Assembly (NCBI RefSeq): GCF_036345995.1
Contig: NZ_CP107796.1
Coordinates: 2,170,001-2,234,000 of the forward strand
Source: Streptomyces sp. NBC_00557
GTDB taxonomy: Bacteria > Actinomycetota > Actinomycetes > Streptomycetales > Streptomycetaceae
Length of the DNA stretch: 64,000 nt
Direction: 5' to 3'
The notes beneath the pieces are model-generated. The model was not told the origin of the DNA. It saw nothing but the letters and a program-made list of their open reading frames with translations, and did not search any database. How positions within the stretch are numbered: the first letter of the stretch is position 1; every line of letters begins with the position of its first letter. Below are positions 1 through 64,000 of the stretch, piece by piece. The translations under genes were made by a program, and so were the position numbers.

Positions 1-240
1 CGCGTAGGCGGTCACCCATGAGCGAAGGGTCTCCGCCAGCTCGGTGCGCCGCTTGATCGTCAGCAGCTTGGAGTCGGTCAGCCCCTCGGGCGGGCGGCGG
101 AGTCCGGTGACCGCCGCGCAGACGGTGACAGGTCCGGCCCATGCGCCGCGCCCCACCTCGTCGACACCGGCAATGACCTTCGCTCCGGTCGTGGCGCGCA
201 GGGAGCGCTCGACGGTGTGGGTAGGCGGTTCGTACGGCAT
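1..240 (-). CDS. rnhB: Ribonuclease HII, 5' part (gene runs off the left edge)
   Basis: Only the first 80 codons are inside the window. The reading frame opens with ATG at 238-240 on the minus strand and stays open to base 1. RNase HII cuts the RNA strand of RNA-DNA hybrids and removes single ribonucleotides from DNA in the cytoplasm. The diagnostic N-terminal block [13 protein letters not shown] lies at about residues 25-37; its Asp and Glu are two of the catalytic metal ligands. A downstream LTDSKLL block, also typical of the family, follows near residue 55. The remaining catalytic Asp residues would lie beyond the edge. Identification is firm; nothing can be said about the C-terminus. Confidence 0.93.
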
Positions 241-321
241 GGCGCCCTTAGCGTACGCCGCCGGGCGGGTCGGCCGACACCCCGGTCTCCCGTCCCGCCG
301 GGCAGGTCACCGGGGGTGCCG

Positions 322-945
322 TCAGGCTCCGTAGGGCCGCAGCAGCGGGAGCATCAGCTGGTCGATCATCTCCTCAAGGTCCTGATCACTCCATTCGCTG
401 GCGCACATCTTCGAGCGGTACATCATCACGGCCGGGATGGCGTCGAAGACATAGCCGTTGGCCGCGTCCGCACGCACCTCACCTCGCCCTATTCCACGGG
501 TGATGACCTCCCCCAGGAGTCGGACGGTCGGCTCCACCACCCCTCCGACGATCACTTCCTGGAAGCGTTCCGCGTGGATCTGATCGCACTCGTGAATCAC
601 CGAGCGCAGCGCCACGCCCGGCGGCGAGAACATGATCTGCCGTACCTGCCGGCACAGGGCGAGAAGGTCCTCGCGCACGCTGCCGAGGTCCGGGGCCGTC
701 TCCACCCTGGGAAGCCCAGCCACCAGCGCGTCCGCGACGAGGTCCTCCTTGCAGGGCCAGCGGCGGTAGACCGCGGCCTTGCCGGTCTGGGCGCCGGCGG
801 CGACTCCTTCCATGGTCAGCCCCTTCCAGCCGACCTCGCCGAGTTGCTCCAGCGCGGCTTCGAGGATCGCGCGCTCCAGCACCACGCCGCGCCGACGAGG
901 GGAAGCCGCCCGAGCGGGAGCAGCCGTCCAGCGCGAAGTAACCAT
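322..945 (-). CDS. TetR/AcrR family transcriptional regulator
   Basis: A 207-residue one-component repressor. An N-terminal TetR helix-turn-helix lies at about residues 18-65 (ILEAALEQLG, then VAAGAQTGKAAVYRRW), followed by an all-helical ligand-binding domain containing a Met/Cys-rich stretch near the C-terminus. The start chosen is the ATG at 943-945, which has GGAGAG 7 bases upstream; a longer frame reaches 1008 but has no ribosome site. It is transcribed divergently from the MFS exporter at 1130, and the shared 184-bp region contains two near-identical palindromes. That arrangement fits a repressor of both itself and the exporter, released by the exporter's substrate. The ligand cannot be told from sequence. 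Confidence 0.9.
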   Translation of the reverse strand: MVTSRWTAAPARAASPRRRGVVLERAILEAALEQLGEVGWKGLTMEGVAAGAQTGKAAVYRRWPCKEDLVADALVAGLPRVETAPDLGSVREDLLALCRQVRQIMFSPPGVALRSVIHECDQIHAERFQEVIVGGVVEPTVRLLGEVITRGIGRGEVRADAANGYVFDAIPAVMMYRSKMCASEWSDQDLEEMIDQLMLPLLRPYGA

Positions 946-1038
946 CTGTGTCTCTCCAACAGGGGAAGCGGGGATTGCCGGGGGGCAGGCTGTGCCGCGC
1001 TGCAGCAACAGGGGGACGCGAGGCGGGGCACGAGATTA

Positions 1039-1106
1039 AGTGAACGCTTGCGTTCACTGTCGGGGACTCACTACCGTGGACGCGAAAGTGAACGCGATCG
1101 TTCACT
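1039..1106. promoter_or_regulatory. Two palindromic operators, probable TetR-family binding sites
   Basis: Two 20-bp palindromes sit between the divergent tetR and MFS genes. Site 1 (1039-1058) is AGTGAACGC, two central bases, then GCGTTCACT. Site 2 (1087-1106) is AGTGAACG, four central bases (CGAT), then CGTTCACT. Their centres are 48 bp apart. The shared half-site and location make them the likely operators of the regulator at 322-945. Site 2 ends 23 bp before the exporter GTG and could cover its promoter or early transcript. Confidence 0.8.
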
Positions 1107-1129
1107 AATGCCTTCAGGGGGGACCCATT

Positions 1130-2677
1130 GTGACGACCTCTCAGCTGTTGCAGGATCCAGAACCGGGCGTGGCCCGCCGGGAGGGGCATCCCGGCATCGC
1201 ACTCACCGTCATCGCGGCCTGCCAACTCATGGTGGTACTCGACGCGACGATTGTGAACATCGCGCTCCCGCACATTCAAGACGCGCTCAAGTTCAGCACC
1301 ACGGACCTGACATGGGTGGTCAGCGCCTACACGCTCACGTTCGGCGGCCTGCTCCTGCTCGGTGCGCGCGCCGGTGACATCCTCGGCCGCCGCCGGGTGT
1401 TCATGGCCGGCATCCTGTTGTTCACCTTCGCCTCCCTCCTGGGCGGTCTCGCCCAGGAGCCGTGGCAACTGCTGGCCGCGCGGGCCTTGCAGGGCGTGGG
1501 CGGCGCGATCGCCTCGCCCACATCTCTTGCACTGATCACCACGACCTTCCCCGAAGGCCCGGAACGCAACCGGGCCTTCGGGGTGTTCGCCGCCGTGTCC
1601 GCGGGCGGCGGCGCCATCGGCCTGCTCGCGGGCGGCATGCTCACGGACTGGCTCGACTGGCGTTGGGTGCTGTTCGTCAACGTGCCGATCGGCGTGCTGA
1701 TCGCCGCTCTCGCTCCGCTCTACATCAACGAGTCCCGGCGGCATCCGGGTCGCTTCGACATCACCGGCGCGCTGACGTCGACGGCCGGCATGGCCTCGCT
1801 GGTCTACGGCTTCATCCGCGCTTCGGAGAACGGCTGGCGGGACGGCCTCACGCTCGGCTCCTTCGGCGCGGCCGCGGTGCTGCTGCTCGCCTTCGTCTTC
1901 ACCGAGATACGGGCGAAGGAGCCGATCACCCCGCTCAAGATGTTCGCGGACCGCAACCGCTGGGGAACGTACGTGATCATGCTGAGCCTCGCCGCCGCGA
2001 TGTTCGGCATGTTCTTCTACATCGTGCTGTTCGTGCAGGACGTCCTCGGCTACAGCGCGATCAGGGCCGGCCTGGCCTTCCTCCCCGTGACGGTCGCGAT
2101 CGCGGTCGGCGCGGGTCTGTCCCAGCGGTTCCTTCCCGCCCTCGGCCCGAGGCCGTTCATGATGACCGGCACGGCGCTCGTGGTGATCGGGCTGGTCTGG
2201 CAGACCTTCATCCGGCCGGACAGCTCCTATCTCGGCGGAGTGCTCGGGCCGATGCTGGTGTTCGGCTTCGGCATGGGCCTGAACTTCGTGACGGCCACGG
2301 TCACGGCGGTGTCCGGAGTCGCCCAGCACGAGGCCGGTGCCGCCTCCGGGCTCCTCAACGCCATGCAGCAGGTGGGCGGTTCGCTCGGACTGTCCATCCT
2401 GACGACCGTCTTCGGCTCGGCCGCCAAGGACGAGGCGAAGAAGCAGCTGCCGAAGTTCCTGGCCGGCAGTTCGCCCGAGCAGCAGGCCCAGTTCGCCAAG
2501 ACGCATCAGCTTCCCGCGCCCTGGGGACACGAGGTGCTGGCCCACGGCATCTCCACGGCCTTCGTGCCGGCCGCCGCCATGGCCGCCGTCGCGTTCCTCA
2601 CCGCCTGGCTGGTGATCAGGGTGCGCAAGAGCGATCTCGACGCACTCGCCGGCGTGGCGGGCCCGGGCATCGGCTGA
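1130..2677 (+). CDS. MFS drug exporter, DHA2 (EmrB/QacA) family
   Basis: A 515-residue inner-membrane proton-driven efflux protein with about 14 predicted membrane helices, the DHA2 size. Family motifs are visible: motif C-like LDATIVNIALPHIQ near residue 40, the motif A loop GARAGDILGRRRVF near residue 78, and a long WRWVLFVNVPIGV stretch near residue 180. The start is GTG at 1130, with a run of G residues 8 bases upstream. It is divergent from the TetR gene at 322-945, with two palindromic operators in between, so expression is probably inducible by a toxic substrate. Which drug or metabolite it exports cannot be read from the sequence. Confidence 0.92.
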   Translation: MTTSQLLQDPEPGVARREGHPGIALTVIAACQLMVVLDATIVNIALPHIQDALKFSTTDLTWVVSAYTLTFGGLLLLGARAGDILGRRRVFMAGILLFTFASLLGGLAQEPWQLLAARALQGVGGAIASPTSLALITTTFPEGPERNRAFGVFAAVSAGGGAIGLLAGGMLTDWLDWRWVLFVNVPIGVLIAALAPLYINESRRHPGRFDITGALTSTAGMASLVYGFIRASENGWRDGLTLGSFGAAAVLLLAFVFTEIRAKEPITPLKMFADRNRWGTYVIMLSLAAAMFGMFFYIVLFVQDVLGYSAIRAGLAFLPVTVAIAVGAGLSQRFLPALGPRPFMMTGTALVVIGLVWQTFIRPDSSYLGGVLGPMLVFGFGMGLNFVTATVTAVSGVAQHEAGAASGLLNAMQQVGGSLGLSILTTVFGSAAKDEAKKQLPKFLAGSSPEQQAQFAKTHQLPAPWGHEVLAHGISTAFVPAAAMAAVAFLTAWLVIRVRKSDLDALAGVAGPGIG

Positions 2678-3107
2678 GTCGGCGCGAGACGTACGAAGCC
2701 ACGGTCGGCCGGACCGCCACCCAGGGCCTGACGGCGCCGGTGGCGGTCCGGCCGTACGCATCACGGCCGGCGTCCGCCCGAGCAGCAGAACCGGAACCAG
2801 CAGCAGAGCCGGCATCGCGTACGCCATCTCCACACCCCTCCCACCGTTGCTCTTCACCTGCCCGCCACCCCGCCGCCGAGAGGCACAGCCTGCGACAGAC
2901 ATGGGAGGAACGGGCGGCGGTCACGCAGAGTTCCCGGCGGATACGGAGAGTTTCGCCAGGCGCGGAGGCAGACGCCGTGTCCGTACGGCTCGGCCTGCAG
3001 GCAGGGCCGCTCGGAAGGCCTGATCGCCTCACCGGCGGGGCGCAGGGCACGCGGTGCGGGCCGCGCCGGTGCCTCCGGGGACGTTCAGGCCGTCCTCACC
3101 TGAGCGG
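2678..3107. other. 430-bp intergenic region without a supported gene
   Basis: This lies between convergent MFS and ADP-ribosylglycohydrolase genes. Apart from the strong hairpin at 2706-2754 I see no gene with a good start signal. A minus-strand frame around 2825 opens with a short hydrophobic stretch behind a purine-rich sequence, but it continues as antisense of the MFS gene and looks fortuitous. Confidence 0.5.
2706..2754 (+). terminator. Strong hairpin after the MFS gene
   Basis: A perfect 16-bp inverted repeat: the left arm is 2706-2721 (CGGCCGGACCGCCACC) and the right arm 2739-2754, with a 17-base loop. It starts 28 bases after the exporter stop codon. There is no U-tract, as is usual for Streptomyces terminators. 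Confidence 0.7.
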
Positions 3108-4013
3108 TCAGAGCCCCGAGGGCACCCAGTCCGGCAGTGCCTCGGCGCGCTCGACCCATTCCGCAGGCGGAGCCCCCGCCTTGCCGGAGGCGAGCACACC
3201 GCCCACGATCGCGCAGGTCGTGTCCATGTCGCCGCCCACTCCGGCCGTCGTCCAGAACGCCGTCTCGTAGTCACCGAGGCTCCGGGCGGCGGACCAGAGG
3301 GCGAAGGGCACGGTGTCGTGGGCCGTCGTACGCCGTCCGCACCCGAGCACCGCGGCGACGGTGCCCGCGTCGCCGTAGTCGAGCATGTCCCGGGCGCGCC
3401 GGAGCCCCTGGCCGACCGCGCTCTTCGGGACCAGGGCGACGACACCGTCGAGGAGTGCCTCGGGGCTGGGCGGGCCGTCCGGTGAGCCGGCCAGCGCCGC
3501 CGCGGCGGCCACGGCCATGGCGCCGACGACGGCCTCACGGTGCTGGTGGGTGGTGTAGGCCGAGATCTCCGCCTGATGGGTCGCCTGCTCGGGATCGTCC
3601 GCGTACCACGCGCCCAGCGGCGCGATCCGCATCGCCGCTCCGTTGCCCCAGGACCCCTGTCCGTTGAACAGCCCGGCGGCCAGTTCCCGCCAGTCCTGGC
3701 CCTCTCGGACCAGGCGCAGCAGACGGTTGACGGCAGGGCCGTATCCCCGGTCGAAGTCGTGGTGCTCGGCGAAGGAACGGGCCAGGGAGTCCTGGTCGAT
3801 GCGGCCGTGGGCGGCGAGGACGGCGACCACGGAGCAGGCCATCTCGGTGTCGTCCGTCCACTGCCAGGGTCCCGCGGGCAGCTCGCGCCGCTTCAGCAGG
3901 GGGTAGTTCGCCGGAACGAAGAACTGGGAGCCCAGGGCGTCCCCCACGGCCAGTCCGCGCAGGCTGGCCAGGGCGCGCTCCAGGCGCCCCGAGGTCGAGG
4001 AGTCAGCGGTCAT
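3108..4013 (-). CDS. ADP-ribosylglycohydrolase family protein
   Basis: A 301-residue cytoplasmic protein of the ADP-ribosyl-(dinitrogen reductase) hydrolase / ARH fold, which removes ADP-ribose from modified proteins or small molecules using two metal ions. Metal-binding motifs are present in order: GLAVGDALGSQF near residue 20, WTDDTEMA near residue 52, and GVGGDMDTTCAIVGGVLA near residue 258, whose acidic residues complete the binuclear site. The start is ATG at 4011-4013. The histidine phosphatase gene ends only 12 bases upstream on the same strand, so the two are probably co-transcribed. The substrate is unknown. Confidence 0.9.
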   Translation of the reverse strand: MTADSSTSGRLERALASLRGLAVGDALGSQFFVPANYPLLKRRELPAGPWQWTDDTEMACSVVAVLAAHGRIDQDSLARSFAEHHDFDRGYGPAVNRLLRLVREGQDWRELAAGLFNGQGSWGNGAAMRIAPLGAWYADDPEQATHQAEISAYTTHQHREAVVGAMAVAAAAALAGSPDGPPSPEALLDGVVALVPKSAVGQGLRRARDMLDYGDAGTVAAVLGCGRRTTAHDTVPFALWSAARSLGDYETAFWTTAGVGGDMDTTCAIVGGVLASGKAGAPPAEWVERAEALPDWVPSGL

Positions 4014-4025
4014 CGCTCTGCCACT

Positions 4026-4685
4026 CTATCCGTTCACCCAGTACGGCACCGGTTCGCGCCAGCGCTCGAAGGGCCGGTCGAGCGTGTACTTGCCGTCCTC
4101 CCCGAGAACGAGCATCCGCATCTCGGCGTTCCCCGGATTCGACAGCGACTCGAATTCGGCGACCGTCCAGTGGAACCAGCGCATGCAGAACAGGCGCATC
4201 GCGAGCCCGTGGGTGACCAGCAGGACGTTCGGCGGATGGTCCGGTGCCTCGAAGCTGCGGTACAGGCTCTCCAGGAAGCCGCCGACCCGGTCGTACACGT
4301 CGGCACCCGACTCGCCCTGCGGGAACCGGAAGAAGAAGTGGCCGTACGCGTCGCGGTAGGCCTTCTGCAGGCGTACGTCGTCGCGGTCCTGCCAGTTGCC
4401 CCAGTCCTGCTCGCGCAGCCTCGGCTCCTCCCGGACGCGTATGAGGTCCGGGTCGAGGTGGAAGGCGCGGAGTGTCTCGTGGGTGCGGCGGTACGGGGAG
4501 ACGTACACGCTCACGCGTTCCCGGCCGAAGAGCTCCCGGAGCTTCTTGCCGGTCTCCTCTGCCTGCCGCCAGCCGCGCTCGGTCAGCGCGAGAGCGTGGT
4601 CGGGCTCGCGCTCGTACACGGAGTCGTCGACGTTGCCCGTGGACTCGCCGTGCCGGACAAGGACGATGCGCCGTGGTCGTGCCAT
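4026..4685 (-). CDS. Histidine phosphatase family protein (phosphoglycerate mutase-like)
   Basis: A 219-residue cytoplasmic phosphatase or mutase. The catalytic RHG motif is at residues 11-13 (LVRHGESTGN); the second catalytic His is in LLVTHGLAMRLF near residue 160; the conserved YVSPYRRTHET block is near residue 62. The length fits a single-domain phosphatase rather than a glycolytic mutase (about 250 residues). It is followed after 12 bases by the ADP-ribosylglycohydrolase gene. The start is ATG at 4683-4685. The substrate is not evident. Confidence 0.88.
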   Translation of the reverse strand: MARPRRIVLVRHGESTGNVDDSVYEREPDHALALTERGWRQAEETGKKLRELFGRERVSVYVSPYRRTHETLRAFHLDPDLIRVREEPRLREQDWGNWQDRDDVRLQKAYRDAYGHFFFRFPQGESGADVYDRVGGFLESLYRSFEAPDHPPNVLLVTHGLAMRLFCMRWFHWTVAEFESLSNPGNAEMRMLVLGEDGKYTLDRPFERWREPVPYWVNG

Positions 4686-4795
4686 GCCAAAACCCTAGAT
4701 CGAGCGACGGGAATCAATGCACTCGTGCGGGCTCATACAGCGTATGTCACACGAAACCCGCCCTCGAGGGCGGCTCCGGACCCCTGGCATTGCGG

Positions 4796-4810
4796 GTTTG
4801 AAATTCAAAC
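4796..4810. promoter_or_regulatory. AT-rich palindrome upstream of the histidine phosphatase gene
   Basis: The sequence is GTTTGAA, one A, then TTCAAAC: a perfect 7-bp inverted repeat around a single base, conspicuously A/T-rich in this genome. It lies about 110 bp upstream of the phosphatase start and 16 bp after the stop of the gene at 4826. It could be an operator or, less likely, a weak terminator stem. Confidence 0.4.
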
Positions 4811-4825
4811 TTGCCGTCGCCGTCC

Positions 4826-5431
4826 TCACACCGTCCAGGACGGCTCCATCTCCACGATGTCCCCGGAGAGAGCCGCGACGTCGGCCTCGGTCTGGGCGCG
4901 CAGCGCGAGGCGTTCCACACGCTCGGTGCGGTACTTGCCGTGCTCCGCGGCCGACCGCCACATCGACAGGATCATGAACTCCTGACCGGGCGCCTCGGCG
5001 AACATGCCGCGGATCATGCCGGGCGAACCGGCCATCGCGGGATTCCAGACCTTCTCCTGCATGAGGGTGAAGTGCTCGACGCGCTCCTCGTGGATCCGGC
5101 ACAGAGCCACACGGATGAGATCGGCGTCGGTGAACCTCGGCTCGAAGCCGGTCTTCACATCGAAGCGGTACTCGAAGAGCTTGGCCTGGGCGTCCTTGAA
5201 CGTGCCGGCCTGGGCGGACGCCAGCCGGTCGTGCGAGCGGGCCATGAAGGAGTCGTAGAAGGCGCGGCTCTCCCAGAACGCGAAGATGTGCGCCACGCCC
5301 GGTCGCTGCCGGCTCCAGCCGCCACCCTGCCCCCGGAATCCCGGCTCCCCCAGAAGCCCCGCCCATTTCCGCTGCCCCCGCTCGAAACCGCGGCGGTCCA
5401 CCACGGTGCAGCGAATCCACTTGACCAGCAC
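4826..5431 (-). CDS. YdbC-like / DUF4937 family protein
   Basis: A 201-residue soluble protein built of two similar halves resembling the dimeric alpha/beta-barrel (ABM) fold. Each half has a strand followed by an aromatic-rich helix: VAHIFAFWESRAFYDSFM near residue 46 and FMILSMWRSAAEHGKY near residue 150. Streptomyces homologues are annotated as YdbC family or DUF4937 proteins; no biochemical role is established that I know of. The start is ATG at 5429-5431. It is divergent from the TerD-family gene at 5585. There are no membrane segments or signal peptide. The family name is recalled from homologues, the function is unknown. Confidence 0.75.
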   Translation of the reverse strand: MLVKWIRCTVVDRRGFERGQRKWAGLLGEPGFRGQGGGWSRQRPGVAHIFAFWESRAFYDSFMARSHDRLASAQAGTFKDAQAKLFEYRFDVKTGFEPRFTDADLIRVALCRIHEERVEHFTLMQEKVWNPAMAGSPGMIRGMFAEAPGQEFMILSMWRSAAEHGKYRTERVERLALRAQTEADVAALSGDIVEMEPSWTV

Positions 5432-5584
5432 CGCGCCATCGTAAGGCCACGGGACGTGGCGCCGGTCACGCTCCGGCGCAGATCACCCGCGCACATGCCC
5501 CCGCGCGCGTGGCACGATGAGCAAGAGACCCCTTCTCCGCGCGAGTTGGGGAACGAGGCAGCCACTGGGGGAAGGGGAAGCCTG

Positions 5585-6118
5585 TTGACCGGCTTCAGCA
5601 AGGGAATGCGCGAGGTCGAGGTCGGACTCAAGTGGGACCCCAGTCCGGCGGGTCAGCCTCCGAGCGATCTGGATCTCGTCGCCGCGACCTTCGTGTCGGG
5701 CGACGCGTACGGGAGCCCGGCGTACGTGGTGCACTTCGACAGCCGCTCACCGGACGGCACGATCTTCCTCAACCGGGACAGCCCGGACGGCAAGGGCTTC
5801 GGCTGGGACGAGGTCATGACGCTGCAACTGGACCGGCTGGACAGCCGGTACGCGCGCGTGGTGGTCGGTGTCGTCATCCAGCAGCGCTACGGGCCCAGGA
5901 CGTTCGCCCAGGTGCTCAACCCGGGCATGCGGGTCCGGGAGGGCCGCTACACCGTGCTCGCCCAGGACGACTTCGGCTCGATCCCCGGGGCGACGGCCGC
6001 CACGATCGCCGAATTCGTGCGGGACGAGGCCGGGGAGTGGGCCTTCCGTCCCGGCGTGCACGGCTTCGAGGAGGACCCCGCGGCCTTCACCCGCGTCATG
6101 GGCAGGGCCCAGCCCTAG
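5585..6118 (+). CDS. TerD family protein
   Basis: A 177-residue protein of the TerD family (calcium-binding beta-sandwich proteins linked to tellurite and stress resistance). The typical opening FSKGMREVEVGLKWDP is followed by DLDLVAATFV and a C-terminal ATAATIAEFVRDEAGEWAF block. The start is placed at TTG (5585-5587), which has GGGGAAG 5 bases upstream; this reproduces the usual N-terminus, whereas the internal ATG at 5609 would remove it. The gene stands alone rather than in a ter cluster. It converges on nrdJ with a strong terminator between. Confidence 0.85.
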   Translation: MTGFSKGMREVEVGLKWDPSPAGQPPSDLDLVAATFVSGDAYGSPAYVVHFDSRSPDGTIFLNRDSPDGKGFGWDEVMTLQLDRLDSRYARVVVGVVIQQRYGPRTFAQVLNPGMRVREGRYTVLAQDDFGSIPGATAATIAEFVRDEAGEWAFRPGVHGFEEDPAAFTRVMGRAQP

Positions 6119-6139
6119 AAGTGCAGGATCCAGCCCTAG

Positions 6140-6178
6140 GGGTAAGGGGCGCCGGCAATTGGCCGGCGCCCCTTACCC
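6140..6178. terminator. Bidirectional terminator between terD-like gene and nrdJ
   Basis: A perfect 17-bp inverted repeat, left arm 6140-6156 (GGGTAAGGGGCGCCGGC) and right arm 6162-6178, with the loop AATTG. It lies between two convergent stop codons and can serve both genes. Confidence 0.85.
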
Positions 6179-6196
6179 TCACCTCACTTCAGACCG

Positions 6197-9082
6197 TCAG
6201 CTGCAGCCGCTGGTCGAGCCGCAGCCCTCGCAGATGTAGCAGGAACCGGCCCGCTGCATCTTCGTACCGCAGGAGAAGCACAGCGGGGCGTCGGCCTGGA
6301 TGCCCAGCTGCATCTCCACCAGTTCGGCGCTGGTGTGGGCCTGCTTCGGAGCGGGCTTGGCCGCCTCGGTCTCGGCCTTCGGCGTGGCGACCGCCTTCAG
6401 CTCCTGTGCACGCGGCGCCGACTGGGCCAGGCCCTCGACGTCGACCTCGTCCTCGGACGGCTCGTAGGAACCGGTCTCCAGGTGCCGCTGGCGCTCCTCG
6501 GCGGAGTGGATGCCGAGCGCGGAGCGGGTCTCGAAGGGCAGGAAGTCCAGCGCCAGACGGCGGAAGATGTAGTCGACGATCGACTGCGCCATCCGCACGT
6601 CCGGGTCGTCCGTCATGCCGGCCGGCTCGAAGCGCATGTTGGTGAACTTCGAGACGTACGTCTCCAGCGGCACGCCGTACTGCAGGCCGACGGAGACCGC
6701 GATGGAGAAGGCGTCCATCATGCCCGCGAGGGTCGAGCCCTGCTTGGACATCTTCAGGAAGACCTCGCCGAGACCGTCGTCCGGGTAGGAGTTGGCGGTC
6801 ATGTAGCCCTCGGCGCCACCGACCGTGAAGGAGGTGGTGATCCCCGGGCGGCCCTTCGGGAGGCGCTTGCGGACCGGGCGGTACTCGACGACCTTCTCGA
6901 CCTTGGGCTCGGCGGCGGGCTCCTCGGCCTTGTCCTCCGCGGTCTCCTTCTTCTTGGCGGACAGCGGCTGGCCCACCTTGCAGTTGTCGCGGTAGATCGC
7001 GAGCGCCTTGACGCCCAGCTTCCAGGCCTCGAAGTAGATCTCCTCGACCTCCTCGACGGTCGCCGTCTCCGGCATGTTGACCGTCTTGGAGATGGCGCCG
7101 GAGATCCACGGCTGGATCGCGGCCATCATGCGGACGTGGCCCATCGGGGAGATGGCGCGCTCGCCCATGGCGCAGTCGAACACCTCGTAGTGCTCGTGCT
7201 TCAGGCCCGGGGCGTCGATCACATTGCCGTGCTCGGCGATGTGGGCGACGATCGCCTCGATCTGCTCCTCCTGGTAGCCCAGGCGGCGCAGGGCCTGCGG
7301 GACGGTGCCGTTGACGATCTGCATCGAGCCGCCGCCGACCAGCTTCTTGAACTTCACGAGCGCCAGGTCGGGCTCGACACCGGTGGTGTCGCAGGACATC
7401 GCGAGGCCGATGGTGCCGGTGGGGGCGAGGACGGACGCCTGGGAGTTACGGAAACCGTTCTTCTCACCGAGACGCAGCACGTCCTGCCAGGCCTCCGTGG
7501 CGGCGGCCCACACCGGGGTGTCCAGGTCGTCCATGCGGACGGCCTTGCCGTTGGCGTCGGCGTGCTGCGCCATGACGCGCTTGTGGGCGTCGGCGTTGCG
7601 GGCGTAGCCGTCGTACGGGCCGACGACCGCGGCCAGTTCGGCGGAGCGGCGGTAGGCGGTGCCCGTCATCAGGGAGGTGATGGCACCGGCGAGGGCGCGG
7701 CCGCCGTCGGAGTCGTAGGCGTGGCCGGTGGCCATCAGCAGGGCGCCGAGGTTGGCGTAGCCGATGCCGAGCTGGCGGAACGCGCGCGTGTTCTCGCCGA
7801 TCTTCTGGGTCGGGAAGTCCGCGAAGCAGATCGAGATGTCCATCGCGGTGATGACCAGCTCGACGACCTTCTGGAAGCGCTCGGTCTCGAAGGACTGGTT
7901 GCCCTTGCCGTCGTCCTTCAGGAACTTCATCAGGTTCAGCGAGGCCAGGTTGCAGGACGTGTTGTCCAGGTGCATGTACTCGCTGCACGGGTTCGACGCG
8001 GTGATCCGGCCGGACTCGGGGCAGGTGTGCCAGTTGTTGATGGTGTCGTCGTACTGGATGCCGGGGTCAGCGCAGGCCCAGGCGGCCTCGGCGATCTTGC
8101 GGAAGAGCGCCTTGGCGTCGACCTCCTCGATGACCTCGCCGGTCATACGGGCGCGCAGGCCGAACTTGCCGCCCTCCTCGACCGCCTTCATGAACTCGTC
8201 GTTCACGCGGACCGAGTTGTTGGCGTTCTGGTACTGGACGGAGGTGATGTCCTCGCCGCCCAGGTCCATGTCGAAGCCCGCGTCGCGCAGGACGCGGATC
8301 TTCTCCTCCTCCTTGACCTTGGTCTCGATGAAGTCCTCGATGTCGGGGTGGTCCACGTCGAGGACGACCATCTTGGCGGCGCGGCGGGTGGCGCCGCCGG
8401 ACTTGATGGTGCCGGCGGAGGCGTCGGCGCCGCGCATGAAGGAGACCGGGCCGGAGGCGTTGCCGCCGGAGGACAGCAGCTCCTTGGAGGAGCGGATGCG
8501 GGAGAGGTTCAGGCCGGCGCCGGAGCCGCCCTTGAAGATCATCCCCTCTTCCTTGTACCAGTCGAGGATCGACTCCATGGAGTCGTCGACGGACAGGATG
8601 AAGCAGGCGGAGACCTGCTGGGGCTGCGGGGTGCCCACGTTGAACCAGACGGGGCTGTTGAAGCTGAAGATCTGGTGCAGGAGGGCGTACGCCAGCTCGT
8701 GCTCGAAGATCTCGGCGTCGGCGGGCGAGGCGAAGTACTTGTAGTCCTCGCCGGCCTTCCGGTACGTCTTCACGATGCGGTCGATCAGCTGCTTGAGGCT
8801 GGTCTCGCGCTGCGGGGTGCCGACGGCACCGCGGAAGTACTTGCTGGTGACGATGTTGACCGCGTTCACCGACCAGAAGTCGGGGAACTCGACGCCACGC
8901 TGCTCGAAATTGACCGAGCCGTCGCGCCAGTTGGTCATGACGACGTCACGGCGCTCCCACGACACCTCGTCGTACGGGTGTACGCCGGGGGTGGTGTGGA
9001 TGCGCTCGACACGCAGCCCCTTGGTGGCCTTGGCGCCCTTCGCTCGGGAACCTCGTGCCGGACCGCTCGCCGTCTCTGTCAT
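6197..9082 (-). CDS. nrdJ: Vitamin B12-dependent (class II) ribonucleotide reductase
   Basis: A 961-residue adenosylcobalamin-dependent enzyme that converts ribonucleotides to deoxyribonucleotides, with or without oxygen. Class II features are visible: the N-terminal QQVSACFILSVDDSMESI block, NPCSEYMHLDNTSCNL in the active site, SCDTTGVEPDLALVKFKKL, and a Cys-rich C-terminal tail (CFSC, CYICEGCG) that shuttles reducing equivalents. The start chosen is ATG at 9080-9082, which has GGAGG 7 bases upstream; the frame stays open for 56 more codons without a signal. nrdR lies 164 bp upstream on the same strand, giving the known Streptomyces nrdR-nrdJ pair. I see no B12 riboswitch here, as expected, because that element normally controls the class I genes. 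Confidence 0.97.
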   Translation of the reverse strand: MTETASGPARGSRAKGAKATKGLRVERIHTTPGVHPYDEVSWERRDVVMTNWRDGSVNFEQRGVEFPDFWSVNAVNIVTSKYFRGAVGTPQRETSLKQLIDRIVKTYRKAGEDYKYFASPADAEIFEHELAYALLHQIFSFNSPVWFNVGTPQPQQVSACFILSVDDSMESILDWYKEEGMIFKGGSGAGLNLSRIRSSKELLSSGGNASGPVSFMRGADASAGTIKSGGATRRAAKMVVLDVDHPDIEDFIETKVKEEEKIRVLRDAGFDMDLGGEDITSVQYQNANNSVRVNDEFMKAVEEGGKFGLRARMTGEVIEEVDAKALFRKIAEAAWACADPGIQYDDTINNWHTCPESGRITASNPCSEYMHLDNTSCNLASLNLMKFLKDDGKGNQSFETERFQKVVELVITAMDISICFADFPTQKIGENTRAFRQLGIGYANLGALLMATGHAYDSDGGRALAGAITSLMTGTAYRRSAELAAVVGPYDGYARNADAHKRVMAQHADANGKAVRMDDLDTPVWAAATEAWQDVLRLGEKNGFRNSQASVLAPTGTIGLAMSCDTTGVEPDLALVKFKKLVGGGSMQIVNGTVPQALRRLGYQEEQIEAIVAHIAEHGNVIDAPGLKHEHYEVFDCAMGERAISPMGHVRMMAAIQPWISGAISKTVNMPETATVEEVEEIYFEAWKLGVKALAIYRDNCKVGQPLSAKKKETAEDKAEEPAAEPKVEKVVEYRPVRKRLPKGRPGITTSFTVGGAEGYMTANSYPDDGLGEVFLKMSKQGSTLAGMMDAFSIAVSVGLQYGVPLETYVSKFTNMRFEPAGMTDDPDVRMAQSIVDYIFRRLALDFLPFETRSALGIHSAEERQRHLETGSYEPSEDEVDVEGLAQSAPRAQELKAVATPKAETEAAKPAPKQAHTSAELVEMQLGIQADAPLCFSCGTKMQRAGSCYICEGCGSTSGCS

Positions 9083-9246
9083 GCCGCCTCCCTGTACGGG
9101 CAAAAACGCCCTGAAGTGCCCCGATTGTTCCCGTGGCACGGTGTTCTGTCGTGTGTCGCGGGCACCCTCAGCTGCCACCCGCGACAGGTCTTCGTTGGCC
9201 GCCTCACGGCCGGAACCCGGCTCTCCTCCCGGATTCCGGCCCGCCG

Positions 9247-9798
9247 TCACTCGGCGGCGTGGGCGGGCACGGGGACCTCGCCGGTCCTGCCCGGCCCGCG
9301 ATCGTCTTCCTTGCTCCCCGTTCCCGCATCTTCCTCGTCCACGCCGGGGCCTCCCGTCGCCTCCCTCAGCTCCGCGATGGCGGCCTCGAAGTCCTCGAGC
9401 GAGTCGAACGCCCGGTAGACGGAGGCGAACCGCAGATAGGCGACGAGGTCGAGTTCCTGCAACGGGCCGAGTATGGCCAGCCCCACGTCATGGGTGGTCA
9501 GCTCGGCGCTTCCGGTGGCCCGTACCGCCTCCTCGACCCGCTGGCCGAGCTGGGCGAGTGCGTCCTCGGTGACAGGCCGCCCCTGGCATGCCTTGCGCAC
9601 GCCGTTGATGACCTTGGTCCGGCTGAACGGCTCGGTGACCCCGGACCGCTTGATCACCATGAGCGAGCACGTCTCCACGGTCGTGAAACGACGGGAGCAG
9701 TCAGGGCACTGGCGGCGCCTGCGGATCGACGTGCCGTCGTCGGTCGTACGACTGTCGACCACGCGGCTGTCGGGGTGCCTGCAGAAGGGGCAGTGCAT
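9247..9798 (-). CDS. nrdR: Transcriptional repressor NrdR
   Basis: A 183-residue nucleotide-sensing repressor of ribonucleotide reductase genes. The N-terminal zinc ribbon has Cys 3, 6, 31 and 34 (MHCPFC and QCPDC), followed by an ATP-cone domain from about residue 46 to 136 ([16 protein letters not shown]). The start is ATG at 9796-9798 with GGAG 5 bases upstream; a TTG three codons earlier is the only alternative. The 45-residue acidic, Gly-rich C-terminal tail is longer than the typical 150-160-residue NrdR. It heads the nrdRJ operon and two NrdR boxes lie upstream, so it is autoregulated. Confidence 0.97.
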
Positions 9799-9905
9799 GA
9801 TCTCCAACCCTCCTCACAGCAGACTCATCAACCTCACCGAGCCACATGAGCCCCGCGAAGCAGCCCTAAGCATAGGCGATCGTGGAGCCGTCTCAGACCC
9901 GGGGG

Positions 9906-9952
9906 ACCACAACTTCTGGGCTGCTGTAGCCATCCAACCACTAGATGTGGGG
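9906..9952 (-). promoter_or_regulatory. Pair of NrdR boxes upstream of nrdR-nrdJ
   Basis: Two 16-bp near-palindromes on exactly the same helical face: box A 9937-9952 (ACCACTAGATGTGGGG) and box B 9906-9921 (ACCACAACTTCTGGGC), offset by 31 bp. NrdR sites occur as such pairs, about three helical turns apart. They lie 108-154 bp upstream of the nrdR ATG, where they would overlap or flank the promoter. Confidence 0.75.
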
Positions 9953-10156
9953 ATTGGCTCATACATCGAGGCAGAATCGCGTGTCGCGCGGAACCGCCGC
10001 GCACACCGGCCGCGAAGGACCGCGCAGGGACACGCGGGCCGCAGAACCGTATCGCTGAGCGGCTTACGGAGATACCGTGAGCGCCACACGGAGGACGCGT
10101 GGGACTCCGGCGCAGAAGGGACCCGGAGCCGGGACGGCCGGCTTCCGGATGGCAGA

Positions 10157-10224
10157 CTGGGGCCGCGACCCACGAGGTCGGCAACCCCAGCGGTGAAGAG
10201 TACAACAATGGGCGCTTTTGCCCG
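10157..10224. other. Structured intergenic element between nrdR and lexA
   Basis: Two consecutive hairpins. The first (10157-10190) pairs CTGGGG with CCCCAG and CGACC with GGTCG around a CACGA loop. The second (10209-10224) is a GGGC/GCCC stem with a T-rich loop. It lies in the middle of the 565-bp gap between the divergent nrdR and lexA genes, clear of both sets of operator sites. It could be a small RNA or part of a long leader; sequence alone does not decide the strand. Confidence 0.35.
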
Positions 10225-10288
10225 CCAGGTGGCGCGTCAGCAATACACCCAGACACATGATCGCGTCAGGTGAATCGCACTTTTTCAC

Positions 10289-10330
10289 TCGAACGTGTGT
10301 TTGGCGCAACCTTTCGAAAGCAACTACCGT
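10289..10330 (+). promoter_or_regulatory. lexA promoter with overlapping SOS box
   Basis: The SOS box at 10289-10304 reads TCGAACGTGTGTTTGG, matching the actinobacterial pattern CGAAC-N4-GTTYG. A promoter-like -35 TTGGCG (10301-10306), an 18-base spacer and -10 TACCGT (10325-10330) follow, so bound LexA would cover the -35 and shut off its own gene. Confidence 0.7.
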
Positions 10331-10363
10331 TGTGCAGCAGGGAGACCATCGAGAGGGGCCGAC

Positions 10364-11143
10364 GTGACCACCACCGCAGACAGTGCCACCATCACCGCCC
10401 AGGACCGCTCCCAGGGCCGAGTCGAGGCGGTACACGTGATGAACGAAGCCACGAATCCCGAGGGACCCAAGCGCTCCCTGCCAGGCCGGCCTCCAGGCAT
10501 CCGGGCCGACAGCTCCGGACTCACCGACCGGCAGCGCCGCGTGATCGAGGTCATCCGCGACTCCGTACAGCGGCGCGGTTACCCGCCGTCGATGCGGGAG
10601 ATCGGCCAGGCCGTCGGCCTCTCGAGCACCTCCTCGGTCGCGCACCAGCTGATGGCACTCGAGCGCAAGGGCTTCCTGCGCCGCGACCCGCACCGCCCGC
10701 GCGCGTACGAGGTGCGCGGCTCGGACCAGGCCGTGACCATGCAGCCCACGGACACCGCCGGCAAGCCCGCCGCGTCGTACGTCCCGCTGGTCGGCCGTAT
10801 CGCCGCCGGTGGCCCCATCCTCGCGGAGGAGTCCGTCGAGGACGTCTTCCCTCTCCCCCGCCAGCTCGTCGGCGACGGTGAACTCTTCGTCCTGAAGGTC
10901 GTCGGCGACTCCATGATCGAGGCCGCGATCTGCGACGGCGACTGGGTCACCGTGCGCCGCCAGCCGGTCGCCGAGAACGGCGACATCGTGGCCGCGATGC
11001 TCGACGGCGAAGCCACCGTCAAGCGCTTCAAGCGCGAGGACGGCCATGTCTGGCTCCTCCCGCACAACGCGGCCTACGAGCCGATCCCCGGCGACGACGC
11101 GACCATCCTGGGCAAGGTCGTCGCGGTGCTGCGGCGCGTGTGA
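10364..11143 (+). CDS. lexA: SOS repressor LexA
   Basis: A 259-residue repressor of DNA-damage genes. An N-terminal winged helix (about residues 50-115, [20 protein letters not shown]) precedes the self-cleaving peptidase domain. Cleavage occurs between Ala148 and Gly149 in RIAAGGPIL; the catalytic Ser183 is in VVGDSMIEA and Lys220 in GEATVKRFK. The start is GTG at 10364 with GAGAGGGG upstream; an internal start at 10439 would also leave all domains intact, so the first 25 residues are uncertain. An SOS box overlaps the promoter, giving autoregulation. It converges on the DinG-type helicase gene. Confidence 0.97.
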
Positions 11144-11182
11144 CACCTGCGGGCGGGCCGTACGGCTGCTCGCTCCCTGACC

Positions 11183-11216
11183 GGGCCCCGGAACCCCTGC
11201 GCCGGTTCCGGGGCCC
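11183..11216 (+). terminator. First hairpin after lexA
   Basis: A perfect 13-bp stem: left arm 11183-11195 (GGGCCCCGGAACC), right arm 11204-11216, 8-base loop. It begins 40 bases after the lexA stop. Confidence 0.75.
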
Positions 11217-11250
11217 TGCCCTGTCCGGGGCGGCTCCCGGCACTCCTCGC

Positions 11251-11294
11251 ATCGCGGGGTAGCCTGACCGGCGCCGGTCAGGCTACCCCGCGAT
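11251..11294. terminator. 44-bp perfect palindrome between lexA and the helicase gene
   Basis: Two 22-base arms, 11251-11272 and 11273-11294, are exact reverse complements with no loop bases. The right end touches the last base of the stop codon of the minus-strand helicase gene. As RNA it would fold on either strand, so it probably terminates both convergent transcripts. Confidence 0.8.
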
Positions 11295-13282
11295 CACTTC
11301 GCGGCCTGCTGCGCCTCGGCCGCCTTCGCCGCCGCGTCGATCGCGGCGAGCGACCTGCGCACCTGGTTACGGTCCGTGGTGTACCAGAAGTCCGGCAGTG
11401 ACGCTTTCAGATAGCCGCCGTACCGTGCGGTCGCCAGCCGCTGGTCCAGTACGGCGACCACGCCCCGGTCTCCCGAGGCGCGGACGAGCCGGCCGGCGCC
11501 CTGGGCCATCAGCAGAGCGGCGTGGGTGGCGGCCACCGCCATGAAGCCGTTGCCCCCGGCGTCCTCCACCGCCTTCTGCCGGGCGCTCATCAAGGGATCG
11601 TCGGGACGGGGGAACGGGATCTTGTCCATCACGACCAGCTGACAGCTCGGCCCCGGCACGTCGACGCCCTGCCACAAAGAAAGGGTGCCGAACAGACAGG
11701 TCCTCGGGTCGGCCGCGAAGTTCTTGATCAGTTCGCCGAGGGTCTCCTCGCCCTGGAGCAGGATCGGGAACTCGGGAATCCTCGAGCGCAACTCCTCCGC
11801 CGCGAGCTGCGCGGCCCGCATGGACGAGAACAGCCCGAGGGTACGGCCGCCGGCCGCCTGGATCAGCTCGGTCAGCTCGTCCAGCATGTCGGAGCGCTCC
11901 CCGTCACGCGCGGGGCGCGAGAGATGCCGGGCGACATAGAGGATGCCCTGCTTGCGGTAGTCGAAGGGCGAGCCGACGTCGATGCCCTTCCACTTCGGCA
12001 GGTCCTCGCCCTCCACGCCCTCGGGGCCCAGCCCCAGGGAGGCGCCCACGCCGTTGAAGTCACCGCCCAGCTTGAGGGTCGCCGAGGTGAGGACGACCGC
12101 GCGGTCGGAGAAGAGCTTCTCCCTGAGCAGACCCGACACCGACATGGGAGCGACCCGAAGGGAGGCGCCGAAGCGGTCGTGCCGCTCGTACCAGACGACG
12201 TCCCACTCCGAGCCGTTCAGGACCCGCTCCGCCACGTCGTGCACCGTCTCCACCGAGGCCAGCGCCTGCTTGCGGACCGCGTCCTCGTCCTGCACCGACT
12301 TGTCCCGGGTGGAGCCGAGCGCGGTGATCACCGTGCGCGCGGCGTCCCGCAGGGCCATCAGGGCATAGCCGAGATCTTCCGGGATCTCCTCCAGACGCCC
12401 CGGCAGGGCCAGCTCCATCAGCCGCTCGAAGCCCTCGGCGGCGGTCTGCAGCTGGTCGGCGGCCTTCTCGTTGACGAGCTTGGCGGCACGGCGCACCGCC
12501 CGGTTGACCTGGCCGGGCGTGAGCTCGCCGGTCGCGACGCCGGTGACGCGGGAGACGAGTTCATGGGCCTCGTCCACGATCAGCACCTCGTGCTGGGGCA
12601 GCACCGGTGCGCCCTCGATGGCGTCGATGGCGAGCAGCGCGTGGTTGGTGACCACGACGTCGGCGAGCTTGGCACGCTCCCGGGCCATCTCCGCGAAGCA
12701 CTCGGCGCCGTAGGCGCACTTCGACGCGCCCAGGCACTCCCGCGACGACACCGACACCTGCGCCCAGGCACGGTCCGACACGCCCGGAGTGAGGTCGTCC
12801 CGGTCGCCGGTCTCCGTCTCGTCCGACCAGTCCCGCAGCCTCAGGAGATCCTGGCCCAGCTTGCTGGTGGGCGCCGCGGCCTCGAACTGGTCGAAGAGAC
12901 CGTCCTCCTCGTCCTGGGGCATGCCCTCGTGCAGGCGGTGCAGGCAGAGATAGTTCGACCGGCCCTTGAGCATGGCGAACTCCGGGCGGCGGCGCAGCAG
13001 CGGGTGCAGGGCCTCCACCGTGCGCGGCAGGTCGCGCTCCACCAGCTGGCGCTGCAGCGCGAGGGTGGCCGTGGCGACGACCACCCGTTCCCCGTGCGCG
13101 AGCGCCGGCACGAGATAGCCGAGCGACTTACCGGTGCCGGTACCGGCCTGGACCAGCAGGTGGGATCCGTCGTCGATCGCCTCGGCGACCGCTTCGGCCA
13201 TGGTCACCTGGCCGGGGCGCTCCGTGCCGCCCACAGCGGTGACAGCGGCGTGCAGGAGTTCGGGGAGTGAGGGCTTCGTCAT
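11294..13282 (-). CDS. DinG/XPD-like ATP-dependent DNA helicase
   Basis: A 662-residue superfamily 2 helicase that unwinds DNA 5' to 3' during repair. Walker A QAGTGTGKS is at residues 45-53 and the DEAH box at 237-240. Four cysteines at 113, 183, 189 and 195 (YLCLH, ECLGASKC, ECF) fit the iron-sulfur cluster of the XPD/DinG family. C-terminal helicase motifs (LFGTLSLWQGVDVPG, then GAGRLVRASGDRGVVAVLDQR) complete the core. The start is ATG at 13280-13282. It stands next to lexA, but I see no SOS box in its upstream region, only a 12-bp tandem repeat. It is annotated in other Streptomyces as ATP-dependent DNA helicase. Confidence 0.93.
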   Translation of the reverse strand: MTKPSLPELLHAAVTAVGGTERPGQVTMAEAVAEAIDDGSHLLVQAGTGTGKSLGYLVPALAHGERVVVATATLALQRQLVERDLPRTVEALHPLLRRRPEFAMLKGRSNYLCLHRLHEGMPQDEEDGLFDQFEAAAPTSKLGQDLLRLRDWSDETETGDRDDLTPGVSDRAWAQVSVSSRECLGASKCAYGAECFAEMARERAKLADVVVTNHALLAIDAIEGAPVLPQHEVLIVDEAHELVSRVTGVATGELTPGQVNRAVRRAAKLVNEKAADQLQTAAEGFERLMELALPGRLEEIPEDLGYALMALRDAARTVITALGSTRDKSVQDEDAVRKQALASVETVHDVAERVLNGSEWDVVWYERHDRFGASLRVAPMSVSGLLREKLFSDRAVVLTSATLKLGGDFNGVGASLGLGPEGVEGEDLPKWKGIDVGSPFDYRKQGILYVARHLSRPARDGERSDMLDELTELIQAAGGRTLGLFSSMRAAQLAAEELRSRIPEFPILLQGEETLGELIKNFAADPRTCLFGTLSLWQGVDVPGPSCQLVVMDKIPFPRPDDPLMSARQKAVEDAGGNGFMAVAATHAALLMAQGAGRLVRASGDRGVVAVLDQRLATARYGGYLKASLPDFWYTTDRNQVRRSLAAIDAAAKAAEAQQAAK

Positions 13283-13371
13283 AGCCCGACCACCCTACGG
13301 CCCGGCACTGACAAACGGGCGATCAAGACGGGGAGGGAGGGCGGGATCACGGCCGGGCTCCTGGGTGGGGC

Positions 13372-13419
13372 GAGTGGGCGGATGAGTGGGTGACTGAGTG
13401 GGTGGACGAGTGGGGGGAG
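13372..13419. repeat. 12-bp tandem repeat, four copies, upstream of the helicase gene
   Basis: Four contiguous 12-bp units begin GAGTGGG: 13372-13383, 13384-13395, 13396-13407 and 13408-13419, differing at positions 8-12. The array lies 90-137 bp upstream of the helicase start, in the stretch that should contain its promoter. Confidence 0.85.
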
Positions 13420-13513
13420 GCAGCGGGCGCAGGAATTTCTCTGGATTCTCGGGTCGGCGGGAACTCGCACGGCACGCCGGTCGTACTACGTGCGACAGGA
13501 CAGTCACGCTGCG

Positions 13514-14314
13514 CTACAGCACATCGCGCAGGACCCGGTCCCGGATCATGAGGGCGGCCCGCTTGCCGGGCAGGTCGACCTCGTCGGCGAACCGGAATCC
13601 CGCGCTCAGGAACGCTGCGACGGAGGGGGTGTTGCGAAGGTCGGGTTCTGCCACGACCCGTGCGCACGCGGGGCGCCGGTCGAGGATCAGGTCGGCCACG
13701 GCCCGCAGCAGGGTCGAGCCCACGCCCCGCCCTCGGTCCGCCGCTTCGCCGACGAGGAGATGGATCCCGATGTCGTGCGGCCGGGCCGGGTGGTGGCGGG
13801 CCAGTGGATCCAGGTCCGCCCGGTAGATCTCCCAGTAGCTCATCGGTGTGCCGTCCAGTGCGCCGAGGCAGGGCACGCTGCGTCCGTCGCCGTCGAGTTG
13901 CGCGCGCAGATGCTCCTCCGTCCGGTTCGGGGGCCCGGCCAGCTCCCAGAACTCCGCGACGGCGGGGTCGTTCATCCAGCGATGGACGAGCGGCAGGTCG
14001 TGACCGATACGCACAGGAACGAGGTGCAAGGAGCCGACGCGTGTGACCACCGGGCCCCACGTGTGGGGCTGACCCAGGAGATAGCCGGTGCCTCCGGCGA
14101 GGAGCGCGCGGAATTCGGCGGGCAGATGCAGGTCCAGCGTTTCCTCGCAGTCCCCGTCGTCGTCCTCGACGGCGAAGCCCGCGAAGGGGGCACTCCGGCT
14201 GCCCGTTCGGTCCGCAGCGGGGCGGCCGGAGGCCTCGTGAACAGGTGCGCCCGCGTGGGCGGGGGCACCGGGACGGGCAGGGCCGGGGCCGGCGTTCGCG
14301 TCGGTGGGAGGCAT
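13514..14314 (-). CDS. GNAT acyltransferase of siderophore biosynthesis (IucB-like)
   Basis: A 266-residue acyl-CoA-dependent N-acyltransferase. The N-terminal 60 residues are Ala/Gly/Pro-rich and probably flexible. The GNAT core spans about residues 95-266, with HRWMNDPAVAEFWELAGP near residue 110 (the IucB/RhbD-type block) and the acetyl-CoA loop GEAADRGRGVGSTLLRAV near residue 190. In siderophore pathways such enzymes acylate the amine arm before coupling to citrate. It is the last gene of a three-gene minus-strand operon, 68 bp downstream of the IucA/IucC synthetase. The start is ATG at 14312-14314. Acetyl versus longer acyl donor cannot be told. Confidence 0.88.
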   Translation of the reverse strand: MPPTDANAGPGPARPGAPAHAGAPVHEASGRPAADRTGSRSAPFAGFAVEDDDGDCEETLDLHLPAEFRALLAGGTGYLLGQPHTWGPVVTRVGSLHLVPVRIGHDLPLVHRWMNDPAVAEFWELAGPPNRTEEHLRAQLDGDGRSVPCLGALDGTPMSYWEIYRADLDPLARHHPARPHDIGIHLLVGEAADRGRGVGSTLLRAVADLILDRRPACARVVAEPDLRNTPSVAAFLSAGFRFADEVDLPGKRAALMIRDRVLRDVL

Positions 14315-14382
14315 GGTGCGCTCCTCTCAGGAGACGAGGTGGGTCATGTTTCTCGGCAGGGCGGGGAGACGGTTCGATTCGT

Positions 14383-16335
14383 TCAGGGATGGAGGGGGTT
14401 GGCGATGGTGACGTAGACGGACTGGGTGTCGACCGGGCCGACGAGTTCGTCCAGGCCGTGCAGCCGGGTCAGCAGGTTGGCCTTGCAGCGCAGCACGGGT
14501 GAGTCGAGCAGGTGCCTGGGCAGGGGGGTGCGCAGTGCTCCGGGTCCCGCCGCGACCTCGCTCAGGAAGCGGCGGAAGCATGCGAGGAGGAGCCGCTCGT
14601 CGGCGAGGCGTTGGGAGCCGAACGCGCCGATCAGGCCCAGCACGTTGTTGACGGCGAGGTAGTAGGCGAAGCGTTCGTCGGTGACCTCGTCGGAGACGAA
14701 GGTGTCGCTGCGCTCGCCGATGCCGGGCAGCCGGGCGTCCAGTTCGGCCCGCCGGGACTCGCGGAAGTAGTAGCCCTGGTTGTCTCGGTAGCGGCCGCCG
14801 ACGGGCCAGCCGTAGTCGTCGAGCAGGAGAAGGGTGTTCTGCTGGTGGGCCTCGAGGGCGATGCCGGCCTCGCTGTCCAGCCACAGCACGGGGCGGACGA
14901 CCTGCGTCAGGTAGCGGAGGAACCACTCCGCGGCAACGGCTCCGACCGGTCGGCCGGTGCGGGCGGCGAGCCTCTCCACGAGCTCGGCCAGCCGTGAACG
15001 CATGGGCCAGGCGGTCAGCCGCGTCGAGGCGTCGGCGCCGTCGGGGACGGGCCGGGGCGAGACGAGTCCGGCGACACAGCCGACGTCGTCGGCCGGGGTG
15101 AACGGGTTGTGCCTGATCACCGCGTCCAGTCCGGGCACCGGCCGGCCGTCGGGGTCGTCGACGGCGAGCCACGCCGGGTCACGGACGATGTCGAAGCCGG
15201 GGTGCGCGGCCTGCCACTGCTTGAACAGGCCGGAGCGCAGGAGCCGGTGGACCTCGACTCCCCGATGGAGTTCCTTGCGCAGGTTCTCACGGCGGGAGTT
15301 GGTGATGCGCAGGCCCAGCGACAGCTTGAGCATCGCGGGGGCGCCGGACCTGTGGACCGTGCGTACGGAGGAGGTGGGATGCCAGGGGGCGCCGAGAGGG
15401 CCGAGGTCACGCAGGAGCCCGGCGTCGAGCAGGGCGCCGACGGGCTCGCGATGGCGCAGTTCCCGGGCCTGCCAGGGGTGCAGGGGCAGGGCGGCGTAGC
15501 CGTCGGGCAGCGGAAGGCCGGTCCCGGCGAGGCGCCGGGTGAGGTGACCGGCCGGCACGGGTCGGCCGCGCTCGGTCCAGGCCGAGTCGGTCGCGAGGAG
15601 AGAAGGGGCGACAGCCATCCAGTGCAGAGGGAAGGAGCCGCGCAACTCCGGTGAGTAGAGGCGGGTTTCCGCCTCGGTCAGGCCCTCCCGGCTCTTCGGG
15701 GTCGGGTGCAGGGGGTGTCCGAGGACGAGCGCCTGCTCGGCGGAGAGGAAGAGGTCCGGGACATCGGTGGGGTGCTCGCGGCGCTCGCGGAGGAAGGTCG
15801 CGGTGCGGCGGAGGGAGTCGGCCACCCTGGCCACGAGGTCACCGCCGTCGCCGGGGTCTGTGGTGCCCTGAGTCTCGGTGCCGGACGCGGCGCCCGTGTC
15901 ACCGGCCGTCTCCCGGGCGAGCAGTGCCGCCAGGGTGACGGCGTCGACGGCGGGGGCGGTGTCGGGGGCGCCTGCGAGGCCCGGTGGGCCGAAGCGGTGC
16001 GTGCCCGTGGGGGACCAGTAGCGGACCGGCACGAGCAGGCAGGTGCCGCTGGCCGGAAGCGGGAGGCGCAGGGTGCCGGCGGTGGGGGCGGCGGAGGCTG
16101 TCTCACGGACCCAGCACCGCAGGAGGTTCTCCACGGTGGCGGCCTGGGCGGCGGTGCGTGGGTCGGGGTGCTCCAGCAGATCGGCGCCCGGCTCGGTGAC
16201 TCGGGTGAGATCAGCGGTGCGGCGCTTCTGCTGGGGAACCGACTCGACGAGCGGCACGGGAGAGGCCGGGGCGCCGGAGTCTCCCTGTTCGTCGGGAGCG
16301 CCGGAGCTGCCGTCGGGAGTGGGGCTGGGGTTCAT
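14383..16335 (-). CDS. NIS siderophore synthetase, IucA/IucC family
   Basis: A 650-residue ATP-dependent synthetase that condenses a carboxylate of citrate (or a related acid) with an amine or hydroxylamine, the core step of non-ribosomal-peptide-independent siderophore assembly. Family motifs are LPLHPWQ near residue 282, the ATP-site stretch TSSVRTVHRSG followed by LKLSLGLRITNSRR near residues 325-345, and ALEAHQQNTLLLLDD near residue 500. The start is ATG at 16333-16335 with GAGGAG 6 bases upstream. The first 60 residues are low-complexity. It lies between the aminotransferase (276-bp gap) and the acyltransferase. Only one synthetase is present, so both couplings, if any, must use this enzyme. 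Confidence 0.94.
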   Translation of the reverse strand: MNPSPTPDGSSGAPDEQGDSGAPASPVPLVESVPQQKRRTADLTRVTEPGADLLEHPDPRTAAQAATVENLLRCWVRETASAAPTAGTLRLPLPASGTCLLVPVRYWSPTGTHRFGPPGLAGAPDTAPAVDAVTLAALLARETAGDTGAASGTETQGTTDPGDGGDLVARVADSLRRTATFLRERREHPTDVPDLFLSAEQALVLGHPLHPTPKSREGLTEAETRLYSPELRGSFPLHWMAVAPSLLATDSAWTERGRPVPAGHLTRRLAGTGLPLPDGYAALPLHPWQARELRHREPVGALLDAGLLRDLGPLGAPWHPTSSVRTVHRSGAPAMLKLSLGLRITNSRRENLRKELHRGVEVHRLLRSGLFKQWQAAHPGFDIVRDPAWLAVDDPDGRPVPGLDAVIRHNPFTPADDVGCVAGLVSPRPVPDGADASTRLTAWPMRSRLAELVERLAARTGRPVGAVAAEWFLRYLTQVVRPVLWLDSEAGIALEAHQQNTLLLLDDYGWPVGGRYRDNQGYYFRESRRAELDARLPGIGERSDTFVSDEVTDERFAYYLAVNNVLGLIGAFGSQRLADERLLLACFRRFLSEVAAGPGALRTPLPRHLLDSPVLRCKANLLTRLHGLDELVGPVDTQSVYVTIANPLHP

Positions 16336-16611
16336 GACGGCTCCTCGTGGCTGGCTGGGGAGGTGCGGGGCTCGTGCCGTCGCTCGGGTGGTGTTCCTGC
16401 GCGGCCGCGGTCGCCTCGGCGGCGTCGGCGGTTGCCGCCGCCGAGGGCCAGGCCGGCGGGGAGAGCGGTTGTGCACGAGTGGGCTGTGGATGTGTCGTGG
16501 GCGGCCGGCTTCGGCCTGAAGGTCCTTGAGAGGAGGTGAAGTCGGATGGGGAAGGCAAGCGGTCCGATGGCTGGTGCGGGCGTCGCGAGCTGGGCGGTGT
16601 GGGCGCGGGGC

Positions 16612-18168
16612 TCAGCCCGCGCGCTGGGCAGGGCCATGGTGTGGACCGCGGTGTGGGCCGTGCTCCTCGTAGGCACGGGCCACCGCGGCCACCGCGTCCG
16701 CAAGGCGGTCCAGCACGGCCATGGCCTGCTCGTCGCTGATCGTGAGCGGGGGAAGCAGCCTGACCACAGCCGAGTGGCGGCCGCCGAGTTCGACGATCAG
16801 GCCGCGGTGGAGGCATTCCCGCTGGACGGCGACGGCGAGTTCGGGCGAGGCCGGGTGCGGGGCGCGGGCGCGTTCCCTGATGGTGGGTTCACTGCCAGGG
16901 GGTTCCGGGACGACGGGCCCAGGGTCGGCGGCGTCCGGGCCGACGGCTTCACGGCCGGCGGGTTCCGGGACGGTGCGTGCCGGGACGGTGGGCACGGGGT
17001 GGTCGTGGGGTTCCGGTCCGGTGCCTTCCGGGTTCACGAGCTCCACCCCGATCATCAGCCCACGCCCCCGCACCTCCCCGACGCACGCGAACGTGTCGGA
17101 GAGTTCGCTGAGTTGGTCCAGCATGCGGGCGCCGAGGTCGGCGGCTCGTGCGGCGAGTCCGTTTTCCCGGACGTAGGCGAGGGTCGCGGTGCCCGCGGCC
17201 ATGGCGAGCTGGTTGCCCCGGAAGGTTCCCGCGTGGGCGCCGGGCGGCCAGACGTCGAGGTCGTCCCGGTAGACGATCACGGCCAGCGGGAGGCTGCCGC
17301 CGATGGCCTTGGACAGGACCATGACGTCGGGGGTGATTCCGCTGTGGTCGACGGCCCAGAAGGCGCCCGTCCTGCCCACTCCGGTCTGGATCTCGTCGGC
17401 GATCAGCGGAATGGACCGGTCCCCGGTGAGCTGTCGCATACGGCGCATCCAGTCGTCCGGCGCCGGGATCACCCCGCCCTCGCCCTGGACGGGTTCGAGG
17501 ATCATCCCGGCGGGAAGGGGCACGCCCGACTTGGGGTCGTCGAGGAGGGACTCGGTCCAGCGGGCGGCGAGTTCGGCGCCGCGCGGTCCGCCGACGCCGA
17601 ACGGGCAGCGGTAGTCCTGGGGATAGGGCAGGCGGGCGACCTGGACGTCGCGGGCGTCACCGGAGACGGACAGGGCGCCGGCGGTCATGCCGTGATAGGC
17701 GCCGGTGAAGGCCAGGATGCCCGGGCGGCCGGTGGCGGCGCGGACCAGTTTGAGGGCGGCCTCGACGGCGTCAGTGCCTGCCGGCCCGCAGAACTGGACG
17801 CGGGCCCGGTCGGCGAGCCCTGGAGGGAGGGTGCGGAACAGCTCGGTGATGAAGGCGTCCTTGACGGGGGTGGCCAGGTCGAGGACGGAGAGCGGAGCGC
17901 CGGAGTCGAGGACCCTGCGGATGGCTTGCAGCACGACCGGATGGTTGTGTCCGAGGGCGAGGGTGCCGGCTCCGGAGAGACAGTCCAGGTAGCGGCGTCC
18001 GTCGGCGCCCTCGATGGTGAGCCCGCGGGCCCGGACCGGGACGATGGGCAGGGCCCGGGCGTAGGTGCGGGCGGAGGATTCACGCGCCGACTGACGTCTG
18101 AGGATTCCCTCGTGCAGCGCACGCGCTTGCCCGGGCATGCCCCCGGCCATCGACTCCGTAGCGGCCAC
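16612..18168 (-). CDS. Diaminobutyrate-2-oxoglutarate aminotransferase (class III, PLP-dependent)
   Basis: A 518-residue fold-type I aminotransferase expected to make L-2,4-diaminobutyrate from aspartate semialdehyde, an amine building block for NIS siderophores. The PLP Lys is 287 (VLSKAIGG), the PLP-ring Asp is 258 (ADEIQTG), and GTDAVEAALKL near residue 131 binds phosphate. Unusually, about 60 Pro/Glu/Ala-rich residues (roughly 381-441) interrupt the C-terminal domain before LAVAVQRECLHRG. It is the first gene of the siderophore operon. No 2,4-diaminobutyrate decarboxylase follows, so 1,3-diaminopropane is not an obvious product. The start is ATG at 18166-18168. Confidence 0.9.
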   Translation of the reverse strand: MAATESMAGGMPGQARALHEGILRRQSARESSARTYARALPIVPVRARGLTIEGADGRRYLDCLSGAGTLALGHNHPVVLQAIRRVLDSGAPLSVLDLATPVKDAFITELFRTLPPGLADRARVQFCGPAGTDAVEAALKLVRAATGRPGILAFTGAYHGMTAGALSVSGDARDVQVARLPYPQDYRCPFGVGGPRGAELAARWTESLLDDPKSGVPLPAGMILEPVQGEGGVIPAPDDWMRRMRQLTGDRSIPLIADEIQTGVGRTGAFWAVDHSGITPDVMVLSKAIGGSLPLAVIVYRDDLDVWPPGAHAGTFRGNQLAMAAGTATLAYVRENGLAARAADLGARMLDQLSELSDTFACVGEVRGRGLMIGVELVNPEGTGPEPHDHPVPTVPARTVPEPAGREAVGPDAADPGPVVPEPPGSEPTIRERARAPHPASPELAVAVQRECLHRGLIVELGGRHSAVVRLLPPLTISDEQAMAVLDRLADAVAAVARAYEEHGPHRGPHHGPAQRAG

Positions 18169-18701
18169 GGCTCGCTGTCCTCCCGGCTGTCCACAGGCGA
18201 GTTGCTCGACGGGGACCGGGTGCAGGCAGCTGGCCCCCCACCGCTACAACCGCGAAGGGTTCGACGGGTTACGGTTTCACCCAAGATCATTGCCGGGACG
18301 GAACGGCGGCACGCGCGGCGCACGGCCGCCGACGGGCTGGCTCGCGGCGCAACCCACGGAACTGTGATCGGTGTTGGACTCGTCCGCCCCGATGACGCCC
18401 CACCCGATGACACGCACGCTTGATGACGCGCACACCCGACGACGCGCACACCCAGGTGACGCGCACGCCCGATGGCGTCCGCGCCGTGAGTGAACGTCAA
18501 ATCGGGCAATCCGTGGATGACGGGCCTGGTCAGACGGCTTGTAGCCGAACCGTTGCCGTTCCGGCGGAAGTCGCCCACAGCGAGCGCATAGTGTGTGATG
18601 CCGTTCCTAGGCGGTCGTGGGACCGGCATGAACTCCCCATGAGTTCACGGCCGGTGGCGCGGCCGAAGCGCCGAGTACCTTCACTCAGGGGGAGTCAGAG
18701 C
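18169..18701. other. Intergenic region between divergent siderophore and protease genes
   Basis: These 533 bp separate the divergent aminotransferase and protease genes and should hold both promoters. I searched by eye for an iron box (TTAGG...CCTAA type) and did not find one. The only clear structure is the degenerate 16-bp tandem repeat at 18391-18480. Confidence 0.5.
18391..18480. repeat. Degenerate 16-bp tandem repeat, five to six copies
   Basis: Units begin at 18391, 18406, 18422, 18438, 18455 and 18471, with the consensus GATGACGCGCACACCC and lengths of 15-17 bp. It lies in the divergent intergenic region, about 225-310 bp upstream of the protease start. Confidence 0.75.
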
Positions 18702-19925
18702 ATGCGATCCATACGGCCGTCGTTCACCGTCCGGCGAGGGAGTGGCCCCCGCCGGACCTCCCCCGCACTGGCGGCGGTCGCCCTCGCCTCGGCGCTGGCG
18801 CTCACCGCCACCGCCTGCAACGGCGACGACACGGCCGACGGCAAGCCGAGCGCCTCCGCGACCGCGGCCAGTGGCGGCGACGGCAAGATCCAGATCCCGG
18901 ACGACCTCAAGCAGAGGCTGAAGGAGCACGGGATCGACATCGACAAGTGGAAGAACGGCGCCTGGAAGAACTGGAACAAGCAGGACTGGCTGCGCGAGGC
19001 CAACGACTTCATCAACCCGATCATCAAGGGTCTGTGGAACCCCGACCGGATGCGTCACGCCAACGACCCCAACAAGGGTGTCCACGACAACGACATCTCC
19101 GGTGACCAGGGCGTGACGGACCCGACCCCGCAGCCGGTGAAGGCCCAGGCGGTCGTACCGCCGTACCACACCACCGCGCCTGCCTCGGGCAAGGTGTTCT
19201 TCGACTCGCCCGAGGGCCACATGGTGTGCTCGGGCACGGTCGTGGAGGACCCCGCCCACCCGGGCAAGTCCAACCTGGTGTGGACGGCGGGGCACTGCGT
19301 GCACGCCGGCAAGAACGGCGGCTGGTACCGCAACATGGCCTTCGTGCCGTCGTACAACAACTCGGGCAAGTCGGTTGCCCAGTTGCAGAACGCCAGCCGG
19401 TCCGAGATCGCGCCGTACGGCGTCTGGTGGGCCAACGGGGCGCGTACCTCGCAGCAGTGGATCGACCAGGGCGGTGAGAGCGGCGGCAACGGTGCGCCGT
19501 ACGACTTCGCGGTGATCCATGTGACCCCGGAGCAGGGCAACGGCGGCAGGTCGTTGGAGGAGACGGTCGGCGGGGCGCTGCCGGTGAACTTCGACGCGCC
19601 GGCGGTGCCGAAGGTCAGCAGCATCACCGCGTCCGGCTACCCGGAGGCGGCTCCGTTCGACGGTCAGTTGCTGTACCAGTGCAAGGACAAGCCGGGCCGG
19701 CTGTCCATCAGCCAGTCGGATCCGACGATGTACCGGATCGGCTGCACGATGACGGCGGGTTCCTCCGGTGGCGGCTGGGTGGAGACGGGTGCCGACGGCA
19801 AGCCCGCGCTCGTGTCCAACACCTCCATCGGTCCGGTGACCTCGGGATGGCTCGCCGGTCCCCGGCTGGGTCCGGTGGCCAAGGACGTGTACGCGTCGAT
19901 GAGCAAGAAGTTCGCCGGGCAGTGA
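18702..19925 (+). CDS. Secreted trypsin-like serine protease lipoprotein
   Basis: A 407-residue exported protein. A signal peptide with twin-Arg-like basic residues ends in the lipobox LTATAC, so Cys39 is probably lipid-anchored to the outer face of the membrane. A 100-residue Trp/Asn-rich spacer precedes the chymotrypsin-fold domain. The catalytic triad is His198 (TAGHC), Asp268 (PYDFAVIHV) and Ser355 (AGSSGGGW). Paired Cys in MVCSGTVV and near TAGHC fit the usual disulfide. The start is ATG at 18702 with AGGGGGAG upstream. It stands alone and ends before a terminator shared with hflX. The substrate is unknown. Confidence 0.9.
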   Translation: MRSIRPSFTVRRGSGPRRTSPALAAVALASALALTATACNGDDTADGKPSASATAASGGDGKIQIPDDLKQRLKEHGIDIDKWKNGAWKNWNKQDWLREANDFINPIIKGLWNPDRMRHANDPNKGVHDNDISGDQGVTDPTPQPVKAQAVVPPYHTTAPASGKVFFDSPEGHMVCSGTVVEDPAHPGKSNLVWTAGHCVHAGKNGGWYRNMAFVPSYNNSGKSVAQLQNASRSEIAPYGVWWANGARTSQQWIDQGGESGGNGAPYDFAVIHVTPEQGNGGRSLEETVGGALPVNFDAPAVPKVSSITASGYPEAAPFDGQLLYQCKDKPGRLSISQSDPTMYRIGCTMTAGSSGGGWVETGADGKPALVSNTSIGPVTSGWLAGPRLGPVAKDVYASMSKKFAGQ

Positions 19926-20068
19926 GGGCGGCCAGCCCGGACGTCCCGCCATAGGGGTCGCTGTGCGTGGGTGGCCGAATGTCGTCGCCGACTGTCGTCC
20001 GTGACCGGTCGCGCCCACGCGGCGAAGCCGCACACTGGCACGGCTCCGCGCCCCTGACCGGGCGCACG

Positions 20069-20103
20069 AAGGCCCGCCCCCTCGTACAGAGGGAGCGGGC
20101 CTT
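20069..20103. terminator. Terminator between protease and hflX
   Basis: AAGGCCCGC plus CCCCTC pairs with GAGGGA plus GCGGGCCTT around a five-base loop, one mismatch in the stem. It lies between two convergent genes; read from the minus strand it ends the hflX transcript 16 bases after its stop. Confidence 0.8.
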
Positions 20104-20118
20104 CGGTACAGCCGGGGG

Positions 20119-21609
20119 TCAGGCCGCCGAGACCGGGGTGTACGGCGCCAGGTCCGCTGCCAGTTCCTCGTGCACCCGGACCTTGAGCAGGGTGCCCTCC
20201 GCGGTGTGCTCCTCGGAGATCACCTCGCCCTCGGTGTGGGCGCGGGCGACGAGCTTGCCGTGCGTGTACGGCACGAGCACCTCGATCTCGACCGCCGGGC
20301 GGGGCAGCTCGTTGTCGATCAGGGCGAGCAGTTCCTCGATGCCCCGGCCGGTGCGGGCCGAGACGGCGATAGAGCGCTTCTCGACCCGGAGCAGCCGCTG
20401 GAGGACCAGCGGGTCGGCCGCGTCCGCCTTGTTGATCACGACGATCTCGGGCACGTCGGTGGCGCCGACGTCCCGGATCACCTCGCGCACGGCGGCGAGC
20501 TGCTCCTCCGGGTTCGGGTGCGAGCCGTCCACCACGTGCAGGATCAGGTCGGAGTCGCCGACCTCCTCCATGGTGGAGCGGAACGCCTCGACCAGGTGGT
20601 GCGGCAGGTGCCGGACAAAACCGACGGTGTCCGCCAGCGTGTACAGCCGGCCGCTCGGCGTCTGCGCCCGGCGGACGGTCGGGTCCAGGGTCGCGAACAG
20701 GGCGTTCTCGACCAGGACGCCGGCGCCCGTGAGGCGGTTGAGCAGGGACGACTTGCCGGCGTTGGTGTAACCCGCGATGGCGACGGACGGCACCTTGTGG
20801 CGCCGGCGCTCCTGGCGCTTGATCTCGCGGCCGGTCTTCATCTCTGCGATCTCCCGGCGCATCTTCGCCATCTTCTCGCGGATCCGCCGCCGGTCCGTCT
20901 CGATCTTGGTCTCACCGGGGCCGCGCGTGGCGAGTCCGCCGCGACCGCCACCCATCTGCCGGGACAGGGACTGACCCCAGCCGCGGAGCCTCGGCAGCAT
21001 GTACTGCATCTGAGCGAGCGCGACCTGCGCCTTGCCCTCGCGGGACTTGGCGTGCTGGGCGAAGATGTCCAGGATCAGGGCCGTACGGTCGATGACCTTG
21101 ACCTTGACGACGTCCTCCAGCTGGATCAGCTGGCCCGGGCTCAGCTCACCGTCGCAGATGACGGTGTCCGCGCCGGTCTCGATCACGATGTCCCGCAGCT
21201 CGGCGGCCTTGCCGGAGCCGATGTAGGTGGCCGCGTCCGGCTTGTCACGGCGCTGGATGACGCCGTCGAGCACGAGCGCGCCCGCGGTCTCCGCGAGGGC
21301 GGCCAGCTCCGCGAGGGAGTTCTCGGCGTCCTGCGCGGTGCCGGTGGTCCACACTCCGACGAGCACGACCCGCTCCAGGCGGAGCTGGCGGTACTCGACC
21401 TCGGTGACGTCCTCCAGCTCGGTGGACAGACCCACCACGCGGCGCAGGGCCGCACGCTCGGACCGGTCGAACTGGTCGCCGTCCCGCTCGCCGTCGATCT
21501 CGTAGCTCCAGGCGACGTCCTCTTCCATCAGGGCATCGGCCCGAAGACCCTCGGGATAGGCGTGCGCGAGGCGCTTGGTGTCCTGGGAAGGGGAAGAAGA
21601 GGAGGTCAT
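20119..21609 (-). CDS. hflX: GTPase HflX
   Basis: A 496-residue ribosome-associated GTPase that splits or rescues stalled 70S ribosomes under stress. The N-terminal HflX domain (about residues 75-270) contains TYIGSGKAAELRD, the Gly-rich loop RQMGGGRGGLATRGPGE and a basic coiled coil. The G domain begins with GYTNAGKSS at residues 280-288; DTVGF near 330 and NKAD near 400 are G3 and G4. The N-terminus carries an extra 70 residues, as in other actinobacteria. The start is ATG at 21607-21609. It is a monocistronic unit with its own terminator. Confidence 0.96.
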   Translation of the reverse strand: MTSSSSPSQDTKRLAHAYPEGLRADALMEEDVAWSYEIDGERDGDQFDRSERAALRRVVGLSTELEDVTEVEYRQLRLERVVLVGVWTTGTAQDAENSLAELAALAETAGALVLDGVIQRRDKPDAATYIGSGKAAELRDIVIETGADTVICDGELSPGQLIQLEDVVKVKVIDRTALILDIFAQHAKSREGKAQVALAQMQYMLPRLRGWGQSLSRQMGGGRGGLATRGPGETKIETDRRRIREKMAKMRREIAEMKTGREIKRQERRRHKVPSVAIAGYTNAGKSSLLNRLTGAGVLVENALFATLDPTVRRAQTPSGRLYTLADTVGFVRHLPHHLVEAFRSTMEEVGDSDLILHVVDGSHPNPEEQLAAVREVIRDVGATDVPEIVVINKADAADPLVLQRLLRVEKRSIAVSARTGRGIEELLALIDNELPRPAVEIEVLVPYTHGKLVARAHTEGEVISEEHTAEGTLLKVRVHEELAADLAPYTPVSAA

Positions 21610-21847
21610 TGGATCCTTACGTCGATGGGATGCCGTTACGGCGTCGGTGGCGCGGGCCCGCAGGACCGCGTGTATGTCGTCAACGTACGAGTGCCCCGGG
21701 AGATTCCCGCGTCCCGTCCGGCCCGACCCGAAGATGGTCGCACGAGGCGGCTCGTCCCGTCACCGTGTTATCGCGCGCCCGCGGTGCCCGGGCTCCCGCC
21801 GTGACCCCACGTGCCCGGCCTCACGGCCACGGGGACGACGTCACGTC

Positions 21848-23536
21848 TCACCGCACGCTCCTCGGCCTTCCCGCACCGCCGCCCTGTGCCGCGGTGTGGC
21901 GGTGCGCGGCGCGGCCGGCGGGGCCTGCGGCCTTGGCCGGGGCCAGCGGCTTCCAGTCCGGGTGGCCCGGCATCGGCGGGGTCTTCTCGCCGTACAGCCA
22001 TGCCTTGAAGAAGCCGGTCAGGTCGCGGCCGGAGACCTCCGAGGCCAGCTGGACGAAGTCTGCGGTACCGGCAGTGGAATCCCGGTGCTCGCCGACCCAG
22101 ACGCGCTCCAGCCGCTCGAAGGCCGGCCGGCCGATCTCCTGCCGCAGGGCGTAGAGGACCAGGGCCGCGCCGTCGTACACGTTGGGCCGGAAGATGCCGA
22201 TCTTCTGGCCCGGGGCGGGCGGCTTGGGCCGGGCGGGCGGGCCGTCCGCCTGGCGCCAGCGGTCGGAGGCGCCGTAGGCGGCCTTCATCCGCTCCTCCAT
22301 CGGCCGGTGGGCGGTCTCCTGGGCGTACAGCTCCTCGTACCAGGTGGCGTGCCCCTCGTTCAGCCAGACGTCGGACCAGGTGCGGGGGCTGACGCTGTCG
22401 CCGAACCACTGGTGGGACAGCTCGTGCACCATGACCGACTCGACGTACCACCTGGGGTAGGCAGGCTCGGTGAACAGGTTCTTCTCGAAGAGCGAGAGGG
22501 TCTGTGTCTCCAGTTCGAACCCGGTGGAGGCCTGGGCCATGAGCAGCCCGTACGTCTCGAAGGGGAACGCACCGACCTTGCTCTCCATCCAGGCGATCTG
22601 CCCGGGCGTCTTGGCGAGCCACGGCTCGAGGGCCTTGGCGTCGGAGCCGGGCACGACGTCGCGCACCGGCAGTCCGTGCGGTCCCTCGCGGCGCAGCACG
22701 GTGGAGCGGCCGATGGACACCTGGGCGAGTTCGGTGGCCATGGGGTGCCGGGTGCGATAGGTCCAGGTGGTCGTAGGGCCGGCCCGGTCCGCTCCGGCGG
22801 GCAGCCCGTTGGCGACGGCGGTGTAGCCGTTCGGGGCGGTGACGTGGAAGGTGAACATCGCCTTGTCGGACGGGTGGTCGTTGCACGGGAAGACCAGGTG
22901 GGCGGCGTCGGTCTGGTTGGCCATGGCGAGACCGTCGGTGGTGCGCACCCAGCCGCCGTCCTGGTCCTTGGCGGCGACGGGATCACTGGTGTGCCGCACC
23001 GTGATCCGGGTCCAGCTGCCCTCCGCGAGGGGGCTCTCCGGGGTGACGACCAGGTCCTCGCCGGTGCTGGTGAAGGACGCCGGACGCCCGTCGACCTCGA
23101 CCGACCGCACGGTGCCGTGGGCGAAGTCCAGGTTGATCCGGTCCAGGCCGGCGGTGGTCCGGGCGTCGATGGTGGTGACGGCTTGGAGGGGTTTGTCGTT
23201 GCTGCCGGGATAGGTGAGGGACACGTCGTACGACGCAACGTCGTAGCCGGGGTTGCCCAGGTACGGGTAGAGCCGGTCGCCGATGCCGAGCGGCTCGGCC
23301 GGGGCCGCGGCGGCGAGGAGGCAGACGGAGACGGCGGAGGCGAGCAGGGCCGCCTTCTGATGCCGGGAGATCCGGGGCCGGGCACGGAGCCGGGCGGTCC
23401 TGAGCGGGACGGGGGCGGACCGGGCGGTACGGGGCTCGGCCGGGCCGGACCGGGCGGTACGGGGCTCGGCGGGACCGGACTGGGCGGTGCGGGGGTGGGA
23501 GCGGGCCTGCGGGTCGACGCGAGGGTTGAGCGGCAT
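21848..23536 (-). CDS. Secreted M1 family zinc metallopeptidase
   Basis: A 562-residue aminopeptidase-like enzyme. The zinc site is HELSH at residues 371-375 with the third ligand Glu394 in NEGHATW. A hydrophobic segment at residues 62-80 is a likely signal peptide or anchor, preceded by an unusually long basic N-terminus made of two and a half RTARSGPAEP repeats encoded by a 30-bp DNA repeat (23417-23494). The classical GAMEN exopeptidase motif is replaced by ETYGLLMAQAST near residue 327, so the specificity may differ from standard PepN. A start within or after the repeats would still leave an export signal. The C-terminal tail is Ala/Gly-rich. Confidence 0.9.
   Translation of the reverse strand: MPLNPRVDPQARSHPRTAQSGPAEPRTARSGPAEPRTARSAPVPLRTARLRARPRISRHQKAALLASAVSVCLLAAAAPAEPLGIGDRLYPYLGNPGYDVASYDVSLTYPGSNDKPLQAVTTIDARTTAGLDRINLDFAHGTVRSVEVDGRPASFTSTGEDLVVTPESPLAEGSWTRITVRHTSDPVAAKDQDGGWVRTTDGLAMANQTDAAHLVFPCNDHPSDKAMFTFHVTAPNGYTAVANGLPAGADRAGPTTTWTYRTRHPMATELAQVSIGRSTVLRREGPHGLPVRDVVPGSDAKALEPWLAKTPGQIAWMESKVGAFPFETYGLLMAQASTGFELETQTLSLFEKNLFTEPAYPRWYVESVMVHELSHQWFGDSVSPRTWSDVWLNEGHATWYEELYAQETAHRPMEERMKAAYGASDRWRQADGPPARPKPPAPGQKIGIFRPNVYDGAALVLYALRQEIGRPAFERLERVWVGEHRDSTAGTADFVQLASEVSGRDLTGFFKAWLYGEKTPPMPGHPDWKPLAPAKAAGPAGRAAHRHTAAQGGGAGRPRSVR
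23417..23494. repeat. 30-bp tandem repeat inside the M1 peptidase gene
   Basis: Units are 23417-23446, 23447-23476 and a partial 23477-23494. They keep the reading frame and encode repeated Arg-Thr-Ala-Arg-Ser-Gly-Pro-Ala-Glu-Pro at the peptidase N-terminus. Confidence 0.85.
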
Positions 23537-23634
23537 GGACCACCGCTACCAGTGCGCTTCCGCGCCGCGACGGCGACTCGCGCCCGGCCCACCCGAACGG
23601 GTTCCGTCCGGAGGGCCTTCTGATCCAAGCCCGG

Positions 23635-23818
23635 CGGCCTGTCGCTCAAGTGACCGGCGAGCCCCGGATCAGGCCACTCGCGGCCTGCCGCTCAAGCGAC
23701 CCGCGAGCCTCGGATTGAGCCACCCGCAGCCTGCCGGCCAAGCAACCAGCGAGCCCCGGATCTAGCCCCCGGCAGCCTGCCGGGCAAGCAACCGGCAGGG
23801 CTCGGGCCAAGCGACTCG
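23635..23818. repeat. 46-bp tandem repeat, four copies
   Basis: Four contiguous units of exactly 46 bp: 23635-23680, 23681-23726, 23727-23772 and 23773-23818, each beginning CRGCCTGYCG. Because 46 is not a multiple of three it is unlikely to be coding. An 18-bp repeat (CGGCCTTTCCCCGCCTCG type, two and a half copies) follows at 23819-23862. The array fills most of the 387-bp gap between rshA and the M1 peptidase; nothing else is evident in that gap. Confidence 0.88.
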
Positions 23819-23923
23819 CGGCCTTTCCCCGCCTCGCGGCCTTTCCCCGCCTCGTGTCCTTCCCCCCGGCCATCCCGCAGGCAACGCGGGCCAGGCACCC
23901 CCCCTGGCGGCGGTCGGCGGTCC

Positions 23924-26215
23924 TCAGTTCCCCGGCGTCTGGTGCTGGGCGCGGGCCACGTCGTACACGCCCGGGACGTCTCGCATGGCGCGCATCACGG
24001 ACGGGAGGTGGGCGGCGTCGGGGAGCTGGAGGGTGTAGGTGTGCCGGACCCGCTGCTGGCTGGGCGGTTCCACGGTGGCCGAGACGATGTCGGCGCCCGC
24101 CGAGGAGATCGCCTCGGTGAGGTCGGCGAGCAGATGGGGGCGGCCGAACGATTCAGCGACCAGGGTGACCCGGCACTCGGTGGTGTCCCCCCAGCGCACA
24201 CCGATCTCCGCGCGCCCCTTGCTCTTCATGTGCGTCACCGCGGCGCACTCCACCCGGTGCACGGTCACCACTCCCCCGCGCACCGCGAAGCCGGTGATCT
24301 CGTCCGGTGGCACGGGGGTACAGCATCCCGCGAGCCGTACGGAAGCGCCCGGCCGGTCGACGAGGACGTCGGGGCGCCGGGGGCGGGCGGGCTCGGCGCC
24401 CGGCGCCGGAGCGGCGCCGGTGCGCGCACCGGTCAGCGGGTGCTGCGCGGCATCGGCGCGCGCGCCGGTCGCGGGGCGCGGACCCGTCGTGGAGCGCGTA
24501 CCGGTCGCGGGGCGTGGCGCTGCGACGCGCTCGGCCGGTTCGGTGCGGGGGTCGGCCGTGTCGTCCGTCCCGGCGCCGCCGCCGGGGTGGGTGGCCAGCC
24601 AGCGCTGGATGGCGATGCGGGCGGCCGGGGTGTGGGCGTGCTCCAGCCATTCGCGGGAGGGCTCGGAGGCGGGGTCCTGCCCCATGAGGAGCTGGACCGT
24701 GTCGCCGTCCTTCAGGACGGTGCTGAGGGTGGCCAGGCGGCCGTTGACGCGTGCACCGATGCAGGCGTGCGCGTCCTCGCCGTACTGGGCGTAGGCGGCG
24801 TCCACGCAGGTGGCGCCCTCGGGCAGGCCGAGGGTGCCGCCGTCGGGGCGGAAGACGGTGATCTCGCGGTCCTGGGCGAGGTCCTCGCGCAGGGTGGACC
24901 AGAAGGTGTCGGGGTCGGGTGCGGCCTGCTGCCAGTCGAGGAGGCGGGAGAGCCAGCCGGGGCGGGTGGGGTCGGCACGCTCGCCGTCGGTGGGGGCGTC
25001 GGAGGCGGGGGCGTCGGAGGCCGCGGCGTAGGGGTTGCCGAGGGCGATGACACCGGCCTCGGCGACCTTGTGCATCTGGTGGGTGCGGATGAGGACTTCG
25101 ACGACCTGCCCGTCGGGGCGGGCGACGGCGGTGTGCAGCGACTGGTACAGGTTGAACTTGGGTACGGCGATGAAGTCCTTGAACTCCGAGACGACCGGCG
25201 TCATACAGGTGTGCAGTTCGCCGAGGACGCCGTAGCAGTCGGCGTCCTCGTTCACCAGCACGAGCAGGCGGCCGAAGTCGGTGCCGCGCAGCTGCCCGCG
25301 TTTGCGGGCGACGCGGTGGACGGAGACGAAGTGCCGGGGGCGGATGAGGACTTCGGCCTGCAGGCCGGCCTCGCGCAGCACTCCGCGCATCTCGTCGGCG
25401 ACCTCCGCGAGCGGGTCGTCGCCGCGGGCGGCGTTCTCGGCGATCAGTTCGCGGGTGTGCTCGTACTCCTCGGGGTGGAGGATGGCGAAGACCAGGTCCT
25501 CCATCTCGGTCTTCAGGGCCTGCACGCCGAGGCGTTCGGCGAGCGGGATGAGGACGTCGCGGGTGACCTTGGCGATCCGTGCCTGTTTCTCGGGGCGCAT
25601 CACGCCGAGGGTGCGCATGTTGTGCAGGCGGTCGGCGAGTTTGATCGACATCACGCGCACGTCGTTGCCGGTGGCGACGAGCATCTTGCGGAAGGTCTCC
25701 GGCTCGGCGGCGGCGCCGTAGTCGACCTTCTCCAGTTTCGTGACCCCGTCGACGAGATAACGGACCTCCTCGCCGAACTGTTCCCGCACCTGATCAAGCG
25801 TCACATCGGTGTCCTCGACGGTGTCGTGGAGCAGCGAGGCGGTCAAGGTCGTGGTCTCGGCGCCGAGTTCGGCGAGGATCAGGGTCACCGCGAGCGGGTG
25901 GGTGATGTACGGCTCGCCGCTCTTGCGCATCTGGCCGCGGTGCGAGGACTCCGCGAGGACGTAGGCGCGGCGCAGCGGGTCGAGGTCGGCGTCGGGGTGG
26001 TGGGCGCGGTGTGCCTCCACGACGTGGCTGATCGCGTCGGGCAGCTTGCCGCGGACGGCGGGGCCGAGCAACGCGGCCCGGCCGAGCCTCCGCAGGTCGA
26101 TCCGGGCCCGGGATTTCCTGCGGTCCGCTCTGGGCACCGCGGGGGCGGTGGCCGCCGCGGACGCCGTGGGCGCTACCGGGCCAGGACTCGCGGGGTTCGT
26201 GGCCTCCGCACTCAT
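23924..26215 (-). CDS. rshA: RelA/SpoT homologue (RshA-type (p)ppGpp synthetase/hydrolase)
   Basis: A 763-residue RSH protein controlling the alarmone (p)ppGpp. The HD hydrolase motif HDTVED is at residues 130-135. The synthetase region keeps EFKDFIAVPKFNLYQSLHT and VEVLIRT, but the usual Tyr-Asp-Leu-x-Gly-x-Arg strand is TDFGRLLVLV and the HWKYK motif is replaced by ALGNPY. A TGS domain (TVFRPDGGTLGLPEGAT), an 80-residue Ala/Thr/Gly-rich linker, the Cys-rich block AGCCTPV and a C-terminal ACT domain follow. The start is ATG at 26213-26215 with GGAGG 5 bases upstream. S. coelicolor has such a second RSH beside its main relA. The synthetase changes suggest a hydrolase-biased enzyme. Confidence 0.92.
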   Translation of the reverse strand: MSAEATNPASPGPVAPTASAAATAPAVPRADRRKSRARIDLRRLGRAALLGPAVRGKLPDAISHVVEAHRAHHPDADLDPLRRAYVLAESSHRGQMRKSGEPYITHPLAVTLILAELGAETTTLTASLLHDTVEDTDVTLDQVREQFGEEVRYLVDGVTKLEKVDYGAAAEPETFRKMLVATGNDVRVMSIKLADRLHNMRTLGVMRPEKQARIAKVTRDVLIPLAERLGVQALKTEMEDLVFAILHPEEYEHTRELIAENAARGDDPLAEVADEMRGVLREAGLQAEVLIRPRHFVSVHRVARKRGQLRGTDFGRLLVLVNEDADCYGVLGELHTCMTPVVSEFKDFIAVPKFNLYQSLHTAVARPDGQVVEVLIRTHQMHKVAEAGVIALGNPYAAASDAPASDAPTDGERADPTRPGWLSRLLDWQQAAPDPDTFWSTLREDLAQDREITVFRPDGGTLGLPEGATCVDAAYAQYGEDAHACIGARVNGRLATLSTVLKDGDTVQLLMGQDPASEPSREWLEHAHTPAARIAIQRWLATHPGGGAGTDDTADPRTEPAERVAAPRPATGTRSTTGPRPATGARADAAQHPLTGARTGAAPAPGAEPARPRRPDVLVDRPGASVRLAGCCTPVPPDEITGFAVRGGVVTVHRVECAAVTHMKSKGRAEIGVRWGDTTECRVTLVAESFGRPHLLADLTEAISSAGADIVSATVEPPSQQRVRHTYTLQLPDAAHLPSVMRAMRDVPGVYDVARAQHQTPGN

Positions 26216-26498
26216 GGGCACCTCCGGCTCGTGGACCGGCGGACGGGGCCCCAGGGCGTACGCGGCTCAGGGATGGCGACGTTCCCCCGTCCGTGCCGGT
26301 GCTTGATGCTATCGAGCCCACCACGCGCGACCGACCGCCTCTCGCCGAGCGTGAAACGGATCACCCATTCGAGCGAAGAGATCGATGTTTAGGATTTGCG
26401 CCAACCACCCAGGGGCCGCCCCTCGTTCCACCGGCCCCCGGCCAACGGAAACCGCTGATACGGGACCTGAGGACGTCCTTCGGGCCGGTCGCTTCGGA

Positions 26499-27368
26499 TC
26501 AGCGGAGGGCGCTTTCCAGCCAATCTCCGTCGATCTCGCCCTCGGCGACGATCACGGCGGGTCCGGTCATCTCGATCTCGCCGTCGGGCCGTTCGGTGAT
26601 GGTCAGACGGCCGCCGGGCAGGTCGACGGTGTACGTGACCGGGGTGCCGGTGGCCGCCGGGTCGGCGCCGTCGCGGCGGGCCGCGGCCACGGCGACCGCG
26701 CACGCGCCCGTGCCGCACGAACGGGTTTCGCCGGAGCCGCGCTCGTGCACGCGCATGGCGACATGGCGGGGGCCGCGGTCGACGACGAACTCGACGTTGA
26801 CCCCGTCCGGGTACGCGGACGCCGGGCTGACCGGCGGCGGGCTGTAGAGGGTGCCGGCCTGCGCAAGGTCGTCCACGAAGGCGACCGCGTGCGGGTTGCC
26901 CATGTTCACGTTCCGCGCGGGCCAGCTGTGCTCGCCGACGCTCACCGTGACCTCGCCCTCCGGCAGCCGGGCGCGGCCCATACCGACGGTGATGTCGCCG
27001 TCCTTGGCGATGTGGACGGTCTTCACGCCCGCGCGCGTGGCGATCGCGAGGTCGCCCTGGCCCACATGACCGGCGTGCTGGAGGTAGCGCGCGAACACAC
27101 GAACGCCGTTGCCGCACATCTCGGCGACCGAGCCGTCGCCGTTGCGGTAGTCCATGAACCACTCGGCCTCGGCCGCCATCGCCCGGGCCTCCGGGTGGGC
27201 GGCGGACCGCACCACGTGCAGCACCCCGTCCCCGCCGATGCCGGCGCGGCGGTCGCACAGGGCGGCGACGGCGGCCGGGCTCAGGTCGAGGGCGTTCTCC
27301 GGGTCCGGGACGATCACGAAGTCGTTCTCGGTGCCGTGACCCTTGAGGAAGGGGATCGGTGTGCTCAT
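26499..27368 (-). CDS. dapF: Diaminopimelate epimerase
   Basis: A 289-residue cytosolic enzyme that interconverts LL- and meso-diaminopimelate for lysine and peptidoglycan synthesis (Streptomyces cell walls use the LL form, so the balance matters). The two catalytic cysteines are visible: Cys85 in EMCGNGVR and Cys218 in RSCGTGAC. The N-terminal KGHGTENDF block is typical. The start is ATG at 27366-27368, with GAGGA directly before it. It lies between rshA (283 bp downstream) and a membrane-protein gene, from which it is separated by a 290-bp repeat array. Confidence 0.96.
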   Translation of the reverse strand: MSTPIPFLKGHGTENDFVIVPDPENALDLSPAAVAALCDRRAGIGGDGVLHVVRSAAHPEARAMAAEAEWFMDYRNGDGSVAEMCGNGVRVFARYLQHAGHVGQGDLAIATRAGVKTVHIAKDGDITVGMGRARLPEGEVTVSVGEHSWPARNVNMGNPHAVAFVDDLAQAGTLYSPPPVSPASAYPDGVNVEFVVDRGPRHVAMRVHERGSGETRSCGTGACAVAVAAARRDGADPAATGTPVTYTVDLPGGRLTITERPDGEIEMTGPAVIVAEGEIDGDWLESALR

Positions 27369-27479
27369 TCCTCGATCGTACGGGGTCGCAGCGCCGGGCT
27401 GGCCGATGGGAGGCGGGGTGGCCGCGGTGGTGGAGGCCGCGGCCCGGCGGGGGTCGATCGCGCAGTTCCCCGCGCCCCC

Positions 27480-27769
27480 TTCGGGCCCCGCGCCCCTTCG
27501 GGTCCCGCGCGGCTTCGGGTCCCCGGGTTCCTTCGGACCCTGCGCCGTTTCGCGTCCCCCGCGCCCTTCGGGTCCCGCGCGGCTTCGGGTCCCCGGGCTC
27601 CTTCGGACCCTGCGCCGTTTCGGGTCCCCGCGCTCCTCCGGATCCTGCGCCGTTTCGCGTCCCCGCGCCCTTCGGGTCCGGCGCGGCTTCAGGTCACACG
27701 CAGTTTCGCGTCCCGCGCGGATTTGGATCCCCCCGCTGCTCAGCGGTCCCGCACCGCTTCGTGCCCAGC
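27480..27769. repeat. 17/18-bp tandem repeat array, 16 copies
   Basis: Sixteen units of 17 or 18 bp, mostly beginning TTCGGGTCCC or TTCGGACCC, run from 27480 to 27757, then a partial unit to 27769. Units 2-5 and 6-9 form a near-identical 70-bp higher-order duplication. The preceding bases (CGCAGTTCCCCGCGCCCC) match, as I recall it, a common Streptomyces intergenic hairpin element, so the array may have grown from one. It fills the gap between the membrane-protein stop (27771) and dapF. Confidence 0.9.
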
Positions 27770-27770
27770 T

Positions 27771-28601
27771 CTAGCGGAGCCTTGCGACGCGCCACACCGC
27801 GAGGACGACCACCACGGCCACCAGGAGGACGTATCCGAGGACGACCCGCCAGTCGGGGCGGCGGCCGGAGCCCCGGGCGGGCAGGCCGGGCCAGGTGTAG
27901 CCCACGCGGCGGGCGGCCATCATGCCCCAGCCGGCGGCGCAGGAGCAGATCAGCAGGCCGAGCATGGCGATGACGGCGCCGCTGTCACCGAAGTCGAAGG
28001 CGAGCGGGAAGGCGAACATCAGGGAGCCGACGGCGGACAGTCCCACGATGGGGGCGAGCTGCCACAGGCGCAGCCTGCGCTGCGGACGCAACTCGACCTC
28101 GACCTTCGGACCGTCGGAGTACATCTCCTCCGGCTCGGGCCCGTCGTCCGTCACTCCGTCCGGCACCTCGTCGGGGCCGTCGTCGGCCAGCCGGACTCCG
28201 CTCAGGGGCTCCTCGCCCAGCCGCGAGTCACCCAGGGGCTCCTCGCCCAGCCGGGAATCCCCCAGGGACTCGTCGCCCAGCCGGTCCTCGGCATGCCGCT
28301 GCTCGATCACGCGGGCCTCGGCGCGACGGACCTCCACGTGACGGTCCTCCGCGCGACGGTCTTCGGCGGGACGGCCGTCGGCCAGGCCGCTGCGCTCCGT
28401 GTCCAGGCGGCCTCCGGACAGCCGGTTCCCGCCCGGCCGGTCTCCGTTCCGCCGCTCTTCGGCCAGGTTCCGGCGGTCTTCGGCCAGACCGCCCTCGGCC
28501 GGGCAGTCGTCGGTCGGACGGCCGCCGCGCGGGTCCGGTTCGTCACCGGCGGTGGTGACATGCTCGGCACTGTGTGCGGTGTCGCGAGGGCCGGCCTCCA
28601 T
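27771..28601 (-). CDS. Membrane protein with charged repeat-rich N-terminus
   Basis: A 276-residue protein without a family I recognise. The first 165 residues are hydrophilic, Arg/Asp/Glu-rich and repetitive, including LGDSRLGEEP copies encoded by a 30-bp DNA repeat near 28202-28290. The C-terminal 110 residues hold three hydrophobic helices (about residues 178-200, 205-225 and 252-270). The start chosen is ATG at 28599-28601 with GGGAGGG 9 bases upstream; a GTG two codons earlier is possible. It is the gene between miaA and dapF, a position often filled by an unnamed membrane protein in Streptomyces. The cytoplasmic repeat arm may be disordered. Confidence 0.75.
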   Translation of the reverse strand: MEAGPRDTAHSAEHVTTAGDEPDPRGGRPTDDCPAEGGLAEDRRNLAEERRNGDRPGGNRLSGGRLDTERSGLADGRPAEDRRAEDRHVEVRRAEARVIEQRHAEDRLGDESLGDSRLGEEPLGDSRLGEEPLSGVRLADDGPDEVPDGVTDDGPEPEEMYSDGPKVEVELRPQRRLRLWQLAPIVGLSAVGSLMFAFPLAFDFGDSGAVIAMLGLLICSCAAGWGMMAARRVGYTWPGLPARGSGRRPDWRVVLGYVLLVAVVVVLAVWRVARLR

Positions 28602-28708
28602 CGCCACGCGCCCTCCCAACTAGGCTCCACTTGGTCGATCGAAGCTCGATGATGGCACGGCGCCGAAGGCAGCGATGACCGGCGGCGCATCCCGATGCCA
28701 TGACGTGA

Positions 28709-29647
28709 TCAGGCTGTAACCGGTCGTTCGACCAACGCCAGGGCCTGGTGCGGAAGTTCCCCGCGGTCCGCCACGGCCCCGCTCAGCCAGTGCACCCGGG
28801 GATCGCGCCTGAACCACGAATCCTGACGGCGCGCGAAGCGCTTGGTCGCACGCACGGTCTCGGCCCGCGCTTCCGCTTCCGTGCACTCCCCGGCGAGCGC
28901 CGCCAGCACCTGCTGGTAACCCAGCGCACGCGACGCCGTGCGCCCCTCGCGCAACCCCTGCGCTTCCAGGGCGCGCACCTCGTCCACGAGACCGGCCTCC
29001 CACATCCGGTCGACGCGGCGCGCGATGCGCTCGTCCAGTTCCGGACGGGCCACGTCGACCCCGATCTGGACGGTGTCGTACACGGAGTCGTGGCCCGGCA
29101 GGTTCGCGGTGAAGGGCCGCCCGGTGATCTCGATCACTTCCAGTGCCCGGACGATACGGCGGCCGTTGCTCGGCAGGATCGCGCGGGCGGCCTCCGGGTC
29201 GGCGGCGGCCAGCCGGGCGTGCAGCGCGCCGGAACCGCGCAGCGCCAGCTCCTCCTCCAGGCGGGACCGGACCACGGGGTCGGTGCCGGGGAACTCCAGG
29301 TTGTCGACGGCCCCACGGACGTAGAGGCCGGAGCCGCCGACCAGGATGGGCCACCGGCCCTCGGCGAGCAGTGCGTCGATCCGGGCGCGGGCCAGCTTCT
29401 GGTACTCGGCGACGGAGGCGGTGACGGTGACGTCCCAGATGTCGAGCAGATGGTGCGGGACGCCGCCGCGCTCCTCGGGTGTCAGCTTGGCGGTGCCGAT
29501 GTCCATCCCTCGGTACAGCTGCATGGAGTCCGCGTTGACGACCTCCCCGCCGAGCTGCTGGGCGAGGAAGACGCCGAGATCGGACTTTCCGGCCGCGGTG
29601 GGTCCGACGACGGCGATGACGCGGGGGGTGGAGGGTGCACTGCTCAC
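28709..29647 (-). CDS. miaA: tRNA dimethylallyltransferase
   Basis: A 312-residue enzyme that adds a dimethylallyl group to N6 of A37 in tRNAs reading UNN codons. The P-loop GPTAAGKS is at residues 15-22, followed by DSMQLYRGMDIGTAK near residue 45 and the FARRQDSWFRRD tRNA-contact block near residue 275. The start is GTG at 29645-29647, giving the usual length; the frame extends upstream without a signal. MiaB, which methylthiolates the same nucleotide, is encoded 1.8 kb upstream on the same strand, so both steps of ms2i6A synthesis lie in this neighbourhood. Confidence 0.96.
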   Translation of the reverse strand: MSSAPSTPRVIAVVGPTAAGKSDLGVFLAQQLGGEVVNADSMQLYRGMDIGTAKLTPEERGGVPHHLLDIWDVTVTASVAEYQKLARARIDALLAEGRWPILVGGSGLYVRGAVDNLEFPGTDPVVRSRLEEELALRGSGALHARLAAADPEAARAILPSNGRRIVRALEVIEITGRPFTANLPGHDSVYDTVQIGVDVARPELDERIARRVDRMWEAGLVDEVRALEAQGLREGRTASRALGYQQVLAALAGECTEAEARAETVRATKRFARRQDSWFRRDPRVHWLSGAVADRGELPHQALALVERPVTA

Positions 29648-29828
29648 CGCACCAGTCTCGCAAACCTCCAGGCGGTGCCTCGAACGAGTTACGTGACGGG
29701 TCGGATCCCTGATCGTTGCCCGTGCGGATACCGCCATCCGGATCACCGGAGGCGGTGACCCGGGCGGCGCAACCGTACGCACCGGGTGACGCGGGAATTC
29801 GCCCGCACGAGTACCGTATGGAGTGGAT

Positions 29829-30122
29829 ATGGGCGTTTTTGCACGACTCCTCGGCAGGTCGAAGACGGCTCCGGAGGCGTCGGCCGCCGAGGCGCAGACC
29901 GGCGCGGAGCCGGACGGGGCCGAGGCGGAGGAAACCGAGTCGGCTCAGGCCGAGGCGGCGGGCACGACGGAGGCGAAGGGTTCGGCCGGGGACACCGGCG
30001 AGGACGCGGCGGAGCGCTGCGGCACCGCCGCGGACGACGCGTCCGACGGCTCCGGCATCCCCAGGCAGCAGTCCGCCGAGGAGGCCGCCGACAACGAGTC
30101 CGGCGAGGGCGCCCGCAGGTAA
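29829..30122 (+). CDS. Small acidic hypothetical protein
   Basis: A 97-residue protein opening with a short basic amphipathic stretch (MGVFARLLGRSK) and continuing as an Ala/Glu/Asp-rich low-complexity acidic tail with a single Cys. The start is ATG at 29829 with GGAG 7 bases upstream, and a promoter-like TACCGT lies at 29812-29817. Streptomyces homologues are conserved here and some carry the name gliding motility protein, which I would not trust as a function. It is 24 bases ahead of the MT0933-type antitoxin gene, so the two are probably co-transcribed. The amphipathic start might bind membrane or a basic partner. Confidence 0.65.
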   Translation: MGVFARLLGRSKTAPEASAAEAQTGAEPDGAEAEETESAQAEAAGTTEAKGSAGDTGEDAAERCGTAADDASDGSGIPRQQSAEEAADNESGEGARR

Positions 30123-30146
30123 CCGCCCCGCGAGGGAAGGTGGACC

Positions 30147-30431
30147 ATGGGTCTGATGGACAACATGAAGGCCAAGCTCGGCCCGGCCAGGGACAAGGTG
30201 TCGGACCTGGCGCGACAGCACGGGGACAAGGTCCAGCACGGCATCGACAAGGCCGCGAAGGCCGTGGACGAGCGGACCAAGGGGAAGTACAGCGACAGGA
30301 TCCAGGCGGGCACCGGGAAGGCCAAGGAGGCGTTCGACCGCCTCGCGCACAAGGAAGGCCCCGGCACGGCGACGGGCCCCGGCCGGCCGACGAGCCCCAC
30401 CCCGCCGGAGGGACCGCCACCGGCTTCCTGA
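30147..30431 (+). CDS. MT0933-like antitoxin family protein
   Basis: A 94-residue small protein rich in Lys and Ala, matching the family named after M. tuberculosis MT0933 (antitoxin-like): MDNMKAKLGPARDKV, then DKAAKAVDERTKGKYSDRI. The helical N-terminal 65 residues are followed by a Pro/Gly/Thr-rich tail. The start is ATG at 30147 with GGAAGG upstream. No toxin gene is adjacent: the neighbours are a small acidic protein on the same strand and a convergent LigB-like gene. In Streptomyces this family is often found without a toxin, so an antitoxin role here is only a family label. Confidence 0.8.
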   Translation: MGLMDNMKAKLGPARDKVSDLARQHGDKVQHGIDKAAKAVDERTKGKYSDRIQAGTGKAKEAFDRLAHKEGPGTATGPGRPTSPTPPEGPPPAS

Positions 30432-30463
30432 GTCTCGCAACGGCATGCTCACCAAGGGCATGC

Positions 30464-30515
30464 GGAACGGCGGACGGCCGCGGAGCCGGTGTGCTCCGCG
30501 GCCGTCCGCCGTTCC
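30464..30515. terminator. Strong terminator after the antitoxin-like gene
   Basis: A perfect 23-bp stem, left arm 30464-30486 and right arm 30493-30515, with loop CGGTGT. It lies between convergent genes and can act on both strands. Confidence 0.88.
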
Positions 30516-30571
30516 GTTCCGCACCCCGCAGCCGACAGCCCTCAACCTCCAGGACCCCTGGCCCGCAACCG

Positions 30572-31321
30572 CTAGGACCAAGTGGCCACTACATACCCCA
30601 CGCCGTACGGCGCGTCCTCGTACAGCAGGGAGCCGGTGAGGGCCGTGTCCTGCGCGGCGCCGGCCAGGATCTGCCAGGGGGCCCGGCCGGAGGCCTTCAG
30701 TTCGTGCGCCAGGGCGGGGTCGAGCGCCTGGAGGGCCGGGACGTCCGCCGTGCCCAGCGCCCGCGCGACCTCCGCGTCGAAGGGCGCCGCCCGCTCGTCC
30801 AGGTAGCCCGGAGCCTTGACCGTCCGGCACGCGCTGGCGTCTCCCATCACCAGCAGCGCCACCCGCTCCGCCCGGGCGCCGGTCTCGCGGCCGGCTTCGG
30901 CGCACCGCTCGGGCGTCAGCGACTCCTCGACCCCGAGCCCCTCGATCGGGGCATCGGCCCAGCCGGTCCGCTCCAGCAGCCACGCGCCGACGGCCAGCGA
31001 CGGCGGCAGCTCACGCTCGGAGGGCTCGAAGGGCTCGGAGGGCTCGGAGGGCTCGGAGCCGGTGTACCCGGCGGAGCCCAGCCGTACCCGCACGTCGACC
31101 CCGAACCCGCGGAAGGATCCCGGAGTGCCCTGCGGGAATGTTCCGCCCCCGCTCTCCCCGCCGGGCCCGACGACCACCAGAAGGTCCGGACGGGCGGCCG
31201 CGAGCACGCCCAGCGCGTCGGAGCACGCCGAGCGCGCGGCGTCCATCTCGGGAGCGGCGCCCGCGGCCACCTCGGGCACGAGCAGCGGAGGGCACGGACA
31301 GACAGCGGCGGCGACAAGCAT
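30572..31321 (-). CDS. LigB-superfamily (class III extradiol dioxygenase-like) protein
   Basis: A 249-residue protein whose fold signature follows the LigB/MEMO group: LVAAAVCPCPPLLVPEVA at the N-terminus, LLVVVGPG near residue 46, and LLVMGDASAC near residue 153. Family enzymes bind iron through His residues; here the first His position (usually HPP) reads CPCPP, so metal binding may be altered or lost. Residues 90-104 are a Ser-Glu-Pro repeat encoded by 9-bp units (31018-31057). The start is ATG at 31319-31321, without a clear ribosome site. It sits 140 bp downstream of miaB, probably in the same transcript. The function is unknown. Confidence 0.7.
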   Translation of the reverse strand: MLVAAAVCPCPPLLVPEVAAGAAPEMDAARSACSDALGVLAAARPDLLVVVGPGGESGGGTFPQGTPGSFRGFGVDVRVRLGSAGYTGSEPSEPSEPFEPSERELPPSLAVGAWLLERTGWADAPIEGLGVEESLTPERCAEAGRETGARAERVALLVMGDASACRTVKAPGYLDERAAPFDAEVARALGTADVPALQALDPALAHELKASGRAPWQILAGAAQDTALTGSLLYEDAPYGVGYVVATWS

Positions 31322-31461
31322 GATCGGCAGGGTACGCCGTACGACGGCCGCCGGCCGAGACGGTCCGCGAGGGGCACGCCGGTCGGGCCGATGACGCGAG
31401 CACGTCCTCGTCACCCTCGCCGGCGCGCCCTGGCGGTCTGCCGCCGGGCGGCCGAAGGCGG

Positions 31462-32991
31462 TCAGTCGCAGCCGCAACCGCTGCCCGTCGCGACCGGCAG
31501 CGGCTCCGGCGCGCCGACCCTCGGCAGGCCCAGCATGACGCCGGCCGGCTTGGCGGCCTCGGCGGCGTTGCGCTTCTCCCAGGCGTCGCCCGCGCGCGTG
31601 CGGCGCACGGACAGGACGGGGCCCTCGGCGAGGAGGTGGTGCGGGGCGGCGTACGTCACCTCGACCGTGACCACGTCACCCGGGCGCACCTGCTGCTCCG
31701 GCTTGGTGAAGTGGACCAGGCGGTTGTCGGGGGCGCGGCCGGAGAGGCGGTGCGTGGCGCCGTCCTTGCGGCCTTCGCCCTCGGCGACCATCAGCTCCAG
31801 CGTGCGGCCGACCTGCTTCTTGTTCTCCTCCCAGGAGATCTCCTCCTGGAGTGCGACCAGCCGCTCGTAGCGCGCCTGGACGACCTCCTTGGGGATCTGG
31901 TTCTCCATCGTGGCGGCCGGGGTGCCGGGCCGCTTGGAGTACTGGAAGGTGAAGGCCTGCGCGAACCGGGCCTCACGGACGACGTGCAGGGTCTGCTCGA
32001 AGTCCTCCTCGGTCTCGCCGGGGAAGCCCACGATGATGTCGGTGGTGATCGCGGCGTGCGGGATGGCGGCCCGGACCTTCTCGATGATCCCGAGGTAGCG
32101 CTCCTGGCGGTAGGAGCGGCGCATCGCCTTCAGCACGGTGTCGGAGCCGGACTGCAGCGGCATGTGCAGCTGCGGCATCACGTTCGGGGTCTCGGCCATG
32201 GCGGCGATCACGTCGTCGGTGAAGTCGCGCGGGTGCGGGGAGGTGAAGCGGACCCGCTCCAGGCCCTCGATGGTGCCGCAGGCGCGCAGCAGCTTGCTGA
32301 AGGCCTCGCGGTCGCCGATGTCGGAGCCGTAGGCGTTGACGTTCTGGCCGAGGAGCGTGATCTCGGAGACGCCCTCGGCGACCAGCGCCTCGACCTCGGC
32401 GAGGATGTCGCCGGGCCGGCGGTCCTTCTCCTTGCCGCGCAGGGCCGGGACGATACAGAAGGTGCAGGTGTTGTTGCAGCCGACGGAGATCGACACCCAG
32501 GCCGCATACGCGCTCTCGCGCCGCGTCGGCAGCGTCGACGGGAACGCCTCCAGCGACTCGGCGATCTCGACCTGCGCCTCGTCCTGCACCCGGGCGCGCT
32601 CCAGCAGGACGGGCAGCTTGCCGATGTTGTGCGTGCCGAAGACGACGTCCACCCAGGGCGCCTTCTTCACGATGGTGTCGCGGTCCTTCTGCGCGAGGCA
32701 GCCGCCGACCGCGATCTGCATGCCGGGCCGCGAGGCCTTCTTCGGCGCGAGCCGGCCGAGGTTGCCGTACAGCCGGTTGTCGGCGTTCTCCCGCACCGCG
32801 CACGTGTTGAACACGACCACGTCGGCGTCCCCGTCCGCCCCCTCGGGGGCCCGCACGTATCCGGCCTCTTCCAGCAGGCCGGCCAATCGCTCGGAATCGT
32901 GGACGTTCATCTGGCACCCATAGGTGCGGATCTCGTAGCTCTTGGGTGCGTGCACGTCCACTGCGGGGCTCCGGTCGCTGCTGCTGGTCAT
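31462..32991 (-). CDS. miaB: tRNA-2-methylthio-N6-dimethylallyladenosine synthase
   Basis: A 509-residue radical-SAM enzyme that adds a methylthio group to i6A37 of tRNA. The N-terminal methylthiotransferase domain has Cys 26 (TYGCQMN), 64 (NTCAVREN) and 98 (GGCLAQ) for one 4Fe-4S cluster; the radical-SAM CxxxCxxC is Cys 172, 176 and 179 (GCNNTCTFC). A TRAM domain follows near residues 390-450. The C-terminus ends in a Gly-Cys-Gly-Cys-Asp sequence. The start is ATG at 32989-32991. It works on the product of MiaA, encoded nearby. Confidence 0.97.
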
Positions 32992-33101
32992 GCGTCAAGG
33001 GTAGGCGCTGCCGGAAGGGCCCCGTCCCGCCTCCCCGGCCCTGCCGGGCGCACACTGGTAGCAGAAGGCCAGGCGTCATGAGCTGCACATGGAGGTACGC
33101 C

Positions 33102-33527
33102 ATGAGCACCCTCGAACTGCACGTCGACGTCGACGTCCCGATCGACGCGGCCTGGGATTCCCTGCACCGGCTGGAGAACTACCCGCGCTTCGTGCAAGGA
33201 GTGCGGGGCGCCCGTACGGAGGCGGGCGGCCGAGCACATCTGGAGGTGGAGGCGGGCGGCCGTTCCCGTGAGGTCGAGGCCGAGGTGACCGACCGCGGTG
33301 AGCACGTGATGGAGTGGCTCACCAGGGGCGCCCCGGAGCTGGCGGGTTCCTTCTCGGTCCAGCCGATCGACCAGAACCACACCCGGATCCAGGCACGGGT
33401 GGAGTACGACCCCGAGACCGTCCGGGGCACCTTCGGCGGTCCGAAGGGGTTCGCCCAGACCAACGCGATCCAGCGGCTCGTCCGCAGCGATCTGGAGCAC
33501 TTCAAGGAGTACGTGGAGCGCGGGTGA
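33102..33527 (+). CDS. SRPBCC family (polyketide cyclase/START-like) protein
   Basis: A 141-residue soluble helix-grip protein. The domain opens with ELHVDVDVPIDAAWDSLHRLENYPRF, the typical first strand and helix of coenzyme Q-binding/cyclase-like SRPBCC proteins, and ends with the long helix VRSDLEHFKEYVERG. The start is ATG at 33102 with GGAGG 6 bases upstream; another ATG at 33078 is in a different frame context. It is divergent from miaB by 110 bp. The bound ligand is unknown. Confidence 0.85.
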   Translation: MSTLELHVDVDVPIDAAWDSLHRLENYPRFVQGVRGARTEAGGRAHLEVEAGGRSREVEAEVTDRGEHVMEWLTRGAPELAGSFSVQPIDQNHTRIQARVEYDPETVRGTFGGPKGFAQTNAIQRLVRSDLEHFKEYVERG

Positions 33528-33557
33528 GCGGCCGGACGCGGTAGCCGAAGCGCCCGG

Positions 33558-33830
33558 TCAGGTCTCCATCACGGCGGCGCAGTCCGGGCAGACGAGCGAG
33601 GCGTGCTCCTCCGGATACCAGGGGGCTCCCGGGCCTTCGGAGGGCGTCCCGGCCGTCTCCATGGCGAAGGTGTCCTTGCCGCACAGGGTCCGGGGCCCAG
33701 CGGTCGTGCGCGATCCGGGAGCGGCCGGTGCCGCGTGCACCCTGCGGACGCGCCGTTCCACGCCGGTCCGTTGCGCTGCGGAGCGCGTGGCCGCCGGGTT
33801 GTCGAGTTCGTAGACGACGATCTCGCTCAT
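33558..33830 (-). CDS. Small hypothetical protein with a CxxC motif
   Basis: A 90-residue protein I do not recognise. It opens MSEIVVYELDNPAATRSA, has a basic middle (GVERRVRRVHAA), a single Cys in TLCGKDT and a C-terminal CPDC pair (LVCPDCAAVMET). The three Cys plus His residues could bind zinc. The start is ATG at 33828-33830 with a good GGAGG 4 bases upstream, which supports it being real. It converges on the SRPBCC gene and is divergent from the methyltransferase gene, about 40 bp away. Confidence 0.7.
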   Translation of the reverse strand: MSEIVVYELDNPAATRSAAQRTGVERRVRRVHAAPAAPGSRTTAGPRTLCGKDTFAMETAGTPSEGPGAPWYPEEHASLVCPDCAAVMET

Positions 33831-33871
33831 GCCTCCACGGTAGGCGCCCGCGCCGTCGGGGGCGCGAGGTG

Positions 33872-34540
33872 GTGAGCCGGTCCGTGCACGCCGTACCCGG
33901 AGCACCGGACGATCTCGTGCGGGCCCTGGTGGCCGCCGGGATCGCGGACGAGCGGCTGCTCGAAGCCGTGCGGGCGACGCCCCGGGCGGCGTTCGTCCCG
34001 GCCGGCGAGCGGGCCGCCGCCTACCAGGACGTGCCCGTCCCGATCGGCGAGGGGCAGGTCACCACGCAGCCCTCGCTGTCCGCCCTCATGATCGAGGCCC
34101 TCTCGCTGAGCGGGTCGGAGCACGTCCTCGAGGTCGGCACGGGCCTCGGATTCCAGACCGCGCTGCTCGCGCGGCTGGCCGCCGACGTGGTCAGCGTGGA
34201 GATGAGGCCGGACATAGCCCGCCGGGCGCGCGAGAACCTGGCGCGTCACGGTGTGCCGAACGTGGACCTGCGGGTCGGCGACGGCAGCGGCGGCGTGCCG
34301 GACCGGGCGCCGTACGACGCCGTCCTCGTGTCGGCCGCGTTCCCCGAGGTGCCCGCTCCGCTGGCCGCGCAGGTGCGGCCGGGTGGCCGCCTGGTGCAGC
34401 CGGTCGGGCCGGGCGGGCACGAGCAGGTCGTGTGCTTCGCGCGCACCGCCTCCGGGCTGACGCGGCTGCGGGTGGTGACCGGGGCCTGCTTCGTCCGGCT
34501 GCGGGGGCGGTACGGCTTCCCGCCGGACGAGGCGGAGTGA
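33872..34540 (+). CDS. Protein-L-isoaspartate O-methyltransferase family protein
   Basis: A 222-residue SAM-dependent methyltransferase of the PCMT family, which repairs isoaspartyl residues or, in actinobacteria, often serves peptide tailoring. Conserved blocks are PRAAFVP near residue 28, QVTTQPSLSALMIEAL near residue 60 and the SAM loop VLEVGTGLGFQTALLA near residue 82. Two consecutive GTG codons at 33869 and 33872 are both possible starts; GAGGTG precedes. No lanthipeptide precursor is adjacent, so a housekeeping repair role is more likely. Confidence 0.87.
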   Translation: MSRSVHAVPGAPDDLVRALVAAGIADERLLEAVRATPRAAFVPAGERAAAYQDVPVPIGEGQVTTQPSLSALMIEALSLSGSEHVLEVGTGLGFQTALLARLAADVVSVEMRPDIARRARENLARHGVPNVDLRVGDGSGGVPDRAPYDAVLVSAAFPEVPAPLAAQVRPGGRLVQPVGPGGHEQVVCFARTASGLTRLRVVTGACFVRLRGRYGFPPDEAE

Positions 34541-34581
34541 CGCGCGGGAGTGCGGGGGCCGGTGGCTTTCCCGGCCGCGGC

Positions 34582-35331
34582 TCACTCGTCCGAGACGCGT
34601 ACGACCGCCAGCGTGATGTTGTCCGGGCCGCCCGCCTCGATGGCGGCCTTCCACAGCTCGAAGGCAGCCCGGCCGTCGTCGTGCTCGCGCATCACCTCGT
34701 CGAGGACGTCCGTCGGCACCGGATCGGTCAGACCGTCGGTGCAGACGAGATAGCGGGCGCCCGGCGAGAGGGACTCGGTGGCCACATGGGGGCGGACGGG
34801 GCGGTACGAGGGGCTGCCGCCCAGGCACTGGGTGACGATGGACGTGGTGCGCTGCCCGGGTTCGAGGGGCGGGCTGTCGTCGACGCTCACCTGGCGCAGC
34901 CCGTCGCCGGACGCCGCGAAGACCCGGCTGTCGCCCACGTTGAACACCAGCAGCGAGTCCGGCTGCACGACGAGGCCGGCGACCGTCGTGCCCATGGCGG
35001 CGAGCTCGCCCGGCTCGTCGCCTCCGGCGGCCTCGTACACGGCGCGGTTGCAGGCGCTCAGGGCGTCGCGCAGGGTGTCCTCGCTGCTCAGAGCGGGGCC
35101 GACGGACGCGATCCGGCGGGCGACCAGGGTGCTGGCCACATCGCCGCCGGGATGCCCGCCGAGGCCGTCGGCGACGGCGACGACCAGGGGCGTGCCGAGC
35201 GGGAACACAAAGGTCTGCGGACTCTCCGTCACCGTGGCGCACAGCGTCCACGGCCCGGCCACCAGACTGTCCTCGTTGCGTTCGCGGAGCAGCCCCGGAT
35301 GGCTCAGCGCACTCACCGCCACGTACCGCAT
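34582..35331 (-). CDS. PP2C-family serine/threonine phosphatase
   Basis: A 249-residue metal-dependent protein phosphatase. PP2C motifs are in order: RERNEDSLV near residue 17, VAVADGLGGHPGGD near residue 52, VFNVGDSRVF near residue 129, VCTDGLTDPV near residue 195 and GGPDNITLAVV near residue 234; the Asp residues hold two Mg/Mn ions. There is no membrane segment, so it is a soluble enzyme that would oppose Ser/Thr kinases. The start is ATG at 35329-35331, with only a weak ribosome site. It is divergent from the DUF6204 gene. No partner kinase is in the window. Confidence 0.93.
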   Translation of the reverse strand: MRYVAVSALSHPGLLRERNEDSLVAGPWTLCATVTESPQTFVFPLGTPLVVAVADGLGGHPGGDVASTLVARRIASVGPALSSEDTLRDALSACNRAVYEAAGGDEPGELAAMGTTVAGLVVQPDSLLVFNVGDSRVFAASGDGLRQVSVDDSPPLEPGQRTTSIVTQCLGGSPSYRPVRPHVATESLSPGARYLVCTDGLTDPVPTDVLDEVMREHDDGRAAFELWKAAIEAGGPDNITLAVVRVSDE

Positions 35332-35466
35332 GCAACGCACCGCCCTGTGAGAGCCGGCAGCCGCCGTCGGGCTCCGGTCGCCGCCGGTGTACGGGTCCAG
35401 AGTAGGCACCGTCCGCCTCCGGAAACCCGGTGGATGGGGCGGGCCGGCTGTGTCTAGGGTCGGGCG

Positions 35467-35826
35467 ATGACCACTCGCACCTTCCGGATCACCGTCCGCG
35501 GCGCCTTCGACGAACTCACCGACGCCCAGCGGGCGGGGCTGCTGGCGGACGCCGCCGAGCACGACGTGCTGCGTGCCGCGTTCACGCCCGAGGGCACCCT
35601 CACCTACGACATCGCCGCCCGGCCGGCGTTCGTCTTCCGCTTCTCCGACAGCGGGGAGGACGAGGAGGACATCCTGGAGGCGACCGAGCGGGCCGAGGCG
35701 GCCGCGAAGGCCTGGCTGACCGAGCGCGGCTACGGCTTCAAGCACCTCCGCTCCAGTGCCGAGGACCTCTCCCAGGCTCCGATGGGCAAGCGGCAGCGGC
35801 GCGCGGCCCGTTCGAACGGGGCATAA
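35467..35826 (+). CDS. DUF6204 family protein
   Basis: A 119-residue small soluble protein of a Streptomyces-enriched family (DUF6204 by recall). It opens TFRITVRGAFDELTDAQR, contains the strand FVFRFSDSGEDEEDI and ends in a basic tail. The start is ATG at 35467. A TAGGGT hexamer ends 7 bases before the ATG (35455-35460), with no ribosome site, which suggests a leaderless transcript. It is followed after 59 bp by a MarR-family gene on the same strand. The function is unknown. Confidence 0.8.
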   Translation: MTTRTFRITVRGAFDELTDAQRAGLLADAAEHDVLRAAFTPEGTLTYDIAARPAFVFRFSDSGEDEEDILEATERAEAAAKAWLTERGYGFKHLRSSAEDLSQAPMGKRQRRAARSNGA

Positions 35827-35827
35827 A

Positions 35828-35841
35828 CTTGACTACTCAAG
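35828..35841. promoter_or_regulatory. Palindromic candidate operator of the MarR gene
   Basis: CTTGA, four bases (CTAC), then TCAAG forms a 14-bp inverted repeat directly after the DUF6204 stop and 45 bp ahead of the MarR start. It overlaps a -35-like TTGACT (35829-35834), as expected for an autorepressor site. Confidence 0.5.
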
Positions 35842-35885
35842 GAAACTGCAAGCGAATGCCGGGCGCATGGGCGTGAGCTGGGGCG

Positions 35886-36329
35886 ATGAGTGACCCCCTG
35901 GACGCGGTGCTGCGGCTGGTACGGGCCCAGGCGGCGCTGGTACGGCGCTTCGCCTCCCGGCTGAGCGGGCTGCACGGCGTCAGCCTCGCCGACTTCACCC
36001 TGCTGCTGCGGCTGTCGCAGGCGCCCGGCGGACGGATGCGCCGCGTCGACCTCGCCGAGGCACTGGGCATGACGGCCTCCGGGGTCACGCGCGGGCTGGC
36101 GCCGCTGGAGCGGATCGGACTGGTGACCCGCGAGCCGGACGCACGGGACGCGCGCGTGGCCTACGCGTCGCTGACCGCGACGGGCCGCCGGCGACTGCGG
36201 GAGATGACCGCCACGGCCGAGGAGACCGCCACCGAGATCTTCACCGCCCCAGCATGGAGCGGCGAGACCATCGCCCAGCTGTCGACCCTGCTCACGCGTC
36301 TCGGCGGCACCGGCCTGACCGGCGACTGA
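35886..36329 (+). CDS. MarR family transcriptional regulator
   Basis: A 147-residue dimeric winged-helix repressor. The DNA-binding part spans about residues 50-105: RVDLAEALGMTASGVTRGLAPLERIGLV is the recognition region and REPDARDARVAYASLT the beta-wing with its typical Asp-Arg pair. Long helices at both ends form the dimer interface. The start is ATG at 35886. A palindrome at 35828-35841 lies just upstream. The target beyond itself is unclear; the flanking DUF6204 gene is the most likely partner. Confidence 0.92.
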   Translation: MSDPLDAVLRLVRAQAALVRRFASRLSGLHGVSLADFTLLLRLSQAPGGRMRRVDLAEALGMTASGVTRGLAPLERIGLVTREPDARDARVAYASLTATGRRRLREMTATAEETATEIFTAPAWSGETIAQLSTLLTRLGGTGLTGD

Positions 36330-36417
36330 CCCTCGGCAGGCATTGATCCGCAGCACGCGTCGGCCCCGGCAGGCGATGCGTCCGCCCTCGGCACGGGTTG
36401 CGGCGGCGCTCGTCCGC

Positions 36418-36912
36418 CTAGGCGCTCGTCCGTTCCTCGCCCGCGGCGCTGGCCCGCTGCTGTCCCGTGGCGCTCGCCCGCTGCTGGGCGCTTGTCCGGG
36501 AAGAGCCGTTCTGCGCCGCCGGTCTCCAGCCCTGGCGGCGCAGTACGGCCGACACGTCCGGTGCGCGGTAGTGCTCGCCCTTGAGCACCTTGCCGTCGGC
36601 CCGGCGGGCGACCTGCCCGTCCGGGCCGAGCTTGCTCATGTTGGCGCGGTGGATCTCGGCGATCACCTCGTCGAGGTCGATGCCGTGCACCAGCGCCGTG
36701 CCGTACGCCACGTAGACCACGTCCGCCAGTTCGTGCGCGAGTCTGTCCAGCGGTCCGTCGACGGCCACCTCGGCGACCTCCGCGGCCTCCTCGGCTAGCA
36801 GCTCCCCGCGGTGCGCGGCCAGACCGGGGCCCACCTCCGTCGGCGTACTGCGGGCGTCCAGGCCGAAGGCGTGGTGGAACTCTCGGACGAGGTCGGCGGG
36901 CGAAGTGCTCAT
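36418..36912 (-). CDS. MazG-like nucleotide pyrophosphohydrolase
   Basis: A 164-residue all-alpha NTP pyrophosphatase of the MazG / phosphoribosyl-ATP pyrophosphohydrolase group, which cleaves pyrophosphate from (often damaged) nucleotides. The metal site is ELLAEEAAEVAEVAVDG near residue 38 and RLAHELADVVYVAYG near residue 57, together giving the ExxE...ExxD pattern. A C-terminal tail repeats QQRASA; the 27-bp DNA repeat that encodes it continues past the stop, so the tail length may be variable. The start is ATG at 36910-36912. It converges on the MarR gene. Confidence 0.88.
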   Translation of the reverse strand: MSTSPADLVREFHHAFGLDARSTPTEVGPGLAAHRGELLAEEAAEVAEVAVDGPLDRLAHELADVVYVAYGTALVHGIDLDEVIAEIHRANMSKLGPDGQVARRADGKVLKGEHYRAPDVSAVLRRQGWRPAAQNGSSRTSAQQRASATGQQRASAAGEERTSA

Positions 36913-37043
36913 GCGACGACTGTAACGGCGGCCACTGACAGTGCCCGCCGTCCTTCTCACGGCGCCGCCCGGAGCCCTCCGTGCACCGGCCCCGCGTGCC
37001 TCGGCCCTGGTCAGGGTCGCGCCCGGCCTGGCAGGATCGCCGC

Positions 37044-38042
37044 ATGTCCAAGGTCTTCCCCCGTCTCGGCAGGCGCCGGGCGCTGCCGGCCGCGGCCGCC
37101 GGCGCCGTGGTGCTCGGTCTCCTGCTGTGGTGGCTGCTGCCGCTGGGCGAGAAGCCGCCGAGCGGGACGATCGTCTTCAGCACGGGCACGCCCCGGGGGG
37201 TCTACCAGGAGTACGGCGAGCGGCTGCGCGCCGAGTTCGCCAAGGACATGCCCGATCTGAAGGTGAAGCTGCTGAACAGCGCCGGTTCGCAGGAGAACGT
37301 GCAGCGGGTGGCGACCGGCCGGGCCGACTTCACCATCGCGGCGGCCGACGCGGTGGAGGCGTACGAGCTGGCGCACGGCAGCGGCGCCGGGCGGCTGCGC
37401 GGAGTGGCCCGGCTGTACGACGACTACGTGCACCTCATCGTGCGCAGCGACTCGGACATCAGGAACGTCGCGGATCTGCGGCACAAGCGGGTGGCGATAG
37501 GGCTGCCCGACTCCGGGGTGCGGCTGATCGCCGACCGGGTGCTCAGGGCCTCCGGCATCGACCCGCGCAAGGACATCACGCCGTTCTCGGACGGCATCGA
37601 CACCGGGCCCGGCCGGCTGGGGCGGGGCGGGATCGACGCCTTCTTCTGGTCGGGCGGCCTGCCGACCAAGGGGCTCGTCGGGATGGCCAGGAAGGGCGCC
37701 TTCAAGTTCGTGCCGATCGAGGGCGATGTCGTCAAGCGACTGCACGGCCAGGGCCAGGAGTCGCGCTACTACCGGGCCACCAACATCCCCGAGTCCGCCT
37801 ATCCGGCCGTGCAACAGGGCACCGAGGTGCCGACCCTCGCGGTGTCCAACCTCCTGATGACCCGCGCGGACGTGGACCCCCGGCTCACCGAATGGGTGAC
37901 CCGCACGGTGATCAAGAGCCGCGACGGCATAGGCGCCCATGTCCACTCCGCCCAGCTGGTCGACCTGCGCACCGCCATCTACACCGACCCACTGCCCCTC
38001 CAGGAGGGCGCCCGCCGCTACTACCGCGAGGTGAAGCCTTAG
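37044..38042 (+). CDS. TAXI family (TRAP-type) solute-binding protein
   Basis: A 332-residue extracytoplasmic binding protein. A basic N-terminus and a hydrophobic segment (about residues 15-36) form a signal peptide or anchor with no lipobox Cys. The mature part starts with TIVFSTGTPRGVYQEYGERL and contains VATGRADFTIAAADAVEAY, the TAXI signature for C4-acid or glutamate-like ligands. No TRAP membrane subunits are nearby. It converges on the sensor-kinase gene gluK and lies close to the glutamate ABC importer, so it may present a ligand to the kinase; this is inference. The start ATG at 37044 follows CAGGAT by 6 bases, with no ribosome site. Confidence 0.85.
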   Translation: MSKVFPRLGRRRALPAAAAGAVVLGLLLWWLLPLGEKPPSGTIVFSTGTPRGVYQEYGERLRAEFAKDMPDLKVKLLNSAGSQENVQRVATGRADFTIAAADAVEAYELAHGSGAGRLRGVARLYDDYVHLIVRSDSDIRNVADLRHKRVAIGLPDSGVRLIADRVLRASGIDPRKDITPFSDGIDTGPGRLGRGGIDAFFWSGGLPTKGLVGMARKGAFKFVPIEGDVVKRLHGQGQESRYYRATNIPESAYPAVQQGTEVPTLAVSNLLMTRADVDPRLTEWVTRTVIKSRDGIGAHVHSAQLVDLRTAIYTDPLPLQEGARRYYREVKP

Positions 38043-38168
38043 GGCCGACGGTCCCGGCACCCCCAGCTCCCGGTATGAGCGGACGGCTCTGAAGCGCCCT
38101 GGACTCCGGTACGGCCCGGCGCCCCGCGGACCTGACATCCCGACACCGGCCCCGGCCCCGGCCCCCGC

Positions 38169-39572
38169 TCACGCCTCCCCGTGCCTCGGAACCCTCACCG
38201 TCACCCGCAGGCCCCGCGGCTCGTGGTGGGCGTACTCGATCGAGCCGCCGCCGGCCGTGAGAAGGGTGCGCACGATGGACAGGCCCAGGCCCGAGCCCTT
38301 GACGTTCTGGTGGCGGCCGCTGCGCCAGAAGCGGTCGCCCACGCGGGCGAGTTCCTCGTCGGTGAGGCCGGGCCCGGTGTCGGTGACGACGACCGTGGAG
38401 GTGTCGCCGTCGGCGGCCACGGTGACCTCCACCGTGCCCCCCTCGGGGGTGAACTTCACCGCGTTGTCGATCACCGCGTCCAGGGCGCTGGACAGGGTGA
38501 TCGGGTCCGCCCAGGCGGTCGTGGGCGGGCAGTCCCCGGTGAGCCGGACGCCGTTGGCCTCGGCGGCCGGCGCCCAGGCGGCGACCCGCTCCTCGGCGAG
38601 CGCGCCGATGTCGGTCACCTTCAGGTCCGCCTCGGCGTGCTCGGCCAGCGCGAGGTCGAGCAGGTCGTCCAGAACCTGCGCGAGGCGCTTGCCCTCGGTG
38701 CGCACCGAGGCGATCTCCTCGTTGTCCTCCGGGAGTTCGAGTGCCAGCAGTTCGATGCGCAGCAGCAGCGCCGAGAGCGGGTTGCGCAGCTGGTGCGAGG
38801 CGTCCGCGACGAAGGCGCGCTGCTGCTCCAGCACGTCCTCGACGTTGTCCGCCATCTCGTTGAACGAGCGGGCCAGCCGCCTGAGTTCCGGCGGGCCGCC
38901 GGCGACCGCCACCCGGGACTTCAGCCGTCCGGTGGCGATGTCGTGGGTGGTGGCGTCCAGGACCCGTACGGGCCGCAGCACCCAGCCGGTCAGCCGCAGC
39001 GCCGCGCCCACGGCCAGCAGCATCGCCGCGATCTCGCCCGCCCCGATGATCATCCAGCCGCGCAGGGTCCGGGAACGCATCTGGCCGGTGGGCGAGTCGG
39101 TGACCACGACCGCCACCACGTCCCCGTCCCGGATCACAGGCGAGGCCACGACCAGCCGGCTGTGCTGCCAGGGCCACACCTGTCGGGGGTCATGGCTGCG
39201 CCGGCTGAGCAGCGCCTCCTCGAAGGCGTCCCGCACCTCCCCCGTCCGCGGTACGAACCAGTCGTCGGGGGCGTTGGCCATCGCGGAGCCGTTGCGGTAG
39301 AAGACGCCCGCGCGGATGCCGTAGACGTCGTAGTAGCTGGCGAGTTCGCTGCGCAGCGCCTGCAGGCGGTCGTCGGTGCCGGTGCGGCGCGATCCGCTGG
39401 GCCCGGCGGTCACGAACTGGGCGAGCGCCGCGAAGCGTGCCGTGTCGTCGATGCGGTCGACGACGACCTTCTGCTGCTGGGCGGCGGCCAGGCTGACGGC
39501 GAGCGGGACCCCGAGGGCGAGCAGGACCGCCGCCATCAGGACGATGAGCAGCGGCAGCAGACGTGCGCGCAC
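38169..39572 (-). CDS. gluK: Sensor histidine kinase of the glutamate two-component system
   Basis: A 467-residue membrane kinase. The first membrane helix is at about residues 8-30, an extracellular sensor region of about 145 residues follows, and the second helix is at about 176-198. A HAMP segment leads to the phospho-acceptor His260 (ADASHQLRNPLSALL). ATPase boxes are present: N box AVIDNAVKFTP, G1 DTGPGLTDEE, G2 GSGLGLSIV. The start is ATG at 39570-39572. It follows the response-regulator gene by 9 bp in one transcript. By position and family it corresponds to GluK, the glutamate sensor described in S. coelicolor. Confidence 0.92.
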   Translation of the reverse strand: MRARLLPLLIVLMAAVLLALGVPLAVSLAAAQQQKVVVDRIDDTARFAALAQFVTAGPSGSRRTGTDDRLQALRSELASYYDVYGIRAGVFYRNGSAMANAPDDWFVPRTGEVRDAFEEALLSRRSHDPRQVWPWQHSRLVVASPVIRDGDVVAVVVTDSPTGQMRSRTLRGWMIIGAGEIAAMLLAVGAALRLTGWVLRPVRVLDATTHDIATGRLKSRVAVAGGPPELRRLARSFNEMADNVEDVLEQQRAFVADASHQLRNPLSALLLRIELLALELPEDNEEIASVRTEGKRLAQVLDDLLDLALAEHAEADLKVTDIGALAEERVAAWAPAAEANGVRLTGDCPPTTAWADPITLSSALDAVIDNAVKFTPEGGTVEVTVAADGDTSTVVVTDTGPGLTDEELARVGDRFWRSGRHQNVKGSGLGLSIVRTLLTAGGGSIEYAHHEPRGLRVTVRVPRHGEA

Positions 39573-39581
39573 CCGGCCCCG

Positions 39582-40268
39582 CTAGGCGGCCGGGGCGACG
39601 AGGCGGTAGCCGACGCCGCGTACGGTCTCGATCAGCGCGGGCATGCGCAGTTTGGCGCGCAGGGAGGCGACGTGCACCTCCAGGGTGCGGCCGGTGCCCT
39701 CCCAACTGGTGCGCCAGACCTCGCTGATGATCTGCTCGCGCCGGAAGACCACACCGGGGCGCTGCGCGAGCAGGGCGAGCAGGTCGAACTCCTTGCGGGT
39801 CAGCTGGACGACCGCGCCGTCCACGGTGACCTGGCGCGTGGGCAGTTCGATGCGGACCGGACCGAGGTGCAGCGAGCCGTCGCCGCCGGACCCCGGCTCC
39901 TCGTGCGCCGTACGCCTGCTGACGGCGTGGATGCGGGCGAGCAGTTCCCCGGTGTCGTACGGCTTGACCACGTAGTCGTCGGCGCCCAGGTTGAGCCCGT
40001 GGATGCGGGAGCGGACGTCGGAGCGCGCGGTGACCATGATCACCGGGGTGCTGGTGCGTTTGCGGATCTTGCCGCAGACCTCGTAACCGTCCTGGTCGGG
40101 CAGCCCCAGGTCGAGCAGGACCACACCGAAGCCGTCGCTCTCGGGGACGAGCGCCTGCAGCGCCTCCTCGCCGCTGCGCGCGTGGGTGACCTCGAAACCG
40201 TGCCGGGCGAGGACGGCGGACAGCGCCGCCGCGACATGGTTGTCGTCCTCGACGAGCAGCAGTCTCAT
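39582..40268 (-). CDS. gluR: OmpR-family response regulator of the glutamate two-component system
   Basis: A 228-residue DNA-binding response regulator. The receiver domain has the acidic pocket ED at residues 7-8, phospho-acceptor Asp53 (LLDLGLPDQDG) and the conserved Lys in ADDYVVKPYD. A C-terminal winged helix (EFDLLALLAQRPGVVFRREQI and the RTLEVHVASLRAKL recognition helix) follows. The start is ATG at 40266-40268 with AGGGGG upstream. It is divergent from gluABCD and presumably activates it; direct repeats with 11-bp spacing lie between. Confidence 0.93.
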   Translation of the reverse strand: MRLLLVEDDNHVAAALSAVLARHGFEVTHARSGEEALQALVPESDGFGVVLLDLGLPDQDGYEVCGKIRKRTSTPVIMVTARSDVRSRIHGLNLGADDYVVKPYDTGELLARIHAVSRRTAHEEPGSGGDGSLHLGPVRIELPTRQVTVDGAVVQLTRKEFDLLALLAQRPGVVFRREQIISEVWRTSWEGTGRTLEVHVASLRAKLRMPALIETVRGVGYRLVAPAA

Positions 40269-40447
40269 CCCGTCCCCCTTCGGTTCAGCGGTCGTACGGT
40301 CCGGGTTCGCGTGCTTCGGGTGGCTCACGCGCGCGTGCCCATGGAAGTGACGCCGATGGACAAGGACGGAGTCAAGAGCGTTCCGGTTGTCCGTGGCTTC
40401 CGTTATCCGGCCGATACGCACACGGGGGACAACTGCTACGACACGTG

Positions 40448-40489
40448 TCCGATTGCTATCGGATCGTGATGCTCAGATCTCCCTCAGAT
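40448..40489. promoter_or_regulatory. Candidate GluR control region upstream of gluABCD
   Basis: A perfect palindrome TCCGAT-TGCT-ATCGGA (40448-40463) is followed by the direct repeat CTCAGAT at 40472-40478 and 40483-40489, spaced exactly 11 bp as is typical for OmpR-family tandem binding. Both lie 68-109 bp ahead of the gluA start in the divergent gluR-gluA region. Confidence 0.45.
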
Positions 40490-40556
40490 GTGATGACGCA
40501 GGTCACAGCCGCTCATTACTGTCCTCCGAAACCGAGGAGGACGGAGCCCGAAAGCG

Positions 40557-41336
40557 ATGACCAATGTATCGGTGACCAAGGAGGAAAGCGTGGTCACGTC
40601 CGACGAACTGGTCGTCCTGAAGAGCGTCAACAAGCACTTCGGCGCGTTGCACGTGCTCCAGGACATCGACCTGACGATCGCCCGCGGCGAGGTCGTCGTG
40701 GTCATCGGGCCCTCCGGGTCCGGGAAGTCGACGCTGTGCCGCACCATCAACCGCCTGGAGACGATCGACTCGGGCACCATCACCATCGACGGCAAGCCCC
40801 TGCCCCAGGAGGGCAAGGAGCTGGCCCGGCTGCGGGCGGACGTCGGGATGGTCTTCCAGTCCTTCAACCTCTTCGCGCACAAGACCGTGCTCGAGAACGT
40901 GATGCTCGGCCAGCTCAAGGTCCGCAAGGCGGACAAGAAGCAGGCCGAGGAGAAGGCCCGGTCCCTGCTCGACCGGGTCGGTGTGGCCACGCAGGCCGAC
41001 AAGTACCCCGCCCAGCTGTCCGGCGGCCAGCAGCAGCGCGTGGCCATCGCGCGGGCGCTGGCGATGGACCCGAAGGTCATGCTCTTCGACGAGCCGACCT
41101 CCGCCCTCGACCCCGAGATGATCAACGAGGTCCTCGAGGTCATGCAGCAGCTCGCCCGTGAGGGCATGACGATGGTCGTCGTCACCCACGAGATGGGCTT
41201 CGCGCGGTCGGCCGCCAACCGCGTGGTCTTCATGGCCGACGGCCGGATCGTCGAACAGGCCGCGCCCGACCAGTTCTTCAGCAACCCGCGCAGCGACCGG
41301 GCCAAGGACTTCCTGTCCAAGATCCTGCACCACTGA
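40557..41336 (+). CDS. gluA: Glutamate ABC transporter, ATP-binding protein
   Basis: A 259-residue nucleotide-binding subunit of a polar amino-acid importer. Walker [10 protein letters not shown] is at residues 51-59, the Q loop [11 protein letters not shown] near residue 100, the signature LSGGQQQR at 154-161, Walker B VMLFDEP ending at 180 and the switch His in VVVTHEMGF. The start is given as ATG at 40557; a GTG at 40590 has a much better ribosome site (AAGGAGG, 5 bases away), so the protein may begin 11 residues later. It is the first gene of gluABCD, divergent from gluR-gluK. Confidence 0.94.
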
Positions 41337-41413
41337 CGGTGCCCGGCCGCCCCGCGCGCGGGGTCGCCTTTTCCCACGGACCTCGTTCCTCACCACTCCT
41401 AAGGATGTTCAGC

Positions 41414-42250
41414 ATGAAGCTCCGCAAGGTCACCGCCGCATCGGCCGCCGTGCTCGCCCTCGCCGTGGGGGCCACCGCCTGCGGCGGCGGCAAGAAGGAC
41501 GACAACGGCTCCTCCGGCGGCGGCAAGAAGATCGCCATCGGCATCAAGTTCGACCAGCCGGGCATCGGCCAGAAGACCCCGCAGGGCTACGCGGGCTTCG
41601 ACGTCGACGTGGCCACCTATGTCGCCAAGAAGCTCGGTTACTCGGCCGACCAGATCGAGTGGAAGGAGTCGAAGAGCGCCGACCGCGAGACCATGCTGCA
41701 GCGCGGTGACGTCGACTTCATCGCCGCCTCCTACTCGATCACCCCCGAGCGCCAGCAGAAGGTCGACTTCGCCGGCCCCTACCTGCTGGCCCACCAGGAC
41801 GTGCTGGTCCGCGCGGACGACAACTCGATCAAGTCTCCGTCCGACCTCAACAACAAGAAGCTGTGTTCGGTCACCGGCTCGACCTCGGCGCAGAACGTGC
41901 ACGACAAGCTGGCCCCCAAGGCCCAGCTCCAGGAGTACCCGACGTACTCCGCCTGCCTGACCGGCCTGCAGAACAAGGCGATCGACGCCCTGACGACGGA
42001 CGACGCCATCCTCGCCGGCTACGCCGCCCAGTCCCAGTTCAAGGGCAAGTTCAAGCTCGGCGGCTTCAAGATGACCAACGAGAACTACGGCATCGGCGTC
42101 AAGAAGGGCAGCGACCTCAAGGCCAAGATCAACAAGGCGCTCCAGGACATGGTCGCCGACGGTTCCTGGCAGAAGGCCGTGGACAAGAACCTCGCCCCGG
42201 CCGGCTACAAGAACGAGCCCGCCCCGAAGATCGGCGACATCAAGAGCTGA
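41414..42250 (+). CDS. gluB: Glutamate ABC transporter, substrate-binding lipoprotein
   Basis: A 278-residue periplasmic-type binding protein anchored outside the membrane. The signal peptide ends in a lipobox with Cys (VGATACGGG), followed by a Gly/Lys/Asp linker and the binding domain: IGIKFDQPGIGQKTPQGYAG, DFIAASYSITPERQQKVDFAGPY and SVTGSTSAQNV are characteristic of glutamate/aspartate binders. The start is ATG at 41414, with AAGGA 8 bases upstream; an ATG at 41405 overlaps that site. It is followed by a hairpin and then gluC, so gluB is probably made in excess over the permeases. Confidence 0.95.
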   Translation: MKLRKVTAASAAVLALAVGATACGGGKKDDNGSSGGGKKIAIGIKFDQPGIGQKTPQGYAGFDVDVATYVAKKLGYSADQIEWKESKSADRETMLQRGDVDFIAASYSITPERQQKVDFAGPYLLAHQDVLVRADDNSIKSPSDLNNKKLCSVTGSTSAQNVHDKLAPKAQLQEYPTYSACLTGLQNKAIDALTTDDAILAGYAAQSQFKGKFKLGGFKMTNENYGIGVKKGSDLKAKINKALQDMVADGSWQKAVDKNLAPAGYKNEPAPKIGDIKS

Positions 42251-42256
42251 GGAAAC

Positions 42257-42297
42257 GCCCGGCGGGTGCGCCGTCCGTGAGGGCGGCGCACCCGGGC
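42257..42297 (+). terminator. Hairpin between gluB and gluC (transcript stabiliser or attenuator)
   Basis: A GC-rich stem: GGGTGCGCCG (42264-42273) pairs with 42284-42293, extended by GCCCG/CGGGC at its base. It lies inside the operon, 29 bp before the gluC start. Such hairpins after binding-protein genes usually raise their transcript level relative to the permeases. Confidence 0.6.
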
Positions 42298-42325
42298 ATC
42301 CCTACACGCGGAAGCACGGGAGATC

Positions 42326-42991
42326 GTGTTCGACTTTCTTGACAAGTACGACGTGCTGGGCGCCTTCTGGACGACGGTGCAGCTCACGCTGCTGTCGGCC
42401 GTGGGCTCCCTGGTCTGGGGCACCCTGCTGGCGGCCATGCGGGTGGGGCCGGTGCCCCTCATGCGCGGTTTCGGCACCACGTACGTGAACATCGTGCGCA
42501 ACATCCCGCTCACGGTGATCATCCTGTTCACCTCGCTCGGTCTGAACCAGACGCTGGGCATCACCCTGGGCGCGGACAAGTTCGAGACGATCAACTTCCG
42601 GCTGGCCGTGCTGGGACTGATCGTCTACACGTCGGCCTTCGTCTGCGAGGCGATCCGCTCCGGCATCAACACGGTGCCCGTAGGCCAGGCCGAGGCGGCC
42701 CGGGCCATCGGCCTGAGCTTCACCCAGGTGCTGTTCCTGGTCGTGCTCCCGCAGGCCTTCCGCGCCGCGGTCGGACCGCTGACCAACGTGCTGATCGCGT
42801 TGACGAAGAACACGACCGTCGCGGCCGCGATCGGCGTGGCGGAAGCGGCGTACCTGATGAAGAAGATGGTGGAGAACGAGGCCCAACTGCTGGCGATCTC
42901 CGCGGTCATCGCCTTCGGGTTCTGCTGCCTGACCCTGCCGACCGGTCTGATCCTCGGCTGGGTGGGCAAGAAGGTGGCGGTGAAGCGATGA
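42326..42991 (+). CDS. gluC: Glutamate ABC transporter, permease
   Basis: A 221-residue integral membrane permease of the HisM/GlnP type with five or so membrane helices. The ATPase-contact (EAA) loop is EAARAIGLSFTQVLFLVVLPQAFRAAVGPL near residues 120-150. The N-terminal FWTTVQLTLLSAVGSLVWGTLLA helix is typical. The start is GTG at 42326 with GGGAG upstream. The last codons overlap the gluD start by 4 bases, coupling translation of the two permeases. Confidence 0.95.
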   Translation: MFDFLDKYDVLGAFWTTVQLTLLSAVGSLVWGTLLAAMRVGPVPLMRGFGTTYVNIVRNIPLTVIILFTSLGLNQTLGITLGADKFETINFRLAVLGLIVYTSAFVCEAIRSGINTVPVGQAEAARAIGLSFTQVLFLVVLPQAFRAAVGPLTNVLIALTKNTTVAAAIGVAEAAYLMKKMVENEAQLLAISAVIAFGFCCLTLPTGLILGWVGKKVAVKR

Positions 42992-43878
42992 CCTCGGTCC
43001 TTTACGACGCCCAGGGGCCGCGCGCCAGACGGCGCAACGTCCTGTACACGGCGCTCTTCCTGGTCGCCCTCGCCGCCCTGGTGTGGTGGGTGTACACGTC
43101 CCTCGACGACAAGGGCCAGCTGGCCTGGGCGCTGTGGAAACCGTTCTTCGGCTCGGAGGCCTACACGACGTACATCTGGCCGGGCCTGCAGAACACCCTG
43201 AAGGCGGCGGCCCTGGCGATGGTCATCGCGCTGCCGCTGGGCGCCGTCCTCGGCATCGCGCGGCTGTCGGACCACGCGTGGGTGCGGGTACCGGCGACGG
43301 TCGTGGTCGAGTTCTTCCGGGCGATTCCCGTGCTCGTCCTTATGATCTTCGGCAACGAGCTGTACAGCCAGTACACCAACGTCAGTTCGGACGACCGTCC
43401 GCTGTACGCGGTCGTCACCGGCCTGGTGCTGTACAACGCGTCGGTGCTCGCCGAGATCGTCCGCGCGGGCATCCTCGCCCTGCCGAAGGGCCAGTCCGAG
43501 GCGGCGATGGCGATCGGTCTGCGCAAGGGCCAGGTGATGCGGCTCATCCTGCTGCCGCAGGCGGTCACCGCGATGCTCCCGGCGATCGTCAGCCAGCTGG
43601 TGGTCGTGGTGAAGGACACCGCGCTCGGCGGCGCCGTCCTCACCTACCCCGAACTGCTCGCGTCCGCGAACACGATGAGCGGCTACTACGGCGCCAACAC
43701 CATCGCCTCCTTCACGGTCGTCGCCGTGATCTTCGTGGCCGTCAACTTCACGCTGACCTCGTTCGCGAGCTGGCTCGAGGGCCGACTGCGACGGCGCAAG
43801 AAGTCGACGGGGGCGGTGCTCGGTGTCGAGGACACCGTGGACATCGCCGGCCATGCGGGAGCCGGCACCGCCGCCTGA
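42988..43878 (+). CDS. gluD: Glutamate ABC transporter, permease
   Basis: A 296-residue second permease subunit. One N-terminal membrane helix (about residues 17-35) precedes the transport core, whose EAA loop is SEAAMAIGLRKGQVMRLILLPQA near residues 170-192. A cytoplasmic C-terminal tail of about 35 residues is basic, then Gly/Ala-rich. The ATG at 42988 overlaps the gluC stop (ATGA). It is the last gene of the operon, followed by a strong terminator at 43905. Confidence 0.95.
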   Translation: MTSVLYDAQGPRARRRNVLYTALFLVALAALVWWVYTSLDDKGQLAWALWKPFFGSEAYTTYIWPGLQNTLKAAALAMVIALPLGAVLGIARLSDHAWVRVPATVVVEFFRAIPVLVLMIFGNELYSQYTNVSSDDRPLYAVVTGLVLYNASVLAEIVRAGILALPKGQSEAAMAIGLRKGQVMRLILLPQAVTAMLPAIVSQLVVVVKDTALGGAVLTYPELLASANTMSGYYGANTIASFTVVAVIFVAVNFTLTSFASWLEGRLRRRKKSTGAVLGVEDTVDIAGHAGAGTAA

Positions 43879-43904
43879 CGCCGGCTCAGGCCCGAAAGCA
43901 TGAC

Positions 43905-43938
43905 CCGGAGGCAGTGGCATGATCGCCACTGCCTCCGG
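43905..43938 (+). terminator. Terminator of the gluABCD operon
   Basis: A perfect 14-bp stem, left arm 43905-43918 (CCGGAGGCAGTGGC), right arm 43925-43938, loop ATGATC, 26 bases after the gluD stop. Confidence 0.85.
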
Positions 43939-44055
43939 TCGCTTGACGCAAACTCTGCCAATGGGTTGCATACGTTTTGTGATCGTGCACCCCGCTCCAC
44001 CTTCCTGTTCACTTGTCTCCGTCAGGGCGTCGTCACGGGCAGGGGGCACCGCGTC

Positions 44056-45660
44056 ATGGACCCGGTGATCGTCGTCGGAGCGGGGCCGGTCGGGCTGGCG
44101 CTCGCTCTGGCGCTGGCCCGACAGGACGTGCCGTGCGTCGTGCTGGACGAGGGCCCCGGCAAGGACGAACCCCGCCCGGCCCGGACCGTCGTGCTGCGCG
44201 AGCACACCGCCGCCCTGCTGGAGCGGCTGACCGGGGTGGCGCTCGACGAGCACGGTGTGCGCTGGGCCGGATGGCGCTCGGTCCGGCGCAAGCAGGTCAT
44301 GACCGAGATCGCCTTCGACGCGGACGATCCCGCGGCCCCGCTGCACATCGCCCAGCACACCGTCACCGGCGCCCTGCGCGCGGCCGTCGCCGACGAGCCC
44401 CTCGTCAGGCTGGCCGTGGACAGCCGCCTGGACGGGATCGAGCAGGAGCGTTCCGGCGTCACCGCGCACACCCGCGGCCCGAACGGCACCTGGTGGCGCG
44501 GCAGTTACCTGGTCGGCTGCGACGGCCCGCGCTCCACGGTACGCAAACTCCTGGACGTCCGTTTCCCGGGCCGTACGGCGGTGGAGCGGCACGCGGTCGC
44601 CGCGCTGCGCGCGGAACTTCCCTGGGAGGGTCGCGCGTTGCTCCATCGGATGCCGCCGTGGCGGCAGTCCGGGCCCTCGGCCGGGGAGGTGACCGCCCGC
44701 CCCCTCCCGGACGGGGTGTGGCGCCTGGACTGGTTGCTGCCGCCGGGCAAGGACCTAGTCACGCCCGAGATCCTGGTGGCCCGGATCCGCGAGACCCTCG
44801 CAGGCTGGACCGACGGCTCCACACCGGCGTACGACCTGCTCGACACCGGTGTTCACACGGTGCACCACCGGCTGGCCCGCCGGTGGCGCGTCGGCCGGGT
44901 CTTCCTCGCCGGGGACGCGGCCCACCTGCTGGGCGCGCTCGGCACCCAGGGGCTGGACGAGGGGCTGAGGGACGCCGACAACCTCGCCTGGAAGCTGGCC
45001 TCGGTCTGGCATCACGGCCCGCGCGAGGCGCTGCTGGACAGCTACCAGTCCGAGCGGCGTGCGGTGATCGCCGCGCGGCTGCGCGCCGCCGACCAGGCGC
45101 TGCCGGTGCTGCGCGGCGGAGGCGGGCTGCGCCAGATCGTGCCGGGTGCGGCGCGGGGCCACGACGCGCTGCTCGCGGACGGCCACCTGGGGCGCGGGCC
45201 GCTGGGTGCGCCGGGGGCGTACTCCTCCTCTCCGCTCACGCCCGGGCAGCTGGAGGGTGAGATCCCGGTCGGCACCCTGCCCGGCGAGCCGGTCACCGAC
45301 GTACGGGTCACCGCGGAGGATGGTTCCTTCGTCCAGTTGCGCGACCGGCTCGGCCGCGGCGCCCTGCTCGTGGTCCTGATCGCGCCGGGCACGGGCGTGT
45401 GGGACCGCAAGCACTGGGTCTCGGCCGGAGTCATGCCCCGCCTCGCGGCGGCCGTGACCGCCCTGCCGTGCCCGGCGGAACTGCTGGTCGCCGAGAGCTA
45501 CCCGGGTGCGCCGGCGCACAGCGTGCTGCTGGTACGCCCCGACGGCCATCTGGTCACCGCGCTGAGCGGGGTCCGGCCGGCCGACCTGTACTCGGCGGCG
45601 GAGGCGGCGGTGGGCGGCGCGGCCAGGGAAGAGGCACGGGTCGCTTCCGGCGCCCGCTGA
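44056..45660 (+). CDS. FAD-dependent aromatic monooxygenase (PHBH-like)
   Basis: A 534-residue flavoprotein hydroxylase of the p-hydroxybenzoate hydroxylase superfamily. FAD motifs: VIVVGAGPVGLALALALAR at the N-terminus, the DG motif LVGCDGPRSTVRK near residue 155 and VFLAGDAAHLLGALGTQGLDEGLRD near residue 285. The C-terminal 130 residues form a thioredoxin-like domain as in phenol hydroxylase and the RdmE/PgaE group. The start is ATG at 44056 after GGGGG. It stands alone between two terminators, with a TTGACG motif about 110 bp upstream. The substrate is unknown; no biosynthetic cluster surrounds it. Confidence 0.88.
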   Translation: MDPVIVVGAGPVGLALALALARQDVPCVVLDEGPGKDEPRPARTVVLREHTAALLERLTGVALDEHGVRWAGWRSVRRKQVMTEIAFDADDPAAPLHIAQHTVTGALRAAVADEPLVRLAVDSRLDGIEQERSGVTAHTRGPNGTWWRGSYLVGCDGPRSTVRKLLDVRFPGRTAVERHAVAALRAELPWEGRALLHRMPPWRQSGPSAGEVTARPLPDGVWRLDWLLPPGKDLVTPEILVARIRETLAGWTDGSTPAYDLLDTGVHTVHHRLARRWRVGRVFLAGDAAHLLGALGTQGLDEGLRDADNLAWKLASVWHHGPREALLDSYQSERRAVIAARLRAADQALPVLRGGGGLRQIVPGAARGHDALLADGHLGRGPLGAPGAYSSSPLTPGQLEGEIPVGTLPGEPVTDVRVTAEDGSFVQLRDRLGRGALLVVLIAPGTGVWDRKHWVSAGVMPRLAAAVTALPCPAELLVAESYPGAPAHSVLLVRPDGHLVTALSGVRPADLYSAAEAAVGGAAREEARVASGAR

Positions 45661-45668
45661 TCGGGAGG

Positions 45669-45698
45669 ACCGTCACCCTCTGTCCACATGGTGACGGT
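45669..45698 (+). terminator. Terminator after the FAD monooxygenase
   Basis: ACCGTCACC (45669-45677) pairs perfectly with GGTGACGGT (45690-45698) around a 12-base loop, just upstream of the promoter of the cysteine-leader operon. A second role as an operator is possible. Confidence 0.6.
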
Positions 45699-45701
45699 GA
45701 G

Positions 45702-45730
45702 TTGACCGAACCACACCGGCATGCTGTACT
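45702..45730 (+). promoter_or_regulatory. Promoter of the cysteine-leader/cysteine dioxygenase operon
   Basis: -35 TTGACC (45702-45707), a 17-base spacer and -10 TGTACT (45725-45730). Transcription would begin about base 45737-45738, exactly at the ATG of the leader peptide, so the leader is probably translated from a leaderless transcript. Confidence 0.65.
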
Positions 45731-45737
45731 CCGGACC

Positions 45738-45824
45738 ATGACCGACACCTGCGTGCGCCTGTGGCGGAGGGTCCACATGGACCTCGTCCGCTACGCGGGC
45801 TGCGTGTGTCGCCCGCCCTGCTGA
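45738..45824 (+). CDS. Cysteine-rich leader peptide (probable cysteine-responsive attenuator uORF)
   Basis: A 28-residue frame from ATG at 45738 to TGA at 45822-45824. It has Cys at positions 5, 22, 24 and 28, ending Gly-Cys-Val-Cys-Arg-Pro-Pro-Cys, with the last Cys directly before the stop, and a basic RLWRRVHMDLVR middle typical of actinobacterial putative leader peptides. It lies 76 bp upstream of a cysteine dioxygenase gene. Cys-rich uORFs that slow ribosomes when charged tRNA-Cys is scarce are known to control sulfur genes in mycobacteria; here the downstream enzyme degrades cysteine, so regulation by cysteine supply makes sense. No ribosome site precedes the ATG; initiation is probably leaderless. 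Confidence 0.7.
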   Translation: MTDTCVRLWRRVHMDLVRYAGCVCRPPC

Positions 45825-45900
45825 ATTCGCATCTCTTTTCCCTTCCGGGCGCCTCGCAGCGCCCGTTCGCGAACCCTCTTCAGGCTTCAGGACGGTGTAC

Positions 45901-46434
45901 GTGTCTGTCTCCCCTGCTTCCCTGTCCCCTGCCGTCGGCTCGACGCCCACCCAGGCGGACCTCCTCGACTTCGTACGGCGCACCGCCGCCGACGCCGAGC
46001 TGATCGCCTCCCTTCCGCTCGATCCGGAGGGCCGCACCTGGGTGCGGCTGGAGGGTCCGGGCGGCAGCGAGGCCTGGCTGATCGGCTGGCCGCCCGGCAC
46101 CGGCACCGGCTGGCACGACCACGCCGACTCGGTCGGCGCGTTCTTCACCGCCTCCGGCACGCTCAAGGAGAACTCGCTCGCCGCCCGGCTGCCGACCGAC
46201 GGCTGGAAGACCCTCGAACTCACCGAGGGCGTGGACCGCGAACGCCGGCTGGCCGCGGGCCAGGGCCGCGCCTTCGGCCGCCACCATGTCCACGAGGTTC
46301 TCAACGAGTCCCGCGAGGAGCACGCGATCTCCGTGCACGCCTACTATCCGCCCCTGCCCCGCATCCGGCGCTACAGCCGCACAGGTCAGGTCCTCCGCCT
46401 CGAGCAGGTCGAACGCCCGGAGGACTGGCAGTGA
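45901..46434 (+). CDS. Cysteine dioxygenase family protein
   Basis: A 177-residue cupin-fold non-haem iron enzyme that oxidises cysteine to cysteine sulfinate. The iron ligands are His72 and His74 (GWHDHADS) and His131 (RHHVHEV). WVRLEGPGGSEAWLIGW is the first cupin strand pair. The start chosen is GTG at 45901, 8 bases after AGGA; a GTG at 45895 is closer to that site than usual. The stop overlaps the rhodanese start by 4 bases (GTGA), so the two are translationally coupled. A cysteine-rich leader peptide precedes it. Confidence 0.88.
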   Translation: MSVSPASLSPAVGSTPTQADLLDFVRRTAADAELIASLPLDPEGRTWVRLEGPGGSEAWLIGWPPGTGTGWHDHADSVGAFFTASGTLKENSLAARLPTDGWKTLELTEGVDRERRLAAGQGRAFGRHHVHEVLNESREEHAISVHAYYPPLPRIRRYSRTGQVLRLEQVERPEDWQ

Positions 46435-46841
46435 GCGGCACCGGTCGGTCTCCGGTCGGCATCGACGAGTTGCTGGAGCGGGTGCGCGCGGGCTACCGGC
46501 GCATCGAGGCCCGCGAGGCGTACGAGGCGGCGCGGACGGGCGAGGCGCTGCTCGTCGACATCCGGTACGCGGCCCTGCGCGAGCGGGACGGGCTCATCCC
46601 CGGCGCGCTCGTCGTCGAGCGCAACGAACTGGAGTGGCGCCTCGACCCCCAGGGCAGCCACCGTCTCCCCGAGGCCACCAGCCACGACCTGCGTGTGGTG
46701 GTGGTCTGCAACGAGGGGTACGCCTCCAGTCTCGCCGCCGCCTCCCTGCACCAACTGGGCCTGCACCGGGCGACCGACCTGGTGGGCGGCTTCCAGGCAT
46801 GGCGGGCCGAAGGCCTGCCGGTGGAGCCGGCCACGCCCTGA
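46431..46841 (+). CDS. Rhodanese-like domain protein (sulfurtransferase)
   Basis: A 136-residue single-domain rhodanese. LLVDIRYAALRERDGLIPGALVVERNELEWRL is the typical first half; the active-site loop is VVVCNEGYASSLAA with catalytic Cys near residue 91, and VGGFQAWRAEGLPV closes the fold. It would carry sulfane sulfur as a persulfide. The GTG start at 46431 overlaps the cysteine dioxygenase stop, pairing cysteine oxidation with sulfur transfer. Such neighbours usually deal with excess cysteine or reactive sulfur. Confidence 0.9.
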   Translation: MSGTGRSPVGIDELLERVRAGYRRIEAREAYEAARTGEALLVDIRYAALRERDGLIPGALVVERNELEWRLDPQGSHRLPEATSHDLRVVVVCNEGYASSLAAASLHQLGLHRATDLVGGFQAWRAEGLPVEPATP

Positions 46842-46850
46842 CCGAGGTCC

Positions 46851-46877
46851 GAACCCCCGTGCCGGGCGCGGGGGTTC
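46851..46877. terminator. Bidirectional terminator between rhodanese and recX genes
   Basis: GAACCCCCG (46851-46859) pairs perfectly with CGGGGGTTC (46869-46877) around a 9-base loop, between two convergent stop codons. Confidence 0.8.
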
Positions 46878-46927
46878 TGCCGTCTCCCGGTGACCAGGAG
46901 CAGAACAGGCGGCACTTCGGTGCAGGG

Positions 46928-47782
46928 TCAGAAGTCCCCTTCGAGGAACTCGGTGTCCTCGCCCTCTTCCTCCAGTGCCCGGCGGACGACGCGGAGGGCC
47001 ATGCCCTCGGGGTAGCCCTTGCGGGCGAGCATGCCGGCGAGGCGGCGGAGCCGCTTGTCGCGGTCGAGGCCACGGGTGGCACGCAGTTTGCGGGCCACGA
47101 GTTCGCGGGCCGTCGCTTCCTCCTGCTCGGAGTCGAGCTGGGAGACGGCCTCGTCGATCAGCGCCGAGTCGACCCCCTTGGTGCGCAGCTCCTGGGCGAG
47201 CGCCCGGCGTGCGAGCCCCCGGCCGTAGTGCCGTGACTCCACCCAGGCGTCCGCGAACGCGCCGTCGTCGATCAGCCCGACCTCCTCGAACCGCGACAGC
47301 ACCTCCTCGGCGACGTCCTCGGGAATCTCCCGCTTGCGCAGGGCGTCCGCGAGTTGCTTGCGGGTGCGCGGGGTCCCGGTGAGCAGGCGCAGGCAGATCG
47401 CCCGTGCCCGCTCAGCCGGGTCCCCTGAAGACTCCCCCCGCTCGGCCCTCGACGAGGAAGGGGCGCCTTCGTCCTCACCGGGCGCATCTCCGAACCCGCG
47501 CCGTCTCCGGCCGCGGGCCCGGCCGCCCCGCGGACCCGTGCCGCCGTGGGACCGGCCGGGCGAGCCGTCCCCGTACGGCTCGCCGCCCGGGTCACCCGGG
47601 TGGAAGCCGCCGTCGTCCCTGTACCGCCGGCTGCCGTGGTCCGGGTCGTGCTCGCCGTGACCGTCGTCCCGGTGTCCGCCGTCACCGCCGGGTGCGGAGT
47701 CCGAGCCACCCCCGGTGCCCCTCCCCCGTGGGGCACCGGGGGTGGCGTACTCGTACTCGGCCCAGTCGGTTCGTCGTGTCAC
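46928..47782 (-). CDS. recX: Recombination regulatory protein RecX
   Basis: A 284-residue modulator that binds RecA filaments and limits their activity. The C-terminal 160 residues carry the three-helix repeats of RecX ([41 protein letters not shown] and [15 protein letters not shown]). The first 115 residues are a Gly/Asp/Arg-rich extension common in Streptomyces RecX. The start is GTG at 47780-47782, three bases after the recA stop, so recA-recX is one operon with recX translated from read-through ribosomes. Confidence 0.94.
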
Positions 47783-47785
47783 GGG

Positions 47786-48913
<1,128 letters not shown>

Positions 48914-49077
48914 GGGTTCCACCCGGTTTGCTTGAGTCGATCGCTTCACGTCAAAGACGCTAACGCCTGCCACTGACAATGCGCCCCGACGCAGGCCTGG
49001 CCTGTGGATAACTATGGGACTCATCCCCGCAGAACGGGACGAAATCCCCCTTGAGACCCTCGCCTGAGCCTCCATAA

Positions 49078-49089
49078 GAATGGATGTTC
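49078..49089 (-). promoter_or_regulatory. LexA box of recA
   Basis: On the minus strand the sequence is GAACATCCATTC, the GAAC-N4-ATTC SOS box reported for Streptomyces recA genes. It lies 165-176 bp upstream of the recA ATG; the rest of the gap up to 49234 shows no convincing gene. Confidence 0.8.
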
Positions 49090-49234
49090 GATTTTGGTGT
49101 CAAGCGCACCACATGGCGCACGGAACCAGTCCTTCACCACCGGGCACCGCCGACCGCCTCTGCCGGTGCGACGGGGCCGCTCCTCGTCCTGTCAGGTCCT
49201 CCAGGCGTGGCGCCGGGTGCCCGCGCATCTGAAC

Positions 49235-49668
49235 ATGGAGACGCCTTTCGACACGATGGTGTCCATGACGCTGGCGGTGGGCGGCGGTGTACTGGTCGTC
49301 CTGCTCACGGTCTTCGCCGTGGCGTCTTCCGGCGCCGGCCGGCGGGTCCGGCCGGCGTGCCGCTCGCCATACGTTCCGGGTTCGCGATCCCGCTGATGGC
49401 GCCGGCCTCCGGAGCGGCGATGATCGCGCGCGGGGTGGTGCTGACCGGGACCGGCCATCAGGAGGCCGCCCACCACTCGACGGCCCCGCTCAAGCCCCCG
49501 CACGACGTGAGCCTGCACGCGGTGCTCGTCCTGCCCGCGCCGGCCTGGCTGCTCACCGGCTCGCCCTGGAGCGAACTCACACGCCTGCGAATCGCGGCCG
49601 CGGGAGCTGGCTGCTACACGGCGGCGGTCGCCGTGGCGGGGCTGTGGGCGGTGCCGACGTACCGGTGA
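49235..49668 (+). pseudogene. Frameshifted small membrane-protein gene
   Basis: Two frames join to make one plausible membrane protein. From ATG 49235 the frame gives METPFDTMVSM followed by a clean membrane helix (LAVGGGVLVVLLTVFAVASS), then degenerates into Arg/Pro-rich sequence. The frame one base earlier becomes hydrophobic and protein-like from about 49365 (VPLAIRSGFAIPLMAPASGA) and ends at 49668 after two more helices. The switch lies in the GC-run around 49340-49365. Sequence before 49235 (WRRVPAHLN) suggests the original gene began further upstream. It is either a real decay product or a sequencing error. Confidence 0.55.
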
Positions 49669-49787
49669 CAGGGGCGGGAGCGGTGGGCGGGCCCGCGACG
49701 CCCGCCCGCCACCGGCTCAGCCGTCCGTCTCCGGACGCACCCCACCTACGGCGACGGGCATCCGCGGACGACGAGGCGCCCCTGCTG

Positions 49788-51050
49788 CTACGACTCCTCC
49801 GGCTCGGGCTGCCCGGCTCGCGGCCGGCGTATCCGGGCCAGCAGCCCGGGACCGCCGGTACCCCGGCCACGGTGCCCGTGCACGCGCGGGTCGTCCGTGA
49901 CGGCGTACCGCTTCACATACGCGCCGAGGAACGCCTGGAGCGTGGCCACCGCCGGAATGGCGATCAGCGCGCCGACGGCGCCCAGCAGCGCGGTGCCCGC
50001 GATGACCGAGCCGAAGGCGACGGCGGGATGGATGTCGACGGTCTTGGCGGTCAGCTTGGGCTGCAGCATGTAGTTCTCGAACTGCTGGTAGACCACGACG
50101 AAGACCAGCACCCACACCGCGTACCAGGGGTCGACGGTGAACGCGATCAGCATCGGCAGCGCGCCCGCGAGGTAGGTGCCGATGGTCGGGATGAACTGCG
50201 AGACCAGGCCCACCCAGACGCCCAGCACGGGCGCGTACGGCACGCCCAGGGCCTGGAGCAGGATGTAGTGGGCGACGCCGGAGATGAGCGCCATCAGGCC
50301 ACGCGAGTACAGATAGCCGCCCGTCTTGTCGACGGCGATCTCCCAGGCGCGCAGCACCTCGGCCTGACGCGCGGGCGGCAGGACGGAGCACAGGGCCCGG
50401 CGCAGCCGGGGGCCGTCGGCGGCGAAGTAGAACGAGAACAGTCCCACCGTCAGCATCTGGAAGAGCCCGCCGAGCACCTGTGCGGAGACGTCGAGGACAC
50501 CGGCGGCGCTGTTCTGCGCGTACTTGCGCAGCCAGTCGGAGTGGAGCAGCCCCTCCTGGACGTCCACGCGCCGCAGTTGCGTGTGGAAGGTCTCGTTGAT
50601 CCAGTTGATGAGCGAGTCGAGGTAGGCCGGGAAGCCCTCGACCATCTTGATGATCTGGCCGGCCAGCATCGAACCGAGCAGGGCGACGAATCCGGCGGCG
50701 GCGATCGCGAGTCCGAGGAAGACGAGGAAGGTGGCGAGTCCCCTGCGCATGCCGCGGGCGGACATCCGGCTCACCGCGGGTTCCACCGCGAGGGCCAGGA
50801 AGAACGCGATCAACACGTTGATCAACAGTCCGGTCAGCTGGTGGAAGGCCCAGCTGCCGAGCTGGAACGCGGCGATCAGCGCGAGCGCGAGCACCATGGC
50901 GCGCGGCAGCCAGCGCGGCATGCGGGCGGCCGCGGCGACGGCGCCGGGGGCCGGGGGCCGCTCGGGCGGGGTCGTGCCGGTCGATGCCGCGTCGCGGACC
51001 GGCGGCTCGTTGTCCTGGTCGATGGATGCCACGGGCCAAGTCTCGCCCAC
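49788..51050 (-). CDS. AI-2E family transporter (PerM/YdiK type)
   Basis: A 420-residue membrane protein with about eight membrane helices in the AI-2E/PerM arrangement: two N-terminal helices, a soluble insert with NETFHTQLRRVDVQ, and the C-terminal block ISGVAHYILLQALGVPYAPVLG followed by FIPTIGTYLAGALPMLIAF. Homologues export varied small molecules or ions; AI-2 itself is not implied. The start is GTG at 51048-51050, with another GTG at 51032 possible. The N- and C-termini are charged low-complexity tails. The gene is often found near recA in Streptomyces. Confidence 0.87.
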   Translation of the reverse strand: MGETWPVASIDQDNEPPVRDAASTGTTPPERPPAPGAVAAAARMPRWLPRAMVLALALIAAFQLGSWAFHQLTGLLINVLIAFFLALAVEPAVSRMSARGMRRGLATFLVFLGLAIAAAGFVALLGSMLAGQIIKMVEGFPAYLDSLINWINETFHTQLRRVDVQEGLLHSDWLRKYAQNSAAGVLDVSAQVLGGLFQMLTVGLFSFYFAADGPRLRRALCSVLPPARQAEVLRAWEIAVDKTGGYLYSRGLMALISGVAHYILLQALGVPYAPVLGVWVGLVSQFIPTIGTYLAGALPMLIAFTVDPWYAVWVLVFVVVYQQFENYMLQPKLTAKTVDIHPAVAFGSVIAGTALLGAVGALIAIPAVATLQAFLGAYVKRYAVTDDPRVHGHRGRGTGGPGLLARIRRPRAGQPEPEES

Positions 51051-51155
51051 GTCACCGACAACCCGCGCCCACCTGCGATCTTCGCGGTCGTTCAGCGTCG
51101 TACAGTTGACCGCTTAACGAAGGAAAGGGGACTTTTCCGGCTGCGCGTGCGCGCC

Positions 51156-51350
51156 TCAGCGCCGCTCGCCCGGCACGTCCATGACCGCGCAGACCACGCG
51201 CCACACGTCCTTCGCGTCCCAGCCGGCCTCCAGCGCCTGGTGCACCGTGCGCCCGCCCAGCTCCGACATGACGTGATCACGTGCGAAGGTGTCGGCGTAC
51301 CCCGGACCGAAGTGCTCCGCCATCCGCTGCCAGAAGACCGTCAACCGCAT
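51156..51350 (-). CDS. DUF3046 domain protein
   Basis: A 64-residue small helical protein matching DUF3046, which in actinobacteria sits close to recA-recX. It opens MRLTVFWQRMAEHFG and contains HVMSELGGRTVHQALEAGWDAKDVWR. The start is ATG at 51348-51350. It is upstream of and on the same strand as the AI-2E family gene, 105 bp away. Its function is unknown; the positional link to RecA is the only hint. Confidence 0.9.
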   Translation of the reverse strand: MRLTVFWQRMAEHFGPGYADTFARDHVMSELGGRTVHQALEAGWDAKDVWRVVCAVMDVPGERR

Positions 51351-51396
51351 GACTCCAGTATCCCGCCCCTGGGGGTGGGCGCCGGCCGGGAGCGCT

Positions 51397-51423
51397 TGCC
51401 GAGACCGCTTTCCGCCCTACGGT
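51397..51423 (+). promoter_or_regulatory. Promoter of the gene at 51431
   Basis: TTGCCG (-35), a 16-base spacer and TACGGT (-10, 51418-51423), ending 7 bases before the ATG. This predicts a leaderless transcript. Confidence 0.45.
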
Positions 51424-51430
51424 CTGACGC

Positions 51431-52375
51431 ATGGCCGAAACAGGAGTTTCCCCACTCCCCTCCACGCCCTCGGCGCGCTCCCCGCTCTTTCGCGCCGAGC
51501 AGTTCGTGTGGCTCAACGCGCGCGTGCTGGAGCAGCACCTCTTCGCGCACCACTTCCTGCACGGCAGCCCGGACGCTGTGGAAGCGGCGCTGGACGCCTA
51601 CCGCAACGAGGACGGCGGATACGGGCACGCGCTGGAACCCGATCTGCGCGGCCCCGTGAGCCAGCCTCTGCACACCGCGCACGCGCTGCGGGTGCTGGAC
51701 GCCATCGGGCGCTGCGCCGGGCAGCGGGTCGAGCGCGTGTGCCGCTACCTGACCGGGATCTCCACCGCCGACGGCGCCCTGCCGGCGATCCATCCCAGTC
51801 AGCGCGGCTATCCCGCGGCGCCGTTCGTCCCGGTCGTCGACGACCCTCCCAGCGACCTGCTCGCCACCGGGCCGGTGGTCGGGCTGCTGCACCGCAACGA
51901 GGTGTGGCACGCCTGGCTGTTCCGGGCCACCGACTTCTGCTGGCAGGCCGTGGAGTCCCTGGAGAAGTCCCACCCCTACGAGGTGGAGGCCGCCGTGGCC
52001 TTCCTGGACTCCGCTCCCGACCGCTCGCGCGCGGAGGCCGCCGCGGACCGGCTCGGCCGCCTGGTGCGCGAGCAGCGCCTCGCCGCCCTGGACCCGGAGA
52101 GGCTCGACGCGTTTCCGGTGGCGTCCGGCTACGCCCCCGGTGAGCACCACTTCCCGCACGACTTCGCCAGGACTCCGCAGTCGCTCGCACGCGCGTGGTT
52201 CACGGACGACGAAATGGCGCGCTCCCTGGACCACCTCGCCACCGAGCAGCAGGACGACGGCGGCTGGCCGATCCGCTGGCGCCGGTGGGCGCCGGCTCCC
52301 GCGCTGGAGGCACGCTCCCTGGTGACGATCGAGGCCCTGCGCACTCTGCGGGTGTACGGCCGGTACGTGGGCTGA
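51431..52375 (+). CDS. Hypothetical protein with prenyltransferase/squalene-cyclase-like repeats
   Basis: A 314-residue soluble protein, all-helical by appearance. Gly-rich repeats of the alpha/alpha-barrel type occur twice: YRNEDGGYGHALEPDLRG near residue 57 and EQQDDGGWPIRWRRWAP near residue 275. Such QW-like repeats occur in prenyltransferases and terpene cyclases, but the catalytic DDxxD or DxDD motifs are not visible, so an enzymatic role is unproven. The start is ATG at 51431, with a promoter-like sequence and no ribosome site ahead. No neighbours suggest a pathway. Confidence 0.75.
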   Translation: MAETGVSPLPSTPSARSPLFRAEQFVWLNARVLEQHLFAHHFLHGSPDAVEAALDAYRNEDGGYGHALEPDLRGPVSQPLHTAHALRVLDAIGRCAGQRVERVCRYLTGISTADGALPAIHPSQRGYPAAPFVPVVDDPPSDLLATGPVVGLLHRNEVWHAWLFRATDFCWQAVESLEKSHPYEVEAAVAFLDSAPDRSRAEAAADRLGRLVREQRLAALDPERLDAFPVASGYAPGEHHFPHDFARTPQSLARAWFTDDEMARSLDHLATEQQDDGGWPIRWRRWAPAPALEARSLVTIEALRTLRVYGRYVG

Positions 52376-52514
52376 GCCGGCGCCCTGCCGCCGGCTGATC
52401 GCGCCCGGGGCACGGCCGGGGACGGATCACTCCGCAGGCTCACCCGCGAACCGCCGCACCCGCTGGCCTCCTCCGGCGACCGCACCCGGCGACCGCGTTG
52501 CGCCAACGTCCCCC

Positions 52515-52823
52515 TCACCCTCCGAGGGCACGCGCGCCCGCCGTCACCACCACGGCCGCCGCGACCACCAGCAGGAACGGCGCGCGCAGCACCAGCGCCA
52601 CGGCGGCCGCGCCCAGCCCGGCGACCCGTGCGTCCAGCACGAGCGCGTGCCCGTCGGCGAACGTCTGCTGCGCCGTGAGCGCGGCGAGGAGGGCGACGGG
52701 CAGCAGGGCGGCGAGCCGCCGTACGAAGGGCCGTTCCATGACGCCCGCGGGCACCAGCAGCCCGGCGAGCTTCACGGCGTAGCAGCCGAGCGCGGTCAGG
52801 CCGATCGCGATCCAGGTGTTCAA
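52515..52823 (-). CDS. azlD: AzlD family small permease subunit
   Basis: A 102-residue membrane protein with three to four helices and the AzlD opening WIAIGLTALGCYAVKLAGLLVP. It partners AzlC to export branched-chain amino acids or analogues. Its start (ATG at 52821-52823) overlaps the azlC stop by 4 bases, so the two are translationally coupled. It ends the araC-azlC-azlD operon. Confidence 0.9.
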   Translation of the reverse strand: MNTWIAIGLTALGCYAVKLAGLLVPAGVMERPFVRRLAALLPVALLAALTAQQTFADGHALVLDARVAGLGAAAVALVLRAPFLLVVAAAVVVTAGARALGG

Positions 52824-53764
52824 CGGTTCTCCTCCCCCTCCGCGGGTCCGTCCGGTTCATCCAGTCCATCCAGTCCGGCCACCCCATCCAGTCCGGCCGG
52901 TCCATCCGATCCAGCCGGTCCGGCCATCCCATTGACCCGGTCAACCTGGTCAATCTGATCCGCTTCGTCCGATCCAGTACATGCAGCGGATCCGCCTGGT
53001 CCATCCGGTCCGCCCCGCCGGTCCGGCGCTCGTGCCGCACCTCGTCGGGTGCGCGCCGCGCGGCGTCCCTCGGCGAGGAGGGCGACCGGCGCGGCCAGGG
53101 CAGCCACCAGGACGGGGACACCGGCCGGCAGGACGGGCAGCAGGCCGAGGCCCAGCAGGACCGCGAGGCCTGCGACCGCGCGCTCGGTGGTGGTCCGCAG
53201 CATGGGCGCGAGCAGCGCCAGGAACACGGCGGGGCCGGCCGCGTCCAGGCCCCACGCGCGCGTGTCGCCGATGGCCTTGGCGCCCAGCGCGCCGAGGAGC
53301 GTGGTGAGGTTCCACAAGGCGTACAGGGTGAGCCCGGTGACGGTGAAGCCGATGCGCCGGGCCCGCCGGGTCGGCTGGGCCAGGGTGACCGCCGTTGTCT
53401 CGTCGATCACCCACTGGGCGGCGAACGGCCGTACCGCGCGCGGGAGAGCGAGCAGGTGCGACAACCGCAGCCCGTAGAAGGCGTTGCGCACGCCGAGGAA
53501 GAAGGCGCCGGCGGCCGCCGTGAACGGGTTGCCGCCGGCGGCCAGTGCCCCGACCAGGGCGAACTGGGAGGCGCCGGTGAAGACCAGGAGGCTGAGCGCG
53601 CAGGTCTGGAGAAGTCCGAGCCCGCTGCCGGCCGAGGTCACCCCGAAGGCGAATCCGGACAGCCCGACGGCGACGCCGACCCCGAGCGCGTCCCGTACGA
53701 CGGACCGGTCGGGCTTGTGCGCGTCGTCGGCTGTCATGTCCGCGAGTAACGTCTGCTGTGCCAC
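52820..53764 (-). CDS. azlC: AzlC family branched-chain amino acid exporter subunit
   Basis: A 314-residue permease. The membrane core (about residues 25-240) has the AzlC blocks LGVGVAVGLSGFAFGV, VFTGASQFALVGALAAGG and LGVRNAFYGLRLSHLL. The last 70 residues are an acidic Gly/Ala/Asp-rich tail encoded by short 9- to 12-bp DNA repeats and are not part of the family. With the GTG start at 53762-53764, codon 6 is TTA, the rare bldA-dependent Leu codon of Streptomyces; an ATG at 53737 would exclude it. A TACCGT hexamer lies 7 bases before the GTG, suggesting leaderless initiation. The araC gene ends 23 bp upstream. Confidence 0.88.
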   Translation of the reverse strand: MAQQTLLADMTADDAHKPDRSVVRDALGVGVAVGLSGFAFGVTSAGSGLGLLQTCALSLLVFTGASQFALVGALAAGGNPFTAAAGAFFLGVRNAFYGLRLSHLLALPRAVRPFAAQWVIDETTAVTLAQPTRRARRIGFTVTGLTLYALWNLTTLLGALGAKAIGDTRAWGLDAAGPAVFLALLAPMLRTTTERAVAGLAVLLGLGLLPVLPAGVPVLVAALAAPVALLAEGRRAARTRRGAARAPDRRGGPDGPGGSAACTGSDEADQIDQVDRVNGMAGPAGSDGPAGLDGVAGLDGLDEPDGPAEGEENR

Positions 53765-53787
53765 ACGCGGGACGGTACGGGCGTGTC

Positions 53788-54657
53788 TCAGTCCGGGTCT
53801 TGTACGTTCTTGCGCCCGCCTTCGCCGGATGCCACGCGCTCGCGCTGGTAGGCCCCCGGGGGCACGCCGACGATCCGGGTGAAGTGGCGGTTGAGGTGGG
53901 GCTGGTCGGTGAAGCCGACGGCCACGGCCGCCTCGGCCGGGGGTGCCCCCGCGTCGAGCAGCAGGCGCGCGCGGCGCACCCGGGCGTCGGTCAGCCAGGC
54001 GTGCGGCGGCATGCCGTAGCTGTCGCGGAACGCGCGCAGCAGCGCGAAGGGGCTGGTGCCGAGGTCGGCGGCCAGGCGTTCCAGGGTCGGGGGCTCGGCC
54101 ATGCGCGCCTCGAGCACGGCACGCGCGCGTGCCGCGACACGGGCTCCCGCCGTGCGCACCGGCCGCTGCGGCAGCGGGCCGCCGTTCAGCCGCAGCAGCC
54201 TGGTCACGGCGACCCGCAGCAGGGTGTCGGCAGCCAGCGCGTTGCCCTCGTCGGCGGCGCGGAGGATCCGGTGGACCAGGCGGACGGCGTAGGGGTCGTC
54301 GAGGACGGGGCTGACGAAACCCGGCGTGCCCCGGATGCCGGTGGTCTCGGCCGCGATCGCGGCGACCACCTCGGGCGAGGGATAGACGGCACCGTACCGC
54401 CAGCCCTCCGGGACACCGGCGCGGCCGGTGTGCGCGGTGTCCGGGTTGACGAGGGCGAGGGCTCCGGCGGGGACGTACACGTCGGAGCCACGGTGCTGGA
54501 AGACCTCGACGCCGTCGGCGATGGCCGCGATCACGAAGTGCTCGTGGGTGTGCCGCACGAAGGTCTTGCGGACATACCGGGCCCGCAGCAGGTCCACGCC
54601 CGGCAGGTCGTCGTACCGCCAGTGCCGCGCCCGCTCCACCGGCCGACGCTCCGCCAC
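53788..54657 (-). CDS. AraC family transcriptional regulator
   Basis: A 289-residue regulator. An N-terminal cupin ligand domain (HTHEHFVIAAIADGVEVFQHRG near residue 40) precedes a C-terminal pair of helix-turn-helix motifs: LERLAADLGTSPFALLRAFRDS and AAVAVGFTDQPHLNRHFTRIVG, with the family ending GVPPGAYQRER. The start given is GTG at 54655-54657, which yields the normal length after GGTGAGGG. Upstream in frame lies an 81-bp repeat with a G11 tract, so longer versions are possible. It heads the operon with azlC-azlD and probably controls this exporter. Confidence 0.85.
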   Translation of the reverse strand: MAERRPVERARHWRYDDLPGVDLLRARYVRKTFVRHTHEHFVIAAIADGVEVFQHRGSDVYVPAGALALVNPDTAHTGRAGVPEGWRYGAVYPSPEVVAAIAAETTGIRGTPGFVSPVLDDPYAVRLVHRILRAADEGNALAADTLLRVAVTRLLRLNGGPLPQRPVRTAGARVAARARAVLEARMAEPPTLERLAADLGTSPFALLRAFRDSYGMPPHAWLTDARVRRARLLLDAGAPPAEAAVAVGFTDQPHLNRHFTRIVGVPPGAYQRERVASGEGGRKNVQDPD

Positions 54658-54935
54658 GCCCTCACCGACGCGCTCTCCGCCCGGCTGATCGACGTACGAC
54701 CGGTCCCGCCCGCGCTCCGCCGGCCGGACCCCGGCCGCGGCACCGCCGGCCCGCTTGCCACCGCGCCGATCGTCGTCCTGCCGGTTCCCCCCCCCCCGCA
54801 CTCCATCGGCCGGCCCTCGACCGTGCCCCCGCCGGCCCGCTCCCCACCCCGCTCACCGTCGTCCCACCGGTTCCGCCCGCGCTCCAGCGGCCGGCCCTCG
54901 GCCGCACCCCCGCGGATCCGCTCCTCATCCCGGCC
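54633..54935. repeat. 81-bp imperfect tandem repeat with a C11 tract, 5' end of araC
   Basis: Units start at 54633, about 54714, about 54800 and 54881, each beginning GCTCC/ACTCC followed by a CGGCCGG-type core; units 1 and 3 are 81 bp (27 codons), unit 2 is 86 bp because it ends in a run of 11 C (54787-54797; G11 on the coding strand). The repeats extend the AraC frame upstream. With 12 or 9 G residues the frame would fuse to an ATG at 54950; with 11 it is broken. The rest of the 400-bp gap to the Lhr helicase shows nothing else. Confidence 0.75.
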
Positions 54936-55057
54936 TGCTGCACCCGCCATGCCCCCATTCTCCGCCCGGGCGTCCGCCGGCCGACCCCGCCCAGCCTCAC
55001 CGGACGGCATTTGCCCAGGTCAGCGTGATTGTCAGTGGCCGGGTGCAGGATGGACGC

Positions 55058-58000
55058 ATGGTCAGCTCCGCACATCGAGCCCTCGACGGCTTCTCCCCCG
55101 CGACCCGCGGCTGGTTCACGGGGGCCTTCTCCGCGCCCACCGCGGCCCAGGCCGGCGCGTGGCAGGCCATCGGCGCGGGCTCGGACGTGCTGGTGGTGGC
55201 CCCGACCGGTTCGGGCAAGACGCTGGCCGCGTTCCTCGCCGCCCTGGACCAGCTGGCCTCGACCCCGCCCCCGGCCGACCCGAAGAAGCGCTGCCGGGTG
55301 CTGTACGTGTCCCCGCTGAAGGCCCTCGCGGTCGACGTCGAGCGCAATCTGCGCAGCCCGCTGACCGGCATCCGCCAGGAGTCCGTGCGCCTGGGCCTGC
55401 CGGAGCCCGAGGTCCGGGTGGGTATCCGCTCCGGCGACACCCCGGCGGCCGAGCGGCGCGCCCTGTCCACCCGCCCGCCGGACATCCTGATCACCACCCC
55501 CGAGTCGCTGTTCCTGATGCTGACCTCGGCCACGCGTGACGCGCTCACGGGCGTGGAGACGGTGATCCTGGACGAGGTGCACGCGGTCGCGGGCACCAAG
55601 CGCGGCGCGCATCTCGCGCTCTCCCTGGAGCGGCTCGACGAACTGCTGCCGCGGCCGGCCCGCCGGATCGGCCTGTCGGCGACCGTCCGCCCGGTGGACG
55701 AGGTGGCCCGGTATCTCTCGCCGCGCCGCAAGGTGGAGATCGTCCAGCCGGAGTCCGGCAAGGAGTTCGACCTGTCCGTGGTGGTGCCGGTCGAGGACAT
55801 GGGCGAGCTGGGCGGCTCCCCGGCGGCCGACGCCGGCGAAGGCGGCGAGAAGCCGTCGATCTGGCCCCATGTCGAGGAGCGGATCGCCGACCTGGTGCAG
55901 GCCCACCGGTCCACGATCGTGTTCGCCAACTCCCGTCGCCTCGCCGAGCGGCTGTGCAACCGGCTCAACGAGATCGCCTACGAGAGGGCGACCGGCGAGA
56001 CCCTGGACGAGCACCACTCCCCGGCCCAGCTGATGGGCGGCTCGGGCGCCGCCCAGGGCGCGCCCCCGGTGATCGCCCGCGCGCACCACGGCTCGGTCTC
56101 CAAGGAGCAGCGTGCCCTGGTGGAGGAGGATCTGAAGGCGGGCCGGCTGCCCGCGGTGGTCGCCACCTCCAGCCTGGAGCTGGGCATCGACATGGGCGCC
56201 GTCGACCTGGTCGTGCAGGTCGAGTCCCCGCCGTCGGTCGCCTCCGGGCTGCAGCGCGTGGGCCGCGCGGGACACCAGGTGGGGGCCGTCTCCACCGGTG
56301 TCGTCTTCCCCAAGTACCGCGGTGACCTGGTCCAGGCGGCGGTGGTCACCGAGCGGATGCGCTCGGGGTCGATCGAGTCCCTGAGGGTGCCCGCGAATCC
56401 GCTGGACGTGCTCGCGCAGCAGCTGGTCGCCATGACGGCGCTGGACACCTGGCAGTTCGACGACCTGCTCACCGTGGTCCGCCGCGCGGCCCCTTTCGCG
56501 TCGCTGCCCGAGTCGGCGTTCACCGCGGTCCTCGACATGCTCGCGGGCCGCTATCCGTCGGACGCGTTCGCGGAGCTGCGCCCGCGCGTGGTGTGGGACC
56601 GCGTGGCCGGCACGATCACCGGCCGCCCGGGCGCCCAGCGCCTCGCCGTCACCTCCGGCGGCACGATCCCCGACCGGGGCCTGTTCGGGGTCTTCCTCGC
56701 CGGTTCCGACCCCAAGAAGGGCGGCGGCCGGGTCGGCGAGCTGGACGAGGAGATGGTCTACGAGTCCCGGGTGGGCGACGTCTTCACGCTGGGCACCAGT
56801 TCCTGGCGCATCGAGGACATCACCCGCGACCGCGTCCTGGTCTCCCCCGCACCCGGCGTGCCCGGCCGGCTGCCCTTCTGGAAGGGCGACCAGCTGGGCC
56901 GCCCGCTGGAACTGGGCCGCGCGGTGGGCGCGTTCCTGCGCGAGGTGGGCTCGCTGCCCAAGGACGACGCCCGGCTGCGACTGCTGGCAGCGGGCCTGGA
57001 CGCCTGGGCGGCGGACAACGTGCTGTCGTACCTGGACGAGCAGCGGGAGGCCTGCGGCCATGTCCCGGACGACCGCACCATCGTCGTGGAGCGCTTCCGT
57101 GACGAGCTGGGCGACTGGCGGGTCGTCGTCCACTCCCCCTTCGGCGCCCAGGTGCACGCACCGTGGGCCCTGGCGCTCTGCGCCCGCCTCTCCGAGCGGT
57201 ACGGCATGGACGCACAGGTCATGCACGCCGACGACGGCATCGTGCTGCGCCTGCCCGACGCCGATCTGATGGGGCTGGACCTGCTCGACCAGGAGCCCAT
57301 GAAGGCGGGCACCGAATACGACAGCGAGCAGGCGCCCGTCGGCGCGGCGGACGTCGCCTTCGACAAGGGCGAGGTCGACCAGATCGTCACCGACCAGGTC
57401 GGCGGGTCCGCCCTGTTCGCCTCCCGGTTCCGCGAGTGCGCCGCCCGGGCGCTGCTGCTGCCGCGCCGCAACCCCGGCAAACGCACCCCGCTGTGGCAGC
57501 AGCGCCAGCGCGCCGCCCAACTCCTGCAGGTGGCGAGCGAGTTCGGCTCCTTCCCGATCGTCCTTGAGGCGGTGCGCGAGTGCCTCCAGGACGTCTTCGA
57601 CGTCCCCGGGCTCGTGGAGCTGATGGGCGACATCGAATCCCGCAAGGTGCGCCTGGTCGAGGTCACCACCCCGGAGCCGTCCCCGTTCGCCCGCTCCCTG
57701 CTGTTCGGGTACGTCGCCCAGTTCCTGTACGAGGGCGACTCCCCGCTCGCCGAGCGCCGCGCCGCCGCCCTGTCCCTGGACTCCCGGCTGCTGGCGGAGC
57801 TGCTGGGCCAGGCGGAGCTGCGGGAGCTGCTCGACGCCGAGGTGCTGACCGAGCTGGAGCGCGAGCTGCAGTGGCTCACCGAGGACCGCCGGGTCAAGGA
57901 CGTGGAGGGCGTCGCCGACGTGCTCCGGCTGCTCGGTCCGCTCACCGACGCGGAGCTGGTCGCGCGGGGCGCGGATCCGCAGTGGGCGCGCGAGCTGGCC

Positions 58001-60040
58001 GGTGCGCGCCGGGCCATCAAGGTCCGGATCGCCGGCGCGGACCACTGGGCGGCGGTCGAGGACGCGGGCCGGCTGCGCGACGCGCTGGGCACGGCCCTGC
58101 CGGTCGGCGTGCCGGAGGCCTTCACCGAGCCGGTGAAGGACCCGCTGGGCGATCTCCTCGCCCGGTACGCCCGCACTCACGGCCCGTTCACGTCGGCCAC
58201 GGCGGCGGCCCGCTTCGGCCTGGGCGTGGCGGTCACCGAGGGCGCGCTGCAGCGGCTGGCCGCCAACGGCCGGGTGGTCCAGGGCGAGTTCCACCCGGCG
58301 GGCATCGGCCAGGAGTGGTGCGACGCGGCCGTACTGCGCCGGCTGCGCCGCCGTTCGCTGGCGGCCCTGCGCCATGAGCTGGAGCCCGTGCCACCGGCCG
58401 CGCTCGGCCAGTTCCTGCCGCAGTGGCAGCACATCGGCAAGGGCCACGGCCTGCGCGGGATCGACGGACTGGTGCGCGCCATCGAGCAGTTGCAAGGCGC
58501 CTCGGTGCCGGCGTCCGCGCTGGAGAAGCTCGTCCTGCCCTCCCGCGTGGTGAACTACACGCCCGCCATGCTCGACGAGCTGACCGCCGCCGGCGAGGTG
58601 CTGTGGGCGGGCGCGGGCGCCCTGCCCGGCAAGGACGGCTGGGTCTCCCTGTATCTGGCGGACGCGGCCCCCCTGCTGCTCCCGCCGCCCCACCCCCTGG
58701 AGCTGACCGCGCTGCACCAGTCCGTGCTGGACGCGCTGTCCGGCGGCTACGGCCTGTTCTTCCGCCAGATCGCCGACCAGGTCCGCGCGACCACCCACCC
58801 CGAGGCCACCGATCCCCAACTGGCCGATGTGCTCTGGGACCTGGCCTGGTCGGGCCGGCTCACCAACGACACCCTCGCCCCGATGCGGTCGCTGCTGGGC
58901 TCGGGCCGTACGGCGGGGTCGACCGCCCACCGCGCCAGGCGTGCCGTCCCGCGCGGACGCTACGGCTCCCTGACGGCCGCCGCCCGCACCGCCTCCCGTA
59001 GCGGCCCGCCCACCGTCGCCGGCCGCTGGTCGCTGCTTCCCCCGGCCGAGCCGGACGCCACCGTGCGCGCCCACGCGCTGGCCCGCACCCTGCTGGACCG
59101 GCACGGCGTGGTGACCCGCGGGGCGGTCGCCGCGGAGGGGATCGAGGGCGGCTTCTCGGCGGTGTACCGCGTGCTGTCCGCCTTCGAGGAGAGCGGCCAG
59201 GCGCGGCGCGGCTATGTGGTCGAGGGCCTGGGCGCGGCCCAGTTCGCGATGGACGGCGCGGTGGACCGGCTCCGCGCGGTGTCCAACGCCCGTGACCGCG
59301 GGGAGAGCACCACCGCCGGAAACGGCTTCCCGGGTCCCTCGAACGGCTTCGCCGCGCCCGCGTTCGGGGGCGGTGTCCCCGGCGCCGAGAGCACACCCCA
59401 CGGCCACCCCCTCCCCGGGCCCTTCGACGGGTCGGACGGCGGTTTCGCCCACCCCGGCCTCGACGGCGACTTCACCTGGCCGCCGGCGGACCCCCCGCCC
59501 GCGCCCGGCGAGTACGTCTCGCCCTGCGACCTCGCCGACCCCTTCGCCACCCCCGGCTACGGCGGCCCCCGAGGAGGCGGCTCCGGGGCCTACGGCTCAC
59601 CGCTGCCACGCGGGTACGGCAGCGGTCGTCCGAGCACGGCCGCGCCCGACCCGCGTGCCGTCGTCCTCGCCGCGGCCGACCCCGCCAACGCCTACGGCGC
59701 CGCCCTGTCCTGGCCCGAGCCGCCGACCGGCGCCGGTCACAAACCGGGCCGCAAGGCGGGCTCGCTGGTCGTCCTGGTGGACGGCGAGCTGACCCTGTAC
59801 ATGGAGCGCGGCGGCAAGACCCTGCTGGCCTGGCCCGAAACGCCGGACACCGAGACCGCGGACGACCCCCGGCTGCGTACGGCCGCGGAGGCCCTGGCCG
59901 CGGCGGCCCGCGCGGGCTCCCTCGGCACGGTCACGGTCGAGCGGATCAACGGCGCCCAGGCGCTGACCTCGCCCATAGGCAGTCTTCTGGAAGCCGCGGG
60001 CTTCGTGGCCACACCGCGCGGCCTGCGCCTGAGACCATGA
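55058..60040 (+). CDS. lhr: Lhr-type ATP-dependent helicase
   Basis: A 1660-residue superfamily 2 DNA helicase with the Lhr layout. Walker A APTGSGKT is at residues 48-55, motif II DEVH at 172-175, motif III SATV near 207, and the C-terminal RecA-like motifs VATSSLELGIDMGAVD and QRVGRAGHQ near 370-410. The Lhr winged-helix/beta-barrel region follows to about residue 1400. About 150 Gly/Pro-rich residues (roughly 1410-1560) then interrupt the protein before a conserved end domain beginning KAGSLVVLVDGELTLY. The start is ATG at 55058, 6 bases after CAGGAT. It is followed by a Nei/Fpg gene, a repair pairing. Confidence 0.95.
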   Translation: MVSSAHRALDGFSPATRGWFTGAFSAPTAAQAGAWQAIGAGSDVLVVAPTGSGKTLAAFLAALDQLASTPPPADPKKRCRVLYVSPLKALAVDVERNLRSPLTGIRQESVRLGLPEPEVRVGIRSGDTPAAERRALSTRPPDILITTPESLFLMLTSATRDALTGVETVILDEVHAVAGTKRGAHLALSLERLDELLPRPARRIGLSATVRPVDEVARYLSPRRKVEIVQPESGKEFDLSVVVPVEDMGELGGSPAADAGEGGEKPSIWPHVEERIADLVQAHRSTIVFANSRRLAERLCNRLNEIAYERATGETLDEHHSPAQLMGGSGAAQGAPPVIARAHHGSVSKEQRALVEEDLKAGRLPAVVATSSLELGIDMGAVDLVVQVESPPSVASGLQRVGRAGHQVGAVSTGVVFPKYRGDLVQAAVVTERMRSGSIESLRVPANPLDVLAQQLVAMTALDTWQFDDLLTVVRRAAPFASLPESAFTAVLDMLAGRYPSDAFAELRPRVVWDRVAGTITGRPGAQRLAVTSGGTIPDRGLFGVFLAGSDPKKGGGRVGELDEEMVYESRVGDVFTLGTSSWRIEDITRDRVLVSPAPGVPGRLPFWKGDQLGRPLELGRAVGAFLREVGSLPKDDARLRLLAAGLDAWAADNVLSYLDEQREACGHVPDDRTIVVERFRDELGDWRVVVHSPFGAQVHAPWALALCARLSERYGMDAQVMHADDGIVLRLPDADLMGLDLLDQEPMKAGTEYDSEQAPVGAADVAFDKGEVDQIVTDQVGGSALFASRFRECAARALLLPRRNPGKRTPLWQQRQRAAQLLQVASEFGSFPIVLEAVRECLQDVFDVPGLVELMGDIESRKVRLVEVTTPEPSPFARSLLFGYVAQFLYEGDSPLAERRAAALSLDSRLLAELLGQAELRELLDAEVLTELERELQWLTEDRRVKDVEGVADVLRLLGPLTDAELVARGADPQWARELAGARRAIKVRIAGADHWAAVEDAGRLRDALGTALPVGVPEAFTEPVKDPLGDLLARYARTHGPFTSATAAARFGLGVAVTEGALQRLAANGRVVQGEFHPAGIGQEWCDAAVLRRLRRRSLAALRHELEPVPPAALGQFLPQWQHIGKGHGLRGIDGLVRAIEQLQGASVPASALEKLVLPSRVVNYTPAMLDELTAAGEVLWAGAGALPGKDGWVSLYLADAAPLLLPPPHPLELTALHQSVLDALSGGYGLFFRQIADQVRATTHPEATDPQLADVLWDLAWSGRLTNDTLAPMRSLLGSGRTAGSTAHRARRAVPRGRYGSLTAAARTASRSGPPTVAGRWSLLPPAEPDATVRAHALARTLLDRHGVVTRGAVAAEGIEGGFSAVYRVLSAFEESGQARRGYVVEGLGAAQFAMDGAVDRLRAVSNARDRGESTTAGNGFPGPSNGFAAPAFGGGVPGAESTPHGHPLPGPFDGSDGGFAHPGLDGDFTWPPADPPPAPGEYVSPCDLADPFATPGYGGPRGGGSGAYGSPLPRGYGSGRPSTAAPDPRAVVLAAADPANAYGAALSWPEPPTGAGHKPGRKAGSLVVLVDGELTLYMERGGKTLLAWPETPDTETADDPRLRTAAEALAAAARAGSLGTVTVERINGAQALTSPIGSLLEAAGFVATPRGLRLRP

Positions 60041-60138
60041 CCACCGCCTCGCCGCTCGCCCTTGGGGCGCCCTCGCGCCCGGGAGAGGCAGGCTGGTCCC
60101 GCCCCACCCCTGTTGGCCGCCCGTGGCACTCTTGACGC

Positions 60139-60984
60139 ATGCCCGAAGGTGACACGGTCTGGCAGGCCGCGCGGCGGCTGCACGAGGCCCTCGCGGGCAA
60201 GGCGCTGACCCGCAGCGACTTCCGGGTGCCGAAGTACGCGACGGTCGACCTCACGGGCCGTACCGTGCTCAGCACGATCCCGCGCGGCAAACACCTGCTC
60301 ACCCGGTTCGAGGGCGGCCTGACCCTCCACACGCATCTGCGTATGGAGGGCGCCTGGAAGGTGTACGGCACCGGCGAGCGCTGGCGGGGCGGCCCGGCCC
60401 ACCAGATCCGGGCGATCCTCGGCACGGCCGACCGCACGGCCGTGGGATACCGGCTCCAGGTGCTGGAGTTGCTGCGCACCGGGGAGGAAGAGCGGGTCGT
60501 CGGCCATCTGGGACCGGACCTGCTCGGCCCCGACTGGGACCCCGAGCGCGCCCTCGCCAACGTCCTCGCGGACCCCGCCCGCCCGCTCGGCGAAGCCCTG
60601 CTCGACCAGCGCAACCTCGCCGGCATCGGCAACATCTACAAGAACGAACTCTGTTTCCTGCTGGGCGTCACCCCGTGGCTCCCGGTCGGCGCGCTGCCCG
60701 CGGACCGCGCCGAGAAACTGCCCGCGCTCGCCAAGAGACTCCTGGAGGCGAACCGCGACCGCCCGGTCCGGCAGACCACCGGCCTGCACCGGCACGACCT
60801 GTTCGTCTACGGCCGCGCACGCCGCCCCTGCCTGCGCTGCCACACACCGGTCCGCGTGGCCGACCAGGGCGACGGCTCCCAGGAACGCCCCACCTACTGG
60901 TGCCCCGCCTGCCAGACGGGCCCGGCCCCGGGCCCCGGTTCACCGCAGCGCTGGCGGGACCGCTATCCCCGCCGCACCGGCTGA
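60139..60984 (+). CDS. nei: Fpg/Nei family DNA glycosylase (endonuclease VIII-like)
   Basis: A 281-residue base-excision enzyme that removes oxidised bases and nicks the site. The N-terminal PEGDTV gives the catalytic Pro (exposed after Met removal) and Glu; GDTV rather than ELPEV marks the Nei side of the family. The helix-two-turn-helix block is LLDQRNLAGIGNIYKNELCF near residue 155, and the zinc finger is CLRCHTP plus WCPAC near residues 233-257. The start is ATG at 60139. It is 98 bp downstream of lhr, probably co-expressed for repair. Confidence 0.93.
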   Translation: MPEGDTVWQAARRLHEALAGKALTRSDFRVPKYATVDLTGRTVLSTIPRGKHLLTRFEGGLTLHTHLRMEGAWKVYGTGERWRGGPAHQIRAILGTADRTAVGYRLQVLELLRTGEEERVVGHLGPDLLGPDWDPERALANVLADPARPLGEALLDQRNLAGIGNIYKNELCFLLGVTPWLPVGALPADRAEKLPALAKRLLEANRDRPVRQTTGLHRHDLFVYGRARRPCLRCHTPVRVADQGDGSQERPTYWCPACQTGPAPGPGSPQRWRDRYPRRTG

Positions 60985-61037
60985 AGCAGACCGAACCCAC
61001 ACCGGCAGTCCCTCACCGGCTGAGCAGACCGAACCCC
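60975..61037. repeat. 25-bp direct repeat after nei
   Basis: Copies at 60975-60999 and 61014-61037, with core CACCGGCTGA and GCAGACCGAACCC and a one-base indel. The first copy includes the nei stop codon. Confidence 0.7.
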
Positions 61038-61055
61038 ACCCCGACGCGTCAGCGT

Positions 61056-61334
61056 TCACGGCGGGTCAGAGACTTCGCCCGGACGAGGGCCCCGCGATGC
61101 CCTGCCGGCGCCCCTCACCCGCCAGGCGGCCGCCCAGCTCCCCGTGGGCAGCGCCCCGGCCGCCCGGGCCTCCGGCATGCAGTGCACCGGCAGCACGCTC
61201 AGCCCCCACCCGCCGGCCACGACGGCCCCTTCCAGCACACCCGGGCCCTGCCCGAGCGCGAGCCGCAGCCCGGCCCACCACCACACGGCCGTGAGTCCCA
61301 GCCGAAGCGTCCAGCGCACTGTGCGCCCCACCAT
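61056..61334 (-). CDS. Small hypothetical membrane-associated protein
   Basis: A 92-residue protein without a recognised family. It opens MVGRTVRWTLRLGLTAVWWWAG, a basic start with one Trp-rich hydrophobic segment, followed by a second weakly hydrophobic stretch (VVAGGWGLSVLPVHC) and a basic tail. The ATG at 61332-61334 has GGAGG about 10 bases upstream; GTG codons 9 and 12 bases earlier are alternatives. It converges on nei. The good ribosome site supports it being a real gene. Confidence 0.55.
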   Translation of the reverse strand: MVGRTVRWTLRLGLTAVWWWAGLRLALGQGPGVLEGAVVAGGWGLSVLPVHCMPEARAAGALPTGSWAAAWRVRGAGRASRGPRPGEVSDPP

Positions 61335-61437
61335 GCGCGCCACCACCTCCTGCCGGACGCTAGACCGCCGCCCGCCCGGCGCGGGAGGCGCACTGCGGGC
61401 TCACCGGTGCACACGAGCCGGCCCGTGCGGCGCCGGC

Positions 61438-61908
61438 CTAGGCGTTCTCCGCCTGGAACATCCAGTGGTGCTTCTCCAGGTCCGCGGTGATCCCGATGAA
61501 GATGTCCTGGGTCACCGGGTCCGGCTCCCCGGTCGCGGCCACCCGCTCCCGCATCCGGGTGATGACCGCGCCGAGCGCGTCCACCATCGCCCGGACCGCG
61601 TCGCCGTCCTTGATCCAGCCCGCCGGAGTGATGGCGATGGCGCTGCCGGAGGCCACCGTGGCGGCGCGTCCGTCGGGCGGTACGCCCAGGGCCGAGGCCC
61701 GCTCGGCCACCGTGTCGGAGTGGGTGCGCGCGGAGGCGACGACCTCGTCGAGCTGCAGGTGGACGGAGCGGAAACGGGGTCCGACGATGTTCCAGTGGAT
61801 CTGCTTGGCGACCAGGGCGAGGTCGACCAGGTCAACGAGGGCGCCCTGCAGCGCCTCGGCCACCGTCTTCAGGTCCGCGTCGGCCAACGGGCTCTTCACG
61901 ACGTACAT
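61438..61908 (-). CDS. dps: Dps family DNA-binding ferritin-like protein
   Basis: A 156-residue four-helix protein that assembles into 12-mers, oxidises and stores iron, and protects the nucleoid. The ferroxidase residues are in QIHWNIVGPRFRSVHLQLDEVV near residue 30 (His, His, Asp, Glu positions). The start is ATG at 61906-61908 with GGAGGAAG upstream; an ATG at 61938 with GGGAGGG would add ten residues. The basic N-terminus is short. The gene is monocistronic, between a small hypothetical gene and clgR, and is probably the DpsC-type paralogue. Confidence 0.93.
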   Translation of the reverse strand: MYVVKSPLADADLKTVAEALQGALVDLVDLALVAKQIHWNIVGPRFRSVHLQLDEVVASARTHSDTVAERASALGVPPDGRAATVASGSAIAITPAGWIKDGDAVRAMVDALGAVITRMRERVAATGEPDPVTQDIFIGITADLEKHHWMFQAENA

Positions 61909-62025
61909 CCGCTTCCTCCGGTACTGGGGCGCCGCCATGTCCCTCCCACCATGACCGCCCCACCCAAGCCCGGCAAACGGACGCAAAAGCGATGAACCTC
62001 ACACAGGAGACCCGGGCAAGCGAAA

Positions 62026-62072
62026 GCCCCGGCTGCCTGCTCCAGGTCTTCCCTGGGGCACGCAGCCGGGGC
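62026..62072. terminator. Terminator downstream of clgR
   Basis: GCCCCGGCTGC (62026-62036) pairs perfectly with 62062-62072; the loop holds a second small hairpin CCAGG/CCTGG (62042-62046/62052-62056). On the minus strand it lies 39 bases after the clgR stop and separates that transcript from dps. Confidence 0.75.
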
Positions 62073-62110
62073 CGCGTATGTCTCGGTTCGCTAGGCCGCG
62101 TGCGCGTGCG

Positions 62111-62485
62111 TCACGCGGCGACCACGTCCACAGCCTCCGCGGGCGCCTTGATGGTCACCCGTTCCGGTGGCACACCGGTCACCGACACCGATCCCAGCAT
62201 CGGCCGGACCGGCGTCGCCACGGGCTCGGTGGCCGCGGCGGACTGGGCCAGCTCGGCGAGCGCCAGCTCGTCGCTCACTTCTCGCATGAGTTCCGACATC
62301 CGTACGTCCAGCGCGTCGCAGATGGCGGCGAGCAGTTCGGAGGAAGCCTCCTTCTGCCCCCGCTCCACCTCGGAGAGATAGCCGAGTGAGACTCGGGCGG
62401 ACGAGGAGACTTCGCGCAGAGTACGGCCCTGGCGTTGGCGCTGCCGACGCAGCACGTCACCCAGCAGGCGACGGAGCAGGATCAT
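62111..62485 (-). CDS. clgR: XRE-family regulator ClgR (clp gene activator)
   Basis: A 124-residue helix-turn-helix activator. The HTH spans about residues 7-62: [41 protein letters not shown]. Actinobacterial ClgR, which switches on clpP, clpC and lon genes and is itself a Clp substrate, is encoded next to cinA and pgsA as here, and the C-terminus ends in hydrophobic residues including Val-Val-Ala-Ala, the kind of tail seen by Clp. The start is ATG at 62483-62485 with GGAGGGAG upstream. It follows cinA on the same strand by 109 bp. Confidence 0.9.
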
Positions 62486-62594
62486 CGGTGGCTCCCTCCT
62501 CGGACCGCGTAGCCGCATCCTTCTCGCCCCACCGTACCGCCTCGCGCCGCGGCCGTGCGGGGAGCGATGTCGTGTTCACTCAGGGCTGCAAACA

Positions 62595-63140
62595 TCAAAA
62601 CCCCCCGTTCCGTTCCGTATCCTGTGCCCGCTCATTCCCAGTCTGTTCGCCCGCAAGCTGCTCGAGGAGCAGTGCGAGTACGCTCCGTACACTCTCCATA
62701 CGAATTTCCGCACGGCTGCCGTTCAACCGCAGGGTCTCCACTTTTCCGCCACCGGCAGAACCGGGACGCGAGGTGAGCGGCCCGTCGACGGCCACGAAGA
62801 CCGTCCCGACAGGCCTGCCGTCCTGCGGTTCGGGGCCGGCGACTCCGGTGGTCGCGAGGCCCCAGTCGGCGCCCAGAGCCTTCCGTACGCCGGTGGCCAT
62901 CTGGGCCGCGACCTGCGGATCCACCGCTCCTCGCTGGGCCAGCAGAGTGGCGTCGACGCCCAGCAGCTCATGCTTCAGTTCGGTGGCGTAGGCGGTGACC
63001 GAACCCCGGAACACCTTGGACCCTCCGGGAACCGATGTGATCTCCGCGGCCACCAGGCCACCGGTGAGCGACTCGGCGACGGCGAGGGTCTCGCCCCTCA
63101 CAGTCAGTAGTCGCACCAGTTCGGTGGCCTTCGAACTCAC
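62595..63140 (-). CDS. cinA: CinA C-terminal domain protein (NMN amidohydrolase-like)
   Basis: A 181-residue stand-alone CinA C-terminal (PncC) domain, which deamidates nicotinamide mononucleotide. Typical blocks: ETLAVAESLTGGLVAAEITSVPG near residue 17, FRGSVTAYATELKHELLGV near residue 44 and LGADWGLATTGVAGPEPQDG near residue 90. The Ser and Lys/Tyr positions of the family are kept. The GTG start at 63138-63140 overlaps the pgsA stop by 4 bases. It forms part of the rimO-pgsA-cinA-clgR set. Confidence 0.92.
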   Translation of the reverse strand: MSSKATELVRLLTVRGETLAVAESLTGGLVAAEITSVPGGSKVFRGSVTAYATELKHELLGVDATLLAQRGAVDPQVAAQMATGVRKALGADWGLATTGVAGPEPQDGRPVGTVFVAVDGPLTSRPGSAGGGKVETLRLNGSRAEIRMESVRSVLALLLEQLAGEQTGNERAQDTERNGGF

Positions 63141-63895
63141 GCTTCCTTCTCCTCCAACGCCGCGGCGCGCTCCGCGATTCCCTGCCTGCGCAGCACAATG
63201 GCCTGTCTTACATAGTCGAGACCGGTGGCGACGGTGAGGACGACCGCCACGGCCATCACCCAGAACCTCAGAGTGGCCAGCCAGCCCGTCAGCGCCAGAA
63301 CGTACATCCCGACCGCCACGCCCTGGGTGAGGGTCTTGAGCTTGCCCCCGCGGCTGGCCGGGATCACGCCGTAGCGGATGACCAGAAAACGCAGCAGGGT
63401 GATGCCGAGTTCCCGGCCGAGGATGACGGCCGTCACCCACCACGGCAGATCGCCCAGGGCCGAGAGACAGATCAGCGCCGCTCCCATGATCGCCTTGTCG
63501 GCGATGGGGTCGGCGATCTTCCCGAAGTCGGTGACCAGGTTGTAGGTGCGCGCCAGATGTCCGTCGAACAGGTCAGTGATCATGGCGATGGCGAAGGCGG
63601 CCCAGGCCAGCGAGCGCCAGGCCGGGTCGTAGCCGCCGTTCGCCAGCATCAGCGCCACGAAGCCGGGCACCAGGAGCAGCCGGAGCATGGTCAGCAGATT
63701 GGCGACGTTCCAGACGCTCGCCTGGTTGACGGCCGCGGCCGCGATCTTCCCGCCGCGCGCGGGCTTGCCGCCGCTGCCGGGACCCGGGGCGGAGCCGGAG
63801 GCCTCGGACCGTGTGCCGTCGGCGGGGGCGGCGGGCCCCCGGGCGCCGTGCGCGCCGGAGGAGCCGCCCGCGGCGGATGCCGGGATTCCGGTCAT
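63137..63895 (-). CDS. pgsA: CDP-diacylglycerol-glycerol-3-phosphate 3-phosphatidyltransferase
   Basis: A 252-residue integral membrane enzyme making phosphatidylglycerol phosphate. The CDP-alcohol phosphatidyltransferase signature is DLFDGHLAR followed by GKIADPIADK (about residues 105-130), with four Asp for two metal ions. The first 55 residues are a hydrophilic Gly/Ala/Ser-rich extension; about six membrane helices follow. The ATG at 63893-63895 overlaps the upstream rimO stop (ATGA), and the end overlaps the cinA start, so the operon is tightly coupled. Confidence 0.95.
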   Translation of the reverse strand: MTGIPASAAGGSSGAHGARGPAAPADGTRSEASGSAPGPGSGGKPARGGKIAAAAVNQASVWNVANLLTMLRLLLVPGFVALMLANGGYDPAWRSLAWAAFAIAMITDLFDGHLARTYNLVTDFGKIADPIADKAIMGAALICLSALGDLPWWVTAVILGRELGITLLRFLVIRYGVIPASRGGKLKTLTQGVAVGMYVLALTGWLATLRFWVMAVAVVLTVATGLDYVRQAIVLRRQGIAERAAALEEKEA

Positions 63896-64000
63896 CTGCC
63901 CGCCTCCTCACTACACGCGAGCGAGCCGGTCAGCGGCTCGGCCACCAGGTCGACACCTTCCGTACCGACCACCTTCGCCTCGACCATACGTCCGACGCTC
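63892..64000 (-). CDS. rimO: Ribosomal protein S12 methylthiotransferase, C-terminal end (gene runs off the right edge)
   Basis: Only the last 35 or so codons are present. They read as the C-terminal TRAM-domain end of RimO: GRMVEAKVVGTEGVDLVAEP, then a short tail ending at TGA (63892-63894). The stop overlaps the pgsA ATG by 4 bases. RimO is a radical-SAM enzyme that modifies an Asp of ribosomal protein S12; it is encoded just before pgsA in actinobacteria. The catalytic part is outside the window. Confidence 0.75.
   Translation of the reverse strand, partial: SVGRMVEAKVVGTEGVDLVAEPLTGSLACSEEAGR

Follow-up and report, generated by a model that had tools for sequence, protein, structure and literature searches.

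Attenuation by leader peptides is a textbook way of switching biosynthetic genes. In the tna operon, the leader peptide TnaC stands before an amino-acid catabolic gene and carries conserved residues upstream of its critical codon. In mycobacteria, related Cys-containing leaders are reportedly relieved by cysteine shortage. Papers citing Canestrari et al. (2020) describe the Ms5788A-type leaders as cysteine-responsive attenuators acting on translation, and Shell et al. (2015) is a further source on leaderless small ORFs of mycobacteria. For actinobacterial cys and cbs genes, Seliverstov et al. (2005; PMC1262725) described short ORFs with Cys codons near the stop and no obvious terminator; in the accessible part of that paper these precede biosynthetic operons of Mycobacterium, Propionibacterium, and Bifidobacterium, and not of Streptomyces. 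The same source provides, in the LEU element of leuA, a precedent for leader codons pairing with a downstream Shine–Dalgarno (SD) sequence, although that element concerns leucine, a pseudoknot, and a biosynthetic gene. A reannotation of Streptomyces lividans lists, in its accessible part, eight amino-acid leader peptides, none of them cysteine-dependent (PMC8079986). The metL leader before metNIQ, assigned to methionine in that reannotation, ends in CMCRRMCAF, and given these three Cys near the stop and the H2O2 induction of metN in Streptomyces coelicolor (PMC4991794), it may likewise respond to cysteine. Among the matches listed by a literature search, with subscription journals mostly outside its coverage, none described a leader preceding cysteine dioxygenase in Streptomyces.

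We analyzed a window of 64,000 nucleotides from Streptomyces sp. NBC_00557 (NZ_CP107796.1, positions 2,170,001 to 2,234,000 of the forward strand), in which a short Cys-rich frame precedes a cysteine dioxygenase gene (Table 1). The leader translates to MTDTCVRLWRRVHMDLVRYAGCVCRPPC and a stop, with Cys at codons 5, 22, 24, and 28 of 28, and a gap of 76 nt separates its stop from the dioxygenase GTG at 45901. This anatomy, including the TTGACC-17-TGTACT promoter and the four Cys codons, had been laid out in the original prediction and was found as described. It is not a product of chance: with Cys making up 0.74% of the codons in the 31 window ORFs taken as genes, the probability of at least four Cys in 28 codons is about 5e-5, and the conservation of the leader frame across loci rules out a chance ORF. 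Based on the spacing of the start codon to the –10 hexamer, the mRNA is predicted to be leaderless and to start at 45738. A sigma-70 scan listed no promoter at the locus, explained by its rule demanding A at the second –10 position, where TGTACT has G. We found no terminator-like sites in 45640–46000 and rejected an intrinsic-terminator attenuator consisting of a hairpin and a U run; an Rfam search of 44000–48500 returned only two weak matches near 47.7 kb, far under the gathering scores. The sequence GTCCACATGG is found twice, at 45682–45691 upstream of the promoter and at 45771–45780 inside the leader. The rhodanese-domain gene at the other end of the locus is likely in one operon with the dioxygenase.

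Table 1. Features of the dioxygenase locus (positions within the window)
Feature	Position	Strand	Remarks
–35 hexamer TTGACC	45702..45707	+	TTGAC/TTGAT at 17–18 nt spacing in 84/88 distinct loci with a –10 match
–10 hexamer TGTACT	45725..45730	+	17-nt spacer from TTGACC; start codon 7 nt downstream
Leaderless 28-codon leader peptide ORF (predicted)	45738..45824	+	ATG here, GTG in 49/93 distinct loci; NF042934 match
Motif R-R-V-H-M-D-L-V-R, codons 10–18	45765..45791	+	(Nearly) invariant residues across 42 distinct loci, codon 17 excepted
Cys codon 22, TGC	45801..45803	+	Extra Cys, absent at that place from 13 sister leaders
Cys codon 24, TGT	45807..45809	+	Family Cys, 11 residues past the motif His; proposed sensor codon
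5' arm of proposed SD-masking stem	45813..45830	+	Leader ORF end, stop codon, post-stop TTCGC
GC-rich hairpin GGGCGC-ctcgca-GCGCCC between the arms	45847..45864	+	Computed fold
3' arm GCGAA and dioxygenase SD region CAGGACGG (45888–45895)	45869..45895	+	CAGGACGG in 88/92 distinct and 75/76 named loci
Cysteine dioxygenase	45901..46434	+	PF05995 CDO_I, E 9.6e-50; GTG start 11 nt past the start of GGACGG
Rhodanese-domain protein	46431..46841	+	PF00581, E 9.7e-14; overlaps the dioxygenase stop

The leader peptide matched the NCBIfam family NF042934 (cis_reg_atten, "putative leader peptide") with 37.1 bits (cutoff 27; E 1.7e-9) over the full 19 positions of the domain, and Pfam gave no match for it. 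In its predicted leaderless start, its Cys near the stop, and its placement upstream of sulfur genes, the leader resembles the mycobacterial poly-cysteine frames of the Ms5788A type, as these are presented in the sources at hand. It differs from them in having the Cys layout C-x-C-x-x-x-C, without a contiguous Cys run at the C terminus, in scoring 15.5 bits against the Ms5788A equivalog NF042933, under the cutoff of 45, and in its target. Judged by sequence, it is a real and conserved member of a catalogued family with an unusual target. A genome-wide search with NF042934 yielded 19 places with E no higher than 10, nine of which scored over the cutoff, the dioxygenase leader being the best. 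At 14 of the 19 places (L031–L044), the motif lies within a short frame; on reading the loci, the other five (L045–L049) look like chance.

The 13 sister leaders have varied targets. One precedes a ThiS-like protein and a PLP-dependent enzyme that by domain matches are of the CysO–CysM type, and three (L035, L036, and L044) precede luciferase-like monooxygenases. The others include a flavin reductase, a sulfite/nitrite reductase, a GST-domain protein, two ABC permeases, a two-domain rhodanese, a TauD protein, and a 2OG-Fe(II) oxygenase; one leader (L042) precedes a ROK protein with no obvious sulfur link. The sister leaders thus often stand before genes of the sulfur-acquisition type, the sulfur roles being our reading and not clear for all 13, and the dioxygenase is the sole target among the 14 leaders that we would call cysteine-degrading. 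The target here removes cysteine and does not supply it, and the dioxygenase leader further differs from the family by the extra Cys22 and by ending in RPSC or RPPC. Belonging to a family so often found before sulfur genes, the dioxygenase leader appears to wire the enzyme to a cysteine gauge, and the enzyme is perhaps regulated in the same direction as the cysteine-making genes.

The dioxygenase leader and the 13 sister leaders share the outline of the motif. The residue pattern is kept with different codons, so that the H-x-D-L motif looks like a feature of the peptide, and we rejected a cause at the level of DNA or RNA. The Cys 11 residues past the motif His is encoded by TGT in 12 of the 13 sister leaders, L037 having Ser at this place. 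TGT is the rare Cys codon, accounting for 14 of the 102 Cys codons in the 31 window ORFs.

The original prediction had proposed a search for the same leader upstream of the dioxygenase in other Streptomyces. A 341-nt query covering the region had a match in 34 of 61 genomes, all within the genus (34 of 37), and the frame, start, and –10 hexamer were kept in all 30 loci fetched with the region's own DNA. The idea of a leaderless Cys-containing leader tied to the cysteine dioxygenase, mycobacteria-like in kind, was supported overall. With a leader profile, 174 of 199 congeneric genomes matched, 172 of them at E of 5.5e-12 or better and two weakly (G061 and G179, E about 1e-4). The canonical dioxygenase was found in 172 of the 199 at E of 1e-37 or better, the remaining 27 having remote matches only (6.2e-24 or weaker). 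A strong leader match was present in 172/172 genomes with the canonical dioxygenase and in 0/27 without it, where the 27 are made up of G061, G179, and the 25 genomes that gave no match to the leader profile (20 listed, 5 by elimination). Counted per genome, the leader and the canonical dioxygenase are gained or lost together. The two lie on different contigs in at least two draft genomes (G109 and G153).

A large part of the loci, 79 of 121 (L001–L030 and L050–L098), was retrieved by means of the leader itself, through its DNA or its profile, and the presence of the leader is therefore tested only by the 42 others and by 80 named loci that a search with the dioxygenase protein brought up. In the loci retrieved by the dioxygenase family alone (L102–L123 and L132–L151), the leader was adjacent in 42 of 42, 41 of these by pattern and one (L136) read by eye as a variant, WRKVHLDL, that the pattern missed. 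Among the 80 named loci, the part from the motif to the stop was present in 79 (77 by pattern and 2 by eye); the same variant occurs in L193 and L225, and L222 keeps only the second half of the leader. From 120 loci, we obtained 93 distinct sequences, 92 of them with an SD by pattern, which may overlap the 77 pattern-found named loci. ATG or GTG was at the start position in 92 of the 93, and the start codon followed TGTACT or TCTACT by 6–7 nt in 88 of 92 distinct loci; in the named locus L213, there was no RTG at the usual start position. Beyond the genus, a class-wide search with the leader profile matched 24 of 296 genomes, 22 of them in the genus. Upstream of 28 nongenus dioxygenase loci, two of which (L125 and L129) probably have little upstream sequence, a motif leader was found in two, L100 in genome G325 and L130 in G414; both have just one Cys, which occupies the family position. 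As these two carry motif leaders, the association between dioxygenase and leader is either older or has arisen more than once. L100 and L130 belong to two other actinobacterial families.

The original prediction had named loss of the Cys codons in homologous loci as a finding that would speak against it. This is true of some of the codons and not of the one that the family shares. Codon 24 was TGT in all 93 distinct sequences and all 77 named loci. Codon 22 was TGC in 93/93 distinct sequences and in 74/77 named loci, with TGT in one; it encoded Cys in 75 of the 77, being Tyr in L213 and Gly in L246. In 42 distinct leaders drawn from 60 loci, codon 28 was Cys in 38 and codon 5 in 16, and the residues at codons 8–16 and 18–24 were invariant or nearly so. 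The mean codon identity at positions with the same residue was 0.88 in the leader vs. 0.66 in the dioxygenase gene, which served as a control aligned on one motif without gaps, implying that the RNA is constrained beyond the peptide. Selection thus seems to act on both the peptide, as suggested by the motif shared across sister leaders, and the RNA of the leader.

In the relatives, the leader closes with the codons CCG TCC TGC. Within these lies CCGUCCUG, which is exactly complementary to the SD region CAGGACGG, and the longest complement between the leader end and the SD is 8 nt in 72/92 distinct and 69/76 named loci. A second pair of segments, UUCGC just past the stop and GCGAA upstream of the SD, face each other across a C/U-rich tract and the GC-rich hairpin. 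In the minimum-energy fold of the window sequence, 45817–45830 paired with 45869–45891. Unguided RNAalifold on 60 relatives (distinct sequences of at most 95 nt among the 77 pattern-found named loci) produced a leader-end/SD helix and a UUCGC/GCGAA helix with 12 pairs in total; the GC-rich hairpin, whose stem sequence by eye varies between clades, was not in the consensus. None of the 12 pairs showed covariation because both arms are conserved. There was one case of compensatory change, in L138, where it replaces Cys28 by Ser, and the altered SDs of L018, L220, L015, and L149 are not matched by their leader arms. The pairing is conserved in sequence, and the helix itself is predicted. The C/U-rich, G-poor tract, at 45826–45846 in the window and also seen in the relatives, is common after sister leaders and might be a Rho loading site.

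We then modeled the folding with a ribosome on the leader for 41 loci, L015 being left out as it has no SD by pattern. The median energy for opening the SD was 11.9–14.1 kcal/mol on ribosome-free RNA or when the A site was at codons 18–21 and, given a footprint edge at +15, fell to 10.7 at codon 22, 7.3 at codon 23, and 6.2 at codon 24; the position of the step shifts when the edge is set to +12 or +17. The mean unpaired probability of the SD was 0.05 without a ribosome and 0.22–0.25 with a ribosome at codon 24 or later, and in the model the SD is not fully freed even then. For a random 24 of the 92 distinct loci with an SD, we compared the drop in opening energy with a null of synonymous recoding. 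The observed drop was 4.8 kcal/mol vs. 1.6 for the null (SD of the null 2.9, as standard deviation), and 20 of the 24 loci were over their own null mean, the four without gain being L149, L011, L093, and L139; we give no p-value because the loci are related. In the window, codon 27 is CCC, found in none of the other loci listed, and the modeled gain is about 1 kcal/mol. For L172, a near relative, the SD is paired at another place in the minimum-energy fold, and the opening energy still drops by about 2–3. Only 3 of the 13 sister leaders (L033, L035, and L044) unmask an SD and the other ten do not, from which we conclude that SD masking is not a mechanism of the NF042934 family at large. For the dioxygenase, the predicted pairing of the leader end with the SD suggests translational attenuation.

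The genome contains a second, remote CDO_I gene (L152; PF05995, E 2.1e-19) at about 4.909–4.911 Mb of contig C1 on the minus strand. Its upstream region has no motif leader of the NF042934 type; it has a putative leaderless frame, MLAHSALTSTRTAGFFGAASCRCSCCRCSSC, following TTGACA-17-TGTCCT. We looked at this gene in 21 loci, the genome's own and 20 hand-picked ones, and found poly-Cys frames with a TTGAC-type –35 before 18 (L152, L252–L258, L260–L265, and L268–L271), the misses being L259, L266, and L267. The three poly-Cys leaders queried had no match in NCBIfam, and TGT makes up 70 of the 89 Cys codons in these leaders. As judged from sequence, the poly-Cys leader of the second dioxygenase is a new finding, different from the H-x-D-L leader. 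SCO3035 is presumably the S. coelicolor counterpart of this second gene.

The frames beside the window dioxygenase carry recX- and recA-like names, and presumably the gene order is the same in S. coelicolor. Our assignment of SCO5772 as the ortholog of the window dioxygenase rests on these neighbors and on its name, putative cysteine dioxygenase, in PMC3087709. In Table 1 of PMC4991794, H2O2 treatment of S. coelicolor raised SCO5772 8.0-fold and SCO3035 6.54-fold. Co-induced were SCO6094–6102, SCO4164, and SCO2910–2912, and the induced set includes cysDNCH/sir, a thiosulfate sulfurtransferase, and cysM. The induction of SCO5772, SCO3035, and the co-induced genes was lost in an hbpS-senS-senR mutant, and SenR bound a region upstream of SCO6102 (PMC4991794); the response, which depends on HbpS-SenS-SenR, may act at promoters. 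In feather-grown Streptomyces shaoguanensis, two CdoI genes were basal to 48 h and surged 21.65- and 6.36-fold at 96 h, as thiols, cysteine, and cystine were building up; the sulfate-assimilation genes and sir were down at 24–48 h and showed "variable upregulation" at 96 h, and cysM was unchanged (PMC12763843). The cysM homolog in the window genome carries a sister leader. On feather medium, cdo1 and cdo2 were up 50.2- and 8.3-fold (PMC7181669), a rise that would also suit induction by cysteine excess. Cysteine was never varied on its own in these datasets. The anatomy of the leader alone does not fix the sign of the control, and the published data, as far as the accessible parts of the sources go, lean slightly toward the sign of sulfur assimilation, that is, "on when cysteine is short." Two points weigh against that sign: cysM stayed unchanged in the feather study despite the sister leader of its homolog, and making a cysteine-destroying enzyme under cysteine shortage is physiologically odd. 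In a toy model with assumed rates, the fraction of time with the SD open increased from 0.18 to 0.56 and the leader completions decreased from 0.115 to 0.026 per s when tRNA charging dropped from 1 to 0.01; the open time fell with charging only if Cys22 alone was limiting.

Our overall best explanation is a leader attenuation that masks the SD and turns the dioxygenase on under cysteine shortage, to which we tentatively assign a probability of about 0.45. It builds on four features of the sequence: the family match, the promoter predicted to be leaderless, UGU24, which none of the loci counted has lost, and the strict co-occurrence with the canonical dioxygenase. That the frame is a translated, cis-acting leader of the NF042934 family is highly probable, and for SD masking as the main switch we see an even chance. 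In the proposed scheme, ribosomes would start at the 5'-terminal AUG or GUG of the mRNA. With no ribosome at the leader end, codons 26–28, the stop, and the next bases would pair with the SD, and translation of the dioxygenase would be low. A ribosome with UGU24 or a later codon in the A site would cover this arm, making the SD region easier to open; slow decoding of UGU, as expected when charged tRNA-Cys runs low, would in this way increase synthesis of the dioxygenase, alongside the sulfur-acquisition operons behind the sister leaders. The dioxygenase–rhodanese pair would then form a co-induced overflow or sulfur-mobilizing branch of the cysteine-shortage response and not a response to excess.

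The original prediction suggested that the logic could be reversed. In that case, with ample charged tRNA-Cys, ribosomes would pass Cys22 and reach the leader end, the SD stem would open or re-initiation would take place, and the dioxygenase would be made while cysteine is abundant. This fits the catabolic logic of the enzyme and the feather studies, in which the dioxygenase genes rose strongly on the medium (PMC7181669) and at 96 h amid the build-up of cysteine, cystine, and thiols (PMC12763843). The models agree in part: the switch falls between A-site codons 22 and 24 with the +15 edge (10.7 vs. 6.2), the opening energy is 13.6 at Cys22 vs. 7.3 at codon 24 with the +12 edge, and leader completions drop as charging drops; Cys22, moreover, is particular to this leader and missing at that place in the 13 sister leaders. 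Ribosomes stalled at Cys24 would likewise open the stem, however, and with the +17 edge even a stall at Cys22 already largely opens it (7.9). An obligatory Cys22 gate is weakened by the loss of this Cys in 2/77 named loci and by L100 and L130, whose leaders have one Cys only. The reversal also sits poorly with the sister leaders, so often placed before sulfur-acquisition-type genes, and the co-induction of SCO5772 with sulfur operons by H2O2 points the other way (PMC4991794), and we regard it as doubtful, though a serious contender. Rather unlikely, in our view, is Rho-dependent attenuation, in which the C/U-rich, G-poor stretch after the stop would load Rho unless masked by a stalled ribosome. 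Against it, the conservation of TTCGC, GCGAA, and CAGGACGG as islands points to a defined fold, and PMC1262725, where Rho was proposed for the mycobacterial cys leaders, terms its own prediction rather weak in the part accessible to us. In favor of Rho, the region has no terminator-like site and the relatives keep the C/U-rich tract past the stop, the 14 leaders of the genome are followed past their stops by 40 nt with C of 0.40–0.62 and G of 0.15–0.35 (figures for the leaders alone), and the published induction is at the mRNA level (PMC4991794).

Control at the promoter, for instance linked to SenR, would leave a translated leader with little regulatory effect. The loss of SCO5772 induction in the hbpS-senS-senR mutant and the binding of SenR upstream of SCO6102 (PMC4991794) speak for it, but such a leader would hardly be expected to be conserved down to codon choice and to co-occur with the dioxygenase gene, nor would the other dioxygenase gene be expected to have a second, unrelated Cys-rich leader; we find this explanation very improbable. 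A more elaborate reading, which taken as a whole we deem improbable, would make the NF042934 leaders nascent-chain sensors and have both dioxygenase genes captured by unrelated cysteine gauges. R-x-H-x-D-L-x-R would lie in the tunnel when the UGU 11 residues past the His is decoded, with the cysteine state tuning an arrest, and the H-x-D-L leader may run cysteine-on via the Cys22 gate, where the modeled stem starts opening. TnaC likewise has a catabolic target; for the dioxygenase leader, a ligand-induced arrest would be hypothetical.

Whichever way the control runs, the sampled genus appears to couple a cysteine gauge to an enzyme that destroys cysteine, and the genome's second dioxygenase has an independent poly-Cys leader. 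If the sign is inverted, this would be a new use of the attenuator device; if the dioxygenase instead belongs to the cysteine-shortage response, its accepted role comes into question. For the family, the rare UGU, which 12 of the 13 sister leaders have at the same fixed distance from the motif, provides a testable rule for the sensing of tRNA-Cys.
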